64,000 nucleotides of DNA from Spirosoma rhododendri (GTDB taxonomy: Bacteria; Bacteroidota; Bacteroidia; Cytophagales; Spirosomataceae), in contig NZ_CP051677.1 in the NCBI RefSeq assembly GCF_012849055.1, positions 62,001 through 126,000 of the forward strand, given 5' to 3'. This document shows positions 1-64,000 of this stretch, piece by piece. Each line of letters begins with the position of its first letter. Positions within the stretch are counted from its first letter, which is position 1. Below the pieces are notes generated by a model, which saw only the letters and a list, made by a program, of their open reading frames with translations, was not told the origin of the DNA and did not search any database. The position numbers were made by a program, and so were the translations under genes.

Positions 1-2
1 TC

Positions 3-878
3 GTTCGCATCAGCGTACAGGTTCTGTTTCTGGGCAGTATCGGGCTGGGCTACTGGCTGCACCAACTCGACAGTACCTATCTGTTCACGGCCTACACGCT
101 GACGCATCTGCTGGTGGGGGGCGTCGTGATCGTCAACGGATGGGCTCAGTTGGGAACGGTGCTGAGCGGCACGTCCGTCGAACGGCGGGTGCTGCTGGGG
201 TTCGGCCGGTACAGCATGGGTACATTATTACTATCGAATTTACTTCGTAGCTCCGACCGGCTGCTGATTGGTTCGCTGATAGGGCCGGAAGCGGTAGTTA
301 TATACACCCTGCCGCAGCGGCTGATCGAACTGATCGAAATGCCGATTCGCAGTATTGTCATTACCGATATGCCCTTGCTGGCCCGGCAGTATGGGCAACG
401 CCCCCTACCAGCGTGGGCCGCTTACTTCAATCAGCAGGCCGGGCGGCTGTGGCTGCTGGTACTGCCGCTGTCGGTGGGCGGCATCGTCGCGGCCGGGCCG
501 CTGGTTCAGCTGCTGGGGGGCGGCAATTACGCCGATAGTGCCGCTATTCTGCGCTGCTTCATGGTGTACGCCCTGTTTTTACCGCTGGAACGGTACTCCG
601 GCATCGGCCTCGATATCGTCGACAAACCGGCTCAGAACCTGCTGAAAGTGGGCTGTATGCTGCTTGTCAACCTGCTGGGCGATCTGCTGGCCATTCTGCT
701 ATTCCAATCCGTGCTGGGTGTGGCGGTGGCGTCGGTGGCTACGTTTCTGGCGGGCCTGCTGCTTGGCTTTCGCCTGCTTCAGGCGCACGCACCCGTGTCG
801 ATAAAAGGGGCGGTCGTCGCGGGAACCAAACAAGTTCGGGACCTCACCAAAAAGATGCAGCATGAGTGGGTTCACTAA
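3..878 (+). CDS. Polysaccharide flippase (Wzx/MATE-like), 5' end cut off by the window
   Basis: The frame is open from the first complete codon of the window, so the N-terminal part lies outside. What remains is a hydrophobic protein with repeated membrane segments and a short central stretch (residues SSDRLLIGSLIGPEAV) typical of the polysaccharide_synt / oligosaccharide flippase family, which moves lipid-linked repeat units across the inner membrane. It is followed by a polymerase/ligase whose ATG at 862 overlaps this gene's stop at 876-878, so the two are translationally coupled. Role as the flippase of the exopolysaccharide locus is inferred from family and neighbours. Family assignment is fairly safe; substrate is unknown. 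Confidence 0.75.
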   Translation, partial: VRISVQVLFLGSIGLGYWLHQLDSTYLFTAYTLTHLLVGGVVIVNGWAQLGTVLSGTSVERRVLLGFGRYSMGTLLLSNLLRSSDRLLIGSLIGPEAVVIYTLPQRLIELIEMPIRSIVITDMPLLARQYGQRPLPAWAAYFNQQAGRLWLLVLPLSVGGIVAAGPLVQLLGGGNYADSAAILRCFMVYALFLPLERYSGIGLDIVDKPAQNLLKVGCMLLVNLLGDLLAILLFQSVLGVAVASVATFLAGLLLGFRLLQAHAPVSIKGAVVAGTKQVRDLTKKMQHEWVH

Positions 879-2345
879 ACTACTGCCTCAACCGGCCTGG
901 TCCGGCAACGTACTGGGGGGCTGGTCGCTATCAGCGCAGCCGCCGGGCTGGGCGTGGCGATCACCAAGGGCGGTGTTCCGGTAGCGGGTGCCCTGATCGC
1001 ACTGCCCCCGGCCATTGCCTACGTGCTGCTTTGCATCATGCGGCCCGTGGTGGGGATGTGGACATACATCCATTGCAGCTTTTTCATCAACGGCCTGGGT
1101 CGTCTGCTCGAAACGGAAGCCCCTTTCGGACTGATGATCGACGGGCTGCTGCTACTGACCCTGCTCGGTATGTGGCTCTCAACCGACCGACCCGAAGCCC
1201 GCCCGCCGGGAACGGTCAACACGGCCGTATTTTACCTGGTGCTGGCCTGGTTTCTGTACACCCTGCTCGAATTGCTGAACCCCGAAACCCGCAGCCGCGA
1301 AGCCTGGTTTTACGCCGTTCGCGGGGTATCGCTCTATTGGATTCAGGTGGTCGTGATCGTGCTGCGGCTGATGAACGAACGCGCCCAGATCGACCGGTTC
1401 GTCCGGGTGTGGCTGGGCTGGTCAATCGTAGCGGCCCTGTGGGGATTTAAGCAGCAGTACGTCGGTCTGGTACACGGCGAAATTATGTGGCTGGAAAGCG
1501 GGGCTAAAAAGACCCACGTGCTGTTTGGTCACCTCCGCAGCTTTTCGTTCTATTCCGACGCCGGGCAGTTTGGCGCGGCCATGGCCCACGTCGCCCTGTT
1601 TGCCATCCTGAAAGCCCTCGAAGAACCGAAGCTGATCCGCAAGGCGATCTACGGCGGGCTGGCCCTGTTCTACTTCTGGGGGTTTGCCATCGCCGGTAGC
1701 CGGGGGCCGCTGTTTGTACTGGCGGTGGGCATCATCATGTACCTGTTTCTGAAGAAAAACGTCGTCATCCTGACCATCGGCATTGTCATTGGCGGGGGCG
1801 CGTTTGGCCTGTTGAAGTACACGACCGTCGGGCAGGGCAACTACCAGGTACAGCGGATCCGGTCGGCCCTCGACCCCAACGACCCGTCGCTTCAGGTACG
1901 GCTGGAAAATCAGCAGAAGCTGGGTGCTTACCTCAAAACCCGACCACTGGGCGGAGGTATCGGCTCCGGGGGCGACTGGGGGCGACGTTTCTCGCCCGGC
2001 ACCTTTCTGGCGGAAACCGCCCTCGACAGCTGGTACGTAAAAATATGGGTCGAGTCGGGCGTGGTGGGACTGTCCCTGCATCTACTGACGCTGATAGGCA
2101 TGGGCATCATCGGATTCATTCAGGTAGCCCGCCTTCGCGACCCGACCCTCAAATCGACCATGATCGGGTTGTACTGCGGCTTCGTGGGCGTGGCAGCCGC
2201 CAGTTATGGCAATCAGGTTTTTGGTCAGTCGCCATCCAATACCGTTCTGTACGTCAGCATCGCGCTGTTCGCTACCTGCTACCGATTCGACTCACCGCCG
2301 ACTCCCGCAGATTCACCGGTTGGTCATCCCGTTTATACGCGCTAA
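862..2345 (+). CDS. O-antigen ligase/polymerase-like membrane protein (Wzy_C type), frameshifted near its start as sequenced
   Basis: A polytopic membrane protein of about 490 residues with the large periplasmic loop and the GxGxGSGGDWG-type motif of Wzy/WaaL-like polymerases and ligases, expected to join polysaccharide repeat units at the periplasmic face. The natural start is ATG 862, overlapping the flippase stop, giving MSGFTKLLPQPAW. That frame then fails, and the homologous reading (GLVAISAAAGLGVAITKGG) continues in another frame. Adding one G to the six-G run at 915-920 joins them perfectly. The intact downstream frame alone would have to start at GTG 954. Either a sequence error or a slippage-prone tract. 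Followed 12 nt later by a GT2 gene, so probably one operon. Confidence 0.75.
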
Positions 2346-2357
2346 TTCTCCTCAACC

Positions 2358-3542
2358 ATGTTTATTCTCAATCTACTTCTCGTCGTACTGCTGGGCTATA
2401 CTGGCTTTGTAACGGTCTACCTGTTCATCTTCGCAGCGGCTGGTCGGCTGCGCTCCCGCCCCGCCCCGCTATCGCCCGACGCCACCCGCATCCGGCGGAT
2501 GGCCGTACTGATTCCCGCCTATCGCGAAGACGGCGTCATTCTGGAATCGGCCCGGCAGGGTCTGGCCCAGACGTACCCCACCGACGCCTTCGACATCATC
2601 GTCATCGCCGACTCGTTGCAGCGTAGCACAGTCGACGCCCTGCGCCAGATACCGGTTCAGGTAGTGGAGGTGTCTTTTGACCAGTCGACAAAAGCCAAAG
2701 CCCTGAATGCAGCCCTACAGCAGCTTCCCGACCGCTACGACGTGGGAGTCGTGCTGGATGCCGACAATCTGATGGCTCCCGATGTGTTGCATCAGATCAA
2801 TGCGGCCTTTGGTCAGGGCTGGTCTGTGGTACAGGGGCATCGGGTGGCTAAAAACACTAACACAAGTGTGGCCGTGCTGGATGCTATCAGCGAAGAAATC
2901 AACAACCACATTTTCCGGCAGGGCCACCGCGCGCTTGGCCTGTCGGCGGCTCTGATCGGATCGGGTATGGCCTTCGACTATTCGCTGCTGAAAGACCTGA
3001 TGCCGTCGGTGCAGGCCGTGGGCGGCTTCGACAAGGAGATCGAGATGCGGCTGCTCAGTCGGGGCGTTCAGTTTGGGTACCTGCCCGACGCGCTGGTGTA
3101 CGACGAGAAAGTGCAGAGTGAAGCCGTTTTCGAGCGGCAGCGCACCCGCTGGATCGCGGCTCAGATCAAGTACCTGAAACTGAATGCCGGGCCGGGTATA
3201 AAGGCTCTGTTTACCGGCAACATCGACTATGCCGATAAGGTATTCCAGACAGTGCTGCCCCCCCGAATTCTGCTGTTGGGCACGCTGGCAATGGGTGCGC
3301 TGGTCGGTGCGCTGTTCGGCAGTCCGATTTTGCTGGTCGGTGCGGGCGGACAACTGCTGCTACTACTGCTGACCTTCTATCTCTCGGCCCCGAGGGAACT
3401 GGCCCGAAAAATTGGCCCCGCCGAACTGCTCAAACTACCGCTACTGTTCGGCCGGTTCATCAAGTCGATCTACCGCATGAAAACGGCCCGCAACCAATTT
3501 CTGCATACGCCCCACGGTGCTGAACCCGTCAGCAAGCTGTAA
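2358..3542 (+). CDS. Membrane-bound family 2 glycosyltransferase, processive type
   Basis: 394 residues. One N-terminal membrane segment (about 2-28), then a GT-A domain with the opening VLIPAYREDG (about 51-60), the metal-binding DAD at 134-136, an ED-like FDKEIEM (224-230) and the QRTRW motif at 261-265 that marks processive GT2 enzymes such as cellulose and hyaluronan synthases. Two or more C-terminal membrane segments (about 295-345) complete the usual architecture. It would add sugars on the cytoplasmic face during exopolysaccharide synthesis. It is the last gene of the plus-strand run flippase-polymerase-GT2 and is closed by a strong hairpin. Donor and acceptor cannot be read from sequence. 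Confidence 0.85.
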   Translation: MFILNLLLVVLLGYTGFVTVYLFIFAAAGRLRSRPAPLSPDATRIRRMAVLIPAYREDGVILESARQGLAQTYPTDAFDIIVIADSLQRSTVDALRQIPVQVVEVSFDQSTKAKALNAALQQLPDRYDVGVVLDADNLMAPDVLHQINAAFGQGWSVVQGHRVAKNTNTSVAVLDAISEEINNHIFRQGHRALGLSAALIGSGMAFDYSLLKDLMPSVQAVGGFDKEIEMRLLSRGVQFGYLPDALVYDEKVQSEAVFERQRTRWIAAQIKYLKLNAGPGIKALFTGNIDYADKVFQTVLPPRILLLGTLAMGALVGALFGSPILLVGAGGQLLLLLLTFYLSAPRELARKIGPAELLKLPLLFGRFIKSIYRMKTARNQFLHTPHGAEPVSKL

Positions 3543-3543
3543 A

Positions 3544-3581
3544 AAAAGGGCTGTGACACTGGAAAGCGTCACAGCCCTTTT
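3544..3581. terminator. Bidirectional intrinsic terminator after the GT2 gene
   Basis: A perfect 14-bp stem (arms 3544-3557 and 3568-3581, core GGGCTGTGAC/GTCACAGCCC) with a 10-nt loop and A/T runs on both sides begins one base after the stop codon. Confidence 0.85.
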
Positions 3582-3631
3582 CTTTTGTAAGTATCTCTCT
3601 GCAAATAGCTTGGATTACCTTAAAACGGATT

Positions 3632-3747
3632 TTTGTCATGCTGACGTAGCCGGGCGGCCGGTGCCGAAGCATCTTCGGGCGAACACGATTTAGCCTGTCT
3701 CCGAAGATGCTTCGGCACCGGCCGCCCGGCTACGTCAGCATGACAAA
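3632..3747. repeat. Long palindromic element with perfect 47-bp arms
   Basis: Arms 3632-3678 and 3701-3747 are exact reverse complements around a 22-nt spacer. They contain CATGCTGACGTAGCCGGGCGG and GCCGAAGCATCTTCGG, the latter itself palindromic. It fills the gap between convergent genes ending at 3542 and 3770. A stable hairpin this long resembles REP/MITE-type intergenic elements rather than a normal terminator. The arm length equals that of the element at 58102-58233, although the sequence differs. Confidence 0.85.
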
Positions 3748-3769
3748 TCATCCGTTCAATAATCAACCG

Positions 3770-4945
3770 CTAGAGAAAGGGAGTTGTCTGAGCGTGGCGG
3801 GCGGGCTGTGTCTGAGCCGGGTCAAACTGTCGGTAGACGGTCAACAGTTGCTGAGCCGTTTCCGGCCAAGAGAAGCGGGTTGCCCACGCCTGACCGCGTC
3901 GGATGAGATTTTGCCGCAACAACGCATTGGTCGTCAGTTGATGCATGGCGTCGGTAATGGCCTGTGGCCGGTGCGGATCGACCAGCAGAGCCGCCGATCC
4001 TGCTACTTCAGGCATCGCCGTCCGGTTACCTGTGATGACCGGCGTACCGCTGGCCATGGCCTCGATGATAGGCAGGCCAAACCCCTCGCTGATCGATGGA
4101 AACAGAAACACATCGGCCATGGCATACAGGCTGGGCAGGTCTTCGTCGTGAATGTAGCCGATGAAGTGGCAGTGAGCCTGAATCTGCCCGCACTCGTCGG
4201 GGGTGAAGTGCTGCCGGAGGAAAGCGGGATTTTTTCCGCTGACAACCAGGCTGATGGTGGTATCACGGTTCCGGTAAGCCAGGTAAGCCCGCAGCACGTT
4301 TATCATGTTCTTGCGGGGATCGGCACTGCCCAGAAACAGAAAATACCGGGCCGGAAGCTTGTACCGCAGCCGGGCCTGAAGGTGCTGCTCCTCCTCCGAT
4401 GGGACGAGAAATTTGGGGCTTACCCCATTGTAAAGCACGCTGATACGGGCATCGGGCAGGCGTAGTTCTTCCTTGATCTGACTGCTGGCAAAGTGCGACA
4501 CTGTGATGACAGGCTGGCCCCGACGAATCAGCCAGGGGACCAGAAACGTGCGGTACACGTTGCCCAGACGTTGGTAGATCGTAGCCGTATTCATCTCGGC
4601 GTTGCGATTCATAAACAGCACATCGTGCAGCGTCAGCACCAGGGGCGTACCCGTAAGAAACGGAGCCGTATTGGCCGTGCAGTGCAGCACGTCGAGCCGG
4701 TACTGGCGTATGGCCAGCGGTAGCACGACCTGTTCCCAGTGAATGTAGTTGAGAGCCGTCAGCTTAACCAGCGTAAACCGGCCGCGCAGCCGCAGGCACT
4801 GCTCGTCGATGTCGGGCCGGACGAAGATAAAGTAGTCGTTCTCGGTATCGATGTCCTGCAAGGCATGGATCAGCTCCAGAGCCACGAAGTCCATACCGTG
4901 TTTGTTGGCTCGAAACAGCCGTTGAGCTTCAATTCCAATTCGCAT
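3770..4945 (-). CDS. GT4-family glycosyltransferase
   Basis: 391 residues with the two-Rossmann GT-B architecture. The N-terminal MRIGIEAQRLF is typical of WcaC/RfaG-like enzymes. The C-terminal half has FLFLGSADPRKN, the FLFPSISEGFGLPIIEAMASG donor-site segment with the EX7E glutamates, and a PEVAGSAALLVDP segment. It transfers a nucleotide-activated sugar to a growing lipid-linked glycan in the cytoplasm. Its first codons overlap the end of the upstream GT2 (stop at 4929) by 17 nt, so it is co-transcribed with the sugar transferase operon. The substrate cannot be told. Confidence 0.88.
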   Translation of the reverse strand: MRIGIEAQRLFRANKHGMDFVALELIHALQDIDTENDYFIFVRPDIDEQCLRLRGRFTLVKLTALNYIHWEQVVLPLAIRQYRLDVLHCTANTAPFLTGTPLVLTLHDVLFMNRNAEMNTATIYQRLGNVYRTFLVPWLIRRGQPVITVSHFASSQIKEELRLPDARISVLYNGVSPKFLVPSEEEQHLQARLRYKLPARYFLFLGSADPRKNMINVLRAYLAYRNRDTTISLVVSGKNPAFLRQHFTPDECGQIQAHCHFIGYIHDEDLPSLYAMADVFLFPSISEGFGLPIIEAMASGTPVITGNRTAMPEVAGSAALLVDPHRPQAITDAMHQLTTNALLRQNLIRRGQAWATRFSWPETAQQLLTVYRQFDPAQTQPARHAQTTPFL

Positions 4946-5888
4946 GGTCGCGCTGTAGAGTAAGATCGAACTGAGCGGAAGATGGTGTGGCGCGGTGTAC
5001 GGGGTGCGTCAGGTGCCAGACCGTGCCCCGCCAGAAGGCGCGCAGCCGATCCCGTTGCCCCGTCAGCGCGTAATGCAGCAGATTCTTGGGAAACGCCAGT
5101 AGCGCGTAGTACAGACCAAAAACCGCCTGCGCCCGCCAGGGCATGTTTCGGCGGATAAACAGAATACGGTTGCGCGTCTGGTAGTAGACTTTGAGCGGGC
5201 TGCTTTTGCCCACCGTTACCGACTCCTTGTGGTAGACGAGCGCCGTTGGCTGGTAGTAGATGCCGTAACCGGCCTTGCTGATTTGCCAGCACCAGTCAAG
5301 CTCTTCGTAGTACAAAAAATAGTCGTCGTACATCAGTCCGACCTGCTCGATTACGTCCCGCCGAACCATCATGGCGGCTCCGTGGGCGAAGTGCGTCAGG
5401 CCGGGTCGGTCATACTGCCCCCGGTCGGGTTGTTGATTGCCAATCGCCCACGCCTGCCCCGTATACGGGTTCATGGCGGTGTAGCCCGCGTACTGAAGCG
5501 TATCCGGCGACTGGTAGTACCGGATTTTAGGGGCCGTAATACCGATAGATGGGTCGCTGGCAAACGGTGCCAGTAACTGCTCGATCAGATCAGGCACGAC
5601 CTCCGTATCGTTGTTAAGTAGCAGAATATAGTCGCCCTGTGCCTGCCGGATGGCTGCGTTGTTGCCACCCGCAAACCCCAGATTCGCCGGATTGACGATG
5701 ACGCGGGTATTCGGGTAGTTCAGCGCGGCAATCGCCCCGGTGGGGTCTTCGGCCGATTGGTTGTCGGCAACCAGCACCTCGATACAGGGATAAGTAAGCG
5801 TTTGAATCGACTGCAACAACGCGCAGGTCACGGCCAGCTGATTGTAGTTGAGCGTCACAATCGACACGAGTGGGTAGCCGTTTGTCAT
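4929..5888 (-). CDS. Family 2 glycosyltransferase (rhamnosyltransferase-like)
   Basis: 319 residues. The start MTNGYPLVSIVTLNYN at 5888 is chosen because its ATG overlaps the TGA of the upstream sugar transferase (ATGA, 5885-5888). A longer frame from 5915 exists but lies inside that gene. GT-A fold motifs are present: DNQSAED near residue 45, the NNDTEV metal site near residue 95, and a YEELDWCWQ segment typical of WbbL/RfbF-type rhamnosyltransferases. A C-terminal hydrophobic stretch may tether it to the membrane. It is part of the minus-strand exopolysaccharide operon. Confidence 0.87.
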   Translation of the reverse strand: MTNGYPLVSIVTLNYNQLAVTCALLQSIQTLTYPCIEVLVADNQSAEDPTGAIAALNYPNTRVIVNPANLGFAGGNNAAIRQAQGDYILLLNNDTEVVPDLIEQLLAPFASDPSIGITAPKIRYYQSPDTLQYAGYTAMNPYTGQAWAIGNQQPDRGQYDRPGLTHFAHGAAMMVRRDVIEQVGLMYDDYFLYYEELDWCWQISKAGYGIYYQPTALVYHKESVTVGKSSPLKVYYQTRNRILFIRRNMPWRAQAVFGLYYALLAFPKNLLHYALTGQRDRLRAFWRGTVWHLTHPVHRATPSSAQFDLTLQRDHANWN

Positions 5889-7039
5889 ACGTTCTCCTTC
5901 TGAAACAAAGCCCACGACGTGCGAATCAGAATCATCAGGTCCGTTTTGAGCGAATATGTCTGGGCGTACTCGGCGTCGAGGTCCATCCGCTCCTGATCAG
6001 ACACACCGGCCCGGCCCCGTTTGGTTACCTGCCAGAGCCCGGTCAGCCCGGCGGGGGCCGCGAACCGCTGAACGCGGTCGTCCTGCGTCAGCTTTTCGGC
6101 CTCGTAGGGTGGCAGCGGGCGGTTCCCGACAAACGACATATCCCCCCGCAGGATGTTGACCAGCTGGGGCAGTTCATCGATACTGGCGTTCCGCAGGAAT
6201 TTGCCCAGCCGCGTGACCCTCGGGTCAGCCTTGAACTTCATGAACGTCGCCTGATTGCGCTGCTCATCGAGGTACTGCCGTTCGCATACCTGTTTGCCAT
6301 CCTGAAACAGCGGATTCTGGCAGGCGCTTCCCTGTAGCAGGCACCGCTCACACCGGTCTTCACTGCGCGACTCGGCAGGTCGGGCTTTGCTGTACATGTT
6401 CTGCGACGCCATACTCTGAATCATCGAGTCGGCCCCAGTGCGCATCGTCCGAAATTTATACATGAAGAAAGGCCGGTACCCCATACCAATACGCCGGGAT
6501 TTGTAAAAAATGGGGCCGCGCGAATCCAGTCGAATCAGCAGCGTTACAACCAGCATCAGCGGTGTCAATGCCAGCAGAATCGTTGCCGACAGTACGATGT
6601 CGAACAGTCGTTTCCCGAAGGGAATGGTACTTTTGGTCAGGTCGTCGCTGATCGGTTGCTGGCTGCGGTATGCTTTTTTCTGGATAAAGTAACGGACCCT
6701 TTTCTGCACGATATCCGGGTCAAAATCAACGGGGAAGATATCGACCGTTGGCTGCCCGCGTTCCTGCACGTTGAAGTCCGTTGTCGACTCGTCAACGAGC
6801 AGCATTGTGGCAAACCCCTGTTCCATCCGGCAGAGGTTGATAATGTCCAGTAGCTGCCGTCCCATCGTTGTTTCGTTGATAACGACTAAATCGATGAAGT
6901 ACGACTCGGTTAACTGGTGCAGAGCGTCGGCTGCACTCTCTGCCACGCTCAATTTCACTTCGTTGTGCAGCAGGCACCGAAGGGCGCTGATCTGGGCATA
7001 CGAATCATCTACGTATAGCACGCGGAAAGCGGTGTGCAT
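5885..7039 (-). CDS. Polyprenyl-phosphate sugar-1-phosphate transferase with N-terminal pseudo-receiver domain
   Basis: 384 residues from ATG 7039, which has a purine-rich AGAAAGAA just upstream. ATG 7063 is also possible; the 7102 start would overlap the upstream stop. Residues 5-122 resemble a response-regulator receiver (VLYVDDS), but the phospho-acceptor Asp is Asn55 (LVVIN) and the conserved Lys is Val104 (FPVDFDP), so it should not be phosphorylated. Residues 140-384 form a bacterial sugar transferase (WcaJ/PglC superfamily): membrane helix, KFRTMR, DELPQLVNILRGDMSFVGNRP, GLTGLWQV. It starts glycan assembly on undecaprenyl phosphate. Four cysteines (230, 233, 240, 252) sit in an insert of the catalytic domain. 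A true receiver is encoded just upstream. Confidence 0.87.
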   Translation of the reverse strand: MHTAFRVLYVDDSYAQISALRCLLHNEVKLSVAESAADALHQLTESYFIDLVVINETTMGRQLLDIINLCRMEQGFATMLLVDESTTDFNVQERGQPTVDIFPVDFDPDIVQKRVRYFIQKKAYRSQQPISDDLTKSTIPFGKRLFDIVLSATILLALTPLMLVVTLLIRLDSRGPIFYKSRRIGMGYRPFFMYKFRTMRTGADSMIQSMASQNMYSKARPAESRSEDRCERCLLQGSACQNPLFQDGKQVCERQYLDEQRNQATFMKFKADPRVTRLGKFLRNASIDELPQLVNILRGDMSFVGNRPLPPYEAEKLTQDDRVQRFAAPAGLTGLWQVTKRGRAGVSDQERMDLDAEYAQTYSLKTDLMILIRTSWALFQKENV

Positions 7040-7076
7040 GGTTCTTTCTAGGTAGGGAGACATGGTAAGCGGGGAT

Positions 7077-7511
7077 TTATTGACGCGCTTCGGTACGGTC
7101 ATGATTCAGGCCAGCCCGAACGCTACGGCGCTGATCCAGTAGTCGCATCAACGCGTCTATCTTGGCCTTGACAAACAACGGATCGAACGGTTTGCTGACG
7201 AAGTCGTCGGCACCCAATGTCAGACACTTTATTTTTAACTCACTATCGCAGGATGACGACAGCACGTAAATCGGGATTACCCGGTAGAGCGAACTGGTTT
7301 TGACGAGGCTGATGAACTCCATCCCATTGAGGCCCGGCATGTTCAGATCCGTCAGGATTATATCGGGGAAATTTCCCTGCTCCAACCAATCGAACGCTTC
7401 TACGGCATTACTGAATAGGGTCACGTTGAACTCACTACCCATCGTATGCCGAACAATTTGACGGATGTACGTGTCGTCATCGATGTACAACATGTGATAT
7501 AGTTTCCTCAT
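7077..7511 (-). CDS. Single-domain response regulator
   Basis: 144 residues from the ATG at 7511 (MRKLYHMLYIDDD); the frame opens earlier at 7568 but those residues do not belong to the fold. It is a complete receiver: acidic pocket Asp11-Asp12, phospho-acceptor Asp55 in ILTDLNMPG, Ser at VLSSS (about 85) and Lys107 in SKPFDP. There is no output domain, so it must act through a partner protein. The gene lies 37 nt ahead of the sugar transferase whose own receiver domain is degenerate, so a heterodimer controlling glycan initiation is an attractive inference. No histidine kinase is in the window. Confidence 0.88.
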   Translation of the reverse strand: MRKLYHMLYIDDDTYIRQIVRHTMGSEFNVTLFSNAVEAFDWLEQGNFPDIILTDLNMPGLNGMEFISLVKTSSLYRVIPIYVLSSSCDSELKIKCLTLGADDFVSKPFDPLFVKAKIDALMRLLDQRRSVRAGLNHDRTEARQ

Positions 7512-7568
7512 AGGTTGTTTACATGAGTTATCGTTTACTATATCTTTCAGTAAGAAAAACCGGACCAA

Positions 7569-7696
7569 TCACTAATAAGTTAATTAAATATTAACTCAGT
7601 TAACTTAATCATTATAATAAAGTATCATTTATACGAATAAGGATACTATTCATTGATATTGGGGTCCACCGTAACTAGATTTAGTTCAATAAACGC
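7569..7696. promoter_or_regulatory. A+T-rich divergent promoter region with nested inverted repeats
   Basis: The gap between the response regulator (minus) and the beta-helix gene (plus) is far richer in A+T than its surroundings. It holds TTAACTCAGTTAA at 7591-7603 (6-bp arms) nested within AAGTTAA (7577-7583) and TTAACTT (7600-7606). These look like a regulator site serving either gene. No clear TAnnTTTG element was found. Confidence 0.35.
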
Positions 7697-9385
7697 ATGA
7701 CACGACTACAACCAGGAAGAGCATCCGCATTGCGCATAAGTTGTGCCATTAGCCGGGGTCCCTCCGTAAAAGATCGCTTATTTATTGGCTGGTTGGCGTT
7801 GCTCGTCACAGCGGGTTCGGCCTTCGGGCAGGCGGGTTGTGGCTGCGATTATCTGATCGACAAAGCCGGTGTCTACAACAACAGTAAACTCGGTATCAAA
7901 CCCGGCCAAACTGTTTGCGTGAAGGCCGGACGCTACGACTACCTGCGCTTCAACGGCTTCGTCGGTACGGCCAGCCAGCCGATCCGATTTGTCAACTGCG
8001 GGGGTCAGGTTCAGGTGGGTGTTGATGCGTACTACTCTGGCATCCAATTCAATACGAGCCGCTATTTCGTCCTGTCCGGCTCCGGTGATCCGGCAACGCC
8101 GTACGGGTTCAAACTGGATCGCTCCAATCAGTCGGCATCGGGTGTCAGCATCGGCGGGCTGAGTTCCGACTGCGAAGTGGAGCAGGTGGAAGTGGCCTAC
8201 GCCGGATTTGCCGGATTTATGGTTAAAACGGATCCCAGCTGCGACTCGGCGACATGGCGGTCAAATTTCGAGATGCGCAATGTGAGGCTGCACGACAACT
8301 ACATTCACGATACCGGCGGGGAAGGCATGTACCTCGGCCACTCCTACTACACGGGCGTGACCGTCACCTGCGACGGTACCCAGAAAACGGTATACCCTCA
8401 CCTTATATACGGGCTGCACGTGTACAACAACCGTATCGAACGTACGGCAGCCGAAGGGTTGCAGTACGGATGTGCGCCCGATGCGCAGGTTCACCATAAC
8501 ACACTGGCCTACACGGGCATTTCTCCCTTTGCAAACTACCAGAACAACGGGCTGCAAATTGGCGGAGGGGGCGGTGGCGACTGCTACAGCAATCAGATTG
8601 CTCACGTCGCGGGTATCGGCCTGATCATAATCGGGCACCTGGGCGACAACCGTATCTACAATAACGTAATCTACGACACCAGCATGGATGGTATTTTCTG
8701 CGACGACCGGGCGGGATCGCTGGCCAATACCAACATGCTCTTCGCCAACAACACCATCCATCACACGGGGCGTGACGGTATCCGGCTGTACAACCAGAAC
8801 AACACCAACGTACTTATCAACAATGCCGTCACGCGGTTCAATGCCAAAGGCGATCAGGGCGGCCGGGCGTTCACGTTTATGCAGGGCGCCACGGCAACGC
8901 TGTCGACAAACGTTACGGCAGCAACCATAAACGCTGCCTACTACGTCAACGACTCAACCAATTTTCGACCCGCAGCAGGCTCCCCACTCATCAGAGCCGG
9001 TACGAACATCAGCAACTGGGGTATAACGACTGATCTACCGGGTGAAAACCGCGCGGATGGGAGTAACTACGACGTAGGCGCGTACAAGTATATACCGATA
9101 GCGAGCGCCCGCCGATCGGCTTTATCGGTAACGAACTCCCCTGCCGAACTGCTTGTCTTCCCCTCGCCTACCAGCACGACCATTACCTGCAAACTCTCTT
9201 CGGAGCTAGTTATCAGCCACTTGTCTGTTTACTCACAGCAGGGCGTTCGGGTTGCGAACATTCGTACGCATCAGCCCGTAAACAGCCTGACGTATTCAGC
9301 CGACCAATTACCAACGGGCGTGTACACCGTCGTCGTTCGCGATACCAATCATCAGGTGTATTACGGCCGCTTCGTCAGGATGTAG
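7697..9385 (+). CDS. Secreted right-handed beta-helix protein with type IX secretion C-terminal domain
   Basis: 562 residues. A hydrophobic signal segment (about 27-45, ending AFGQ) follows an unusually long, basic N-terminus, so the true start could be later. Residues about 85-400 carry PbH1-type turns with repeated YNN and HDN motifs (NNRIERTAAEG, NNVIYDTSMDG, NNTIHHTGRDG, NNAVTRFNAK). This is the fold of pectate-lyase-like and NosD/CASH proteins. The last 80 residues (LLVFPSPTS..., ending QVYYGRFVRM) form a T9SS type A sorting domain, so export and surface attachment are expected. Placed beside the exopolysaccharide genes, it may bind, epimerise or cleave the polymer; no catalytic residues could be assigned. 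Confidence 0.8.
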   Translation: MTRLQPGRASALRISCAISRGPSVKDRLFIGWLALLVTAGSAFGQAGCGCDYLIDKAGVYNNSKLGIKPGQTVCVKAGRYDYLRFNGFVGTASQPIRFVNCGGQVQVGVDAYYSGIQFNTSRYFVLSGSGDPATPYGFKLDRSNQSASGVSIGGLSSDCEVEQVEVAYAGFAGFMVKTDPSCDSATWRSNFEMRNVRLHDNYIHDTGGEGMYLGHSYYTGVTVTCDGTQKTVYPHLIYGLHVYNNRIERTAAEGLQYGCAPDAQVHHNTLAYTGISPFANYQNNGLQIGGGGGGDCYSNQIAHVAGIGLIIIGHLGDNRIYNNVIYDTSMDGIFCDDRAGSLANTNMLFANNTIHHTGRDGIRLYNQNNTNVLINNAVTRFNAKGDQGGRAFTFMQGATATLSTNVTAATINAAYYVNDSTNFRPAAGSPLIRAGTNISNWGITTDLPGENRADGSNYDVGAYKYIPIASARRSALSVTNSPAELLVFPSPTSTTITCKLSSELVISHLSVYSQQGVRVANIRTHQPVNSLTYSADQLPTGVYTVVVRDTNHQVYYGRFVRM

Positions 9386-9484
9386 CCCATTCTCCGCACT
9401 CTCTCAAGTGATTGGATACTATGGAAATTTAGAGTCGTCAGACACGACAACCAGTACTTATAGCCCTTTCTCCCCCTTCCCAAC

Positions 9485-11755
9485 CTATGGCTTCGGTACC
9501 GTGATCTGTTGTGCCCAGGTCCAGGCGGGCGGCTCGACGTTCAGCAGGTGTTTGACGAAAAAGTCGCGCCGTTTGTGTTCGCCGTAATCCCCGCCCAGCG
9601 AATGCCCCATGCCCGGCACCATCAGGAAATCGAAGTTTTTATTGGCTTTAATCAGCGCGTTGATAAACTGGTACGTCGACGACGGATCAACGTTATCGTC
9701 CAGCTCACCCAGAATCAGCAGCAGCTTACCCTGCAACTTGTGGGCGTCGGTGACGTTAGACGATTCGGCGTAGTGCGGGCCAACGGGGTAGCCCATCCAC
9801 TGCTCGTTCCACCACATTTTGTCCATCCGATTGTCGTGGCAACCCGACGACGACACGGCCACTTTGTAGAAGTCCGGGTGGTGCAGCAACGCCCCCGCCG
9901 AACTCTGCCCACCCGCCGAGTTACCCCAGATACCGACCCGGTTCAGGTCCATGTACGGGTAGCGTTTGGCGGCAGCGCGCAGCCACGCCATGCGGTCAGG
10001 AAAGCCGCTGTCTTTGAGATCTTTCCAGCACACATCCTGAAACGCCTTCGAGCGGTTGGCCGTGCCCATCCCGTCGATCTGCACCACAATAAAGCCCAGT
10101 TCAGCCATTTCGTGCAGCGATCCACGCGAGTCGGTGACGAAGTTTTTCGGCACAAACGAATCGTGTGGCCCGGCGTAGATGTACTCGATCACCGGATACG
10201 TTTTCGCCGGGTCAAAGTTCGACGGGCGGACGATGATACCCCAGATGTCGGTTTTGCCGTCGCGCCCGACCGATGAGAATACTTCGGGCATCTGCCAGCC
10301 CGTTGCCAGCAGCGGGTTAATATCGGCAGTTTCCAGGTCCATCAGCACCTTACCCGTGTTGGTCTGCCGCAGCACCGTCTTCTGGGGCGTATCGACCCGC
10401 GAATAGCAGTCGACCACGTACTGATAGTCGGGCGAGAAAAACAGGCGGTGGTTGGCGTTCTCACGGGTGAGTGCCGTCAGGCCGGAACCGTCGAAATTGA
10501 CCCGGTACAGTTGAATCAGGTACGGGTCCTGCCCGGCTTCGCGCCCGCTGCCCTCGAACAGAATCGTGCGGTTGGCCTCGTCGACGTGCAGCACCTTCCG
10601 CACCACCCACGGCCCCTTCGTGATCTGATTTTTCAGCCGCCCCGTCCCGTCGTACAGGTACAGGTGATTCCAGCCGTCGCGCTCCGACGCCCAGATCAGC
10701 TCGCGCCCGTCGGACACGTCGTAGCGATAGTTTTTGCCGCTGTACTGGATAAACGTCGGGCTGCTTTCCTCGATCAGCGACTTCATAGCCCCGGCGGTGT
10801 TCATCTCGAAAACCGTGTATCGTTGATGCCCGCGTTGGTTGTACTCAAACGTAAACGCCCGGCCGTCTTTCCGCCATTGGGGCGTCGTGACGTTGTACTG
10901 ATTGTCGACCAGCGCGGCCGGTACAGCTACGGGCGACTTGCCATCGAGGCTAAACAGCACGGGCGTACGCAGCGGCAGCGCATCGCCGGGCTTCCGGTAC
11001 GTGCGCGACTGTAGCCTGGGCTGCAACTGATCGGTGGGCGACGACTCGATCAAATACAGCTTATGCGGATCATCGGGGTGAATTCGGGTAGCGGCCAGCC
11101 GTTTCGAGTCGGGCGACCACATAATCCGGCCCGAATAGTAATCCCCCGCCGACCCGTCGCTGCTCAAAGCCGTCTCTGGAGTCGACCCCGTCGCGGGCCG
11201 CACGTAGACATTGTGATTTCTGATATAGGCGACCTGCTTCCCGTCCGGCGACGGCACCAGCCGCCCTTCCTCCCGCTCCCCATCCGACTCGCCCCAGTAC
11301 CGCGACCCCGCCGGTTTAGCCACCTCGCGCAGCCGACACGCGTAGGTATCGAGCGAGCAGGTAAACGTCGAATCCTTGATCTTAAACGACACTTCCCCCG
11401 CTTCCAGCGTCACCCCATCGACCGGCAACTGATACGCCCCCATCGGCTTACCCGTCACCGCCCCTAGCGACTGCGCCAGCCGCGCCTGATCGAAAGCCGG
11501 GCGTTTCGCCTGCCCCGCCACCTCGACCCGCACAAACTCGTTACCGTTAGCTGTCCGTTTCGCGTACCAGAACGAGCGCCCATCCGCCTGCCACTGCACC
11601 CGCTCCGGCGCATCGCAGACCTTGTTTTGAAACGCTCCGTTCAGCCGTTCCGCCCGCTGATAATCCGCCAACGTCCCCTGCGCCCAGCTGGCTAATGGCA
11701 AAAGTGAGAGTATTGATAAGCAAGCAGAACGAGTATATAGGGTGGTAAACGTCAT
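9485..11755 (-). CDS. Prolyl oligopeptidase family (S9) peptidase, DPP-IV-like
   Basis: About 756 residues. A signal peptide ends at SWAQG. An N-terminal beta-propeller shows repeated SPDGKQVAYIRN and SPDSKRLAATR blades and the DPP-IV N-terminal region. The C-terminal alpha/beta-hydrolase has the nucleophile motif GNSAGG, the acid in GELDDNVDP and the histidine in GMGHSLGG, so the triad is complete. The nucleophile elbow reads GNSAGG where DPP-IV has GWSYGG. Such periplasmic enzymes trim dipeptides or small peptides. ATG 11755 was preferred over 11767 because the signal core follows directly. It stands alone, divergent from the A+T-rich module. Confidence 0.88.
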   Translation of the reverse strand: MTFTTLYTRSACLSILSLLPLASWAQGTLADYQRAERLNGAFQNKVCDAPERVQWQADGRSFWYAKRTANGNEFVRVEVAGQAKRPAFDQARLAQSLGAVTGKPMGAYQLPVDGVTLEAGEVSFKIKDSTFTCSLDTYACRLREVAKPAGSRYWGESDGEREEGRLVPSPDGKQVAYIRNHNVYVRPATGSTPETALSSDGSAGDYYSGRIMWSPDSKRLAATRIHPDDPHKLYLIESSPTDQLQPRLQSRTYRKPGDALPLRTPVLFSLDGKSPVAVPAALVDNQYNVTTPQWRKDGRAFTFEYNQRGHQRYTVFEMNTAGAMKSLIEESSPTFIQYSGKNYRYDVSDGRELIWASERDGWNHLYLYDGTGRLKNQITKGPWVVRKVLHVDEANRTILFEGSGREAGQDPYLIQLYRVNFDGSGLTALTRENANHRLFFSPDYQYVVDCYSRVDTPQKTVLRQTNTGKVLMDLETADINPLLATGWQMPEVFSSVGRDGKTDIWGIIVRPSNFDPAKTYPVIEYIYAGPHDSFVPKNFVTDSRGSLHEMAELGFIVVQIDGMGTANRSKAFQDVCWKDLKDSGFPDRMAWLRAAAKRYPYMDLNRVGIWGNSAGGQSSAGALLHHPDFYKVAVSSSGCHDNRMDKMWWNEQWMGYPVGPHYAESSNVTDAHKLQGKLLLILGELDDNVDPSSTYQFINALIKANKNFDFLMVPGMGHSLGGDYGEHKRRDFFVKHLLNVEPPAWTWAQQITVPKP

Positions 11756-11767
11756 GACAAACGACAA

Positions 11768-12296
11768 GTAGCAAATTGAACAGCCCTAAAGATAACATTC
11801 GGAACCGCACAATAAACGATTCGACCACTTACGATATAAATGCAACAATCATATTGGTAGCTGTACGACAAATACGTATGATTACATGATTACGCGTTAG
11901 CTCACAGCTACAGGTCGACAACTCTACGAATAATCAGCCGACTAATTACACGAAATTATAACCATCAGTTAGTCAGTGCGTTTCAACTCCAAAATTTTGC
12001 GCACGGTAGTATGTTGCGGTGACGCATCTGCCTTGCTTCGCGCCCCATAACGCGTATTGCTCGTCTACTTTTTGTGCCTGCACAAGGTAAATCCAACTGC
12101 CAACATGGCGGGAATGCCGTATCGTTAGCTTTTACCTATCAACGGGCCAAATCCAGCAGCCAGCCGGGGGCATGTGCAGGGTTGTTCACATGGGACGTGT
12201 GAGGTGGGATTAGGCAGGCTTGGTGGGTAGCACAATAGTCAATTCAGCTTTTCAAATAGCTAACTTTTGAAGTAAGTAATTTTCAATAACATCTAT
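11768..12296. other. Gene-free stretch between the S9 peptidase and the A+T-rich module
   Basis: No open frame here reads like a protein and no strong hairpin was found. The first 200 bases are A+T-rich and probably hold the promoter of the S9 peptidase. G+C rises in the middle and falls again before 12297. A degenerate TAACTTTTG lies at about 12261-12269, upstream of the next gene. It may be the left junction of the foreign module. Confidence 0.4.
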
Positions 12297-12887
12297 ATGG
12301 TTGAGGCTTTACAGATTTTTTCCAAGTCGTTGGACTCAAATCAGTATGTGATTAAAGTGCCAGTTTACGTTTCTGAGATCAAAACAGGATCAGATGAGCT
12401 TTTTGGTGGCGTCTCTTTTAAACACATGATTGATAGCCTAGTAAGGAAGATTGATGAATATAATTCAAATTCAGGCGAAATAAAAACTTACAAAAAGAAA
12501 AAGACTTTTGAACGGGTCATAAAAGGCATAGAATATCATGAGATTCCTATTGGGTTGAGGTCTGGCCTGCTAATAAAAATGACTTCCTACAACACAAACT
12601 ACATGGATGGTTTTTATGAGGAGTCGAGCAGGGTTCCATTGACCAAAAGAACAAAAATAGGAAGTGACAATAACTTCATGCTGATGTTTCCAAATATTTT
12701 TGGCAGCAACCCCCAAAATTATAAGTACCAATGGGTTGTCCTTTTATATGAAGACCCCAACAAGGACTTTAATGAGATTTCAAGTACTGCAAAATCAGTA
12801 CTCAAAAAGGTGTTTGATATAAAAGTCGAAAATATCAAACTAAAGACTGTGATCAATAATGTTACAATTCAGAAGATAGCCCCTTAA
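12297..12887 (+). CDS. Hypothetical protein of an A+T-rich foreign module, first gene
   Basis: 196 residues, family not recognised. It is rich in Lys, Ile, Asn and Tyr, has no signal peptide or membrane segment, and looks like a soluble mixed alpha/beta protein. The C-terminal third (LLYEDPNKDF... then VLKKVFDIKVENIKL) reads like a helical or amphipathic end. Base composition is much lower in G+C than every neighbour, so recent transfer is likely. The stop codon (12885-12887) is followed at once by the ATG of the next gene, which implies a two-gene operon and a joint function. A defence or toxin-type role is possible from context but not shown by any motif. Confidence 0.6.
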   Translation: MVEALQIFSKSLDSNQYVIKVPVYVSEIKTGSDELFGGVSFKHMIDSLVRKIDEYNSNSGEIKTYKKKKTFERVIKGIEYHEIPIGLRSGLLIKMTSYNTNYMDGFYEESSRVPLTKRTKIGSDNNFMLMFPNIFGSNPQNYKYQWVVLLYEDPNKDFNEISSTAKSVLKKVFDIKVENIKLKTVINNVTIQKIAP

Positions 12888-13333
12888 ATGACACTTCGTT
12901 TGGTCGTGATAGATCACAATAGCGACGAAGAACCACCCGAATTTAATGAATACTTGGTTGGCGTAAAAAATAAATCAATAACGGAACGCCAATACAAAAA
13001 TCTACCTGCCGATAAAGCTATAGAGTTAATTAAAAAAAGGCCTTTCCTAGATAAAGCCTTTCAGATTATCAAACCTATCATGATGTTGTAGGCAATTCAA
13101 AGGACAGGGAGTATTTATTAAAATTATTAGCCGATACAGAAGAAGAAGAAATCTATATTATTCCTATTTTGAAAGAAGTTAGCGAGTTAGGGATTGTATT
13201 GACCCCTGAATTACTTATAGAACTTACTTCGGACGTGGAACAGCCTGTTTTGGTCCAAATTAGGAACCATTATTTTCGATTCTTCGATCCTGTTTTCAAG
13301 GTTTATGCGAGAATAAGAAACTGGAAGTTTTAG
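12888..13333 (+). CDS. Hypothetical protein of the A+T-rich module, second gene (frameshifted as sequenced)
   Basis: The frame from ATG 12888 ends at 13091 after 67 residues. A second frame with the same composition continues to TAG 13331-13333 (DREYLLKLLADTEEEE ... VYARIRNWKF). One extra T in the run at about 13059-13061 would join them as DKAFSDYQTYHDVVGNSKD, giving a protein of about 148 residues. No known domain was recognised; it is acidic and rich in leucine and isoleucine. It starts directly after the stop of the first gene. Whether the break is a sequence error or true decay cannot be decided here. Confidence 0.5.
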
Positions 13334-13522
13334 CTTCTGTACTGTTGTTACGCATCAGTTACTTTCTGGTGACATGTGGCGCGTACTAAAGGCGGGTTCA
13401 CAGCCTAACCAAATGAGGGTGTAAAGGTGCAAGTACGTTCTTAGTATTGAGCTTCTTCCTTGTCCGTCAGCCTTTATAATCGTTAGGCATTTTACCGCTA
13501 ATATCCTGCTTCACTTCCTACC

Positions 13523-13756
13523 CTACCGCTTCTCTAACTCGTTGAGCAGGTAGTCGAGGCCGTTAATGCGGATTTCGTACATGGTTTGCAGAAGCTGGCC
13601 CAACTTGCCCGGCGGGAAACCTTTCTGGGCGAACCATTCCAGATAGGCGACGGGCAACGACCGGATCAATTGACCCTTGTGCTTGCCGAACGGCATTGGG
13701 TAGCGTAGTAGCTCAAGCAGAAGTTGCGGGTCGCCGTTGGGGGAGTCGGTGTGCAT
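13523..13756 (-). CDS. DUF3820 family protein
   Basis: 77 residues, full length for this small family. The diagnostic segment is MPFGKHKGQLIRSLPVAYL (about 21-39) followed by WFAQKGFP. Members are small cytoplasmic proteins of uncertain role, once labelled quorum-sensing regulated virulence factors. It stands alone on the minus strand just after the A+T-rich module, with normal host composition, so it probably marks the module's right border. Confidence 0.8.
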   Translation of the reverse strand: MHTDSPNGDPQLLLELLRYPMPFGKHKGQLIRSLPVAYLEWFAQKGFPPGKLGQLLQTMYEIRINGLDYLLNELEKR

Positions 13757-14006
13757 GGACGGGTTGGTTAGCAGCGGGCAAAGTACGGTACAACGTCGGG
13801 CAGTTAGGCTATGTGTCTACGCGCTTTTGATTGGCGGTCTAAAACGGCGCGGTCGCGTGGGCGGTTCGGGGGCGGACCGGGTGGTTTACCACCGTATAGT
13901 AAACTGATTAGACAAAAAAACGGAATCGGCTTATTTTCAGGTCATCAGCGGTGATACCCGGCTAATTGGCCTGTTCGTCAGGGTCACGGCTGCCTTATCT
14001 ACAGAT

Positions 14007-15149
14007 TTGTCAACTAACCCAGACATTCCTGTGCGTATCGACTCGTTAACGTCTACCCGATTTGTGGTTGCGTTGCTGCTGGTTTTGTTCCACACAGCAG
14101 CAACCGGTCTGTCCAACGACAGCTTCATTGGAAAACTGCTGCTGGCTGGCGATAGTGGTGTTAGCTATTTCTTCGTCCTGTCAGGTTTTATCCTAGTGAT
14201 AGCCAGCGGGGATAATCAGCATCTTCCTCAGCGCATCCGCAAAGGACGGTTCTGGCGCAACCGTTTCGCCCGCATCTACCCGCTTTATCTGGTTGCGCTC
14301 ACGCTGACGTTTGTCGCCGACGTACTGACGCATAGTAATTCGTTCGGGCGTCTTAGCCTGGGATCGGTCGTGAGTAGCCTGCTGCTGATTCAGGCCTGGA
14401 TACCGGCCTACACAATGGACCTCAACTACCCCGGCTGGTCGCTGTCGGCAGAGGTGTTTTTCTACGCGCTGTTTCCGGTGCTTTACGCAGGCATGGTCCG
14501 GCGGTCGGTCTGGCAAATGCTGGCGATGACTATCCTGTTCTGGGGAATCAGTCTCGCCGTCCATGTCGATATGGTCCAGCAGATGAGCGTCGTCGATACG
14601 GCGTGGTTTCACAACCTGACCATGTATTTCCCGCTGTTGCACCTCAACACGTTTCTACTGGGTATGGCCACCGGCTTTATCTGGGTACGGCATCGCACCC
14701 GACTGGCGCACTACCAACTCGGTCTCGCACTGGCGTTGCTGGTAATGGCTGCGGTGATTGGCTATGTCATTGTCAATCAGTTACCCCTGCTGCGGCTGCG
14801 GCACAACGGTTTGTTTGCCCCGCTGTTTATCCTGCTCATTCTGTGGCTGTCTGTTCAGTCGGGTGTCCTGAGCCGGTGGCTGAGCCGACCGTTGCCGGTT
14901 CATCTGGGCGAAATCAGCTACGGTATCTACCTGCTGCAAATTCCCGTCGGCACCGTCGCGTTCTACGTCAACTACCGATGGCTGCACTGCCCAACCTGGG
15001 TTTACCTGCCCCTATACATTGGGCTGCTGTGCGGCATAGCCAGCCTGTGTTATCGCTTTATCGAAACCCCGGCCCGCCAGTTTATCCGGCAGTGGACACT
15101 CCCCCGCTTCGTCAGATCGTCCGACGAACAACTGTCCCGGCCTGCTTGA
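14007..15149 (+). CDS. Acyltransferase family 3 (OafA/YrhL-like) membrane protein
   Basis: 380 residues with about ten membrane segments. The family signature is visible: an N-terminal SLTSTRFVVALLLVLFH (the active-site His at the end of the first helix), then GDSGVSYFFVLSGFIL and an RNRFARIYPLYL motif, followed by WSLSAEVFFY. These enzymes O-acylate exported sugars or lipids at the inner membrane. The start is TTG 14007; GTG 14031 is also possible. It could decorate the exopolysaccharide made by the cluster at the left of the window, but it is not adjacent to it. Confidence 0.85.
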   Translation: MSTNPDIPVRIDSLTSTRFVVALLLVLFHTAATGLSNDSFIGKLLLAGDSGVSYFFVLSGFILVIASGDNQHLPQRIRKGRFWRNRFARIYPLYLVALTLTFVADVLTHSNSFGRLSLGSVVSSLLLIQAWIPAYTMDLNYPGWSLSAEVFFYALFPVLYAGMVRRSVWQMLAMTILFWGISLAVHVDMVQQMSVVDTAWFHNLTMYFPLLHLNTFLLGMATGFIWVRHRTRLAHYQLGLALALLVMAAVIGYVIVNQLPLLRLRHNGLFAPLFILLILWLSVQSGVLSRWLSRPLPVHLGEISYGIYLLQIPVGTVAFYVNYRWLHCPTWVYLPLYIGLLCGIASLCYRFIETPARQFIRQWTLPRFVRSSDEQLSRPA

Positions 15150-15340
15150 CGGCGAAAAGCGTTTCCCGGCTCGCGATAGCAGGATGCTCATCCTGTCCGC
15201 TCCGGCCTGTCGGGAGCAGCGCCGTAGATCGTTTGCCATACGGCCCGATTAACGGCTGTAATCGTGCATATTTGTGGATACATACAAACGTTTGTCTCTT
15301 TTTGACTTATTCCTGACGAATCTTCTTCAACGCTCTACCC

Positions 15341-18300
15341 GTGCACACGACTAATCGCTTCCGGTTGCTGGCCTGCCTGTTGCCGCTGCTGGTAAATACA
15401 CCCCTCACGCTCTCGGCACAGTCTGAAAAAGCCGATGCCCCTGCGCCCCGCTTTGCCGTTGCCGAACCAACGCTTTCGCCCGACGGCCGCGAAATCGCCT
15501 TTGTCTCTGGGGGCGATATCTGGACGGTACCGACGACGGGGGGCGAAGCGCGGCTGCTGGTGGCCCATTCCGATAACGAATCGCGCCCACTCTACTCACC
15601 CGACGGCACCTACCTGGCTTTCGGCTCGACCCGCTCCGGCAACGGCGATATCTACCTGCTCACGCTGGAAACCGGCGAACTCCGCCGACTGACTTACGAC
15701 GACGGGGCCGAAACGCTGACCGGCTGGGCACCCGACAGCAAGATAGTTTATTTTCAGTCAACGAGCCGCGACGTGGCCGGGATGAACGACATCTACCGGG
15801 TGCCCATCACGGGCGGCACGCCGATGGCCGTCACCGCCGACCGCTACGCCAGCGAATTCTACGGCACCCCCTCCCCGACGGGCAGACGCTGGCTTTTTCG
15901 GCGCGGGGTATCGCTGCCGCACAGTGGTGGCGCAAAGGCAGCAGCCACCTCGACCAAACCGAACTCTGGACCTGCAAGCTGAACCTGAAGAAAGGCGACA
16001 AACCCAGCTACGAACGGCTGACGGAAGGGGGCGCGAAAGAACTGTGGCCGCAATGGAGTCCCGACGGGCAGACACTGTACTACATGTCGGACCGTAACGG
16101 GAGTCAGAATTTGTGGGCCAAACCGCTCAAAGGGCAGGCCGTGATGCTGACCCAGTTTAAGACTGGCCGCGTGCTGTGGCCCGCTATCAGCCAAACTGGT
16201 AAAATCATTGCGTTTGAGCGCGATTTTCAGATCTGGACATACGACATCGCTACAAAGCAGACCGCCCCGGTGGCCATCCGGTTGCGAGGTGCGGCAGCGG
16301 GTCCGTCGGTCGATCACCAGAAACTAACCAGCCAGTTTCGCGATTTGGCCCTGTCGCCCGACGGGAAGAAGGTCGCGTTTACGGCCCACGGCGACGTGTT
16401 TGCGACGTCGGCCAAAGACGGGGGCGATGCAGTTCGACTGAGTAACACACCCGCGCTGGAATCGCAGCTGGCGTGGCTGCCTAACAGCCGCAGCCTGATC
16501 TACGTCAGCACCCGAAATGGGGCGGGAAATCTGTACCAGTACGATTTTGGCACCCGCACCGAAACCCGCCTGACCGACAACCACGAGGACGACGGCGCAC
16601 CGGTACTGTCGCCCGATGGGCAGTCGGTGGCGTTTATCCGAAACGGGCAGGAACTACACGTGCTGGAGTTGAGCAGCAAGAAAGAGAAACAGTTATACAA
16701 AGGGTACCTGGGTCGGTCACCGTTTGCCAGCAGCGGCACGGTGGTGTGGTCGCCGGACGGAAAATGGCTGGCGTTCGCCGTGTACGGGGCCAAGACGTTC
16801 CGCAACGTGTGGGTGGTGCCCAGCAGTGGTGGCGACGCGAAGGCAGTTAGTTTTCTGGCCAACACCTTCGGCGGCAACCTGACCTGGAGCCCCGACGGCA
16901 AATACATTCTGTTTGGCACGAATCAGCGCACCGAGCAGGCTCAGCTGGCCCGCGTCGACCTGACTCCGCACGCACCCCGGTTCCGGGAAGATCAGTTCCG
17001 CGATCTATTCAACGAGGAGGTGCCGCGCACGATTCGCCCCACCAGCCCGTCGACGCCGGTAACGCCCAGCTCCACGACCGACAAAGCCCCCAACCGCGAC
17101 ACGCTGACAAATAGCCCCAAAACCAAAGCCGGTCCGAAAGAAATCACCAGCATCGTATTCGACGGTATTCGCCAGCGTATGAGCCTGGTACCGATTGGGG
17201 TCGAAGTCGACGCGCAGTCGATCAGTAAAGACGGCAAAACGCTGCTGCTGACCGCGACGGTGGGCAACCGGCAGAACCTGTACACCTACTCGCTCGATGA
17301 AACCAGTGCCGAGCGGCCCGTCGCTAAGCAACTGACGACCACGCCCGGCCAGAAAAGCAACGCGCAGTTTACGGCCGATAGCAAAGACGTGTTTTACATC
17401 GAGCAGGGCCGTATTCAGTCGGTGTCGCTCGACAAGCGGGAACCGAAACCACTGGCGGTAACGGCCGAACTCGACGTTGATTTCGGCGCTGAAAAGCTAC
17501 AGGTATTCCAGCAGGCGTGGGATGTGCAGAACAAAGGCTTCTACGACCCGGCGTTCCACGGCGTCGACTGGGCGGGGGTGAAAAAGCAGTACGAACCCCT
17601 CGTGGCCGGTGCCCGTACGCCCGATGAACTGCGTCGATTGCTGAGTCTGATGGTCGGTGAACTGAACGCGTCGCACTCGGGCGTGTCGGGGCCGCAAGGG
17701 TCCATCGACATCACCACGGGCCGACCGGGGCTGCGCTTCGACCGGATCACCTACGAGACCACGGGCAAACTACTCATTACGGAGGTGGTCGACATGGGTC
17801 CGGCCGATCTGTCGGGGACCATCAAGCCCGGCGACTATCTGGTGTCGGTCGACGGCACGGCGATTGACAAAAACACCAACCTAGATCAGTTGCTGAGCAA
17901 CAAAATCAACCGGCAAACCCGGCTTGGTATCGCCCCCTCGCCTACCGGTACCGTCCGTGACGTCAACGTACAGCCGGTCAATCAGGCGACGGAGAAAGGT
18001 CTGCTCTATAAGCAGTGGGTGCAGCAGCAGCGCAATTTTGTTGATAAAGCCAGCAAGGGTCGGTTGGGCTACGTGCACATGTACGATATGTCGTCGGAAT
18101 CGCTCAATCAGCTGTTCCTCGATCTCGACGCGGAAAACCACAACCGGGAGGGTGTCGTGGTTGATGTGCGGAACAACAACGGTGGGTTTGTCAACGCCTA
18201 CGCCATCGACGTCTTCACCCGCAAGGGCTACCTGACTATGACGGGTCGGGGCATGCCGTCGGCACCGGCACGCACGCAGCTTGGTCAGCGCGCCCTCGAA

Positions 18301-18654
18301 CGCCCGACGATTCTGGTCACGAATCAGCACTCGCTCTCCGACGCCGAAGATTTCACCGAAGGCTACCGGACGCTGAAGCTGGGTAAGGTCGTCGGCGAAC
18401 CCACGGCGGGCTGGATCATTTTCACCTCAGCCGCGCAACTCATCGACGGTTCTTCAATCCGGCTACCGTTTTCGCGCATTACCGACAACCGGGGGCAGAA
18501 CATGGAACTGAACCCACGCCCGGTCGATGTCCCCGTGTCGCGGCCCATCGGCGAAAGCTACACCGACCAGAATATTCAGTTGCAGACGGCCGTTACCGAA
18601 CTGCTGAAACAGTTGAGCGAACCGACTTCGGATAAGTCGGTCGGGGGGAAATGA
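15341..18654 (+). CDS. Tricorn-like S41 protease with WD40/TolB propellers, frameshifted as sequenced
   Basis: Two frames (15341-15982 and from at least 16084 to 18654) belong to one protein of about 1100 residues. One extra C in the run at 15873-15876 restores SPDGQTLAFSARGI and joins them. GTG 15341 starts a signal peptide ending TLSAQ. Domains in order: a seven-bladed propeller, a second propeller (repeated SPDGK units), the tricorn core (FQQAWDVQNKGFYDP), a PDZ domain (GDYLVSVDG) and the S41 catalytic domain with VVDVRNNNGG and the serine motif NQHSLSDAEDF. Such periplasmic proteases degrade peptides. It is closed by a hairpin at 18669-18720. Confidence 0.83.
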
Positions 18655-18668
18655 TCGGACTTTGCCTA

Positions 18669-18720
18669 CAGAGAGGGGTGAGTTGCTACAGTTCGGCACG
18701 TAGCGATTCACCCCTCTCTG
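18669..18720 (+). terminator. Hairpin after the tricorn-like protease gene
   Basis: Arms of 13 bp (18669-18681 and 18708-18720, CAGAGAGGGGTGA and complement) plus an inner GCTAC/GTAGC pair. A T-run follows about 30 bases later. Confidence 0.6.
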
Positions 18721-18810
18721 GCAGATGGGCTATGCAAAAAGTCAGGCTTTTTTTAAACTCTACCGTCAAACAAGACTTTATTTCTGTGAACAACTAACCC
18801 CTATACATTC

Positions 18811-19323
18811 ATGGAGGCTCAACGCACCCTTAATTCGCTGGAAATCGACAAGTTGCGCGACAAGATTACCGATATCCGCATCGCCATGCTGACGACGCAG
18901 GAAACCGATGGCGATTTTCACACCCGGCCGATGGCAGCCAGTGAGATGGACCCCGACGGCACAATGTGGTTTTTTACCTACGACAACTCGAACAAGGTTG
19001 CCGAGATTCACCAGAACAACCGCGTCGCGCTGGGCTTTTCCGACACGAGCAGCGAAGTGTACGTATCAGTTACGGGTCGGGCAGACGTGGTGAAAGATCA
19101 GGCCAAGATCAACGACCTGTGGAATGACGCGCTGAAGACATGGTTCCCGCAGGGCAAAGACGACCCAAGTATATCGCTGCTGAAAGTGACGATCCATGCC
19201 GGCGAATTCTGGGATCAGCCCGGCGGTAAGGCGGGTAAACTGCTGGCGATAGCGAAGGGAGCGCTGACCGGCAGTGCCGACCATACGAATCGAAACGAGA
19301 AGTTTGGCGACGAACCGAAATAA
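18811..19323 (+). CDS. Pyridoxamine 5'-phosphate oxidase-related flavin-binding protein (general stress protein 26 type)
   Basis: 170 residues with the split-barrel flavin fold: LRDKITDIRIAMLTT, then RPMAASEMDPDGTMWFFTYDNS, VYVSVTGRADVV and the terminal EFWDQPGGKAGKLL, the usual signature of the Pyrid_ox_like (general stress protein) family. Members bind FMN or related cofactors and are linked to stress; the reaction is mostly unknown. It is monocistronic, between a protease hairpin and the bidirectional terminator at 19347-19391. Confidence 0.85.
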   Translation: MEAQRTLNSLEIDKLRDKITDIRIAMLTTQETDGDFHTRPMAASEMDPDGTMWFFTYDNSNKVAEIHQNNRVALGFSDTSSEVYVSVTGRADVVKDQAKINDLWNDALKTWFPQGKDDPSISLLKVTIHAGEFWDQPGGKAGKLLAIAKGALTGSADHTNRNEKFGDEPK

Positions 19324-19346
19324 ACAGAACTGTAAATCGACAAAAC

Positions 19347-19391
19347 AAAGCGCGGGCAGACTGGTCGACATAACCAGCCTGCCCGCGCTTT
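19347..19391. terminator. Bidirectional terminator between the PNPOx-like gene and argB
   Basis: Stem AAAGCGCGGGCAG (19347-19359) pairs with 19379-19391, extended by CTGGT/ACCAG inside. A and T runs flank it on the proper sides, serving both convergent genes. Confidence 0.85.
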
Positions 19392-19411
19392 CTGTGATAG
19401 CGTTTACCGGT

Positions 19412-20194
19412 TTATAGCGTCAGCGTTGTTCCAGCACCATGGATAACAGCTGTTGCCAGTTCGTCGGCGTGACAGATGACAACGCGGGAGACACCGCTGC
19501 GCAGGGCCTGAAACGCATTGTCCAGCTTCGGGATCATGCCTTTGTTAATGGTTCCGGCGGCTTTGTGCTCGTCGTAAACGGCTGGCGTCAGGTCAGGCAT
19601 GACGCTGTTGTCGTCATCGGGATTGCTCAGTACGCCTTTCTTCTCGAAACAGTAAACAAGCGTCACTTCGTTATGGCGCACCATATCAACCGCCACGGCC
19701 GACGCCATCGTATCGGCATTGGTATTGAGCAAATCGCCGGTTTTGCTGTAGGTGAGTGGCGCAAAGACGGGCGTCAGTTCCTCGCGCAGAAACGCCTGAA
19801 TCCGGCCCGAATCGACTTCGTCAATGTCGCCGACCATTCCGTAATCGACGTCTTTAACGGGCCGTTTGTGGGCGAGTACGGTACCGGCGTCAGCACCAGT
19901 CAGGCCAATGGCGTTAATGTCAAGCGTTTGCAGCTTCGCCACGATCTGCTTGTTGACCAGTCCGCCGTAGACCATCGTCACGACGTTGAGCATCGACTGA
20001 TCGGTAATCCGCCGACCGTTGACCATCGTCGTCTGAATACCCAGCTTCTCGGCTACCTGCGTCGCTACCTTTCCACCGCCATGAATCAGGATTTTAGTCC
20101 CCGGCAGTCCAGCGAAAGCGGTCAGAAAACGAGTCAGCGCGGCCGGGTCATCAATCACGTTCCCGCCAATTTTTACTACGGTGAGTTGTTCCAT
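19412..20194 (-). CDS. argB: Acetylglutamate kinase
   Basis: 260 residues, the usual length. The amino-acid kinase fold shows KIGGNVIDD at the N-terminus, LIHGGGKVAT, GLTGADAGTVLAHKR, and LNTNADTMASAVAVDM near the ATP site. It phosphorylates N-acetylglutamate, the second step of arginine synthesis in the cytoplasm. It is the last gene of the minus-strand run argD, GxxExxY gene, argF', argB. An A+T-rich inverted repeat separates it from argF', and a bidirectional terminator follows. The local set lacks argC, argE, argG and argH, which must lie elsewhere. Confidence 0.95.
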   Translation of the reverse strand: MEQLTVVKIGGNVIDDPAALTRFLTAFAGLPGTKILIHGGGKVATQVAEKLGIQTTMVNGRRITDQSMLNVVTMVYGGLVNKQIVAKLQTLDINAIGLTGADAGTVLAHKRPVKDVDYGMVGDIDEVDSGRIQAFLREELTPVFAPLTYSKTGDLLNTNADTMASAVAVDMVRHNEVTLVYCFEKKGVLSNPDDDNSVMPDLTPAVYDEHKAAGTINKGMIPKLDNAFQALRSGVSRVVICHADELATAVIHGAGTTLTL

Positions 20195-20196
20195 TC

Positions 20197-20273
20197 TGGG
20201 TTTAACGTTTATAGTTTAATGTTCAAGGTTTTGTGGCACAACTTTAAACCTTAGACCTTAAACGTTGAACCCA
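20197..20273. repeat. A+T-type inverted repeat in the argF'-argB gap
   Basis: Arms at 20197-20230 and 20241-20273 are made of AAGGTTTAACGTT-type units. The right arm covers the last codons and the stop of argF' (20258-20260). It belongs to the family also seen at 32092, 33136, 40973, 57409 and 59851. Confidence 0.75.
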
Positions 20274-21223
20274 GTCAAAATTTCCTTCAACACCGCCTGC
20301 GCAGACCATTCGCGGTTGGCGGCCTGCTCGATCACGAGCGATTGTGGGCTGTCGAGGACGGCGTCAGATACTTTCAGGTTGCGCCGAACGGGCAGGCAGT
20401 GCATGAACTTGCCGTTGTTGGTGCGCTGCATGTCGTCCATCGTCACGGCCCACGACGGGTCCTGCGTCAGCACTTGGCCGTACTGCTCATACGACGACCA
20501 GTTTTTGCCGTAGATAAAGTCAGCGCCTGCAAAGGCTTCGTCGCGGTTGTGGATAATCCGGGCGTTGCCGACAAACTCAGGAGCCAGGTCGTAGCCTTCG
20601 GGGTTGGTGATCACGAAATCGACTTTTCCGGCGTTGGCGCGGGCGTTCATCCACTCCGAAAACGAGTTGGCAACGGCCTGGGGCAGCGGCTTGAAGTGCG
20701 GCAACCATGTCAGCACGACTTTGGGCCGGGCAGTCAGCTTTGCTTCTTCGATGGTGATACAGTCGGCCAGTGATTGCAGCGGGTGGCGCGTCGCTGATTC
20801 GAGGTTAACGATGGGCACCTTCGCGTATTTGGCGAACTGATGCATCACCTGCTCCTGATAATCGCTCATGCGATCCTGCAAGCCCGCGAAGGCACGGATA
20901 CCGATGATGTCGCAGTAGCGGCCGATCACAGCAGCAGCTTCGCGGACGTGTTCGGCTTTGTCGCCATTCATCAGCACGCCTTCTTCCATTTCGAGCCCCC
21001 AGCTGTCCTGTCCGACGTTCATCACCATCGTCTGCATACCCAGGTTCTGGGCAGCTTTCTGGGTGCTGAGCCGGGTGCGCAGGCTGGAGTTGAAAAAGAG
21101 CAGACCGATGGTCTTGTTCTTGCCGAGGTGCTGATCGGCGAATGGGTTGGCTTTGGCGTCGCGCCCCGACTGTATTAGTGCATCGAGGTCGGTGACGTCG
21201 GCAAGGGAGAGAAAATTGGTCAT
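20258..21223 (-). CDS. argF': N-acylornithine carbamoyltransferase (acetyl- or succinyl-ornithine type)
   Basis: 321 residues. It carries the carbamoyl-phosphate loop as FNSSLRTRLSTQKAA (about 44-58) where ordinary ornithine transcarbamylases have STRT, and the HCLPVRRN motif near the C-terminus, both typical of the acylornithine branch used by Bacteroidota and Xanthomonas. It makes N-acylcitrulline from N-acylornithine and carbamoyl phosphate. The residue that decides acetyl versus succinyl substrate (Pro90 in the Bacteroides enzyme, Glu92 in Xanthomonas, from the literature) falls in GDKAEH here, Ala90 followed by Glu91, so the choice is unclear. The stop codon lies in a repeat arm. Confidence 0.9.
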   Translation of the reverse strand: MTNFLSLADVTDLDALIQSGRDAKANPFADQHLGKNKTIGLLFFNSSLRTRLSTQKAAQNLGMQTMVMNVGQDSWGLEMEEGVLMNGDKAEHVREAAAVIGRYCDIIGIRAFAGLQDRMSDYQEQVMHQFAKYAKVPIVNLESATRHPLQSLADCITIEEAKLTARPKVVLTWLPHFKPLPQAVANSFSEWMNARANAGKVDFVITNPEGYDLAPEFVGNARIIHNRDEAFAGADFIYGKNWSSYEQYGQVLTQDPSWAVTMDDMQRTNNGKFMHCLPVRRNLKVSDAVLDSPQSLVIEQAANREWSAQAVLKEILTGFNV

Positions 21224-21233
21224 TGATTTTTTT

Positions 21234-21692
21234 ACCGCAAAGACGCGAAGGATAGCGCAAAGGTCGCAACGTGGTCACAGGTTGTTGACCAGACGACGAA
21301 CGCCATCCTTTAAAAGCGTCACGTTAAAATTTATTAGCAAACCGAGTTTGCAACCTGATAATTTGAGATAGGTAATAAGTTGAGCAACATGAATATCAGC
21401 CAGGCGTTCAACGGCCTTCAGTTCAATAATCACTTTGTTCTCAACTAGAAGGTCTAATCGATAACCGACGTCTAGTTTTATCTCGTCGTAGATGAGCGGT
21501 AGTCCCTTTTGTCGTTCAACGTACAAACCTGACTTCGCCACTTCATACGCCAGACATTCTTCGTACGCCGATTCAAGCAGTCCGGCACCCAGTCGTCTGT
21601 GTACCGTAAGCGCGCATTGATACACCTGACGAGCGATGTCGTTCTCGCTCATATCGTTGCGACCTTCGCGCCTTCCGTTGCGTCTTTGCGGT
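21234..21692. mobile_element. Candidate non-autonomous element: GxxExxY gene between 38-bp inverted repeats
   Basis: Left arm 21234-21271 and right arm 21655-21692 match as inverted repeats at 33 of 38 positions (ends ACCGCAAAGACGC and complement). They frame exactly one gene, the GxxExxY nuclease-fold protein. The unit lies between argD and argF' in what is otherwise a tight operon, and the right arm encodes the last 13 or so residues of argD. No transposase is present and no target duplication could be defined by eye. Reading it as mobile is an inference. Confidence 0.6.
21275..21652 (-). CDS. GxxExxY family protein (PD-(D/E)XK nuclease superfamily)
   Basis: 125 residues, full length. The defining motif appears as LGAGLLESAYEECLAYE (about 21-37), followed by a PD-(D/E)XK-like core: YRLDLLVENKVIIELKAVE, with Asp, Glu and Lys in the expected order, then HVAQLITYLKLSG. 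The family is widespread in Bacteroidota, Planctomycetes and Cyanobacteria, and its function is not established; nuclease activity is suggested by fold only. Its ATG overlaps the TGA of argD (ATGA). The gene is enclosed by 38-bp inverted repeats, so it looks like cargo or the motor of a small element. It has no obvious link to arginine synthesis. Confidence 0.88.
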   Translation of the reverse strand: MSENDIARQVYQCALTVHRRLGAGLLESAYEECLAYEVAKSGLYVERQKGLPLIYDEIKLDVGYRLDLLVENKVIIELKAVERLADIHVAQLITYLKLSGCKLGLLINFNVTLLKDGVRRLVNNL

Positions 21693-22812
21693 TAATTATT
21701 CCTGCCAACGCGTCCAGAAACTGGTCGGATTCATTGATGCCTAAGGCCAGCGACGGCAGCAGCCGGATCGTGTTTTTACCCGCTACACCCGTAAACTGCT
21801 TGTGTTTGAACAATAGTGTTTTCCGCAGTTCATCCACCGGAAAATCGTATTCGATACCGATCATCAGGCCCCGGCCGCGCAGGTCTTTGTAACCGCCGAT
21901 CTGCCGGATACCGTCCATCAGATAGTCGCCGATGCGGGTAGCGTTTTCCATCAGCCCTTCCTCTTTCATGATGTCGAGAACGGCGACGGCGGCTGTACAG
22001 GCGAGGTGATTCCCGCCGAAGGTCGTGCCGAGCAGGCCGTAGCTGGCTTTAAACTTGGGCGAGATCAGAATACCGCCGATCGGAAAGCCGTTGCCCATAC
22101 CTTTCGCCATCGAGATAATGTCGGCATCGATACCGCTGAACTGGTGCGAGAAAAACTTACCCGAACGACCGTAGCCACACTGCACACCGTCGAGAATCAG
22201 GATGGCACCGGTTTCGTCGCATCGCTGCCGGAGGGTTTGCAGAAACTCGTCTGTCGCGACGTGAATACCGCCCACGCCCTGAATTCCTTCCACGATCACG
22301 GCGCAGGTATCGGTCGTGATGGCCGCGCGGGCCGCTTCGACGTCGTTGAACTTTGCGAACTGAACGTGCTCCTTATAGTTGATCGGGGCCACGATAGCCG
22401 CGTTGTCGGTAGCGGCAACGGCCCCAGCCGTCCGGCCGTGGAACGACTTGGTAAAGGCAACAACTTTCGTCCGGCCGTTGTGGAACGACGCCAGTTTAAG
22501 CGCGTTCTCGTTGGCTTCGGCCCCCGAGTTGCATAGAAACAGCGCATAGTCGTCGTGTCCCGACAAGGCCGTTAGTTTGTCGGCTAGTTCCTGCTGCTGC
22601 GGAATCCGGACCGAGTTGGAGTAGAACGAAATCTTGTGGAGCTGATCGGTCAGCGCCTGCACGTAGCGGGGGTGCGCATGACCAACCGAAATCACGGCGT
22701 GACCACCGTACAGATCAAGGTACCGGGTGCCGTCGACATCCCACAAATAGCTGCCCTCAGCCCGAACGGGTTCGATATCGTAGAGCGGATAAACGTTAAA
22801 TAACTCGGCCAT
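21649..22812 (-). CDS. argD: Acetylornithine (acylornithine) aminotransferase
   Basis: 387 residues of class III PLP-dependent aminotransferase: YLDLYGGHAVISVGHAHP near the N-terminus, NSGAEANENALKLA, SFHGRTAGAVAAT, LDGVQCGYGRSG and the PLP lysine in ISMAKGMGNGFPIGG. It converts N-acylglutamate semialdehyde to N-acylornithine. First gene of the local arg operon. The last residues (RKDATEGAKVATI) are encoded by the right arm of the inverted repeat flanking the next gene, so the native C-terminus was probably replaced when that element arrived. The fold should tolerate a short tail. Confidence 0.93.
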   Translation of the reverse strand: MAELFNVYPLYDIEPVRAEGSYLWDVDGTRYLDLYGGHAVISVGHAHPRYVQALTDQLHKISFYSNSVRIPQQQELADKLTALSGHDDYALFLCNSGAEANENALKLASFHNGRTKVVAFTKSFHGRTAGAVAATDNAAIVAPINYKEHVQFAKFNDVEAARAAITTDTCAVIVEGIQGVGGIHVATDEFLQTLRQRCDETGAILILDGVQCGYGRSGKFFSHQFSGIDADIISMAKGMGNGFPIGGILISPKFKASYGLLGTTFGGNHLACTAAVAVLDIMKEEGLMENATRIGDYLMDGIRQIGGYKDLRGRGLMIGIEYDFPVDELRKTLLFKHKQFTGVAGKNTIRLLPSLALGINESDQFLDALAGIINRKDATEGAKVATI

Positions 22813-22883
22813 GCCAATCGTCGATTAGGGCTACCGACTGCCTCACCGACAGCCACTAGCGTTAAGGAGTGCAAGTTTACCGA

Positions 22884-22931
22884 AAAAAGCAAAGCCGGAC
22901 CCTTCGTTGGAAAGGCCCGGCTTCGCTTTTT
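22884..22931. terminator. Intrinsic terminator between the lipoprotein gene and argD
   Basis: Stem AAAAAGC-AAGCCGG (22884-22898) pairs with 22917-22931 with one mismatch, leaving A and T runs at the base. It follows the minus-strand lipoprotein gene and lies just upstream of argD, so argD has its own promoter. Confidence 0.75.
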
Positions 22932-22933
22932 CA

Positions 22934-23014
22934 AATGATTGAATTGTTGATTGATAGAATGATTGAATAAGCTGACGCATCACATTCAATCACTCAATCA
23001 TTCTGTCATTCAAT
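22934..23014. repeat. A+T-rich imperfect inverted repeat (ATTGAATGATTGA type)
   Basis: Arms 22934-22969 and 22983-23014 are built from repeated GATTGAAT and TGATTGA words on opposite strands, with a short spacer. It is a different word set from the AAGGTTTAACGTT repeats but has the same placement right after a stop codon. Confidence 0.6.
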
Positions 23015-23015
23015 C

Positions 23016-23630
23016 CTATTCCAGTACGCCCAGCAGGATCAGTACAACACCGACTACCAGCAGGATCAGACCGATGATACCGATAACGCCACCGAACAGC
23101 GACAGGATCAGACCGATAGCACCAAGGATGATACCGTTCCGTACGTTACGGTTCAGTGCTTTTGCTTCTTCAGGAGCAACGTGCTTCTTGATTTGTTTGT
23201 CCAGCTTCTTCATCACCATTTTCTCCATCAGCGACATTTTCTTTGTCGAAGCGGCCGTGGTGTTCAGCGCGGTGTTGGTTTCAGCCGAAGCCAGCATTTG
23301 CTTGGCGTGAGCGATACGCTTGGTCAGCGTTTTGTTCGACGCCAGCTTGCTGTCGTTGCGTACATACGCATCGACCTGATTCATCACTTCTTTAGCCTGC
23401 GCTACTTTTTCAGCTTTCTCAGCAGCAACTGGCGCTACCGGCGCTGCTTCAACGGCGGGCGTTGCAGCAACGGCAACTTCATTTGTTACGACAGGCGCGG
23501 CAACAGTTTCCGTTTTAGCCGTGAAACGCTCAGGCTGTGTGCGCTGGAAATAAGCAACGGGACGGCTGCACGATGAAAGAATGGCAGCACCCATCAGGGC
23601 TACTGCGAGGTTCCGGGAGAACATGCTCAT
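23016..23630 (-). CDS. Lipoprotein with C-terminal membrane segment, paralogue of the next upstream gene
   Basis: 204 residues. A lipoprotein signal ends in ILSSC (Cys about 21), followed by SRPVAYFQRT, an Ala/Val/Pro-rich stretch, a helical region with Lys-rich KKMSLMEKMVMKKLDKQIKKH, and a strongly hydrophobic glycine-rich C-terminus (GIILGAIGLILSLFGGVIGIIGLI...). It shares the FQRT motif, the KKM...MKKxDxxI core and the overall plan with the gene at 23827-24438, so this is a tandem duplication. Function unknown; a small envelope protein of Cytophagales. Confidence 0.75.
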   Translation of the reverse strand: MSMFSRNLAVALMGAAILSSCSRPVAYFQRTQPERFTAKTETVAAPVVTNEVAVAATPAVEAAPVAPVAAEKAEKVAQAKEVMNQVDAYVRNDSKLASNKTLTKRIAHAKQMLASAETNTALNTTAASTKKMSLMEKMVMKKLDKQIKKHVAPEEAKALNRNVRNGIILGAIGLILSLFGGVIGIIGLILLVVGVVLILLGVLE

Positions 23631-23752
23631 TGAGTGTAATTTTTAGGTGAAACGAAAAACAATCACTGTCAAGAACTGCAAGCCTGGCTATTTGTTGGCA
23701 CTTCACAAAAAAAATCACAACAAATCAATCGTACGAATTTGCCCAAAACATG

Positions 23753-23802
23753 CTGGCCGGGTCAGCCAGACTACACAATTGTAGTTCGGCTGACCCGGCC
23801 AG
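23753..23802 (-). terminator. Strong hairpin after the upstream lipoprotein gene
   Basis: Perfect 15-bp stem (23753-23767 with 23788-23802, CTGGCCGGGTCAGCC and complement), continued inward by CTAC/GTAG. It lies 25 bases past the stop at 23827. Confidence 0.75.
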
Positions 23803-23826
23803 CGACCCGTATTTAGTACGTTTGCC

Positions 23827-24438
23827 CTACAGCAGACCCAGCAGCAGCACAACTGCACCGGCCAGCAACGCAATAATACCAATGACAGAACCAGTACCCG
23901 AAGTAAGCAGGATCAGCAGCAGACCGACGATTACCAGCACCGCACCCAGCGCCAGCGTACCCGAGCTGATCATGGCTTTTTCGGGGTTGGCCGGAGCCAA
24001 CTGCTTGCTGATTTTTCGATCCATTTTTTTCAGCATCATCCGCTGCACCAGGTTCATTTTCTTCGGCGCGGTCGTCGCTACCGGAGCCGCGTTGGTGGTG
24101 CTCAGGCTGGTCAACATCGTACGCACCTTGCTCATGCGTTTTTCAACGCGCTTATTCCCGGTCAGTGACGGGTTAGCACTCACCAACGCGTCTAGTTGAG
24201 TGAGGGCCGCTTTCGCCTGTGCGGCCTGTGCTGCGGGCGTCGTTACGTCGGCCGAAGCGGGCGTTGTTTCGGTGATAACAACAGGCTGTTCAACTGCGAT
24301 AACTGGGGCAGCAGCCGGAGCGGGGGCGGCATACGACACGGCCGGCGTACGCTGAAAAAGAGCCTGTTGACGGTTGCAGGAGGTTAATACAGTAGCGAGG
24401 GAGAGTGCCGCTAGCACAGGCAGGGAGAACGCTTTCAT
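23827..24438 (-). CDS. Lipoprotein with C-terminal membrane segment (tandem paralogue)
   Basis: 203 residues. Lipobox LTSC (Cys about 21), then NRQQALFQRT, a low-complexity Ala/Pro/Val region, a helical part with KKMNLVQRMMLKKMDRKISKQL, and a C-terminal hydrophobic segment of roughly 45 residues rich in Leu, Ile and Gly. Same plan as the gene at 23016-23630 with modest identity outside the shared motifs, so the duplication is not recent. It is separated from its paralogue by a strong hairpin, so each is probably transcribed alone. Function unknown. Confidence 0.75.
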   Translation of the reverse strand: MKAFSLPVLAALSLATVLTSCNRQQALFQRTPAVSYAAPAPAAAPVIAVEQPVVITETTPASADVTTPAAQAAQAKAALTQLDALVSANPSLTGNKRVEKRMSKVRTMLTSLSTTNAAPVATTAPKKMNLVQRMMLKKMDRKISKQLAPANPEKAMISSGTLALGAVLVIVGLLLILLTSGTGSVIGIIALLAGAVVLLLGLL

Positions 24439-24537
24439 CGGCTTAATGGATTACGTTGAAAAATGAGAATCATCGGGTAAACACCCCAAATCTTCATTTG
24501 TTGACTTACGCATCTTTATTTGTCCGAGTAGGCAAAA

Positions 24538-24571
24538 AAAAGCCACCCTTCGCTTACAAAAGGGTGGCTTT
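24538..24571 (-). terminator. Intrinsic terminator after clpX
   Basis: Stem AAAGCCACCCTT with AAGGGTGGCTTT (about 24538-24549 and 24560-24571) with an 8-11-nt loop and a T-run in the minus direction. Confidence 0.85.
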
Positions 24572-24592
24572 CAGGGTAGTTTGCGTACTGAT

Positions 24593-25825
24593 TCAGGCGG
24601 CAGAGCGCAACTGGTACGTACCGCTCTTGCCGAACTTCTCACGGGCGTACTCCAGACTGATCGTCAGTTTGCGGACGTCCGTGCGAGACGGCAGTTCAAA
24701 CATAGCATCGGTGATGATCGACTCGCAGATTGAGCGCAGCCCACGGGCCCCCAGTTCATAAGTCATGGCCTGATCGACGATGAAATCGAGCGCGCCGGGG
24801 GTCCAGTACAGTTCGATACCTTCCATGCGGAACAGCTTGTTGTACTGTTTCGTGATGGCGTTCTTGGGCTCGGTCAGAATCTGGAGCAGTGCCTTATGGT
24901 CGAGGGGTTCGAGGTGCGTCAGTACGGGCAGACGACCGAGCAGTTCGGGAATCAGCCCGAAGGATTTCAGATCGAGAGCCGAAATATACCGCATCAGGTG
25001 GCCCCGCTCCATGGTGTCGTTAAGCCGCCGGTCGCCCGAAAAACCGATGGGCCGGGTGTTGATGCGCTTGCTGATGTGCCGGTCGATGCCATCGAACGCC
25101 CCTCCGCAGATAAAGAGAATATTTTCGGTATTCAAGGCAATCAGCCGCTGATCGGGATGCTTGCGCCCGCCCTGTGGCGGCACGTTTACCACCGAGCCTT
25201 CGAGTAGCTTCAGCATGGCCTGCTGCACTCCTTCTCCACTGACATCGCGCGTGATGCTGGGGTTGTCGGACTTACGGGCGATTTTGTCGATTTCGTCGAT
25301 GTACACGATGCCGCGCTCCGCCATTTCGACGTTGTAGTCGGCCGCTTGCAATAAGCGGGTCAGGATGGTTTCAACATCTTCACCCACGTACCCCGCTTCC
25401 GTAATCACGGTAGCGTCGGCAATGCAGAACGGCACTTCAAGAATTTTGGCGATGGAGCGGGCGAGGTATGTTTTGCCGGTACCCGTTTCACCCACCATCA
25501 GAATGTTCGATTTTTCAATCGTCACATCGTCGTTGCTGCTGGGCTGCATCAGCCGTTTGTAATGGTTGTATACGGCTACGGTGATGGCTTTCTTGGCGTC
25601 GTCCTGCCCGATCACGTACTGATCGAGGTGCCGTTTCATCTCGACCGGCTTAATCAGTTTGATATTGACTTCCGATGGTTCACTACGCTTTGGGCGCGTT
25701 TCTTCCATCACAACCTGATGGCCCTGCTCAATGCAGTGGTTGCAAATGTGCGCGTCGATACCCGACAGTAGCATCATTACCTCGTTTTTGCGCCGACCGC
25801 AAAACGAACAATTAATCTGTGACAT
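24593..25825 (-). CDS. clpX: ATP-dependent Clp protease ATP-binding subunit ClpX
   Basis: 410 residues from ATG 25825 ([13 protein letters not shown]). N-terminal C4 zinc finger (CSFC ... CNHC), AAA+ module with Walker [17 protein letters not shown] pore-proximal motif, Walker B VYIDEID and sensor [15 protein letters not shown]. It unfolds substrates and feeds them to ClpP. In many Bacteroidota clpP and clpX are neighbours; here two unrelated genes lie between them. A terminator-like hairpin with a T-run sits only about 20 bases upstream of the start codon, which suggests leader control. Confidence 0.96.
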
Positions 25826-25847
25826 GAACCAAATCGGAATAGGCACT

Positions 25848-25877
25848 AAAAAAACGACCCCAGCGAACCGGGGTCGT
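25848..25877 (-). promoter_or_regulatory. Terminator-like hairpin in the clpX leader (candidate attenuator)
   Basis: On the minus strand an 8-bp G+C-rich stem (ACGACCCC/GGGGTCGT, 25870-25877 with 25854-25861, 8-nt loop) is followed by seven T, then about 20 bases to the clpX ATG. No minus-strand gene ends upstream, since the next gene is on the plus strand. It therefore cannot be a normal terminator of a preceding gene and may control read-through into clpX. Confidence 0.6.
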
Positions 25878-26167
25878 CAGCTTTCAGCAAATTTATCGAC
25901 AGTGCGGCATAAAGGCAACAACCAGTTTGCGCAGACCGACAACAAAAATTACGAATCATCGCATTCGAAAACGCGGTCAAAGCGCCTTACTATCAACCAG
26001 CAATGGGCATTGCTTTCGGCGCGTAGTACAGATAAACCCGGCCAATATTACGCCTTGCCTATGTGCCTATAGTAAACAAAGCACCACTTAATAACCCTGC
26101 AATCGGGAGACATGGCAATTCCCGTATTTATTCTTAGTCTAGTGCTTCCATATGAATTTAGGTTGCC
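25878..26167. other. Divergent intergenic region between clpX and the GH5-like gene
   Basis: With the hairpin this gap is 342 bases. It has no plausible gene on either strand and must hold both the clpX promoter and that of the gene at 26168. A perfect TAnnTTTG element was not found. Confidence 0.4.
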
Positions 26168-27283
26168 ATGACCGCCAAACACTATCTACCCTTACTGATT
26201 CTGCCCCTGGTCGTACTGGCCTTCTTTGCCTGGAGACGGTATGGCCCCGTTAACGCGACGGCGGTACCCGGCCGCTGGTCAGCCGAGCAGGCACAGATCT
26301 GGTACGATAAAGAGCCCTGGTTAGTGGGGGCCAATTTCATTCCCAGCACGGCCATCAACCAGCTTGAAATGTGGCAGGCCGACACCTTCGATACCATAAC
26401 CATCGATAAGGAACTGGGCTATGCCGAAGGAATCGGCATGAATGTCATGCGCGTTTTTCTGCACAATCTGCTTTGGGAGCAGGACGCCGAAGGGTTCAAA
26501 CAGCGCATTGACACATTCCTGCAAATCGCCGACCGGCACCATATCAAGATCATGTTTGTGCTGTTCGACTCGTGCTGGAACGACGACCCCAAACCAGGAA
26601 AACAACCAGCCCCCGTCATGGGTAAGCATAATTCGGGCTGGGTACGCGCCCCCGGCACCAAACGTCTCAACGAACTATCGACATGGCCTGGCCTTAAAGC
26701 ATACACGCAGGGGGTCCTGACCGCCTTTGCCACCGACAAGCGCGTGCTGCTGTGGGATCTTTACAACGAACCGACCAACTCGGGCTATGGCGACGGTGTG
26801 TTACCGCTGCTAACCGAGACGTTTCGCTGGGCGCGCGCCGTGCGGCCGAGCCAGCCGATCACCGTATGCCAGTGGGACGATAGTCGACGGGTAACGGCCT
26901 TTGCCTTTGCCAACTCCGACGTTATCAGCTTTCACAATTACGAAGACGCCCCCAAACTGGAAAAAGCGATTCAGGGTATGTCGAAGATGGAGCGCCCGCT
27001 TATCTGCACCGAGTACATGGCCCGCACAAAAAACAGTCTGTTCAGTACCTGCCTGCCCGTCATGAAAAAATACCGGGTCGGCGCGATCAACTGGGGACTA
27101 GTGAAGGGGAAAACGAACACTATCTATTCCTGGACCGAACCCATGCCTAATGGGCAAGAGCCCACCGTATGGTTCCACGACATTTTCCGGCCCGACGGCT
27201 CGGCTTTCGATCAGCGCGAAACAACGCTCATCCGCCAGCTAACCGCAACCAACGCAACGGCCAAACCTGTTGCGCAGCGTTAG
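26168..27283 (+). CDS. GH5-like glycoside hydrolase (cellulase/mannanase superfamily)
   Basis: 371 residues. An N-terminal hydrophobic segment (about 6-22, LPLLILPLVVLAFFAW) acts as signal peptide or membrane anchor. The (beta/alpha)8 clan A pattern is visible: GANFIPSTAINQLEMW, GMNVMRVFLHN, the acid/base in WDLYNEP (about 195-201) and the nucleophile in ICTEYMAR. This indicates a retaining glycosidase acting on beta-linked polysaccharide outside the cytoplasm; homologues are often labelled 1,4-beta-xylanase. It converges with the lipoprotein gene, 4 bases apart, and lies between clpX and clpP. Confidence 0.82.
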   Translation: MTAKHYLPLLILPLVVLAFFAWRRYGPVNATAVPGRWSAEQAQIWYDKEPWLVGANFIPSTAINQLEMWQADTFDTITIDKELGYAEGIGMNVMRVFLHNLLWEQDAEGFKQRIDTFLQIADRHHIKIMFVLFDSCWNDDPKPGKQPAPVMGKHNSGWVRAPGTKRLNELSTWPGLKAYTQGVLTAFATDKRVLLWDLYNEPTNSGYGDGVLPLLTETFRWARAVRPSQPITVCQWDDSRRVTAFAFANSDVISFHNYEDAPKLEKAIQGMSKMERPLICTEYMARTKNSLFSTCLPVMKKYRVGAINWGLVKGKTNTIYSWTEPMPNGQEPTVWFHDIFRPDGSAFDQRETTLIRQLTATNATAKPVAQR

Positions 27284-27287
27284 TCGC

Positions 27288-28145
27288 TCAGAACGATTCG
27301 TACGTGAGTGTCTGATAGCGTCCGTCGCTGCAATCCCAGCGCGATAGGGTACCGTTGGCGGCATAGCTCAGTTTGTAACTAAGCACGTTGGCGGGCGACG
27401 TTCCCGACGTAATCGTCTGCCGGGTTATGTTGTGGCGGCTGTAGCGATACTGTGGCAGCAGTTCGGGCGCTGCCAGGCCATAGTATGGGTTGGCTTTGTC
27501 GTCGTAGTCGAATACCGTTTGCGAGGTCGATACGAGCCTGCTGCCAGATGATACGGTGATGTTGATGCTTGTCACGTCATCACCCGTGTACGTAAGTTGA
27601 TAGCGGGTTTCGAGCGGACCAATGGCCGGATTTTCGTCGTAATGAACGTAAACTTCCTGACTCACACGCCCGGCACCGTTGTACTCGTAATGCCGTTCTT
27701 CAAATAGCCGCCCCTGTCGATTCTCCGTATTGACGAACAACCGGTACGCAGCGGGTAAACCGGCATCGCCATTGGTGAACGTACCGTAATGCGAACGGAC
27801 CCGGCTGGTTTCGTTGCCGGCGGCATCGCGGTAGATAATCGTTCCTTCCGTACCGACCAGCCGCTGATTGTTGTCGTAACTGTATTGCACAATGGGTGCC
27901 AGTTGTTTCCAGACCCCGTCGGCATCGGGAGCCGAGCGGCTTGTGGTCAGTCGGCCGTCCGGCCTGTAGCCATAGTCTACCGTCGTCGGAATCGGGTGGT
28001 TGGTCTGCGTCCTCATAAGCCAATACGAAACGGCGGGCGTGGGGGTTGGGCCAGTCGTCGGCGCAATACTAATTTCCGCTGGCTGACAGGCCGACAGACA
28101 AGCGACTGCCAGCGCGATAAGGGTGGTTGATAACGTTGTTCGCAT
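27288..28145 (-). CDS. Lipoprotein, RHS/YD-like repeat character
   Basis: 285 residues with a lipobox (CLSAC, Cys about 20). The body repeats short tyrosine/aspartate patterns such as VDYGYRPDGRL, VQYSYDNNQRL, RHYEYNGAGRV and YKLSYAANGTL, reminiscent of YD-repeat strands and of DUF4595-like lipoproteins in Bacteroidota. An extracellular or periplasmic beta-rich protein is likely. No enzymatic motif. It lies between clpP and clpX on the same strand but is cut off from clpP by a terminator. Confidence 0.7.
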   Translation of the reverse strand: MRTTLSTTLIALAVACLSACQPAEISIAPTTGPTPTPAVSYWLMRTQTNHPIPTTVDYGYRPDGRLTTSRSAPDADGVWKQLAPIVQYSYDNNQRLVGTEGTIIYRDAAGNETSRVRSHYGTFTNGDAGLPAAYRLFVNTENRQGRLFEERHYEYNGAGRVSQEVYVHYDENPAIGPLETRYQLTYTGDDVTSINITVSSGSRLVSTSQTVFDYDDKANPYYGLAAPELLPQYRYSRHNITRQTITSGTSPANVLSYKLSYAANGTLSRWDCSDGRYQTLTYESF

Positions 28146-28216
28146 GGTGATGGCATGGCTGGCGGTTTGATTATCAGCCCGCTATGCGCTGAACCTCACC
28201 AGTCAGGCACCAAACT

Positions 28217-28265
28217 AAATAATCCCGGACAATTGGCGTGATAAACCAACTGTCCGGGATTATTT
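28217..28265. terminator. Intrinsic terminator after clpP
   Basis: Perfect 15-bp stem (28217-28231 with 28251-28265, core AATCCCGGACA) flanked by A/T. It lies 27 bases past the clpP stop, so clpP is not co-transcribed with the lipoprotein or clpX. Confidence 0.8.
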
Positions 28266-28291
28266 CGAACCGTTTATTAATTAATCGGTGC

Positions 28292-28966
28292 TTACTTCTC
28301 GCGAGTCAGCACTTCATCGATCAGGCCGTATTCTTTGGCTTCGCTGGCGCGCATCCATTTGTCGCGGTCTGAATCGCGCTCAATTTCCTCGACGGTTTTA
28401 CCCGAATGGTGCGCCAGAATCTCATACAATTCAACACGCAGCTTCACAATTTCGCGGGCCGTGATCTCAATATCAACCGACTGACCCTGCGCACCACCCG
28501 ACGGCTGGTGAATCATGACACGGGCGTGGGGCAGCGCCGACCGCTTGCCAGCCGCACCACCTGCCAGCAGCACGGCGCCCATCGACGCAGCAAGGCTGGT
28601 GCAGACAGTAGCCACGTCGGGCCGCACGTACTGCATGGTGTCGTAAATACCCAGACCAGCATATACCGACCCGCCAGGGCTGTTGAGGTACATCAGGATG
28701 TCTTTCTTCGGATCGGCCGACTCGAGGAACAGCAGCTGCGCAACGATGATGTTGGCAATGTTGTCGTCGACGGGCAGGCCCATGAAAATGATGCGGTCAG
28801 CCATCAGGCGCGAGAACACGTCTACTTCACGGAAGTTCATCGGGCGCTCTTCGATGACCGAGCGGGTCATATTTTCAACGGTATGGTTGACATAACCGTC
28901 CACCGTCAGGCCGTTAAGACCCATGTGGTGTACGGCGTACTTGCGGAATTCTTTTTCGTAATTCAT
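28292..28966 (-). CDS. clpP: ATP-dependent Clp protease proteolytic subunit ClpP
   Basis: 224 residues from ATG 28966 ([16 protein letters not shown]); the frame extends further upstream without family similarity. Catalytic Ser in [14 protein letters not shown], His in [12 protein letters not shown] and the downstream Asp region are present, together with the INSPGG-equivalent [13 protein letters not shown]. It forms the tetradecameric chamber that degrades substrates unfolded by ClpX or ClpA. Divergent from the XRE regulator gene, with about 180 bases between them. Confidence 0.96.
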
Positions 28967-29146
28967 AATCGGGGTTTTACTACCTAAATTAAAAACGATT
29001 GAGGGGCTCGGTAAGTTTCGCCGACGCTCTTCGTCTGGGCAACCGACAGCCACCAAAACGACCGTCGCACCGAACGATACAAAAATGCGTTATCATGCGG
29101 AAAAACAAGGTCGGTTTGGGTTTACAAATTATCGATCAGACTTGAG

Positions 29147-29545
29147 ATGAAAGCTTCCATCGCCGAAAAAATTAGGCAACACCGCCTGCAACGCGGTTTT
29201 TCGCAGGAAAACATGGCCGACCTGCTGGGCTTATCGACCACAGCGTACGGCGACATCGAGCGCGGCAAAACCGACCTGACCCTGTCGCGCCTGAACCAGA
29301 TTGCCGACACGCTGGGCCTGCAACCAGTGGCGTTACTGGCAGACGAACCACCATTCATCCCCGCCGTGACGGTCGATACGCACGAACTGGATACCCTCCG
29401 GCTGACGGTCGAGAAGCAACAGATCGAACTGGACAAACTCCGGCTCGAAGCCGACTACTGGAAGCGCCGGTACGACGAACGCATCGCTATGGAACTGGCC
29501 CGATCGATGGGTATGCAGCAAACCCGTGAGCGAATTGGGTTTTAG
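29147..29545 (+). CDS. XRE-family helix-turn-helix regulator with C-terminal coiled coil
   Basis: 132 residues. HTH_3 domain at about 7-60 (IRQHRLQRGFSQENMADLLGLSTTAYGDIERGKTDL...), then a Leu/Glu/Lys heptad-like region (LDTLRLTVEKQQIELDKLRLEADYW, about 83-107) suited to dimerisation. It probably represses or activates a nearby promoter; divergent clpP is a candidate target, but no operator was identified. Ends with a hairpin 48 bases downstream. Confidence 0.88.
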   Translation: MKASIAEKIRQHRLQRGFSQENMADLLGLSTTAYGDIERGKTDLTLSRLNQIADTLGLQPVALLADEPPFIPAVTVDTHELDTLRLTVEKQQIELDKLRLEADYWKRRYDERIAMELARSMGMQQTRERIGF

Positions 29546-29592
29546 GTTTTCGACGGGCCGACGGGCCGGTGTTCAGGTTACGGTTTTCTTTT

Positions 29593-29631
29593 TCAAACAT
29601 CAGACCGCCGAAGCGGCATCCTGCTGTTTGA
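29593..29631 (+). terminator. Hairpin after the XRE regulator gene
   Basis: TCAAACATCAG (29593-29603) pairs with CTGCTGTTTGA (29621-29631) with one mismatch, and an inner CCGC-CGAA-GCGG loop stem lies at 29605-29616. Confidence 0.55.
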
Positions 29632-29760
29632 GACAATTAGCTGGCGTCTAAACCTCAGCACTTCAATTCAGACAAGCAGCAGGCCGTCGATGATCGTCAG
29701 CGTGAACGAGCCTTATTTCATAAGTAATCCCTACCGGTTGACCAACCGCTGTAAACTACA

Positions 29761-30645
29761 ATGCCCCACCGTATCATCAGGCCCATTTTTGGGCTCCTAC
29801 TTGTTTTCATGGCCCTTCTCTTCGTTAGTGACTACGCCTTCGCGTGGCCCAGCCGACGCATCAAAGACATCGCCTACGTCAGCCCCGATGCGCCCGGCTT
29901 CGACACGGAACGCCACCGACTCGACGTGTACCAACCCCGCCATCAGTCGGGCAAAAAACAGCCGGTTGTCATCTTTATCCACGGCGGTAGCTGGAACAGC
30001 GGCAGCAAAAATATCTATTGGTTTATCGGTCGGCGGCTGGCGAAGCAGGGCATCGTGGCCGTCATCATCAACTACCGGCTGGCCCCTGACGTGGAAGTAC
30101 CGGCCATGGCCGACGATGGCGCGCAGGCCGTTCGCTGGACGCAGCAGCATATCGCCGAGTACGGGGGCGACCCGAATCGCATCTTCGTCATGGGGCACTC
30201 AGCGGGGGCCGGACTGGCGGCCCTACTTGCCACCGACAACACGTACTTTTCTAAACTTGGCCTGTCAGCAAATCCCATTAAAGGGGCTATTCTGGACGAC
30301 CCCGCCGGACTGGATATGTACGACTATCTGAAGAAGATGGAATATCCCAACGATCAGCAATACCTGGTTCCGTTCGGCAAAAACCCCGATGTCTGGCGGG
30401 CCGTGTCGCCCATGTACCACGTTTCGAAAGCCAGTCCGCCGATGTTGCTGTTTGTGGGCGGAAAGACGTACCCAAGCATCGCCAATAGCAGCGAACGATT
30501 CCGGCAAAAGCTGACTGAGTTGGGCGTGCGGCACGAGTTTACTCTCATTCCCGGCAAAAAACACATCCCGATGGTGCTGCAACTATTCTGGCAAAACAAC
30601 ATCATCTACCAGCAACTGCTGAAGTTAGTTGAGGTAAGAAAGTAA
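29761..30645 (+). CDS. Alpha/beta-hydrolase, carbohydrate esterase/carboxylesterase (BD-FAE-like)
   Basis: 294 residues. An N-terminal hydrophobic segment (about 5-24) suggests export or anchoring. The oxyanion motif HGGSWNSGSKN (about 73-83) and nucleophile GHSAGAGLAALLA (about 144-156) place it in the BD-FAE/HSL-like esterases. The catalytic His is likely in GKKHIPM near the C-terminus. It precedes a GH105 enzyme by 57 bases and may remove acyl groups from the same plant-type glycan. Confidence 0.82.
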   Translation: MPHRIIRPIFGLLLVFMALLFVSDYAFAWPSRRIKDIAYVSPDAPGFDTERHRLDVYQPRHQSGKKQPVVIFIHGGSWNSGSKNIYWFIGRRLAKQGIVAVIINYRLAPDVEVPAMADDGAQAVRWTQQHIAEYGGDPNRIFVMGHSAGAGLAALLATDNTYFSKLGLSANPIKGAILDDPAGLDMYDYLKKMEYPNDQQYLVPFGKNPDVWRAVSPMYHVSKASPPMLLFVGGKTYPSIANSSERFRQKLTELGVRHEFTLIPGKKHIPMVLQLFWQNNIIYQQLLKLVEVRK

Positions 30646-30702
30646 GTAACGACGGGTAGAATTACGCTTTCTGACGGAGAAACCGCCTAAACCTGCCCGT
30701 TT

Positions 30703-32092
30703 GTGACCCACCTGTTTACCCGCCTTTCGCTGGCTGCGACCGGCCTACTGATCGTCTGTGTTCCTTTGCTGGCGCAGCCCCCCGCTCCGAAGGGCAACGA
30801 CTCGACAACGCCACTTCATCTGCTGCAACCCGATTACCCGGTGCCCTACGGTGCCCCCGCGTCGACAGCGTAACGGCGGTGCTGAACCGGGTATACACCT
30901 ACCTCGACAACGTAACCCCCGCCCTGCTGGTCGACAAAGAGACGGGACACCGCCTTGACCCGATCGGGTCGTTTAACCCCAACGCCATCATCAAACCCGG
31001 CGATTTCCGGCTGACGAGTTACGAATGGGGCGTCACCTACGCGGGTATGCTACTGGCGACCGAAGCCACGGGCGACCCGCGCTTCGCCGAGTACACCAGC
31101 AAGCGACTGGCATTTCTGAACAGCCTTCGCCCCTATTTTCAGGCCCAGGTTACAAGCGATCCGAAAGCGAATACGCCCCTACGCCCGATGCTGGCCCCCA
31201 CGCGCTTGATGATGCCGGAGCCATGTGCGCGGCCATGATTAAGACCAGCTTACTGAAGCAAGCTGACCAATCCAGGCCGGGCACCCTGAAAGCTGAACTG
31301 CGCCCGCAAATCGACGAGTATGTGCAGTACATCCTGACCAAAGAATATCGGCTGGCCGACGGGACGCTGGCGCGCAATCGCCCGCAGCCCAACACGCTCT
31401 GGCTCGATGATCTGTTTATGAGTGTTCCGGCGCTGGCGCAGATGGGCAAACTGACCGGCGACAAAAAATACTACGACGAAGCTGTGAAGCAGGTGCTACA
31501 ATTCTCAAAACGCATGTTCAACCGCGACAAGGGCTTGTTTATGCATGGCTGGGTCGAGGGCATGAGCGTTCACCCCGAATTTCACTGGGCGCGGGCCAAC
31601 GGCTGGGCTATTATGACGATGGTCGAACTGCTCGACGTATTGCCAACTACTCACCCCGGTCGCCCGGCGGTACTCGATCTGCTGAAAGCCCACGCTAAAG
31701 GGCTAGCCGCCCGGCAATCGGGATCGGGGTTCTGGCATCAGCTACTCGACCGGCCGGATTCGTACTTGGAAACATCGGCGACGGCGATCTACGCGTACTC
31801 GATAGCCCGCGCAATCAACCGGGGCTGGCTCGACCCGCTGGCGTACGCGCCCATGACGCTGCTGGCCTGGAACGCCGTCTCGACGAAAGTAACGGCAGGC
31901 GGACAGGTCGAAGGCACATGCGTTGGTACCGGAATGGGCTTCGACCCGGCCTTTTACTATCATCGCCCGATCAATGTCTTTGCCGCCCACGGCTACGGAC
32001 CGGTTTTGCTAGCGGGCGCGGAAGTCATCAACCTGCTCAAAAACAAGTCATTCGCCATCAACGACAGCTCGTTGCAAGTGGTGAATAAGTGA
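30703..32092 (+). CDS. GH105 unsaturated rhamnogalacturonyl hydrolase-like enzyme, two frameshifts as sequenced
   Basis: Three frames make one protein of about 460 residues. GTG 30703 starts a signal peptide ending LLAQP. One extra C at 30854-30858 gives VPYGAPRVDSVTAVLNRV, and one extra C at 31195-31199 gives MLAPHALDDAGAM, the conserved GH105/GH88-type motif. The intact pieces read 30879-31240 and from about 31160 to 32092. Further family marks are WLDDLFMSVP, HGWVEGMSVHPEFHWARANGW and AITMVELL-like helices of the (alpha/alpha)6 barrel. Members remove the unsaturated uronate left by pectin lyases. It sits with an esterase and a Kelch protein. Confidence 0.8.
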
Positions 32093-32177
32093 GTTTAACG
32101 TTTAATGGTTAAGGTTCAAGGTTTATCCGAGTCGTTTCACAAACCAACTTTAAACGTTAGACCTTAAACTTTGAACT
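32092..32177. repeat. A+T-type inverted repeat after the GH105 gene
   Basis: Arms 32092-32124 (AGTTTAACGTTTAATGG...) and 32146-32177 contain the same GTTTAACGTTTAAGGTT-type words on opposite strands, starting at the last base of the stop codon and ending 4 bases before the Kelch start. Confidence 0.75.
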
Positions 32178-32181
32178 AGCT

Positions 32182-33135
32182 ATGAAACTAATCCTCCCCT
32201 TTCTCCTCACGACCCTTACCGCGACGGCACAGTCGTGGCACCCGGTCGAGACAAAAAACGAGTGTAGCGCACGACACGAAAGCGCAGCAGCCATCGTCGG
32301 TGACAGCCTGTATGCCATTGGCGGGCGGGGTATGCGTCCGGTCGATGCGCTGAACCTGAAAACGGGTGTCTGGCAAACGCATCCGGCACCACCCAGCGAG
32401 ATGAACCACGTGCAGGCCGTTTCGTACGACGGCAGCATCTACATCATGGGCGCGTTCAAAGGGGCGTACCCGCACGAAACGGTGCTTCCCAACGTACTGA
32501 TCTACAACCCTAAACAGGGTGTCTGGCGCGACGGCCCGGCCATTCCAGCAGCCCGGCTGCGGGGCGCGGGTGGTACGGTCGCTTACAACGGCAAAATCTA
32601 CATGGTCTGCGGCATCACCGACGGGCATTACGACGGACACGTGGCCTGGCTCGACGAATTTGACCCGAAAACCGGCACCTGGAAACAGTTGCCCGACGCC
32701 CCCCGCACCCGCGACCATGTGCAGGTAGCTGTCGTCGACAACAAACTATACGTCGCCGGGGGCCGACGCTCGACGGCCCGAATCGGCAAGGTGCTCGAAC
32801 TACTGGTACCGGAAGTCGACGTCTACGATTTCAAAACCGGGAAGTGGTCCACGTTACCGACATCATCAAACCTACCCACCCCACGCGGGGGACCAATGGC
32901 CGTTGCGCAGGACGGCAAAGTCTGGATCATCGGGGGCGAAACTGTGCAGACGCTCTCGCACAACGAAGCCGAAGCCCTCGACCCGAAAACCAATACATGG
33001 ATCAAAACCACCCGCATGAATCAGGGTCGGCACGGCACCGGCGCAGCCGTCTACAACAAGCAGATTTACGTCGTTGCCGGCTCCGCCAACCACGGCGGTG
33101 GCCCGGAGTTGAATACGGTGGAAGTAATGAAGTGA
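32182..33135 (+). CDS. Secreted Kelch-repeat protein
   Basis: 317 residues with a short signal peptide (ending ATAQS). Six Kelch blades are visible: DSLYAIGGRG, GSIYIMGAF, GKIYMVCGI, NKLYVAGGR, GKVWIIGGE and KQIYVVAGS, each followed by a Trp-containing strand such as GVWQTHP or GTWKQLP. This makes a six-bladed propeller of the N-acetylneuraminate epimerase/galactose-oxidase-like type, likely periplasmic. It follows the GH105 gene and an A+T-type repeat. A sugar-binding or mutarotase role is possible but unproven. Confidence 0.83.
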   Translation: MKLILPFLLTTLTATAQSWHPVETKNECSARHESAAAIVGDSLYAIGGRGMRPVDALNLKTGVWQTHPAPPSEMNHVQAVSYDGSIYIMGAFKGAYPHETVLPNVLIYNPKQGVWRDGPAIPAARLRGAGGTVAYNGKIYMVCGITDGHYDGHVAWLDEFDPKTGTWKQLPDAPRTRDHVQVAVVDNKLYVAGGRRSTARIGKVLELLVPEVDVYDFKTGKWSTLPTSSNLPTPRGGPMAVAQDGKVWIIGGETVQTLSHNEAEALDPKTNTWIKTTRMNQGRHGTGAAVYNKQIYVVAGSANHGGGPELNTVEVMK

Positions 33136-33242
33136 GTTTAAGGTTTGTGGTTTAACGTTTAAGGTTGGCTGACGCAAACGAAACACCGGTCGACTGATGC
33201 ACCAACCTTAAACGTTAAACCTTAAACTTTAGACCTTAAACC
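33136..33242. repeat. A+T-type inverted repeat between convergent Kelch and GT4 genes
   Basis: Arms 33136-33168 and 33201-33242 pair over GGTTTAACGTTTAAGGTTGG. The right arm contains the stop codon of the minus-strand GT4 gene (33236-33238). Confidence 0.8.
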
Positions 33243-34303
33243 AGCGCAGCATACACCCCCAAGTACTGCCGGGCTGCGGTTTGCCAGGTGAAGCGGGCGG
33301 CATGGTGGCGGATGGCCTCAGCGCGGGCGTTGCGTTCGTAGTCGGCTATACCCTGCCGGTAGGCTGTCTGCATCGCTTCGGGGGTGAAGTCGGGGAAGTA
33401 GTAGGCTGCGTCGCCACCGACTTCGGGCAAAGCCGTCAGCGTCGAGAGGAAAACGGGTTTGCCAAACTGCATCGCTTCGAGTACCGGCAGGCCGAAGCCC
33501 TCTGCCAGCGATGGGTGCACCAACGCCCGGCAGTTTCGCAGATACCAGCCCTTGTCGGTCTCCGACACCGTCCCCAACAACCGCAGCCGGTCGGCCACGC
33601 CCATTGCCTGCGCCTGTTGCTGCATAGCGGTTACGTAATCCGGGTCGTCGGGTCGGCCGATCAGCAGCAGTTCCAGCTCGGGATTGCTTGTCAGCAGGGG
33701 CAGCAGGACGTGAAAATTCTTCTTCGCGTTTAGGTAGCCAATCCCCAGCAGAAAGGGTCGATCCGGCTGATAATCAACCGGCTTCGTTTCACCACTAGGC
33801 ACCGGGTCGACGCCGTTGTAAATGACGTATATGGGTTTATCGTCAGTGCGGCAGTGGGTCAGCACATCGTTTTTCGTGAACTCGGAAATGCAGACGAGCG
33901 CATCGCTACGGTCAATCAGCGACTGCGTCAGGGCCATTCGTTTTTGCTGCATGGCCTGCGATTCTCCTTCGTGCAGTACGTTCAGGTCGTGAATGGTCAG
34001 CACCACCTTCGTGCGGGGAAATCGGCGTCGATCCGGCACGATACGACCCAGTTGAAAGGGCGCGTGCCACACCCGACAGTCGCGCAGGAAAGGCTGGTAG
34101 AACGAGTGCCACCATTGCTCAATGATGTGGTACGGCTGCGAACGGATCTGTAGACGTCGGCGGGGGGGTAGGTAAAGCTGTACCGGCGAACGACCGGCCT
34201 CTGCCTGTTGCTGATTCAGGTGCGAACCCAGATTCAGGCAGTACTGATAAAGCCCTGTGTGCGGGTGTTTCATAGGCCCGCAGTCCAGAATAATTTTGCC
34301 CAT
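33236..34303 (-). CDS. GT4-family glycosyltransferase (divergent paralogue A)
   Basis: 355 residues from ATG 34303 (MGKIILDCGPMKHPHTGLY), chosen by alignment with the divergent paralogue at 34548; ATG 34342 is an alternative. GT-B fold: VLTIHDLNVLHEGE, DALVCISEFTKNDVLTHC, FLLGIGYLNAKKN and the donor-site segment VHPSLAEGFGLPVLEAMQFGKP with the EX7E glutamates. Likely adds sugars to a cell-surface glycan. Its stop lies in a repeat arm. Confidence 0.86.
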   Translation of the reverse strand: MGKIILDCGPMKHPHTGLYQYCLNLGSHLNQQQAEAGRSPVQLYLPPRRRLQIRSQPYHIIEQWWHSFYQPFLRDCRVWHAPFQLGRIVPDRRRFPRTKVVLTIHDLNVLHEGESQAMQQKRMALTQSLIDRSDALVCISEFTKNDVLTHCRTDDKPIYVIYNGVDPVPSGETKPVDYQPDRPFLLGIGYLNAKKNFHVLLPLLTSNPELELLLIGRPDDPDYVTAMQQQAQAMGVADRLRLLGTVSETDKGWYLRNCRALVHPSLAEGFGLPVLEAMQFGKPVFLSTLTALPEVGGDAAYYFPDFTPEAMQTAYRQGIADYERNARAEAIRHHAARFTWQTAARQYLGVYAALV

Positions 34304-34547
34304 ACGGTCGAAAGATAGGGTTTCGGAGGGCGTTATGTTCATCTTTGTACAACCTTATGACTCATTTGCGAGTCTTGTTTATCGAAGAGCGGTCAACTGC
34401 CGCCCTGTCGTCCTAAGCCTGAACCCTTGCTACTACCTGTCCCGACGTGGATTTGACCGCGTTGGCCAACAGCGCTATGTAGTCACGGCATACTAGAACC
34501 CCCTGCCGCGACGTACTGATTTCAGGATCACCCATACGTGAATCACT

Positions 34548-35600
34548 ATGACCCGTGTTATCTTCGATTGTGAACGCATGAAGTATGTCAATACCGGGCT
34601 GTATTACTACTGTCTCAACCTCGGTAAAGCGCTTCAGCAAAACATATATCAGGAACAGCTGGCCGTTTTTGGTCCGTCGCATACGCAGATGGCCTTCGGG
34701 CCGTCGATGCCCGTCATCCAGCAACATTCACTGCAAAAGTTTCTGATGCCAGCAGTCGATCAGTACCAGCTCTGGCACAGTACGTACCAGAGTTCCGATT
34801 ACATCCCGCTGCGAAATCGTAAAATACGTGTTCTGCAAACCATTCATGATCTGAATTTTTTACAGGACGACAAGCCCGCCTGCAAAACGGCCCGCTACCT
34901 GGCTCATATCCAGCGCAATATCGACCGGGCTGATGCCATCGTGTGCATTTCTGAGTTCAGCAAAAACGACGTGCTGACCCACTGCAACACCCACGGCAAG
35001 CCAATTTACATGATCTATAACGGAACCAACGATCTGCCCAAGCCATCGCTGGAAGCCCGGTCCTATCGCCCCCGGACGCCGTTTTTGTTCAACGTGGGTG
35101 TCATCACCCGCAAAAAAAACCAGCACCGGATTCTGCCCCTGCTGCAAACCAATCCGGCACTGGAGCTGGTCCTGGCCGGACGGCACGACGATAAAGACTA
35201 CGCTCACTTCGTTCGGCAGCACGCATCGGACCTGAACGTGGAAGATCGGGTGCATATGGTCCATGAAATTACCGACGCAGAAAAGTCGTGGTATTACCAT
35301 AATTGCCAGGCGGTGGTGATGCCGTCGCTGGCCGAAGGATTCGGCTTGCCCGTCACGGAAGCGATGTCAATTGGAAAACCCGTATTTTTGTCGAAGAGTA
35401 GCGCCCTGCCTGAGATTGGCAAAGACCTGGCCTTCTACTTCCACGACTTCGACAACCTGCACGACGACTTTATGGCCGGGATGCAGCGGTACACAAAAGC
35501 AGGCAGTCAGATGCAGGAAGCCATGAAAGCGCACAGTGCTACGTTTAACTGGACCGATGCTGCCCGTAAATATATTGAGGTATATCGGTCGCTGATTTAA
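34548..35600 (+). CDS. GT4-family glycosyltransferase (divergent paralogue B)
   Basis: 350 residues. It begins MTRVIFDCERMKYVNTGLYYYCLNLGK and runs in parallel with the gene at 33236-34303: VLQTIHDLNFLQDDKP, DAIVCISEFSKNDVLTHC, FLFNVGVITRKKNQ, VMPSLAEGFGLPVTEAMSIGKP. The two are head to head with about 240 bases between, so they arose by duplication and now face opposite ways. It is followed 22 bases later by an ABC exporter, which suggests that the glycolipid it helps make is the exported cargo. Confidence 0.87.
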   Translation: MTRVIFDCERMKYVNTGLYYYCLNLGKALQQNIYQEQLAVFGPSHTQMAFGPSMPVIQQHSLQKFLMPAVDQYQLWHSTYQSSDYIPLRNRKIRVLQTIHDLNFLQDDKPACKTARYLAHIQRNIDRADAIVCISEFSKNDVLTHCNTHGKPIYMIYNGTNDLPKPSLEARSYRPRTPFLFNVGVITRKKNQHRILPLLQTNPALELVLAGRHDDKDYAHFVRQHASDLNVEDRVHMVHEITDAEKSWYYHNCQAVVMPSLAEGFGLPVTEAMSIGKPVFLSKSSALPEIGKDLAFYFHDFDNLHDDFMAGMQRYTKAGSQMQEAMKAHSATFNWTDAARKYIEVYRSLI

Positions 35601-35622
35601 CTGCTCACGCGAACGACAGCGA

Positions 35623-37461
35623 ATGAAGATTTATAGACGGCTGCTGGTGTATGCCCAGCCCTACGGACGATTTTTGGTACCCTTCGTCCTGTTTACCTTG
35701 ATTAGTGTGGTGTTCAACGTATTTCAGTTCGCGTTGATTATTCCCCTGCTCAACTTTCTGTTCAACCCCGTCAGCACGGCCGATGCGACCCGCTATGCAC
35801 AGACGCCCACGTTTAGCCTGTCGCCCGATTATTTCAAGGACACGTTCTACCACCTGATCTACCAGGCCAAAACCACCAACCCGCTCTACGTGCTGTATTT
35901 CATTGCAGGCATGATCGTGGTGGCCGTTATCATGACCAACCTGTTCCGGTTTATGGCTCAGCAAACGCTGCTCCGTGCCCGTACGTTATTGGTAAAACGG
36001 TTGCGCGAAGCGTTGTTTGAGAAGATCAATCACCTGCACCTGGGTTACTTCACCAAAGAGCGTAAAGGTGATCTACTATCGCGGCTCAACGGCGACGTGT
36101 ATGCCATCGAAAGTGTCGCAAGCAGTTCGGTCGAAGTGGTGTTCAAAGAGCCGTTTATGCTCATTAGCTACTTCGTGGCCCTATTTGCCATCTCGTTTAA
36201 GCTGACACTGTTTACGCTGGTCATCATCCCGATTTCGGCGGTCGGTATTTCGGCCGTGACCAAAAAACTCAAGAAAGAAGCGCAGGACGTGCAGTCGTCG
36301 ATGGGCCGGATGCTGACGCTGATGGACGAAACGCTGATGGGAATGCGGATTCTGCGGGCATTCAACGCAACACCCTTCGTGCTGGATCGCTTCGCCGTCG
36401 AAAACGATTTCTACCGCCGGGTAAGCCTCGACAGTTTCAAACGACGCGAACTGGCACCCGCTTTTTCCGAAGCATCAGGCGTATTCGTCGTAGCCTGTAT
36501 TCTGGTGTTTGGCGGCAGTCTGGTGCTCAGCAGTCAGAGCGATTTACAGGCGAGTTCGTTCATTGCGTTCATCGCCATTTTTTCGCAGGTGATCCGTCCG
36601 GCCAAAGCCATTGTGGTTGCCATTACCAACATTCAGCAAGGGCAGGCAGCCGGGGAACGCGTCGTAGAACTGCTCGACAAACCGGTCGAGATTCAGGACA
36701 AACCCAACGCCCGGCCGATGCCGCCATTCGCCCGCGAGATTGTATTCGACAACGTCAGTTTCCAGTACGGCGACAAGCCCGTGTTGAAAAATATCAGCTT
36801 CACCATCGGCAAGGGCAAGAAGATAGCCCTCGTTGGTCCGTCAGGCGTAGGCAAGTCTACGATTGCCGATCTGATTCCCCGCTTTTACGAAACGGATCAG
36901 GGCCGTGTCAGTATCGACGGCGTCGATGTGCAGGACTACACGATGGAGTCGTTGCGGGCGCAGATGAGCTTTGTCACGCAGGAAATTATCCTGTTCAACG
37001 ACACGATTTTCAACAACATCGCCCTCGGCAAACCCGACGCGAAGCTGGAAGACGTGATCGCAGCGGCCAAAATCGCCAACGCGCATCAGTTCATCATGGA
37101 CACCGAAGACGGTTATAACACAACCATCGGCGACCGGGGTATCCGGCTCAGTGGCGGGCAGCGGCAGCGGCTCAGCATCGCGCGGGCCGTGTTCAAAAAA
37201 CCGTCGATTCTGATTCTGGACGAAGCCACCTCGGCACTGGACCTCGAATCGGAAAAGTCGGTGCAGGACGCCCTCGACAACCTGATGGAAGGCCGCACGA
37301 CGCTCGTTATCGCCCACCGCCTGAGCACGATCCGCGAAGCCGACGAGATCCTGATTATGGAAAAAGGCGAGATCATCGAGCGCGGCAACCACAACGAACT
37401 CATCAATCAGGAAAACAGCATCTACCGCCGACTCAACACCATGCACGAGGTGTTGCAGTAA
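35623..37461 (+). CDS. MsbA-like ABC exporter (fused permease and ATPase)
   Basis: 612 residues. Six transmembrane helices (about 15-345), including a VFNVFQFALIIPLL segment and a coupling region KERKGDLLSRLNGDVYAIE. The ATPase half has Walker A GPSGVGKST (about 407), Q-loop FVTQEIILFNDT, signature LSGGQRQR, Walker B ILILDEATSALD and the switch His in VIAHRLST. This is the lipid A/glycolipid flippase type of type I exporter. It lies directly after a GT4 gene and before a GTAGCCTGGAC-type repeat. Essential MsbA or a specialised glycolipid exporter cannot be told apart here. Confidence 0.92.
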   Translation: MKIYRRLLVYAQPYGRFLVPFVLFTLISVVFNVFQFALIIPLLNFLFNPVSTADATRYAQTPTFSLSPDYFKDTFYHLIYQAKTTNPLYVLYFIAGMIVVAVIMTNLFRFMAQQTLLRARTLLVKRLREALFEKINHLHLGYFTKERKGDLLSRLNGDVYAIESVASSSVEVVFKEPFMLISYFVALFAISFKLTLFTLVIIPISAVGISAVTKKLKKEAQDVQSSMGRMLTLMDETLMGMRILRAFNATPFVLDRFAVENDFYRRVSLDSFKRRELAPAFSEASGVFVVACILVFGGSLVLSSQSDLQASSFIAFIAIFSQVIRPAKAIVVAITNIQQGQAAGERVVELLDKPVEIQDKPNARPMPPFAREIVFDNVSFQYGDKPVLKNISFTIGKGKKIALVGPSGVGKSTIADLIPRFYETDQGRVSIDGVDVQDYTMESLRAQMSFVTQEIILFNDTIFNNIALGKPDAKLEDVIAAAKIANAHQFIMDTEDGYNTTIGDRGIRLSGGQRQRLSIARAVFKKPSILILDEATSALDLESEKSVQDALDNLMEGRTTLVIAHRLSTIREADEILIMEKGEIIERGNHNELINQENSIYRRLNTMHEVLQ

Positions 37462-37462
37462 G

Positions 37463-37616
37463 GTGTAGCCTGGACCTCCCGGTCTGGCGGCCGAAAAATG
37501 TAGCCTGGACGTCCACGTCCGGGTGGACGCGAAGCGGCCTGGTGCTGCCGCCTTACACAGTTGCCCTGACGGGCACCCGGACGTGGACCGCACCGGCGGA
37601 CCGGTCCAGGCTACAC
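37463..37616. repeat. GTAGCCTGGAC-type palindromic element between convergent genes
   Basis: TGTAGCCTGGAC occurs at 37464-37475, again without the first T at 37500-37510, and inverted at 37604-37615. GTCCACGTCCGGGTG and its complement form an inner stem; the right arm holds about 15 extra bases. It looks like a composite of one partial and one full palindrome. Confidence 0.75.
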
Positions 37617-37628
37617 AGTCATACTAAG

Positions 37629-38906
37629 CTACACTTGCCGGCCTCTGGACTTGGAGCGTTTCGCTGGTGCGGTCGCGGCTGTACTCACATAATCAACCGC
37701 TTTGTCGAATTTTTCGAGAACGGCTTGCCAGGTGTAATTCTGCTGCACATACCGTTTTCCGTTTTCGGCCATCTGGCTGATATCCTGCGTCAGGATGTTA
37801 TCGATGGCCGTTTCAAACTCGGCATAGTCGCGGTACGCGTACCCGGCATGACTCGCTTCGATGTGGTCGAGCAGAATTTCGCAGTTGGCGTTGGCAATCA
37901 CCGGGACGCCAACCGACATACTCTCCAGCGTCACCATCGACAGACTTTCGTAGGGCGACGGCATCAACATGGCTTTCGCACCCAGTAGCAGCCGGGCCTT
38001 TACGTCCTCATCGACAAACCCGGCCGGGATGATATCGGGGTGGCCGGGGATATCCATAAACGACTGCCCGACGAGTACCAGTTTCAGCGGAGCCGGATGC
38101 TTCTTTTTGTAGCGTAAAAACTGATCGATCATCACATCGCAGCCCTTCGCCTTATCAATCCGGCCGACGTACAGCAGGTAATCAGCATCGGTACCGATCA
38201 GTTCAGCCGCTGTTTTCTCCGACACGGCATGGGGCGGCTCAATACCGACTCCCACAACGTCGCTGTGGATATCCTGATTGGCAAAGAGCTGATTAACAAA
38301 CCGCTGCTCGGCGACAGTATTGTACAAGATAGCCCGTGGCCGGTGAAAAACCGCCGGGAATATGGGCAGGTAGATCGGTTTCTCATCGTGCGCGGTCGGA
38401 ATGAGAATTGACTTATGCGGAGCGACCGTCAGACCCTCTATCGTGGGATAGTAGAGGTACGTGAAGAAGATCAGTGCATCATACTGCTGATGGTTCTGGC
38501 GGAGATACTCAATCAGCTCGGGCGTGTATGGTCCCTGATAACGGGGCCACATGCGAAGGCACTCGTCGACCGCCGGTCCTTTCAGCGAATAGTACTTTTT
38601 CTTCAACCACCCCCAGGCACCCCGCTTGTCCATAGCCATCAGTTTACGCAGCTGATGCTCGGTTTGTCCAGACAATTTTGACTGCCGCTCGTAGGCCGTG
38701 GCAAAGCGCCTGACGCGAACGCCGTGAATCATCACCGTTTCGGCCGGATACCAGTTAGACCACTTCTGGTACTCGATGGCACAACTCGTCAGCACATCGA
38801 CCTCATAGGTATCTGTTAGCCGTTCGGCCAGGATACGGCAGTGGTATTCCGCCCCACCATTCACCTCAACGCCGTAGCGCTGCACGATAAAAGCAATCTT
38901 TTTCAT
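37629..38906 (-). CDS. GT4-family glycosyltransferase
   Basis: 425 residues. N-terminal MKKIAFIVQRYGVEVNGGAEYHCRILAERL is typical of GT4 enzymes acting on surface glycans. The C-terminal domain has YLLYVGRIDKAKGCDVMIDQFLRY and the donor segment MLMPSPYESLSMVTLESMSVGVPV with its EX7E glutamates. A basic tail (AKRSKSRGRQV) could bind membrane. Longer than the other GT4 proteins here. It converges on the ABC exporter across the GTAGCCTGGAC-type repeat and may belong to the same glycolipid pathway. Confidence 0.86.
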   Translation of the reverse strand: MKKIAFIVQRYGVEVNGGAEYHCRILAERLTDTYEVDVLTSCAIEYQKWSNWYPAETVMIHGVRVRRFATAYERQSKLSGQTEHQLRKLMAMDKRGAWGWLKKKYYSLKGPAVDECLRMWPRYQGPYTPELIEYLRQNHQQYDALIFFTYLYYPTIEGLTVAPHKSILIPTAHDEKPIYLPIFPAVFHRPRAILYNTVAEQRFVNQLFANQDIHSDVVGVGIEPPHAVSEKTAAELIGTDADYLLYVGRIDKAKGCDVMIDQFLRYKKKHPAPLKLVLVGQSFMDIPGHPDIIPAGFVDEDVKARLLLGAKAMLMPSPYESLSMVTLESMSVGVPVIANANCEILLDHIEASHAGYAYRDYAEFETAIDNILTQDISQMAENGKRYVQQNYTWQAVLEKFDKAVDYVSTAATAPAKRSKSRGRQV

Positions 38907-39039
38907 ACGTTGGGCAACGACCGGCAGGCCGTCAGGCAGTTTACCGAAACCAGATCATGCCGAACTGTAGCCGACATTAAAACGAAAAAAGCGTCTGGTA
39001 CGATAAGCTGAAAATGTATACAAGGCCTGATACTGGTGA

Positions 39040-39047
39040 CAAAGGTA
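39040..39047 (-). promoter_or_regulatory. Candidate -7 element (TACCTTTG) for the GT4 gene at 38906
   Basis: A perfect TAnnTTTG on the minus strand about 135 bases upstream of the ATG. No TTG at the proper -33 distance, so this is a weak call. Confidence 0.35.
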
Positions 39048-39089
39048 GTATGCCGGACGCGGTAATCAGGCAGGCAAAACCCATATACG

Positions 39090-40064
39090 TCACTGGTGCG
39101 GCCCGACAGTCAGTATAATCTTGCCGATGTGGTCGCTGCTTTCCATCAGTTGCTGCGCCTGAGCCGCTTCGGCCAGTGGGAACGTGCGGTACACGACCGG
39201 CTTTACCCGCCCGGCACTTACCAGCGGCCAGACATTCGCCAGCACGTCGGCAACGAGCGCGGATTTTTGCTCGTCGGTGCGGGGTTTGAGCATGCTACCC
39301 GTCAGCACGATGCGCTTGCTCATCAGCTCGCGGATATTGATTGTGCTCTCCGGCCCTTTCATCGCGTTGATAAAGGTCAGCCGCCCATCGGTGCGCAGTA
39401 GCCGGATATTCTTTTCGGTATAATCACCGCCGACCATGTCCAGAATTACATCCAGCCCATACGGTTTCAGCGCGTCCTCAAAATCCTCGGTTTTGTAGTT
39501 GACAACCCGCTCGGCACCCAGCCGTTCGCAAAACGTTTTCTTCTCGTCGTTACCCACCGTAGCAAACGCCTTCGCGCCAAAAGCAGCAGCAAGCTGAATC
39601 GCCGTGATACCGATACCACTACTACCCCCGTGTACCAGGAAATGCTCGCCCGCCCGCAGCCGGACCTGCTGAAACACGTTCGACCAGACAGTCAATACCG
39701 TTTCGGGCAGCGAGGCCGCGTCGGTCATCGACATACCATCCGGAACGGGCAGGCAGTGCCGCTCATCGACAGCAACGTATTCGGCGTAGCCCCCACCGGG
39801 CAGCAGCGCACAAACGGCGTCGCCAGCCCGCCACCGATTCGCTCCAGGCCCACATTGCTCGACGGTTCCGGCCATTTCCAGCCCCGGCACCTGCCCCGAC
39901 GGGTCGGTACCGTACCCGCCCTGCCGCTGCATGATATCACTGCGGTTTAGTCCGGCTGCCGCAACGCGCACCAGCACCTGTCGGTAGCCGGGTTCGGGTT
40001 TGGCTTGTTCCCGTACCTCCAGAACGGCGGAATCGCCGGGGCGGGTAATAACGATAGCTTGCAT
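39090..40064 (-). CDS. NAD(P)H:quinone oxidoreductase-like zinc-free MDR protein
   Basis: 324 residues of the medium-chain dehydrogenase superfamily, QOR/PIG3 type. GroES-like half with GLNRSDIMQRQGGYGTDPSG, then the nucleotide-binding motif VHGGSSGIGITAIQLAAAFGA (AXXGXXG type), ATVGNDEK and VNYKTEDFEDAL. The zinc-binding cysteines of alcohol dehydrogenases are missing. It reduces quinones or enones with NADPH in the cytoplasm. Single gene, bordered on the upstream side by an A+T-type inverted repeat. Confidence 0.87.
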   Translation of the reverse strand: MQAIVITRPGDSAVLEVREQAKPEPGYRQVLVRVAAAGLNRSDIMQRQGGYGTDPSGQVPGLEMAGTVEQCGPGANRWRAGDAVCALLPGGGYAEYVAVDERHCLPVPDGMSMTDAASLPETVLTVWSNVFQQVRLRAGEHFLVHGGSSGIGITAIQLAAAFGAKAFATVGNDEKKTFCERLGAERVVNYKTEDFEDALKPYGLDVILDMVGGDYTEKNIRLLRTDGRLTFINAMKGPESTINIRELMSKRIVLTGSMLKPRTDEQKSALVADVLANVWPLVSAGRVKPVVYRTFPLAEAAQAQQLMESSDHIGKIILTVGPHQ

Positions 40065-40071
40065 TTTTGAC

Positions 40072-40173
40072 TAGTTGTAAAGTTGGATGGTTGTAGAGTT
40101 GGATAGTTGCTACCGCCGTTATGGCTTGCGCAAGCCAACTTTATAACCTTACGACTTTACAACTCTACAACTA
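40072..40173. repeat. A+T-type inverted repeat (AGTTGTAAAGTTGG variant)
   Basis: Arms 40072-40109 and 40136-40173 are made of TAGTTGTAGAGTTG and GTAAAGTTG words. A GGCTTGCGCAAGCC palindrome lies at 40124-40137. It sits between divergent genes, unlike most members, which follow stop codons. Confidence 0.65.
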
Positions 40174-40250
40174 TCCCTTTAAACCTTCCCCACGAAGTGA
40201 CGGTTATCGATTGAGCAGTTAATTCCACTTTTTTTGATTGTACAACATTC

Positions 40251-40964
40251 ATGGCAGAGTCTATTAAAACGGCCCTCGTAACCGGCGGGTCGAAAGGAAT
40301 CGGGTACGGCGTCGCCGAAACGCTTATACATCAAGGCATTCGGGTGGCCATCACCAGCCGGTCGCAGGAGAGTGCTGACGAAGCAGCCGCGTCGCTCAAC
40401 AAAATCAAGGAAGGCTACGCGCTGGGACTACAGGCCGATGTGCGTGATCTGGCATCGCAGCAAAAAGCCGTCGAGACGCTGCTCGACAAATGGGGGCAGC
40501 TCGATTATGTAATTGCCAACGCGGGGGTAGGTCATTTCGCACCGGTGCAGGAGTTGACGCCGGAGCAATGGCAGGAAACCATCGACATCAACCTGACGGG
40601 TGTGTTCTACACGACGAAAGCGACGGTAGCGGAACTGGCGAAAACGGAAGGCTATTTCATCACGATTGCCAGCCTGGCCGGAGCCAACTTCTTCGAGAAA
40701 GGATCGGCGTACAACGCCAGCAAGTTCGGCCTGGTGGGCTTCACGCAGGCGATCATGCTCGACCTCCGCAAAGACGGCATCAAGGTGTCTACGATTATGC
40801 CCGGTTCGGTCGCGACGTATTTCGACGGCAACGAACCCAGCGATAAGGATGCGTGGAAAATTCAGCCGGAAGACATCGGTCAGATCGTCGCCGACCTGAT
40901 CAAGATGCCCGCCCGCACACTCCCCAGCAAAGTCGAAGTGCGCCCCTCCCGGCCGGGCAAATAG
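40251..40964 (+). CDS. SDR-family oxidoreductase
   Basis: 237 residues. Classical short-chain dehydrogenase: TGGSKGIGYGVAE (TGxxxGxG), NAGVG, the catalytic Ser in TIASLAGANFFEKG and YNASK (YxxxK), and VSTIMPGSVAT. NADP preference is likely from the SRSQES segment after beta-2. Such proteins are often annotated as 3-oxoacyl-ACP reductase, but the substrate cannot be read. Followed by an A+T-type repeat, then convergent guaA. Confidence 0.88.
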   Translation: MAESIKTALVTGGSKGIGYGVAETLIHQGIRVAITSRSQESADEAAASLNKIKEGYALGLQADVRDLASQQKAVETLLDKWGQLDYVIANAGVGHFAPVQELTPEQWQETIDINLTGVFYTTKATVAELAKTEGYFITIASLAGANFFEKGSAYNASKFGLVGFTQAIMLDLRKDGIKVSTIMPGSVATYFDGNEPSDKDAWKIQPEDIGQIVADLIKMPARTLPSKVEVRPSRPGK

Positions 40965-40972
40965 TCTTTGAT

Positions 40973-41048
40973 AGTTTAAAGTTCAATGTCCAATGTTCAA
41001 GGTTTGCTGAAGCGTTAACCTTGAACACTGGACATTGAACTTTAAACC
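40973..41048. repeat. A+T-type inverted repeat between SDR gene and guaA
   Basis: Arms 40973-41004 and 41017-41048 pair with a single mismatch (AGTTTAAAGTTCAATGTCCA...). A hairpin of about 30 bp, it probably also acts as a terminator for both convergent genes. Confidence 0.85.
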
Positions 41049-41055
41049 AAACTGA

Positions 41056-42588
41056 CTATTCCCACTCAATCGTCGCCGGGGGCTTCGAGGAGATGTCGTA
41101 GACGACGCGGTTGACGCCTTTGACGCGGTTGATGATGTCGTTGGACACATTAGCCAGAAACTCGTAGGGCAGGTGCGCCCAGTCGGCGGTCATTCCGTCG
41201 ACACTCGTAACGGCGCGGAGCGCGACAACGCGTTCGTAAGTCCGCTCATCGCCCATCACGCCCACCGATTGTACCGGCAGCAGCATAGCACCCGCCTGCC
41301 ACACTTTATCGTACAGCCCGTCGCGATTCAACCCGTTGATGAACAGCGCGTCGACCTGCTGGAGAATGTCGACTTTTTCGGGAGTGACGTCGCCCAGAAT
41401 CCGAATCGCCAGACCGGGACCGGGGAACGGGTGACGGCCCAGAATTGCTTCGGGCAGACCCAATGTGCGACCCACAGCCCGCACTTCGTCTTTGAACAGG
41501 GTATTGAGCGGCTCCACGACTTTCAGCTTCATGAAGTCGGGCAGACCACCCACGTTATGGTGCGATTTGATCGTTGCCGACGGCCCTTTCACCGATACCG
41601 ACTCGATCACGTCGGGGTAGATCGTACCCTGCCCCAGCCACGCCACACCCTCGATCTGATGCGCTTCGTGGTCGAAGACGTCGATGAATGTTTTGCCGAT
41701 GGCTTTGCGTTTGGCTTCGGGGTCGGTCAGACCAGCCAGTGCGGTGTAGAACTGCTCTTTCGAATCGACACCTTTCACGTTCAGGCCCAGCGACTCGTAG
41801 GAGGCCAGTACGTCTTCAAACTCGTCTTTGCGCAGCAGCCCGTTATCGACAAATACGCAGTACAGGTTCTTGCCGATCGCCCGGTGAATGAGCATGGCCG
41901 CTACCGACGAGTCGACCCCGCCCGATAGGCCAAGTACCACTTTATCGTCGCCGAGCTTTTCCTGCAACTGCGCCACCGTCGATTCCACGAACGATTCCGG
42001 GTCCCAGTCCTGCGAGCAGCCGCAGATGTCGACTACGAAGTTTTTCAGCAGTTCTTTACCCTGTAGCGAGTGCGTCACTTCGGGGTGAAACTGAATACCG
42101 TACGTCTCTTCGCCCTCAACCTGAAAGGCCGCTACGCGTACGGAATCCGTCGAGGCAATGATATGAAACGACTCGGGAATGCTGGTGATCGTGTCGCCGT
42201 GCGACATCCAGACCTGCGAATGCTGATCGATACCGCGCATCAGCGGGCTACCGGCGTCGACGGTGCCGAGTTTGGCGCGGCCGTACTCACGAATCGACGA
42301 CGGCTGCACTTCGCCCCCGCTGGTGTGGGCCAGCAGCTGGGCTCCGTAGCACACACCCAGCAGCGGTAACTTTTGCCGGAATGCGGCCAAATGCATGTTG
42401 GGAGCGCCATCTTCCCGCACGGACGACGGGCTGCCCGACAGGATTACACCTTTAACGTCAGGCGAGATAACCGGGATGTTGTTGTAGGGATGGATTTCGC
42501 AGTAAACATTGAGTTCGCGCACCCGGCGGGCAATGAGTTGGGTGTATTGCGAACCGAAATCCAGAATCAAAATCTGTTCGGTGGCCAT
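41056..42588 (-). CDS. guaA: GMP synthase (glutamine-hydrolysing)
   Basis: 510 residues from ATG 42588 ([23 protein letters not shown]). The class I glutaminase domain has the nucleophile Cys in [11 protein letters not shown] and HPEVTHS. The ATP-pyrophosphatase has [14 protein letters not shown]; the C-terminal dimerisation domain ends [17 protein letters not shown], the canonical end. It converts XMP to GMP. A perfect TACCTTTG lies 19 bases upstream. Confidence 0.97.
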
Positions 42589-42606
42589 GGATTGGTCTCT
42601 AAAATG

Positions 42607-42614
42607 CAAAGGTA
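42607..42614 (-). promoter_or_regulatory. Candidate -7 element (TACCTTTG) for guaA
   Basis: A perfect TAnnTTTG on the minus strand ends 19 bases before the guaA ATG, a normal short leader for Bacteroidota. The -33 TTG is not obvious. Confidence 0.5.
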
Positions 42615-42651
42615 GGGCATTTTTCCATACGGCGACCCTTTCCCTCCCGAA

Positions 42652-44724
42652 CTAACGACTGACTACCAGCCGACACTGGATACCGCCCCCCCTGTAAGCC
42701 AGCGTCAGTACGTATGTGCCGACGGGCAGAGCAGCAACGGAAAATGGCAACACCGATGCCCCCGAACTGACGGCCCGATTCTGCTGTAGCACGGTTACCC
42801 CGGCCATATTTGTCAGCGTCAGCGTAACGGGGTCGCCGTTCCAGTCAAGCGGCAACCGGGCGTACACCTGATCGGAGGCCGGGTTGGGGTACACGAGCGA
42901 CGAGTTATAGATACCACCGGGATTACTTTTCCCCGGCAGTTCCGGCCCCGTCGGTATGTAGAGTACATACTGGAGCGACGCCGTTACGACCGGCGAATAG
43001 CTGGCTTCCGCTTTCTGGCTAATGGCCCGAATCCGATACTGGTAGATTGTGCCAATGCGTAACGAGTCCGTGTTGCTCGACTTCCGGCGATCTCTGTAGG
43101 TGCTGACCGAGTTGCTCAGCGTGGCAATCTGGCTGAATTTTCCGCTGCTATCGGCCCGTTCGACACCCCAGGAATCAACACCCGTAGCAGGCTGGTTCCA
43201 GTTGAGTTGAATGGCTACTGTATCGAGCGGAATGGCCCGCAGGTCGTTGGCAATGGGCAGTGGAGCCGCGATCGGCACCGACTGAAACGTCAGCGCGCGC
43301 ATTCCCCGTTGATTCCGGATAGTTGGCCCAGCGTAATAACCCAGCTGATTATCCTGGTACGACGATGGCAGATACGTCAGTGTCTGGGCCGTCGTCGAGC
43401 GGGCCAGCGTCAGCACAAGCTTGTTACCCACCGCCGACACCGACTGCACCAGCCCCGACTCGCCGGTGGGGTAATTAGTGTAGACAAAGTCGGTCATGCG
43501 TTGCGTGTAGGTCCGGCCCGTTTTCGGGTTGGCAATAACCGAATCAGCAGGCCATTTCATCTGCTGCCCCGGCTCAAACTCCATCGTAATTTCGGTGTAG
43601 TCGGGCTTGCTGTAGAAGAGCTTGCGCAGGTTCGGCGACCCAACATTACTGGTGTCGGTGCTTTTGTACAGGTCGCGGGCAATGATGCGGTACAATTCCT
43701 GACCAAACTGCCGGTAACCGGGCTCGTCGTAATGCAGGCCCTGATAGCCGGGCAGGCCAACCGTCGCGATGGGTACATGGTCGGGGTACACGCTGGTAAT
43801 CTGCCGTTGAAAATCACGAAGGGTACCGGCCTGCGTCGCCGAGGCATTCGTCAGGATATTCAGCTGCGCCATGTATACCCGCCGAAGTTTGGGGTAATCC
43901 TGCTTCCAGTTGCTATAAAGCCGAGCGTACTGAGCAGCGTAGCTATCGCCGGAATTGTTGGCGGCTTCCGCTTCCCCCTGCCGCCAGATCATCACCAGTG
44001 GCTGATTGGCCAGACCCGCCCGACGCGTCCGGTACAGCAGCCGCCCGTAAAGCGTCGACAGATTGTCGGGCTCCGTACCGATCCGGATCAGGTGCGTAGC
44101 GATGTCCGTTGAGCCAACGGCCCCGTTGATCACAGCGGTCGGGATACTGTCTTTCTGGTAGATATACCGTTGCAGTTCAACGCCCCAGAGACTATTGAAT
44201 CCTTCCGACGTATTGGTCAGGCACCAGGCCGTATCGGCAGGGTTGTACGCTGAGTTACCGCTGTTGACGCCGAACGACCGACAAAACGGGCTGCCATACG
44301 GGTTGTTATCGAAGCGACCGACTGCATTCGACTGCCCCATGATCAGGTACGCGTCGCCACAGACGATGCTGTCGCGGGTGGCCACCCAGGCTGAATCGCC
44401 GGGCGCACGATACCGAAACAACTGAAAACTGTACAGGTGTGATTCTGCTTTGATGGAAGGCGTGAAGCGAAACAAGCCAGCCGAGTCGGTAGTTAGGCGA
44501 GTATAGCCAACTGGTTTCTGGTCGCGCAGGGTCACGACCGACAGCGTTGCCGCCGTGGGGTCGGTAACGCGCCCACTGATAGACACTCCGCACCGGCTGG
44601 TTACCGGGTCGCGCACATAAAGCTGCAACCGGGCAGGCCAGTTGGTTAATGTTACGTTTTGTCCATTACTCCAGTGTGGTGCGAGTAAAGCAATGAAGTA
44701 AATACTACGCAGTAAAGCTTTCAA
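42652..44724 (-). CDS. Secreted SGNH/sialate O-acetylesterase-like protein with Fn3 and T9SS C-terminal domain
   Basis: 690 residues from a TTG start. Signal peptide ends SNGQN. SASA-type esterase domain (about 120-360) carries the catalytic block LIMGQSNAVGRF, VINGAVGSTDI, WRQGEAEAANNSG and GLPGYQGLHYDEPGYRQFG with the Asp/His pair. A fibronectin type III-like domain (about 500-590) follows, and the final 80 residues (YPNPASDQVYARLPL ... QCRLVVSR) form a T9SS sorting domain, so the enzyme is surface-exposed. It should remove acetyl esters from acidic or amino sugars. It lies next to a NamZ-like hydrolase and a SusCD system. Confidence 0.84.
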   Translation of the reverse strand: MKALLRSIYFIALLAPHWSNGQNVTLTNWPARLQLYVRDPVTSRCGVSISGRVTDPTAATLSVVTLRDQKPVGYTRLTTDSAGLFRFTPSIKAESHLYSFQLFRYRAPGDSAWVATRDSIVCGDAYLIMGQSNAVGRFDNNPYGSPFCRSFGVNSGNSAYNPADTAWCLTNTSEGFNSLWGVELQRYIYQKDSIPTAVINGAVGSTDIATHLIRIGTEPDNLSTLYGRLLYRTRRAGLANQPLVMIWRQGEAEAANNSGDSYAAQYARLYSNWKQDYPKLRRVYMAQLNILTNASATQAGTLRDFQRQITSVYPDHVPIATVGLPGYQGLHYDEPGYRQFGQELYRIIARDLYKSTDTSNVGSPNLRKLFYSKPDYTEITMEFEPGQQMKWPADSVIANPKTGRTYTQRMTDFVYTNYPTGESGLVQSVSAVGNKLVLTLARSTTAQTLTYLPSSYQDNQLGYYAGPTIRNQRGMRALTFQSVPIAAPLPIANDLRAIPLDTVAIQLNWNQPATGVDSWGVERADSSGKFSQIATLSNSVSTYRDRRKSSNTDSLRIGTIYQYRIRAISQKAEASYSPVVTASLQYVLYIPTGPELPGKSNPGGIYNSSLVYPNPASDQVYARLPLDWNGDPVTLTLTNMAGVTVLQQNRAVSSGASVLPFSVAALPVGTYVLTLAYRGGGIQCRLVVSR

Positions 44725-44751
44725 TGGTGGGTGTTAGGCAAAATAAGTTGA

Positions 44752-44759
44752 CAAAGCTA
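44752..44759 (-). promoter_or_regulatory. Candidate -7 element (TAGCTTTG) for the SASA esterase gene
   Basis: TAnnTTTG on the minus strand, 27 bases upstream of the TTG start. No convincing -33 element. Confidence 0.35.
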
Positions 44760-44828
44760 CCCTGCAATACGCTATAAGTCACCATACTGTGCGTTCATTT
44801 TTGCCATCAGCCAAGCAGTTGCGTGTAT

Positions 44829-46030
44829 TTACTGGTAAATCAGGTATTTCTTCCGCATTTGCTGGTAGGTAGCGAGTTGCGGCTGCCAGCTTTTGCGGAT
44901 TGTTGCTTCCGGTACGCCCGCCGTTAGTTGCAGCCGTAGCTGATCGGTGCCAGCTAGCCGGTCGAAGCCCCCCCCGCCAGAAAGAACGTCGGCTTGTCGG
45001 TAGCGCGTTTGTAAAAATCAAACAGGTAGTCGAGCATCAGGCCCGTTTTCGAGATGGGTGCCTGCGTCAGGTCGAGGCCATAGCACAGCTTGCCTTCCTG
45101 CGGTGGGTTCATCGCACCGGGCTTGTCAACGGGGGTAAATTCGTAGGGGCCGTACTTCGTAACGGGCGATCCGATCACCTGAAACTGTTTGTCCGTACCG
45201 CGCCCGACACTGACGACGGTACCTTCGAAAAAGCAAAGCGACGGGTATAGTAGCACCGCCTGCTGATTGGGCAGGTTCGGCGATGGTCGCAGCGGTAACA
45301 CGTAGGGGGTCTGGTGCGTGTAGTTTTTGACCGGAATCACTGTCAGCTGGCAGGTTTTGCCGGGGCCGAGCCAGCCTTCGCCATTGATCATTCCCGCCAG
45401 TTCGCCCTCCGTCAGCCCGTAGACGACCGGGATGGGGTGCATACCGACGAACGATTTGAATTTGGGATTCAGCACCGGCCCATCGACATAGTGCCCGTTG
45501 GGGTTGGGTCGGTCGAGCACGATGAATGGCTTACCAGCTTCGGCGCAGGCTTCCATCACGTAGTGCATGGTGCTGATGTATGTGTAGAACCGGCAACCCA
45601 CGTCCTGAATGTCGAACAGCACCACATCGAGCGAATCCATCTGCGCGGCCGACGGCTTGCGGTTGGCTCCGTACAGCGACGCGATCATCACACCCGTTTT
45701 GGGGTCACGGCCGTTGCTGATTTTTTCCCCGTCGGTCGCTTCACCGCGAAAGCCGTGCTCGGGGGCAAAGATTGTTTTCACCGCAACGCCCAGCGCCAGC
45801 AAACTGTCGACCAGGTGCGTTTTACCAATTCGTGACGTGTGATTGACCACCATCCCTACCCGTTTGCCTTTCAGGGCGGGCAGGTACAGCGCGGTCTGCT
45901 CCGCACCGGGACTGACAACCGGGCGGGCCGCACTGGCCGAAGCCGTTTTCTGAGTGGACTGACCCTGGCAGGCAATCGACAGGCTAACCAGCGATACGAA
46001 AAGCAATCGGCAGACGATAGGCAGCGGCAT
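44829..46030 (-). CDS. DUF1343/NamZ-like exo-beta-N-acetylmuramidase lipoprotein, frameshifted near its end as sequenced
   Basis: About 400 residues from ATG 46030. Lipobox LSIAC. DUF1343 marks: VGMVVNHTSRIGKTHLVDSL, FAPEHGFRGE, DGEKISNGRDPKTG, VVLFDIQDVGCRFYTYISTMHY, LDRPNPNGHYVDGP and EGTVVSVGRGTDKQFQVIG. The frame stops at 44954, but one extra base in the eight-C run at 44968-44975 restores LAGGGFDRLAGTDQLR and carries on to 44829. NamZ of Bacillus and Tannerella releases MurNAc from peptidoglycan ends. It sits downstream of SusCD and upstream of a SASA esterase. Confidence 0.83.
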
Positions 46031-46059
46031 GGTGTTTAGGAGTGATTTGCACAAAAATA

Positions 46060-46092
46060 GGCGATTCGACACAAATCCTGCGTCGAATCGCC
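46060..46092 (-). terminator. Hairpin followed by T-run upstream of the NamZ-like gene
   Basis: Perfect 11-bp arms GGCGATTCGAC (46060-46070) and complement (46082-46092), 11-nt spacer, followed in the minus direction by TATTTTTG. It may end the SusCD transcript. TATTTTTG also fits TAnnTTTG, so a promoter for the NamZ-like gene may overlap it. Confidence 0.55.
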
Positions 46093-46123
46093 CACCGGTA
46101 CCTGAACTGGCTGACAAGGCTGT

Positions 46124-46236
46124 ACCCGATAGCTTCCAGCCGCTCGGCGGTCCGATGTCGGAGCCGCGCTAGCGGCTAACCGGGCGAATCTACTTTAGCC
46201 TGACGATTCCGACAGCTGGAAGCTGTCGGGGACAAT
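46124..46236. repeat. G+C-rich palindromic element, shortened copy of the 58102-58233 element
   Basis: The left arm AGCTTCCAGCCGCTCGGCGG... and the loop AGCGGCTAACCGGGC...TTTAGCCTGACG match the 58102-58233 element in the opposite orientation. The right arm has lost about 15-25 bases (GCTGGAAGCTGTCGGGGACAA remains). Lies between the DUF3823 gene and the NamZ-like gene. Confidence 0.8.
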
Positions 46237-46262
46237 TCCTCTCCCAAACATCCCCTGACTGG

Positions 46263-46930
46263 CTAGAGCGTTACCTGTTGAACGGGCGTGTAGAGCAGTT
46301 CGGCCACACCCGCTGTTTTCACCCCCAGCCGCACGTAGGCCGTTCCCTTGACTGCGGCTGGCGTTGCCAGCGTGAGCGATAGAGGCTTACTCAGATCAGC
46401 CACGGCCGTCCCCGACAAACTGGCACTTCCGGCGTTGTTGGTCGCGTCGACAAACTGGGTCGTTCCGACGTACAGCGTCACCTGTTCAACGGTCCGGCCA
46501 CTGACGACCTGATTGATCTGAGCGCTGGACGTCAGGTTTGTGCCGCTTCGCTGAAAGGTCGGTGCGCTGATGGTAAAGTACGGCTGTACCGGCACGTCGA
46601 TCTGCGTCGTGCCGCGCACCTGCACGTTGATCGTATCGGTATTGTCGGCCCAGGGGCCGTTGCCGCGCAGCCGCACCAGCTTGTAATCGCCATCGAAGAG
46701 CGAGGCCGAAAAAGAGCCGTCCTGATTGATAAAAACCGGAATCTTCGAGAACAGCTGGTAGCCCCGCTGCCAGAGTTCGAGCTGTACGCCGTTGGTGCGG
46801 ACTCCCACCGGCTGATTCTGATAAACCACCCGCCCGGTCAGGGTCGAGGCCGGGGGTCGTAGTTGTCGTATTTGCAGGCGCTAAGCAGCGCAGTGGCCAG
46901 CAACAGCCCGGCATACACAAGTGCTTTCAT
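46263..46930 (-). CDS. DUF3823 lipoprotein of the SusCD locus, frameshifted near its start as sequenced
   Basis: About 222 residues from ATG 46930. MKALVYAGLLLATALLSAC gives a clean lipobox, then KYDNYD. The frame breaks there, and one extra base in the run at 46852-46856 gives DPPASTLTGRVVYQNQPV and the long frame ending at 46263. DUF3823 proteins have two beta-sandwich domains (VQLELWQRGYQ..., then FTISAPTFQRSGTNLTSSAQI) and typically follow susD, where they are taken to be surface glycan-binding lipoproteins. The gene starts 8 bases after the susD stop. Confidence 0.83.
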
Positions 46931-46937
46931 AACGAGA

Positions 46938-48782
46938 TCAGTGGAATGGGTTGCGGACGATCTTCGGATTGTTGTTGATAACCGATTGATCGATAGACGA
47001 ATAGTAATTACCAAACTGGAACTGCCGGGGAGCCCGGAACCGGGGCGCGACCAGCTTCATAAACACGTATTTGTTGTGCCGGGCGGCATCGCCGGGCCGT
47101 ACAACCCGGTACGGATACAGGGCGTACATCACGGCGTCGGGGTTTGATGGGTTGCCGTTCCAGACGTCGTGGGCGATACGCCAGCGTTTCAGATCCCAGA
47201 CGCGGTGATCCTCGAACGCCAGCTCGACCCGGCGCTCGTTTTGCAGCCGCCCGATAGTTAGCTCTTTCAGGCTGTTGGCCCCGAAACCCGCCCGTTCGCG
47301 CACCCGGTTGACGTAGGTCAGGGCTTCGGCGGTTTGCCCCAGTTCGAGAGCCGCTTCCGATGCGTTGAGCAGCACCTCGCCCAGCCGGAACCGCACCCAC
47401 CAGATATCACTGCCCACACCCCGCGTACTCGACATTGCCGCCGGGTCCACGAATTTGCGCAGGTAAAAGCCCGTGTTCGTCACGTCGACCTGCGAGCGTT
47501 GCGGCCCCGAACTACCCGTTTGCAGCAGGCCGTCGGTGTAGGTAGTGCCCAGCGCGTTGCCTTCCGAAATCTGGTAGTTGGCACCATCCCAGACCAGCAC
47601 CCCCGCCTGAATCTGCACCTCCTGCCCTTTGAAGCTGGTGCCGGGGTAAATCACCGTACCGTAGAGCCGCGCATCCTTGTTGGCGAATGGCCCGCTCAGG
47701 TTGTCGTAGTAGATATAGTCCGAATTGTCGGCGGTGCGCGTTTTCAGCTCGCCCGACGAGCCGTCGAGGTATTCAAAGTCCTCGACCAGATTCAGCGAGG
47801 GTGTTACGTTCGACGAACTGAGGTTGTCTTCGCGCAGGCCACGGGCAATGTTGTCGTAGCTGTAGCCGTGCCGGTAACCTTTGCTGACCAGAAAATCCTT
47901 GACGAAGATGGCTTCCCGGTTGTTGGCTTTCCGGGTGATAGCTTCGAAGAAATTCTCGCCCAGGTTGGGGTTGACCCGGTACAGCGCGTAGTTGCCTTCC
48001 GTCAGAATCTTACGCGAGGCTTCCAGCGACTTCGTGTAGTACTCCGTGGCGCGGTTAGCCGGAATTCCGACCTCCCCACCCGACGTTGTGATGGGCGCGG
48101 CCAGCCGGTTGTTGTACTTGGCAATCGATCCGGCGTAGAGCATGGCCCGGCTTTTCAGGGCGAGTGCCGTAAACTTATTGGCGCGCGTATTACTACCGTC
48201 GTTACCCAGCACATCCATCACCGCGTCGAGTTCGCTGCCGATGAAGTCGTACACCTCCGACTCTTTGGCGCGGGGTACTTGCAGGGGCGACGGATCTCCG
48301 CTGAAATCGTAGACAAGCTGCTTCGTTACCAGCGGCACACCGCCCATCCGCTTGACCAGCTCGAAATACTGGTAGGCCCGCAGAAACCGAAACTCCGCGT
48401 TGAACTGGGTTTTCTGAGCCGCCGTTAGCGCGGTACTCGTCTGAATATTGTCGAGGGCCAGGTTGATGTCGCGAATCAGGCCGTAATCCCACAACCGCCA
48501 GCGGTCGAAGCCGTACGAGATGATATTGTTGCGCCCATCGCCCGAACCCGACCAGCTGGCTTCGTCGTAATCGGCAAAGCCACCGTTGTTGTTATCGATC
48601 TGGGTGTGTACCGGCAGGCGGTTGTAGTAGTTGGCAAGCAGGCTAGTAATCAGGGCAGGGTCGTTCCAGACCTGACTATCCAGAATAACGTTGACCGGCT
48701 GCCGGTCGAGCCATTCCTCCTTACAGGCCGACGTCGACCACAGGGTGGCACCGATCAGAAAACTTATCAGAATGCGTTTCAT
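46938..48782 (-). CDS. SusD/RagB family nutrient-binding outer-membrane lipoprotein
   Basis: 614 residues. Lipobox TSAC (Cys about 20), KEEWLDRQPVN after it, helical TPR-like scaffold with LALDNI and AEFRFLRAYQYFELVKRMGGVPLV, and the C-terminal RagB block with VWDLKRWRIAHDVWN and YALYPYR. SusD binds the glycan or peptide and closes over the SusC channel. The substrate cannot be predicted from sequence; neighbours suggest amino-sugar-containing glycan. Co-transcribed between susC and DUF3823. Confidence 0.94.
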   Translation of the reverse strand: MKRILISFLIGATLWSTSACKEEWLDRQPVNVILDSQVWNDPALITSLLANYYNRLPVHTQIDNNNGGFADYDEASWSGSGDGRNNIISYGFDRWRLWDYGLIRDINLALDNIQTSTALTAAQKTQFNAEFRFLRAYQYFELVKRMGGVPLVTKQLVYDFSGDPSPLQVPRAKESEVYDFIGSELDAVMDVLGNDGSNTRANKFTALALKSRAMLYAGSIAKYNNRLAAPITTSGGEVGIPANRATEYYTKSLEASRKILTEGNYALYRVNPNLGENFFEAITRKANNREAIFVKDFLVSKGYRHGYSYDNIARGLREDNLSSSNVTPSLNLVEDFEYLDGSSGELKTRTADNSDYIYYDNLSGPFANKDARLYGTVIYPGTSFKGQEVQIQAGVLVWDGANYQISEGNALGTTYTDGLLQTGSSGPQRSQVDVTNTGFYLRKFVDPAAMSSTRGVGSDIWWVRFRLGEVLLNASEAALELGQTAEALTYVNRVRERAGFGANSLKELTIGRLQNERRVELAFEDHRVWDLKRWRIAHDVWNGNPSNPDAVMYALYPYRVVRPGDAARHNKYVFMKLVAPRFRAPRQFQFGNYYSSIDQSVINNNPKIVRNPFH

Positions 48783-48794
48783 AGACGATGAGAA

Positions 48795-51700
48795 TTAGAA
48801 GCTCAGATTGAAACCCGCGCTGTAGAGCCGTTGCGTGGGGTATACCAGCCCGTTGCCCGACGCGATTTCGGGGTCGATTTCGTACTGTTTGACGTTGTCG
48901 AACGAAAGCAGGTTGGTACCCGACAGGTAGACGCGCAGCGCCGTAAGCCCCAGCCGGTCCATGACGGGTTTCGGCAGGTTGTAGCCCAGTTCGAGGTTAC
49001 GCAGGCGCAGGTAAGTCACGTTGGTTACCCAGAAGTCGTTGCGCCAGTTGTTGGCGTGACTGCCGTAGTCTTTCCGAATGGCCGGATACAGCCCCGCCAC
49101 CCACGGACTATCGGGGTTGTAGGGGTCGGACCGGTGCCAGCGGTCTTCGAGCATGTAGGCTGGCGACGTACCGTTGTTCTGGTACGGGAATTTCAGCTCC
49201 CAGTTTCGCTCCAGACTCTGCATCGTACCACCGGCGAAACCGACGAAGAGCGAGAAGTTCTGCCAGCTCAGATTGGCGTTCAGGCCGAAGCTCATGAACG
49301 GTGGCCAACCCTGCGCGTAGCCGATGGGCCGCTCGTCGAGGTAGTTGATGATACCGTCGCCGTTGACGTCCTGATAGATAAAGTCGCCGGGCAGCATGGT
49401 CCGGTTGCCCTGCCCGTCGTTGTTGACCGGGTGGTTGGCAATCTCCTGCGCACTCTGGAACCGGCCCGTCACGTGATAGCCCCAGGTGGTGCCGCCCCAG
49501 CGGTTCATGGCCGAATTGCGGTACTGATCCCACGAATTACCAAAGCGGGGCTTGTACTGCTCACCCGCCTGGTACCGGCTATAGGTGGCGTTGGCCCCAA
49601 CGGTGTACGACAGCTTACCCGCTTTGCCCGAGTAGTTGATAGACCCTTCCATACCCTTGTTGAATTCCGTATTCAGGTTTTCGGGGGCAGCGAGTAGCCT
49701 ACCTCGCTCGGCAGCAGTACGTCGTAGCGGGCGGCTGGCAGGCCCGTGCGTTTGCGCTGAAACACATCGAACGTACCCGACAGGCGGCTGTTGAACAGGG
49801 AGAAATCGAAGCCCAGGTTGGTCGATACGTTGTTGATCCACGACAGGTTGGTGATGGGCACACCACGCGGCTGGATACCCGTAATCAGCGTGCCGTTGAA
49901 CAGCGCACTCCCCGCCCCCCAGTTGTAGCCTGTCAGGTAGCTGAACGGGGCCACGATAAAGCCGGGCGAAATCTGGTTGTTGTTGGTATTGTCGCTACCC
50001 GTTTTACCCCACGACGCCCGCAGCTTGAAGTCGCTGACCACGCTGCCGATGGCGTTTTTGATGACGGGCTCTTCCAGCAGCCGCCAGCCCAGCGATACAC
50101 CGGGAAAAAACCCGTACCGGCGACCGGGTGCGAACAGGAACGATCCGTCGTAACGGCCCAGCACTTCGACCAGATACTTCTGCTTATAATTGTAATTGAT
50201 CCGGCCGATATAGCCCGCCCGCGCCACTTCACCGTACTCGTCGGCCAGATAATCCTGATTGGCGAAATACTGGATCGGGATATAGTTGTTGGGCGGCACG
50301 GTATGCACCACCAGATAGCGGTTGCTCCAGTCCGACCGCTCAAAAGCCGCAACGGCCGAGATACCATGATCGCCGAACTGCTTGTTGTAGGTCAGCTGAA
50401 ACTGGCCAAACTGATCGATCAGCGTGCGCCGACGTTGCTCGCGCCAGGGGTTCTGGTTGCCCCCGCCCGGCACGACGTTGTACGTGTCGTTCGTCGGGTT
50501 ATAGCTGTAGGTGTTGTAGGTGTACTCGAAGCCGTCAAAATTCAGGGCCGTATGGTTGTACGAAAACGTCGCCTTGGCGATTAGCCCGAAGCCGAAGTCG
50601 TACTGCGCATACAGGTTGGCTTTAGCCGCTCGCCAGACCTCGTCGTTATAGCCAGTGATCGACTTTTTATAGGTCGCCGGATTGACGTTGATGTTGTGCG
50701 TCTGGGCAATGTAATTCGGGTTATCGTTGGCGTAGGGCCGCTCGGTAGGCCACATCGAGAACACACTCAGCAACGGGTTGAAATAATCGTCGATACCCGG
50801 CACGCCCGTCTGCTTCCGTGTTTCGACCCGCCCGCTGATCTGCGCGCCGATGCGCAGCCCCTTCGTCAGTCCGGCTTCCAGGTTGGCTTGCAGGTTGGTG
50901 CGTTTAAAGCTGAAATCTTCGATCAGCGCCTTCTGATCGAGGTGGTTGACGGCCACGTAATAGTTGGCGTTGTTTGCACCACCCGTTACGCTGGCGTTCA
51001 GCGAATACTGCGGCACGTTAGACCGGAGCACCATTTTGTAGTAATCGTAGTTCTGGTAGCCTTTCTCGGTACCGACGCGCCACTTTTCCAGCTCGTCGGG
51101 CGTTATGCTGGGCCGGATGCCCAGGTTCTGATCCGACTCGACCAGCCCGCGCTGATGCTGATAGGCATTGGCGGGGTACGGGTAGCGGGAAAAGTCCTGA
51201 AAGCCATAGTAACCGTTGAGGTTGATGGCGGTTTTCTGGTTGGCACGGCCTTTCCGGGTCGTTACGAGTACCACGCCATTGGCCGCCCGCAAGCCGTAGA
51301 TAGCCGCCGACGCATCTTTCAGGATCGAAATATTTTCGATGTCGTTCTGACCCAGGTTATTAAACTGCCCCGCGTCGGCCGGCACACCGTCGATGACGTA
51401 GAGCGGCTCACCCATGTTCCGAACTTCGATATTAACGGCACCACCCGGCCGGGAGTCCGTCGCCCGCGACGTGATACCCTGCACCTTACCCACGAGCGCG
51501 GCCGACGAAGTAACAGCCGGGGTTTTCAGCAGATCATCGGACTGCACCGTACTGACCGCCCCCGTAACGGTTCCGCGCGATTGCGTGCCGTACCCAACCA
51601 CCACAACTTCATCGAGCGACTGATCGTCGGCTACCAGCGTCATCGTCAGCTGGGTCTGCGTCCCGACGGTTGTTTCCTGCGTTTTGTAGCCGATATAGCT

Positions 51701-52012
51701 GAAGACCAGCACGGTGTTATTGCTGGGTACTTTGACGGTGAACCGGCCGTTTGCATCGGTGGCAGAGCCCTGCGTGGTTCCTTTGATAACGACGTTCACC
51801 CCCGGCAGCCCAACGCCTTTGTCGTCTTTAACCAAACCGGTTATCGTGATGTCGTCCTGACGAAGACCAGCGCTGGCAGCAGGCACCGACCTGAACCAGC
51901 TGGGTGGGCTGGGCGCGGCCAGCGTAGATCCAGCCGTAAGTCCCAGAATAAGTGGCAGATACAAACGACCAACTGGCCGGTACCACGGTGTAGGCGGTAC
52001 TGATTTTTTCAT
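48795..52012 (-). CDS. SusC/RagA family TonB-dependent outer-membrane transporter, frameshifted as sequenced
   Basis: About 1070 residues from ATG 52012; the frame opens at 52120 without homology. Signal peptide, carboxypeptidase-D-like domain (ITGLVKDDKGVGLPGVNVVIKGT), TonB box region SLDEVVVVGYGTQSRGTVTGAVS, plug domain (YVIDGVP, NDIENISILKDASAAIYGLRAANGVVLVTTRKG) and a 22-strand barrel. The frame stops at 49673, and one extra base at 49683-49687 restores LPPENLNTEFNKGMEGSI and runs to 48795. It imports the SusD-bound ligand with TonB energy. Confidence 0.92.
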
Positions 52013-52555
52013 ACCTTTATGCGTTTTGTCTTGATAGAAAAGGGCAAAAACATTCCTGACACCCGCCAAACGGGTGCTACACAGATCGGGAATTAATCGG
52101 GTCAGCGGTGGTACCAGCACTGCTGACCTTTTTTTGTAACGACCTAGCTAATTGCGTACTGACTCGCTGAGTTTTGTCTTTGTGTGCTTCCTGTCATAAG
52201 TTTTCTTTACTTCGTTTTATCCTATAAATCAAATGTAAAATGCATGTTAATTAAAACCGAATTAAAATTAATATCCAGTCAATAGTTGTAAATTTTTGCT
52301 CATAAAATAGGCTTATCCCCGCACAAATGACGATATCGGCATCCAAACTGACTTTTTTTTATTATTATCTGCCGGACACGACCTATTCAGAATGGTAGCT
52401 GATTAACAGTTCAGTACACCTAACAGCAGAACCGTTGGGTGGTAAATTTGACAGCCACGTATGAGCTCTATAGCTGATACCCGTTTCTTTGTAGTTGCTG
52501 TTGCCGCTGGTCGGTACGATGCACGCAGCAACCAATCTTTAGTCAGCCAACTACG
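52013..52555. promoter_or_regulatory. Divergent region between susC and the FtsX-like gene
   Basis: 543 bases without a gene. A+T content rises strongly between 52200 and 52380. It holds a candidate -7 element for susC (TACATTTG, 52230-52237, minus strand), which would give a leader of about 210 bases, and one for the plus-strand gene (TAAATTTG, 52443-52450). The long susC leader could hold regulation. No anti-sigma/ECF pair lies nearby. Confidence 0.45.
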
Positions 52556-53782
52556 TTGAATCTTTCTTTATTTCTGGCCCGCCGGGTGCGCCGTGCCCCG
52601 CAGGGTAGCTTCTCGACCACCGTTACCCGTATCGGCATTGGCAGCATCGCGCTGGCACTGGCGGTTATGATTATTGCGTTTGCCGTACTGTTTGGCTATC
52701 AGCGGTCTATTCAGCAAAAAATCTTCTTGTTCGGGGCCCATTTGCAAGTCAGCAAATTCACCAACAACCATTCGTACGACGATACGGCGCTGCCGCTCAA
52801 TACGCCCCTGTTCAACGCCGGCGCCAATATTCCGGGCGTTGACCATATACAGGCTGTCGCCACCAAACCGGGTATCCTGAAAACACCCGACGAGCTGGCC
52901 GGCGTCGTGCTGAAAGGTGTCGGGCGCGATTACAACTGGAATCTGCTACGCGAATCGCTGGTGGCGGGTACGGTACCCGAAGTGGGGGCTGACACGGGTA
53001 ATGGCTCGACACAGTTGCTGATTAGTCAGTACATGGCCAATCAGTTGAAGGCGACCGTCGGGCAGTCGCTGCCGCTGTATTTTCTGGGCAACCCGCCCCG
53101 CGCCCGCAAAATGACCATTGTCGGCATCTACGAAACGGGGCTGGAGGAAGTCGATAAAACAATCGCACTGGGCGACATCCGCCTGATTCAGCGGCTAAAC
53201 AAGTGGGGCCCCGACACGGTAGGGAGTTACGAAATTTTCGTGCGCGACTTCAGCAAACTCGACCAAACCCGCGAAACCGTATTCGACCGGTTATCGCCCG
53301 ACATGCGGCTGGTATCGGTCAAAGAACAGTACCGCCCCCTCTTCGACTGGATGCTCCTGCTTGACCGCAACATGGTTATTCTGCTGGGGCTGATTGCGTT
53401 TGTGGCGTCGTTCAACATGGTATCGGTGCTGCTAGTGCTGATGATGGAACGGACGCCCATGATCGGCCTGCTGAAGACGCTGGGCGGCACCGACACCCTC
53501 ATCCGGCGTATGTTTCTGCACGTCGGGCTGGGTATGGTTGTGTGGGGGCTAGTGATCGGCAACGTGATTGGCATCGGCTTATGCTTTCTACAGGATCGGT
53601 TCCGGCTTATTCCGCTCGATCCCAAAAACTACTTTATCAAGTACGTACCCATCGCCTGGGACTGGCCGACCATTCTGGCTCTCAACGGCGCGACCGTTCT
53701 GCTGATCGCTCTGGTGCTCTGGATTCCGACCATCATTATCAACCGTATTCAGCCGATACGGGCGCTGGCGTTCAAGAAGTAG
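52556..53782 (+). CDS. FtsX-like ABC transporter permease (LolC/LolE-like)
   Basis: 408 residues from TTG 52556 (LSLFLARRVRRAPQGSFSTTVTRIGIGSIALALAVMI). One N-terminal membrane helix, a large periplasmic MacB-PCD-like domain (about 50-265), then three C-terminal helices with the FtsX motif VSVLLVLMMERTPMIGLLKTLGGTD. Similar to the lipoprotein-releasing LolCE permeases that extract lipoproteins from the inner membrane. The partner ATPase LolD is not adjacent. A TAAATTTG element lies about 105 bases upstream. Confidence 0.87.
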   Translation: MNLSLFLARRVRRAPQGSFSTTVTRIGIGSIALALAVMIIAFAVLFGYQRSIQQKIFLFGAHLQVSKFTNNHSYDDTALPLNTPLFNAGANIPGVDHIQAVATKPGILKTPDELAGVVLKGVGRDYNWNLLRESLVAGTVPEVGADTGNGSTQLLISQYMANQLKATVGQSLPLYFLGNPPRARKMTIVGIYETGLEEVDKTIALGDIRLIQRLNKWGPDTVGSYEIFVRDFSKLDQTRETVFDRLSPDMRLVSVKEQYRPLFDWMLLLDRNMVILLGLIAFVASFNMVSVLLVLMMERTPMIGLLKTLGGTDTLIRRMFLHVGLGMVVWGLVIGNVIGIGLCFLQDRFRLIPLDPKNYFIKYVPIAWDWPTILALNGATVLLIALVLWIPTIIINRIQPIRALAFKK

Positions 53783-53880
53783 CGCATCGTTGACCGGGCG
53801 GTTCAACAGCGTCTTTTACGGGCTATGCGGCCTTGGGCTTTCTTCGTATCTTTGGTATAATTTCCAGATACGATAGAACT

Positions 53881-56800
53881 ATGATTACTCAACGGCGACA
53901 GGAGCAAGCAGATACGACACCCGTTCGTCAGCATAAAATCCGTATCGTAACGGCGGCTTCGCTGTTCGACGGGCACGATGCGGCTATCAACCTGATGCGT
54001 CGGCTAATGCAGGCATCGGGGGCAGAAGTGATTCACCTGGGGCACAACCGGTCGGTAGCCGACATTGTCGACTGCGCTATTCAGGAAGACGTGCAGGGCA
54101 TCGCCATAACGAGCTATCAGGGCGGCCATCTAGAGTTTTTCAAATACATGCACGACCTGCTCAGCGAACGCGGAGCGGGACATATAAAGATTTTTGGCGG
54201 TGGGGGCGGCACCATCCTCCCGCGCGAAATCGAGGAACTACACGCCTACGGCATCACGCGCATCTATTCACCCGACGACGGTCGGTCGATGGGTTTACAG
54301 GGTATGATCGATGATCTGCTGAACCAGTGTGATTTCGCCCTTTCCCCTGCTGATACCGATACCATCGCCCGGCAAATCACCACCGCCGAAAATGACGGTC
54401 CGAAAACCAGTACCCACCGAAACCCAACAACTGATCGATGCCCCGTGCTGGGCATCACCGGCACCGGGGGCGCGGGTAAATCGTCGCTGATCGATGAGCT
54501 GGTACTGCATTACCTGCGGACCTTTCCCGACAAAACGCTGGCCATTATCTCGGTCGACCCGTCGAAGCGGAAAACGGGCGGGGCGCTTCTCGGCGACCGC
54601 ATCCGCATGAATGCCATCAACTCGCCGAGGGTATACATGCGGTCGCTGGCGACGCGGCAGTCGAACCTGGCGCTGAGCCGCTCGGTGCAGGACGCTATTG
54701 ACATCTGCCAGACGGGCGGGTTTGATTTGATTATCGTAGAGACGTCGGGCATCGGGCAGTCGGACACGGAGATTACCGAACATGCCGACAAGACACTGTA
54801 CGTGATGACGGCGGAATACGGTGCAGCTACGCAGCTCGAAAAAATCGACATGCTCGACTTTGCCGACGTCATCGCGATCAACAAATTCGATAAACGCGGC
54901 TCCGCCGATGCACTGCGCGACGTTCGGAAGCAATACCGACGCAACCACAACGACTGGGACACGCCCGACGACGAGTTACCCATCATTGGCACGATGGCGT
55001 CGCAATTCAACGACGCAGGCATGAACACCCTGTTCGCTCGGCTGATGGCGGTTCTCGGTGTTCGGTTTTCGGTACACAGTGAACACAGTATCGACGTGCC
55101 ACCCACCGTAAACCGAATATCAACTGCCGTAAACCCCATCATACCCCCGACCGGGTACGCTACCTGGCCGAGATTGTAGAAGAAAGCCGCCGGTACGACC
55201 GATTCGTCGACGAGCAGACAACGCTAGCCCGGCAACTATATCAGCTTGATGGGACGCTGGCGATGCTTTTACCCTCACCCCCGGCCCCTCTCCCAAAACA
55301 GGAGAGGGGAGCAGTACTCCCGCTAATTCCCCCCTCTCCCGTTTTGGGCGGTCCGCCGTCGCGGGAGGGGCCGGGGGTGAGGGCGACGAGGGAAACCCTC
55401 GAACAACTCCGCGCGCAGCTCGACGCCCGGATGCATCCCGACTGCCGGGCTTTGCTGGCGCAGTGGCCTGCTATGCAAACGCGCTACACAGCTGATTTCT
55501 ACGAATTTACTGTTCGGAACAAGACCATCCGGCAACCGCTGTATACCGAAACCCTGTCGCATTTGCGCGTTCCGAAAGTGAGCCTGCCCAAATACCACGA
55601 CTTGGGCGACGTACTGCGCTGGCTGCTGACCGAAAACGTGCCGGGCGAATTCCCGTACACGGCGGGGGTGTTTCCGCTCAAACGGGAAGGTGAAGATCCG
55701 ACGCGGATGTTTGCGGGCGAAGGCGGTCCCGAACGTACCAATCGCCGGTTCCACTACGTCTCGAAAGGTCAACCCGCCAAACGCTTGTCAACAGCTTTCG
55801 ATTCGGTGACGCTCTACGGTGAAGACCCTGCCCTCCGCCCGACATCTTTGGTAAAGTTGGCAATTCCGGCGTCAGCGTTTGTACGCTCGACGACGCCAAA
55901 AAACTCTATTCCGGCTTCGACCTCTGCGATCCAGCCACGTCGGTGTCCATGACCATCAACGGCCCCGCTCCCATTCTACTGGCCTTCTTCCTCAACGCAG
56001 CCATTGACCAGCAGTGTGAGAAGTGGTTACGGGAGAATGTAAATTCCCTCACCCCCAGCCCCTCTCCCAAAACGGGAGAGGGGAGCAGTACTCCCGCTAA
56101 TTCCCCCTCTCCCAAAACGGGAGAGGGGCCGGGGCGGTCGGCCGCTGCCGTGAGGGGATGGACGAAGAAAAGGGTAACGCCCACTACAACGGCCCCCTAC
56201 CCGATAATAACAACGGACTTGGCCTGCAACTACTCGGCACAACGGGCGACCGGGTCGTACCGCGCGAGGTCTATGAGCAAATCAAAGCCGATACGCTGCA
56301 ACGGGTGCGCGGAACGGTACAGGCCGACATTCTGAAGGAAGATCAGGCGCAGAACACCTGCATTTTCTCGACGGAATTTGCCCTGCGGATGATGGGCGAT
56401 ATTCAGCAGTATTTCACCGACCACCGGGTGCAGAACTTTTATTCGGTGTCCATTTCCGGGTACCACATCGCCGAAGCCGGAGCCAACCCGATTTCGCAAC
56501 TTGCCTTTACGCTATCGAACGGCTTTACGTTCGTAGAATACTACCTGAGCCGGGGCATGCGCATCGATGACTTTGCGCCTAACCTATCGTTCTTTTTCTC
56601 GAATGGTATGGACCCGGAGTATACCGTGATGGGTCGGGTGGCGCGTCGGATTTGGGCCAAGGCCATGCGGAACCGGTACGGGGCCAACGAGCGGTCGCAG
56701 AAACTCAAATACCACATTCAGACCTCGGGGCGAAGTTTGCACGCGCAGGAAATCGGCTTCAACGACATCCGCACGACCCTACAGGCGCTGCTCGCTGTGT

Positions 56801-57408
56801 ATGATAACTGTAACTCGCTGCATACCAACGCCTACGACGAAGCCATTACCACGCCCACGGAAGAGTCGGTGCGCCGGGCGATGGCAATTCAGCTGATTAT
56901 CAACCGTGAATTTGGGTTGACCAAAAACGAAAATCCGTTGCAGGGCTCATTCGTTGTGGAAGAATTGACCGATCTGGTGGAGGAAGCCGTGTACCAGGAG
57001 TTTCTGGCGATCAATGAGCGGGGCGGTGTACTGGGCGCTATGGAACGAATGTATCAGCGCAGCAAGATTCAGGAGGAGTCGATGTACTACGAGACGCTGA
57101 AACACAACGGCCAACTGCCTATCGTCGGCGTCAACACCTTCCTCGACCCGGCTGGCTCCCCTACCCTGACACCCGCCGAAGTTATCCGCTCGACCGACGA
57201 CGAGAAACGGTATCAGGTCGACAGTTGCCGGGCGTTTCAGGAGCGCAATCAGGAAGCCGCAGCAACGGCCATCGCCCAGCTTCAACAGGCGGCTTTAACC
57301 GGTGACAACATTTTCGAGAGCCTGATGGAAGCCGCCAAGGTGTGTTCGCTGGGTCAGCTCACCCACGCCCTCTACGCCGTCGGCGGGCAGTACCGGCGGA
57401 ACATGTAG
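53881..57408 (+). CDS. icmF: Fused isobutyryl-CoA mutase IcmF, interrupted by two palindromic inserts and three frameshifts as sequenced
   Basis: One protein split over frames 53881-55179, about 55141-55840, about 55841-56155 and about 56150-57408. Order: B12-binding domain ([17 protein letters not shown]), MeaI-type GTPase ([36 protein letters not shown]), then the mutase barrel ([75 protein letters not shown]) ending GGQYRRNM. It interconverts isobutyryl- and n-butyryl-CoA. Missing bases are likely in the runs at 55144-55148, 55838-55840 and 56154-56157. Two 112-base palindromes sit inside it with the frame open. GTPase, B12 and active-site segments are intact. Confidence 0.88.
55272..55383. 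repeat. CTCACCCCC-type palindromic element inside icmF (copy 1)
   Basis: About 112 bases with complementary ends (CCCTCACCCCCGGCCCCTC ... GGGGCCGGGGGTGAGGG), an internal CTCTCCCAAAACAGGAGAGG stem and the core AGCAGTACTCCCGCTAATTCC shared with copy 2. Translated in the icmF frame it reads [14 protein letters not shown]... and REGPGVR without a stop. It lies between the GTPase and mutase domains. Confidence 0.85.
56046..56156. repeat. CTCACCCCC-type palindromic element inside icmF (copy 2)
   Basis: About 111 bases with the same left end, CTCTCCCAAAACGGGAGAGG stems (twice) and the same AGCAGTACTCCCGCTAATTCC core as copy 1. The right end is diverged (GGCCGGGGCGG...GTGAGGG). In the local frame it codes [20 protein letters not shown]... 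with no stop. It lies in a variable loop of the mutase domain. Confidence 0.85.
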
Positions 57409-57503
57409 GTTTAATGTCTAAGGTCTAACGTTTAAGGTTGTTGGCTACCGCCGAGATTGTCTCCGTGCCAACAACCTTAAACGTTAGACCTTAGACATTA
57501 AAC
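57409..57503. repeat. A+T-type inverted repeat with perfect 37-bp arms after icmF
   Basis: Arms 57409-57445 and 57467-57503 are exact complements (GTTTAATGTCTAAGGTCTAA...) with a 21-nt spacer, starting directly after the icmF stop codon. The clearest member of the family. Confidence 0.9.
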
Positions 57504-57610
57504 TCAAAAAACAGAGGGCCAGTACCGATGCCGTCAAAAAGTACCCAACCATCGACGCATAACTTGAAGACTGGCACCCCTGTCGCACTATACGGCGGGC
57601 AAAAATTTGA

Positions 57611-57991
57611 TTAGCAATGAGCGTGCGTGGTGCGGCCCTGCCGGATGTTAATCAGGTGCGTCACAACCAGCCCCGCTGATGCGGCATAGGCTACATACTC
57701 GAATAGTTCGCTCTGGCCTTCCAGCAACAGACCAACGGCAAACAGGGCCAGAAAACCCCCTAATGCCCACCGAATCAAGCCCGTCGCACACCGTGCCGCC
57801 GACCATACGGCGATAACGTTGATACCAATGAACAGATAATCGAGACTCAGAAAACCGACCCGCAGCGACTCGTAGTTGAGCAGTGCCGACGTCATTACCA
57901 GTACGGGCGTCAGCAGGCAGTGGATAATGCACAATACGGAGCCGGTAATACCGACGTAATCGGCGCGGTGGCGGGATAGCAGCTGATTCAT
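57611..57991 (-). CDS. MerC domain-containing membrane protein
   Basis: 126 residues, four membrane helices. The MerC signature cysteines are Cys21 and Cys25 in VLCIIHCLLTP, and the C-terminus ends in His/Cys (TTHAHC), a metal-ligand pattern. MerC imports mercury in classical mer operons, but in Bacteroidota the family is common outside mer loci and is often linked to zinc homeostasis. No other mer gene is near. A strong palindromic operator overlaps its promoter, which supports metal control by a Fur-family repressor. Confidence 0.83.
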   Translation of the reverse strand: MNQLLSRHRADYVGITGSVLCIIHCLLTPVLVMTSALLNYESLRVGFLSLDYLFIGINVIAVWSAARCATGLIRWALGGFLALFAVGLLLEGQSELFEYVAYAASAGLVVTHLINIRQGRTTHAHC

Positions 57992-58010
57992 AGCAAGCGT
58001 AGTAACAACG

Positions 58011-58054
58011 CAAAGGTATTAGTGAAATTGAATATTTGCAACAATGTTGCAAAT
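58011..58054 (-). promoter_or_regulatory. Promoter with overlapping Zur/Fur-like operator for the MerC gene
   Basis: A perfect palindrome with 9-bp arms, ATTTGCAAC-AAT-GTTGCAAAT, lies at 58034-58054. On the minus strand TTG within it (58039-58041) is 20 bases from TACCTTTG (58011-58018), which matches the Bacteroidota -33/-7 promoter, and the MerC ATG follows 20 bases later. A repressor bound to the palindrome would cover the -33 element. The TTGCAAC...GTTGCAA form resembles zinc-uptake-repressor boxes; the regulator itself is not in the window. Confidence 0.75.
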
Positions 58055-58101
58055 TAGAGATTCCTCGCTGTGCTATGAACTGCCGTAAGCTGTATGTCTT
58101 T

Positions 58102-58233
58102 TTGTCCCCGGCAGCTTCCAGCCGCTCGGCGGTCCGATGTCGGAGCCGTCAGGCTAAAATGGACTTAGCCCGATTAGCCGCTATCGCGGCTCCGACATCG
58201 GACCGCCGAGCGGCTGGAAGCTGCCGGGGACAA
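58102..58233. repeat. G+C-rich palindromic element with perfect 47-bp arms
   Basis: Arms 58102-58148 and 58187-58233 are exact complements (TTGTCCCCGGCAGCTTCCAG...). The 38-nt spacer carries a further GGCTAA...TTAGCC pair. A second, shortened copy lies at 46124-46236 in the opposite orientation, so this is a dispersed family. It lies between the MerC gene and the transporter gene. Confidence 0.88.
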
Positions 58234-58284
58234 TCCGTAAACCGTATACCGAAAACCGTACTCCGCAAATCGCGTTAGTACTGT

Positions 58285-59313
58285 ATGGCAAAAACCTCCC
58301 TTGCAACTTTACTCGGCCGCGTCGGACTCGACTGGTTTCTGCTGGCGCTACTGGCGATGATCGGGCTGGCCCGGCTTTGGCCCGAACCCGGCATTCAGAC
58401 CGGACCGCTGTCGCTGTCGGCCTTTACCAACTACGGCGTTTCGCTGATTTTCTTTTTGTATGGCCTTCGGCTCAATTTCGATCAGCTAAAAGTTGGCCTG
58501 CGCAATTACCGGCTCCACCTGCTCATTCACCTGACAACCTTTATTTTGTTTCCGCTACTGATTTTGGGCATACGTGCCTTGCTGGTCACGCCGGAAACGA
58601 CGTTGCTTTGGTTGGGCGTATTTTACGTTGCGGCCCTGCCTTCTACCGTTTCCTCGTCGGTTGTCATGGTATCGATTGCCAACGGCAACGTTCCGGCGGC
58701 TATTTTCAACGCCAGTATCTCCAGTCTGATTGGCGTATTCGTCACCCCGATCTGGATGAGTGCATTACTCAGCGCCGGTAGCGGTCAGTTTGACCTGGAA
58801 GGCATCATTCTGAAGCTGACCATTCAGGTCATCGTGCCGGTGGTGCTGGGGCTGTTGCTGAACAAACAGCTAGGCTGGTTTGCTGAAAAATACAAAGGTG
58901 CCCTCCGCTATTTCGATCAGATCACGATTCTGCTCATCGTTTACACAGCCTTCTGCGAATCGTTTGCTCAGAACCTGTTTCGCAACCTGTCGGTAACCGA
59001 TTTTGTGCTGCTGGCAGTGGGGATGCTCGCGCTGTTTTTCTTCGTGTTTGGCTTTATCACCGTCATCAGTCGGTGGCTGCATTTCAGCCGCGAGGATCGC
59101 ATTACGGCACTGTTCTGCGGGTCGAAAAAATCGCTGGTGCAGGGTAGCGTAATGGCAAAAGTGCTGTTTCCGGGCAGTGCTGCTGGAGTCGTGCTGCTGC
59201 CGATCATGATGTACCACGCCCTGCAACTGATCGTAGCCAGCATTCTGGCGAAGGCAATGGCCAACTGGAAACCCAGTCCGCAGGCAGTACACGACGACTC
59301 ACCCACCCGCTGA
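58285..59313 (+). CDS. Bile acid:sodium symporter-like (SBF-like, CPA superfamily) transporter
   Basis: 342 residues, about ten membrane helices. SBF-like family marks: GVSLIFFLYGLRLNFDQL, FYVAALPSTVSSSVVMVSIANGNVPAAIFNASISSLIGVF (crossover motif with Asn and Ser), and FCGSKKSLVQGSVMAKVLF. The substrate is unknown; relatives move organic anions with sodium. It lies directly after the 58102-58233 element, facing away from the MerC gene. Confidence 0.87.
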   Translation: MAKTSLATLLGRVGLDWFLLALLAMIGLARLWPEPGIQTGPLSLSAFTNYGVSLIFFLYGLRLNFDQLKVGLRNYRLHLLIHLTTFILFPLLILGIRALLVTPETTLLWLGVFYVAALPSTVSSSVVMVSIANGNVPAAIFNASISSLIGVFVTPIWMSALLSAGSGQFDLEGIILKLTIQVIVPVVLGLLLNKQLGWFAEKYKGALRYFDQITILLIVYTAFCESFAQNLFRNLSVTDFVLLAVGMLALFFFVFGFITVISRWLHFSREDRITALFCGSKKSLVQGSVMAKVLFPGSAAGVVLLPIMMYHALQLIVASILAKAMANWKPSPQAVHDDSPTR

Positions 59314-59423
59314 CGCCATTCGACCCGTAAAAAAGCCTGTTCTGCGGCTATTTCACCAGTTCGATTAAACGCAGCAGCGTTGAGCTACTCTAACCGTCAG
59401 TTAACCATCACTTACCAACTGAC

Positions 59424-59845
59424 ATGAAAAAGACACTCATTGCCGCCTTTGCGCTTTTCGTTCTGACCGCCGGTAGCAGCATGGCGCAACGCGTTTACCA
59501 GCGCCCGTTCGACAACCGCCCCCCGCTTATGGCAATCAGGGGTATGGGAATCAACAGTACCCCAACAACCCAAATGATGAGTTCCGCGACGAACTAAAAA
59601 TCGAGCGGCTCGACGCGCTGGTCGGTCTATCGCGTCGGCAGGAGAAGCAGTTGCACCGCATCGAAGACAACTACGACAACCTGTTTGCCACCTCGCGCTT
59701 TACCCCCGACGGACTCCGGCAGGCCCGCGCCCGCAAGCGCGATGAGATGCTGTCGGTGCTGAACCGCTCGCAGCGTGAACGCCTGTTTGCCGCCCAGCAA
59801 AACAACCGCCCCAACCGCCCCGGCGGTTTCTACGGACGGAGATAG
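59424..59845 (+). CDS. Small secreted protein of unknown function, frameshifted as sequenced
   Basis: About 140 residues from ATG 59424. A signal peptide (MKKTLIAAFALFVLTAGSSMAQ) is followed by RVYQRPFDNRPP. The frame then fails; one extra C in the six-C run at 59519-59524 gives AYGNQGYGNQQYPNNPNDEFRDELKIERLD and joins the frame that ends at 59845. The mature part is charged and helical (LVGLSRRQEKQLHRIEDNYDNL, QARARKRDEMLSVLNRSQRERLF), like small periplasmic helical proteins of Cytophagales. Not otherwise recognised. Confidence 0.65.
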
Positions 59846-59850
59846 TCGCC

Positions 59851-59927
59851 AGGTTCAAGGTTTGTGGTTTAATGGTCAAGGTTTCTGCGATGATAACTTT
59901 AAACATTAAACCACAAACCTTAAACCC
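59851..59927. repeat. A+T-type inverted repeat before the GH1 gene
   Basis: Arms 59851-59883 and 59895-59927 pair over AAGGTTTGTGGTTTAATG with a 11-nt spacer. It ends 6 bases before TACCTTTG (59934-59941), which overlaps the start of the GH1 frame. Confidence 0.8.
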
Positions 59928-59938
59928 AACAACTACCT

Positions 59939-61390
59939 TTGCCCCACCATTCCTGGGATGTTTTGACTACTCAACCGCGCTTATCCGACGCCGATTCGGC
60001 ACTCGTTTCTCGGGCTGTATTCGGCCCTGACTTTATCTGGGGAACGGCAACAGCCGCCTACCAAATCGAGGGAGCTGTCGACCGCGACGGGCGTAGCCCG
60101 TCAATCTGGGATACGTTCAGTCATCAGCGCGGCAAAATCAAAACCGGCGAACACGGCGACATTGCCTGCGAATTTTACGACCGCTACGAAGACGACCTGC
60201 GGCTGCACAAAGCCCTCGGCTTTCCCCATTTTCGCTTCTCAATAGCCTGGTCGCGCATTCTGCCCGATGGACTGGGACCGCAACACGGTGGCCAAATCAA
60301 CGATGCCGGACTGGCTTTTTACGACCGACTCATCGACCACTGCCTGTCGCTGGGCCTGACGCCCTGGATCACGCTCTACCACTGGGATTTACCGCAGGTA
60401 CTGGAAAACCTCGGCGGCTGGCCCAACCGCAAAATCGTCGACTGGTTCGCCGATTACGTTGATGTGTGCACGAAAGCCTTTGGCCACAAAGTCAAACACT
60501 GGATTATTCTCAACGAACCCCTAGCGTCGTCGGTGCTGGGGTATTTTACGGGAACGCACGCACCCGGCCGACGGAGCCTGCGCGCGTTGCTGCCCAGCAT
60601 TCACCACACGGCACTGGCTCAGGCGGAAGGAGGTCGGGTAGTCCGGCGCAACGTACCCGACGCGCATGTCGGCACCACGTTTTCCTGTTCCCCCGTCGAT
60701 CCGTACACCGACTCTGCCCGCGACCGGGCCGCAGCCAAACGCGTCGACGCGCTGCTGAATCGGCTCTTCATCGAACCCGCGCTGGGGCTGGGTTATCCGA
60801 CCGACGAGCTGTCGTTTCTAGGTGGCATTTTTAAGAAACACGCCCAACCCGGCGACCTGGAAAAGCTGGCCTTCGACTTCGATTTTATCGGACTGCAACA
60901 CTACTTCCGCGTGGTAGTCGAGCACTCCTATTTCGTACCGTATATCTGGGCGAAAGATATTTCTCCGCTGAGTCGGGGGGTGCAGACGATTACCGAGATG
61001 GGTTGGGAGGTCAACCCCGACAGTTTGTACCGGGTCATTCAGCAGTTCAGGCAGTACGAGGGCATTCGCAAACTGTACATTACCGAGAGCGGCTCAGCCT
61101 TCTACGATACCGTGCAACAAGGCCGCGTGCACGACCCACAACGTATCACTTACCATCAGGACTATCTGCAAAGCGTGCTGCGGGCTAAGGAAAACGGCTT
61201 TTCGGTCGACGGCTACTTCGTCTGGACCTTTCTCGACAATTTCGAATGGGCGGAAGGATACCGCCCCCGCTTCGGACTGGTCTACGTCGATTTTCGCACC
61301 CAGCAACGCATCGTAAAAGATTCCGGCCACTGGTTTCAGCAACTCCTCACCGACCCCGTCGACTGGTCGGCACACGCTCAGGCTCACTAA
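59939..61390 (+). CDS. GH1 family beta-glucosidase
   Basis: 483 residues. N-terminal FGPDFIWGTATAAYQIEGAVDRDGR, acid/base Glu in HWIILNEPLAS and nucleophile Glu in LYITESGSAFY, with FVWTFLDNFEWAEGY at the aglycone side. It hydrolyses beta-glucosides or related short oligosaccharides; no signal peptide, so it is cytoplasmic. The frame opens at TTG 59939, which overlaps a TACCTTTG -7 element, so TTG 59963 or another downstream start may be the real one. Converges with the OMP gene, 3 bases apart. Confidence 0.92.
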   Translation: MPHHSWDVLTTQPRLSDADSALVSRAVFGPDFIWGTATAAYQIEGAVDRDGRSPSIWDTFSHQRGKIKTGEHGDIACEFYDRYEDDLRLHKALGFPHFRFSIAWSRILPDGLGPQHGGQINDAGLAFYDRLIDHCLSLGLTPWITLYHWDLPQVLENLGGWPNRKIVDWFADYVDVCTKAFGHKVKHWIILNEPLASSVLGYFTGTHAPGRRSLRALLPSIHHTALAQAEGGRVVRRNVPDAHVGTTFSCSPVDPYTDSARDRAAAKRVDALLNRLFIEPALGLGYPTDELSFLGGIFKKHAQPGDLEKLAFDFDFIGLQHYFRVVVEHSYFVPYIWAKDISPLSRGVQTITEMGWEVNPDSLYRVIQQFRQYEGIRKLYITESGSAFYDTVQQGRVHDPQRITYHQDYLQSVLRAKENGFSVDGYFVWTFLDNFEWAEGYRPRFGLVYVDFRTQQRIVKDSGHWFQQLLTDPVDWSAHAQAH

Positions 61391-61393
61391 CCA

Positions 61394-62092
61394 TCAGCCC
61401 CGACGACCGAAACGATAGCTTATCCCGGCCCGCCAATACTGGCTGTATACCTGCGTAGCATCGGAGCGGGAACTGGGCGTGTAGCTAAGTGCTCCCAGCG
61501 AATAGCCCACGTTCAGGCCAAATGACCGGTAATAACCCGTCAGGTTTACACGGGGCCGCACATCAACAGTTGGCATATTGTAGTCGACAGCTGTGATGTA
61601 TCCTCCAGGCGTGTTATCACTGTCGAGCAGTATCGAACCGGTACTGGCCACTCCGTACGCTAGATCGACTCCCGCAGTTAAGTCAAGGCCGCCCCTTATG
61701 GTTCCAAATCGCTTCCCCACAAACGGATGCAGATTGACGTACTGGTTGCGCAGACGGACGTTACCATTGGCCGGATTACTGGTAAAATCGCCATTGACGT
61801 ATAGAATGGCCGCTCGGCTCGTCAGTGATTCGTATCCCGCCTGAACACCCAGCACCAGACCCGATCGGCTCGTTTGCTGCCATTGCCCGGTCAGACCGTA
61901 GCTTAGTCCGCTGTGTCGACCGTACGGACTCATCACTCCCGGTGCCATCAGTAGTATTCCCGTTTGCGACACCGCCCCCGATCCCCGAAAGGAAAACAGC
62001 CCACTACCCGCCTGTACGCTGAATTCGCTGTGTTGCCCCTGTGCAACACCGAGACCCATTACCCAAAACAGTACCAATAGAATTCGTTGCAT
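61394..62092 (-). CDS. Outer-membrane beta-barrel protein
   Basis: 232 residues from ATG 62092 (MQRILLVLFWVMGLGVAQGQ signal peptide); the frame opens at 62158 without similarity. The mature protein has alternating beta strands with aromatic ends (SYGLTGQWQQTSRSGLVLGVQAGYESL, GGLDLTAGVDLAYG, FGLNVGYSLGALSYT) and a terminal strand RAGISYRFGRRG. It fits the small OmpW/PorT-like barrels common in Cytophagales. No specific function. Confidence 0.78.
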   Translation of the reverse strand: MQRILLVLFWVMGLGVAQGQHSEFSVQAGSGLFSFRGSGAVSQTGILLMAPGVMSPYGRHSGLSYGLTGQWQQTSRSGLVLGVQAGYESLTSRAAILYVNGDFTSNPANGNVRLRNQYVNLHPFVGKRFGTIRGGLDLTAGVDLAYGVASTGSILLDSDNTPGGYITAVDYNMPTVDVRPRVNLTGYYRSFGLNVGYSLGALSYTPSSRSDATQVYSQYWRAGISYRFGRRG

Positions 62093-62172
62093 GTGGTGCA
62101 GTTTTTCTGGTTTATACCAACATCTTTCACAAACGTCGGGTTGAGCAACCAATACCAAGTCAACTTGACGTT

Positions 62173-62574
62173 ATGCAATATCCTGAATTTATTCACGAAG
62201 CAAAAGCCGCCCTTGGCGTTCAGTCGGAGGGCGAAGTCATTGACATCACCCGCGCCTTTCTCCACACGCTGACGGCGCACCTGGCCGGCAACGCTGCCGA
62301 CAATCTGGGCGCGCAACTACCCGCCCCCCTGCTCGACATCATCCGCGAAGTATCGCCCGAAGACCGCGATCAGGGCGAGCGGTTCAAACTCACAGAGTTC
62401 TACCAGCGCGTCGCCGACAAACTGGGCGTCGATGCGGCCACCGGTGAGCGCCACACGAAGCAGTTCATGACCGTATTCCGGTCGATGGTGACGGAGGGCG
62501 AACTGCACAAGATAAAAATCACGCTGTCGGATGATTATGCTCCGCTGTTCGACGGTGCCGTAACGACAAATTAG
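62173..62574 (+). CDS. DUF2267 domain protein
   Basis: 133 residues from ATG 62173 (MQYPEFIHEAKAALG); the frame opens at 62041 inside the divergent gene. DUF2267 pattern: AFLHTLTAHLAGNAADNLGAQLPAPLLDII, EFYQRVADKLGV and FRSMVTEGELHKIKITLSDDYAPLF. A small helical cytoplasmic protein of unknown role. It is closed by the hairpin at 62584-62617. Confidence 0.82.
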   Translation: MQYPEFIHEAKAALGVQSEGEVIDITRAFLHTLTAHLAGNAADNLGAQLPAPLLDIIREVSPEDRDQGERFKLTEFYQRVADKLGVDAATGERHTKQFMTVFRSMVTEGELHKIKITLSDDYAPLFDGAVTTN

Positions 62575-62583
62575 CACCCAATT

Positions 62584-62617
62584 GCTCCTGAAAGGGTTAC
62601 ACAACCCTTTCAGGAGC
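62584..62617. terminator. Hairpin between the DUF2267 and CoA-transferase genes
   Basis: Perfect 15-bp stem (62584-62598 with 62603-62617, GCTCCTGAAAGGGTT and complement) with a 4-nt loop, 10 bases past the stop. Confidence 0.75.
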
Positions 62618-62639
62618 TGATTATCAGTACGTCAACATT

Positions 62640-63923
62640 ATGGCAACTTTCCTCCCGATTACTACGCCTGAGCAGGCCGTTTCCGTTGTTCAATCGGGCA
62701 ACCGTGTCTTCATTCACAGCGTTGCTCAAACACCTCATACACTCATCCGCGCCCTGATAGACCGGGCACCGCAGCTGCGCGATGTCGAGCTGTGTCACAT
62801 CCACACGGAGGGTTACCTGCCGTACCTCGAACCGCAGTATCAGGAATCATTCCGGCCGAACTCGTTTTTTATCGGGGCCAACATGCGGAAGCAGCTGAAT
62901 GCGGGCATCGGCGACTACGTACCCGTCTTCCTGAGCGAAGTGCCGCTGCTGTTTAGCCGCAAGATTCTCCCGATCGATGTCGCGCTGATTCAGGTATCGC
63001 CCCCGGACGCACACGGGTACTGTTCGCTCGGCCCCTCCGTCGACGTGTCGCTGGCCGCAATTCAGTCGGCGAAGTACGTCATTGCCCAGATTAACCCACG
63101 GGTGCCCCGCACACACGGCGACGGGCTGATTTCGGTGTCGATGTTACACGCAGCCATCGAAGTCGATGAGCCGATTTACGAAGTATTACCCGGTGAAATC
63201 AGCGCGGAAGACCGGAAGATTGGTCAGTACGTCGCCAGTCTGGTCGAAGACGGCGCGACCCTGCAACTCGGTATTGGCGGCATTCCAAACGCCACACTGG
63301 CCGAACTGATTCACCACAAAGGACTGGGCATTCACACCGAAATGTTCTCCGACGGGGTCATCGACCTGGTTGAGCGGGGCGTCATTACGGGGGAACACAA
63401 GGCGGTACTACCGCACCGCATCGTATCGGCGTTCGTCATGGGCAGTCAGCGGGTGTACGATTTCATCAACGACAATCCCGGCGTAGCGATGAAACAGGCC
63501 AGTTATACCAACGACACGTCGATCATCCGGCGCAACCCGAAAGTAACGGCTATTAACAGCGCTATCGAAGTCGACCTGACCGGTCAAGTGTGCGCCGACA
63601 CCATCGGGACGTACCAGTATTCGGGTGTTGGCGGACAAATGGATTTCGTGCGGGGCGCGTCGCTGTCGGAAGGTGGCAAACCAATTATTGCGCTTCCTTC
63701 GACAACCAGCAAAGGGTTGAGCAAAATTGTGCCGTTTCTGAAAGAAGGGGCTGGCGTGACGACGACGCGGGCACACGTACATTACATCGTCACCGAATAC
63801 GGCATCGCTGATCTGTACGGCCAAAACCTGCGACAGCGTGCCCGCGCCCTCATCAACATCGCCCATCCCGACCACCGCGAAGACCTCGACCGGCAGGCCC
63901 ACGCCCGATTCGGCCGGTTGTAA
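62640..63923 (+). CDS. Acetyl-CoA hydrolase/transferase family protein (4-hydroxybutyrate CoA-transferase-like)
   Basis: 427 residues. Class I CoA-transferase fold: DVALIQVSPPDAHGYCSLGPSVDV, TLQLGIGGIPNATLAELIHH, the catalytic Glu in GIHTEMFSDGVIDL, and VNGQMDF-like GVGGQMDFVRGA with GAGVTTTRAHVHYIVTEYGIADLYG. It moves CoA between acetyl- or butyryl-CoA and a carboxylate. Together with icmF nearby it may serve short-chain acyl-CoA turnover; that is an inference. A 26-bp terminator hairpin follows. Confidence 0.9.
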   Translation: MATFLPITTPEQAVSVVQSGNRVFIHSVAQTPHTLIRALIDRAPQLRDVELCHIHTEGYLPYLEPQYQESFRPNSFFIGANMRKQLNAGIGDYVPVFLSEVPLLFSRKILPIDVALIQVSPPDAHGYCSLGPSVDVSLAAIQSAKYVIAQINPRVPRTHGDGLISVSMLHAAIEVDEPIYEVLPGEISAEDRKIGQYVASLVEDGATLQLGIGGIPNATLAELIHHKGLGIHTEMFSDGVIDLVERGVITGEHKAVLPHRIVSAFVMGSQRVYDFINDNPGVAMKQASYTNDTSIIRRNPKVTAINSAIEVDLTGQVCADTIGTYQYSGVGGQMDFVRGASLSEGGKPIIALPSTTSKGLSKIVPFLKEGAGVTTTRAHVHYIVTEYGIADLYGQNLRQRARALINIAHPDHREDLDRQAHARFGRL

Positions 63924-63932
63924 TCGCATTCG

Positions 63933-63989
63933 TACCAATGCAAAGTGGGGCGGCTTCACAGGTTGAAGCCGCCCCACTTTGCATTGGTA
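63933..63989. terminator. Very long terminator-like hairpin after the CoA-transferase gene
   Basis: Perfect 26-bp arms (63933-63958 and 63964-63989; core GTGGGGCGGCTTCA) with a 5-nt loop, 9 bases past the stop codon. Longer than normal terminators, it may also be a repeat. Confidence 0.8.
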
Positions 63990-64000
63990 GTAACAATGAG

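Follow-up and report, generated by a model that had tools for sequence, protein, structure and literature searches.

Palindromic repeats in the icmF gene of Spirosoma rhododendri and at recurrent loop sites of other Spirosoma proteins

How can the gene of a conserved enzyme hold two copies of a palindromic repeat within its coding region? This question is raised by icmF for the fused isobutyryl-CoA mutase of Spirosoma rhododendri, which lies in a window of 64 kb (the whole stretch of DNA analysed, 64,000 nucleotides). The earlier note had described there two copies of one palindromic element, inserted into the protein and tolerated at harmless sites as in Rickettsia. We searched 36 Spirosoma genomes, 35 of which have an icmF match, including the genome holding the window (G000; other G codes denote compared Spirosoma genomes and L codes individual loci). 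Very probably, REP/MITE-like palindromes of several families insert widely in these genomes, copies that fall in frame into tolerant loops persist and are translated, and the two elements (E1 and E2) are such copies in icmF. The features concerned are as follows.

53881..57408, plus strand: icmF, for B12-binding domain, MeaB-type GTPase, linker and mutase; three ORFs as assembled
55142..55143, plus strand: frame change 1, beside a C run, one base fewer than in G013
55254..55427, plus strand: icmF site 1 interval, between LYQLDG and R(L/M)HPDCR, 174 nt in the window
55272..55383, plus strand: element E1, 112 nt, at icmF site 1 (linker)
55837..55838, plus strand: frame change 2, at a C run, one base fewer than in G013
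56024..56196, plus strand: icmF site 2 interval, from an upstream 10-residue anchor to LPDxNNGLG, 173 nt in the window and 57-141 nt in the other 32 genomes
56046..56156, plus strand: element E2, chimeric, with left end CCCTCACCCCC and right end CGGTCGGCCGCTGCCGTGAGGG, at icmF site 2
56103..56107, plus strand: likely place of frame change 3, a C run inside E2

The two copies are indeed of one element, with 62 nt in common at 97% identity, an identical core AGCAGTACTCCCGCTAATTCC and stems CTCTCCCAAAAC, and they lie where they had been placed, E1 between the MeaB-type GTPase and the mutase and E2 in a loop of the mutase. Common ends, which had also been claimed, were found for E1, with CCCTCACCCCC at both ends, but not for E2, whose right end is CGGTCGGCCGCTGCCGTGAGGG without the complement of CCCTCACCCCC and by eye resembles the end of another palindrome, that of icmF site 1 in G013 and site 2 in G025. 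Similarly, both quoted peptides are correct, but they are read from different phases of the element. The sequence CCCCTCTCCC occurs six times in the 64-kb window against 0.09 expected. The predicted RNA folds are strong in comparison with shuffled sequences (-84.1 kcal/mol and z -8.4 for E1; -72.7 kcal/mol and z -6.0 for E2). A known RNA family was ruled out for the icmF region, as 53500-57600 had no Rfam match at the gathering threshold. In alignment with Cupriavidus IcmF (4xc6), site 1 falls behind the G-protein domain and site 2 at a gap near residue 735; according to the available part of the source, a linker joins the G-protein and mutase domains of that enzyme (PMC10481361).

Both icmF sites were examined in 33 genomes, leaving out G014 and G026 with distant matches only and G023 with no match. 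Site 1 is without insert in 22 of them (69 nt in 21, 68 nt in G032), which rules out a native linker at this place, and measures 72-174 nt in the remaining eleven, always a multiple of three. Site 2 varies from 57 to 173 nt and is a multiple of three in 31 of the 33 genomes, with G000 (173 nt) and G012 (131 nt) as exceptions; in the G012 element, one arm is one C shorter than the other. An inverted-repeat score of at least 12 was reached by site 1 in 5/33 and by site 2 in 8/33 genomes, against 1 of 189 control windows from the same loci, which were 60-135 nt long and thus slightly shorter than the longest inserts. By eye, the insert families differ between species (CCCTCACCCCC, CCCTCACGGCAGCGGCCG, ACCCCACCCC, CTGTCCGTGGTCG, GCTTCGTGCGGGG and others), and even the close relatives G000, G013 and G025 have three different palindromes at site 2. 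The icmF inserts of G001, G015 and G021 matched only themselves in their own genomes, and a few partial copies were found for the insert of G020 and the second insert of G029. The alignment of homologues proposed earlier as a check thus bears out the insertion: most Spirosoma icmF genes lack the residues at site 1, and others have palindromes, often of other families, at the same two places.

A third recurrent site is the loop of MiaB after GQNVDSYK, viewed in 30 of the 35 genomes with a match. It measures 30-135 nt within open frames of 481-538 aa; that all these lengths are divisible by three follows from the search for both anchors in a single frame. The score of at least 12 was reached in 10/30 genomes against the same 1/189 control windows, with the other 20 below it, and G027 has up to 34 perfectly paired bases. 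The loop sequences differ between species groups, and several of the weaker ones were judged by eye to be decayed repeats.

Such loops might even be landing pads, in which a resident palindrome is replaced or rebuilt by another through template switching, hairpin recombination or a palindrome-recognising transposase, so that unrelated families would exchange at the same codon interval and make new protein loops. This speculation comes from three observations, namely the left end of one family and the right end of another in E2 and the inverted inner module of E1 at site 1 of G013 (both by eye), and the different site-2 palindromes of G000, G013 and G025. We consider it unlikely, if worth keeping in mind.

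The reading frame of icmF, claimed to be left open, turned out to be split as assembled into ORFs at 53833-55179, 55263-55952 and 56158-57408, the frame changing near 55142, again near 55837 and a third time within E2 or beside it. We aligned the window to 80 kb of the near relative G013 and found that 4/57 aligned G013 ORFs are split in the window. In the reverse direction, more than one G013 frame is matched by 3/71 aligned window ORFs; two of these belong to genes of the first comparison, and the third, at 37118-37985, maps to two frames in G013. The six frame-shifting differences located in four window genes (two in icmF) are all single missing bases at or beside C runs in the window and none is an insertion, in a count that leaves out one-base gaps at the extreme ends of aligned stretches, including an apparent insertion at 16299. 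Outside icmF, these deletions lie at 15873, 30854, 31198 and 44969 and split three further genes. Moreover, E2 has five C after AATT where E1 has six, which would explain why site 2 measures 173 nt. Because the losses at C runs are one-sided and E2 shows the same shortfall, sequencing error is likelier than decay, and the comparison suggests that the frame shifts of the assembled icmF are sequencing or assembly errors. Three frame changes in one gene could also mean that icmF is a pseudogene in this strain and that the elements landed in dead DNA. This is quite unlikely, however, in view of the error-like pattern of the six shifts, the C missing from E2, the strong scores of the mutase and GTPase domains and the icmF of G013, where a single open frame of 1177 aa runs through other palindromes at the two sites. 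The icmF of G032 is also split as assembled, though it is without an insert at site 1.

The element of E1 and E2 belongs to a dispersed family. Its architecture, of about 98-112 nt, consists of two hairpins CCCCTCTCCCAAAACGGGAGAGGGG inverted around a short core, with ends CCCTCACC/GTGAGGG. At least 61 BLAST matches were found in G000, where 40 of 74 candidates were scored, and the end motifs gave 51 occurrences there against 0 for the reversed control. A strict 37-nt half-element is present in 6/36 genomes (41 in G000, 39 in G003, 11 in G012, 6 in G008, 3 in G002 and 1 in G022) and absent from the other 30, including G013 and G025. This absence agrees with an amplification in the line of G000. 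The contrast is nevertheless a matter of degree, as a looser hairpin pattern was found at five places in G013 and three in G025, both draft assemblies in many contigs. Among the G000 loci examined (20 two-ended copies and 14 single ends), an ORF spans the copy in 4/6 two-ended copies of 96-130 nt, in 0/14 of those of 144-231 nt and, among the single ends, in E2 only. Of these four short copies, E1 and the copy in an acylase lie in known genes, a third is probably located ahead of a gene start, and the fourth is in a doubtful 119-aa ORF. The cores vary between copies, and the long cores of the G000 copies are distantly related to one another.

In-frame copies inside genes, which the earlier note had proposed to count, were also found in other conserved genes. 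In G000, 3/34 copies or single ends lie in conserved genes, the third being in frame in a penicillin amidase (the acylase). The acylase loop has inserts in G000, G034 and G012 among 30 genomes viewed (35 with a match); that of G012 is out of frame as assembled, as is its icmF site 2 of 131 nt. G013 and G025 have only a short ALTP stretch in this loop, which we read as an insert remnant. In G012, 20 hairpin matches gave 12 places, with in-frame copies within the Pfam domains of an MpaB-like oxygenase, a GH13 enzyme and a GT9 enzyme, and another copy (L192) in a 273-aa ORF without Pfam match. The GH13 loop has an insert in G012 and G034 of the ten genomes with the gene and none in the other eight, and the GT9 loop in G012 only, among 31 genomes viewed. 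G008 has in-frame copies between two domains of adenine deaminase and in a methyltransferase, immediately after its matched part. In G003, 3/34 copies lie in such genes, namely adenine deaminase (at the same place as in G008), PbpC and an FAD oxidase; a further copy (L431) lies in a doubtful 158-aa ORF, and at L409 ORFs come from both sides of the copy, of which the long upstream one stops short of the element.

A second family, ACCCCACCCC, to which the site-1 insert of icmF in G012 belongs, is also dispersed. The joined query gave 97 first-look candidates in G012, 40 of which were scored, which makes at least 40 places with icmF among them, some being closer to the related site-2 insert of G013. 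Besides icmF, eight of the 39 places have a spanning ORF, seven of which are of known family. The copies of an ABC exporter ATPase, an MFS carrier and MiaB lie inside a domain and those of UvrA and an FG-GAP protein between domains; a phosphoesterase and an FAD oxidase have an above-cut-off match on only one side of the copy. The eighth, L288, had no family match. At six of the other 31 places, ORFs on one strand come from either side; at L279, L284 and L290 they belong to two different genes, at L292 the upstream SusD gene is complete, and the flanking ORFs of L268 and L283 had no Pfam match. A gene broken by a copy was demonstrated at none of the 39 places in G012. Thus, all eight copies in genes of known family, including icmF, are in frame, for which the chance at 1/3 is 1.5e-4, or 0.009 with three ambiguous places counted against.

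The inserts might be useful in themselves, as domesticated linkers or as mRNA hairpins that slow translation between domains, and be kept by positive selection. The repeated occupation of the same loops, the position of one site between GTPase and mutase and the strength of the RNA hairpins speak for such a role. On the other hand, site 1 is empty in 22/33 genomes, families, lengths, peptides and phases all vary, and the acylase remnants of G013 and G025 suggest loss, which makes positive selection very unlikely. Still less credible is an element evolved for translation with a conserved coding phase, as the earlier note had considered: stop codons are often lacking in short copies, and it is to this short subtype that the in-gene copies belong, but the 13 translated copies tallied use two phases (8 and 5, by eye, with E2 counted from the upstream frame), which argues against an element adapted to coding, and cores vary between copies and no long two-ended copy of G000 (144 nt or more) has a spanning ORF. 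Selection for harmless sites, which the same note had offered beside it, is the better reading.

Tolerated insertion with later selection accords with what is observed, that is, a dispersed family, its sites in homologues, in-frame copies in other conserved genes and different families at one site. E1 and E2 would be short, dispersed, non-autonomous palindromes that inserted into icmF at two places tolerating extra residues. Landing would be widespread, purifying selection would remove the copies that break genes, and copies without stops that keep the frame and lie in a loop or linker would persist, decay and get replaced, so that several Spirosoma palindrome families come to use the same loops in different species. 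The insert would be carried in the protein as an exposed peptide. Judging from the sequences, these proteins are probably made and working, and a mobilising enzyme probably moves the element.

The single Y1_Tnp (RAYT-like) match of G000 is unsupported as the mover of E1 and E2, since it is flanked by a different palindrome. The element has terminal inverted repeats, as have the MITEs of DDE transposases, but differs from these in its target sites: no consistent direct target-site duplication was found in 67 copies, and 0/28 copies of the CCTCACC family have two shared end-adjacent bases. The flanks of the CCTCACC-family copies tend to be complementary, and those of the ACCCCACCCC family of G012 show a slight excess of shared bases (6/39 against 2.4 expected).

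In-frame palindromes of this kind are already known from the Rickettsia palindromic elements (RPEs) and the intragenic GTAG/CGTC REPs. RPEs are of about 100-150 nt and several families, and stand in frame in unrelated conserved genes whose products are thought to be functional, according to the accessible portions of the papers (PMC10969869, PMC2229807). The Spirosoma elements are likewise dispersed palindromes of about 100-150 nt in several families, inserted in frame in unrelated conserved genes, except for E2 and the icmF site 2 and acylase of G012 as assembled. They differ from RPEs, as far as described in these portions, in their ends and sequence, in their free-living host of the Bacteroidota, in the translation of more than one phase and in the filling of one protein loop by different families across species. 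GTAG/CGTC REPs lie inside ORFs outside Rickettsia too, including uvrA of Opitutus terrae and Thioalkalivibrio, and loops and linkers have been suggested as tolerant sites in the part available (PMC3733652). The Spirosoma palindromes resemble these REPs in lying inside ORFs, uvrA included, and in loops or linkers. On the other hand, no GTAG or CGTC end tag was seen by eye on the printed copies, themselves picked by CCTCACC/GGTGAGG ends, the unit is a longer pair of hairpins, and it does not adjoin the sole RAYT-like gene of G000. The Correia elements of Neisseria have species of 107 and 155 bp, the short stop-free form in genes and the longer form with stops between genes, as given in the accessible text (PMC2229807). 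Going by that text, the short stop-free copies in genes and the longer copies without spanning ORF in Spirosoma are much alike, and the lack of a consistent target-site duplication is a difference. The ends of the Correia element are also different from those of the Spirosoma element.

No prior report of coding palindromes in Bacteroidota or Spirosoma was recognised in the open-licence literature. Within the literature searched, what appears to be new is chiefly that different families have repeatedly filled the same orthologous loops, and in addition the end sequences and the group of hosts concerned. Selfish DNA seems to become part of working Spirosoma proteins again and again. In-frame palindromes are best known from Rickettsia and intragenic REPs are scattered over other species; Spirosoma is a genus with cultured free-living members and has palindromes in the core enzymes UvrA, MiaB and IcmF. 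Since empty and differently filled orthologous loops stand side by side, insertion, replacement, decay and functional effect can be tested by natural comparisons. These loops are also a warning: where Bacteroidota proteins have variable loops rich in Pro and Gly, these may be translated repeats.

Outside Spirosoma, 76 of 80 loci have the anchors of site 1, and only L342 scored above all 179 control windows for palindromes there; a phylum-wide claim is therefore not made. At icmF site 2, Mucilaginibacter L308 has hairpin repeats that are similarly built and in part dispersed through its genome, with L331 and L312 as weaker cases. Short hairpin repeats (CCTCACC, CTCTCC-AAAG-GAGAG) lie at the same sites in these three loci, which come from Mucilaginibacter and a Sphingobacteriales MAG, and about ten further partial copies of the site-2 piece of L308 were seen in its genome. 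For the inserts of L349 and L352, no other full copy was found. A protein model of L308 from 24 sequences is of moderate quality (pLDDT 67.5), with the 45-residue stretch 721-765 at site 2 below 50, and would place site 1 at a turn between helices 436-470 and 474-490.

Other palindromes and element ends were observed in G000. The Y1 transposase of L259 (G000:C1:971581-971823) is flanked by its own palindrome GTCTCAAACAGCATCCTGCTGTTTG, by eye unrelated to E1 and E2, and at L081 (G000:C1:306195-307271) element ends, one of each end type, lie 1077 nt apart and enclose an ORF of about 220 aa. In the window, a further palindrome family (GTTTAAGGTTT...AACCTTAAAC), whose arms reach up to 37 nt, begins right after the icmF stop at 57409-57503, with related copies near 20186-20270, 32093-32176, 33136-33248, 40974-41047 and 59840-59938. 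A perfect 47-nt inverted repeat, TTTGTCATGCTGACG... around a 22-nt loop, lies at 3632-3747, and another perfect one of 47 nt at 58102-58233 has a relative 12 kb away that is 91% complementary, with arms at 46121-46188.
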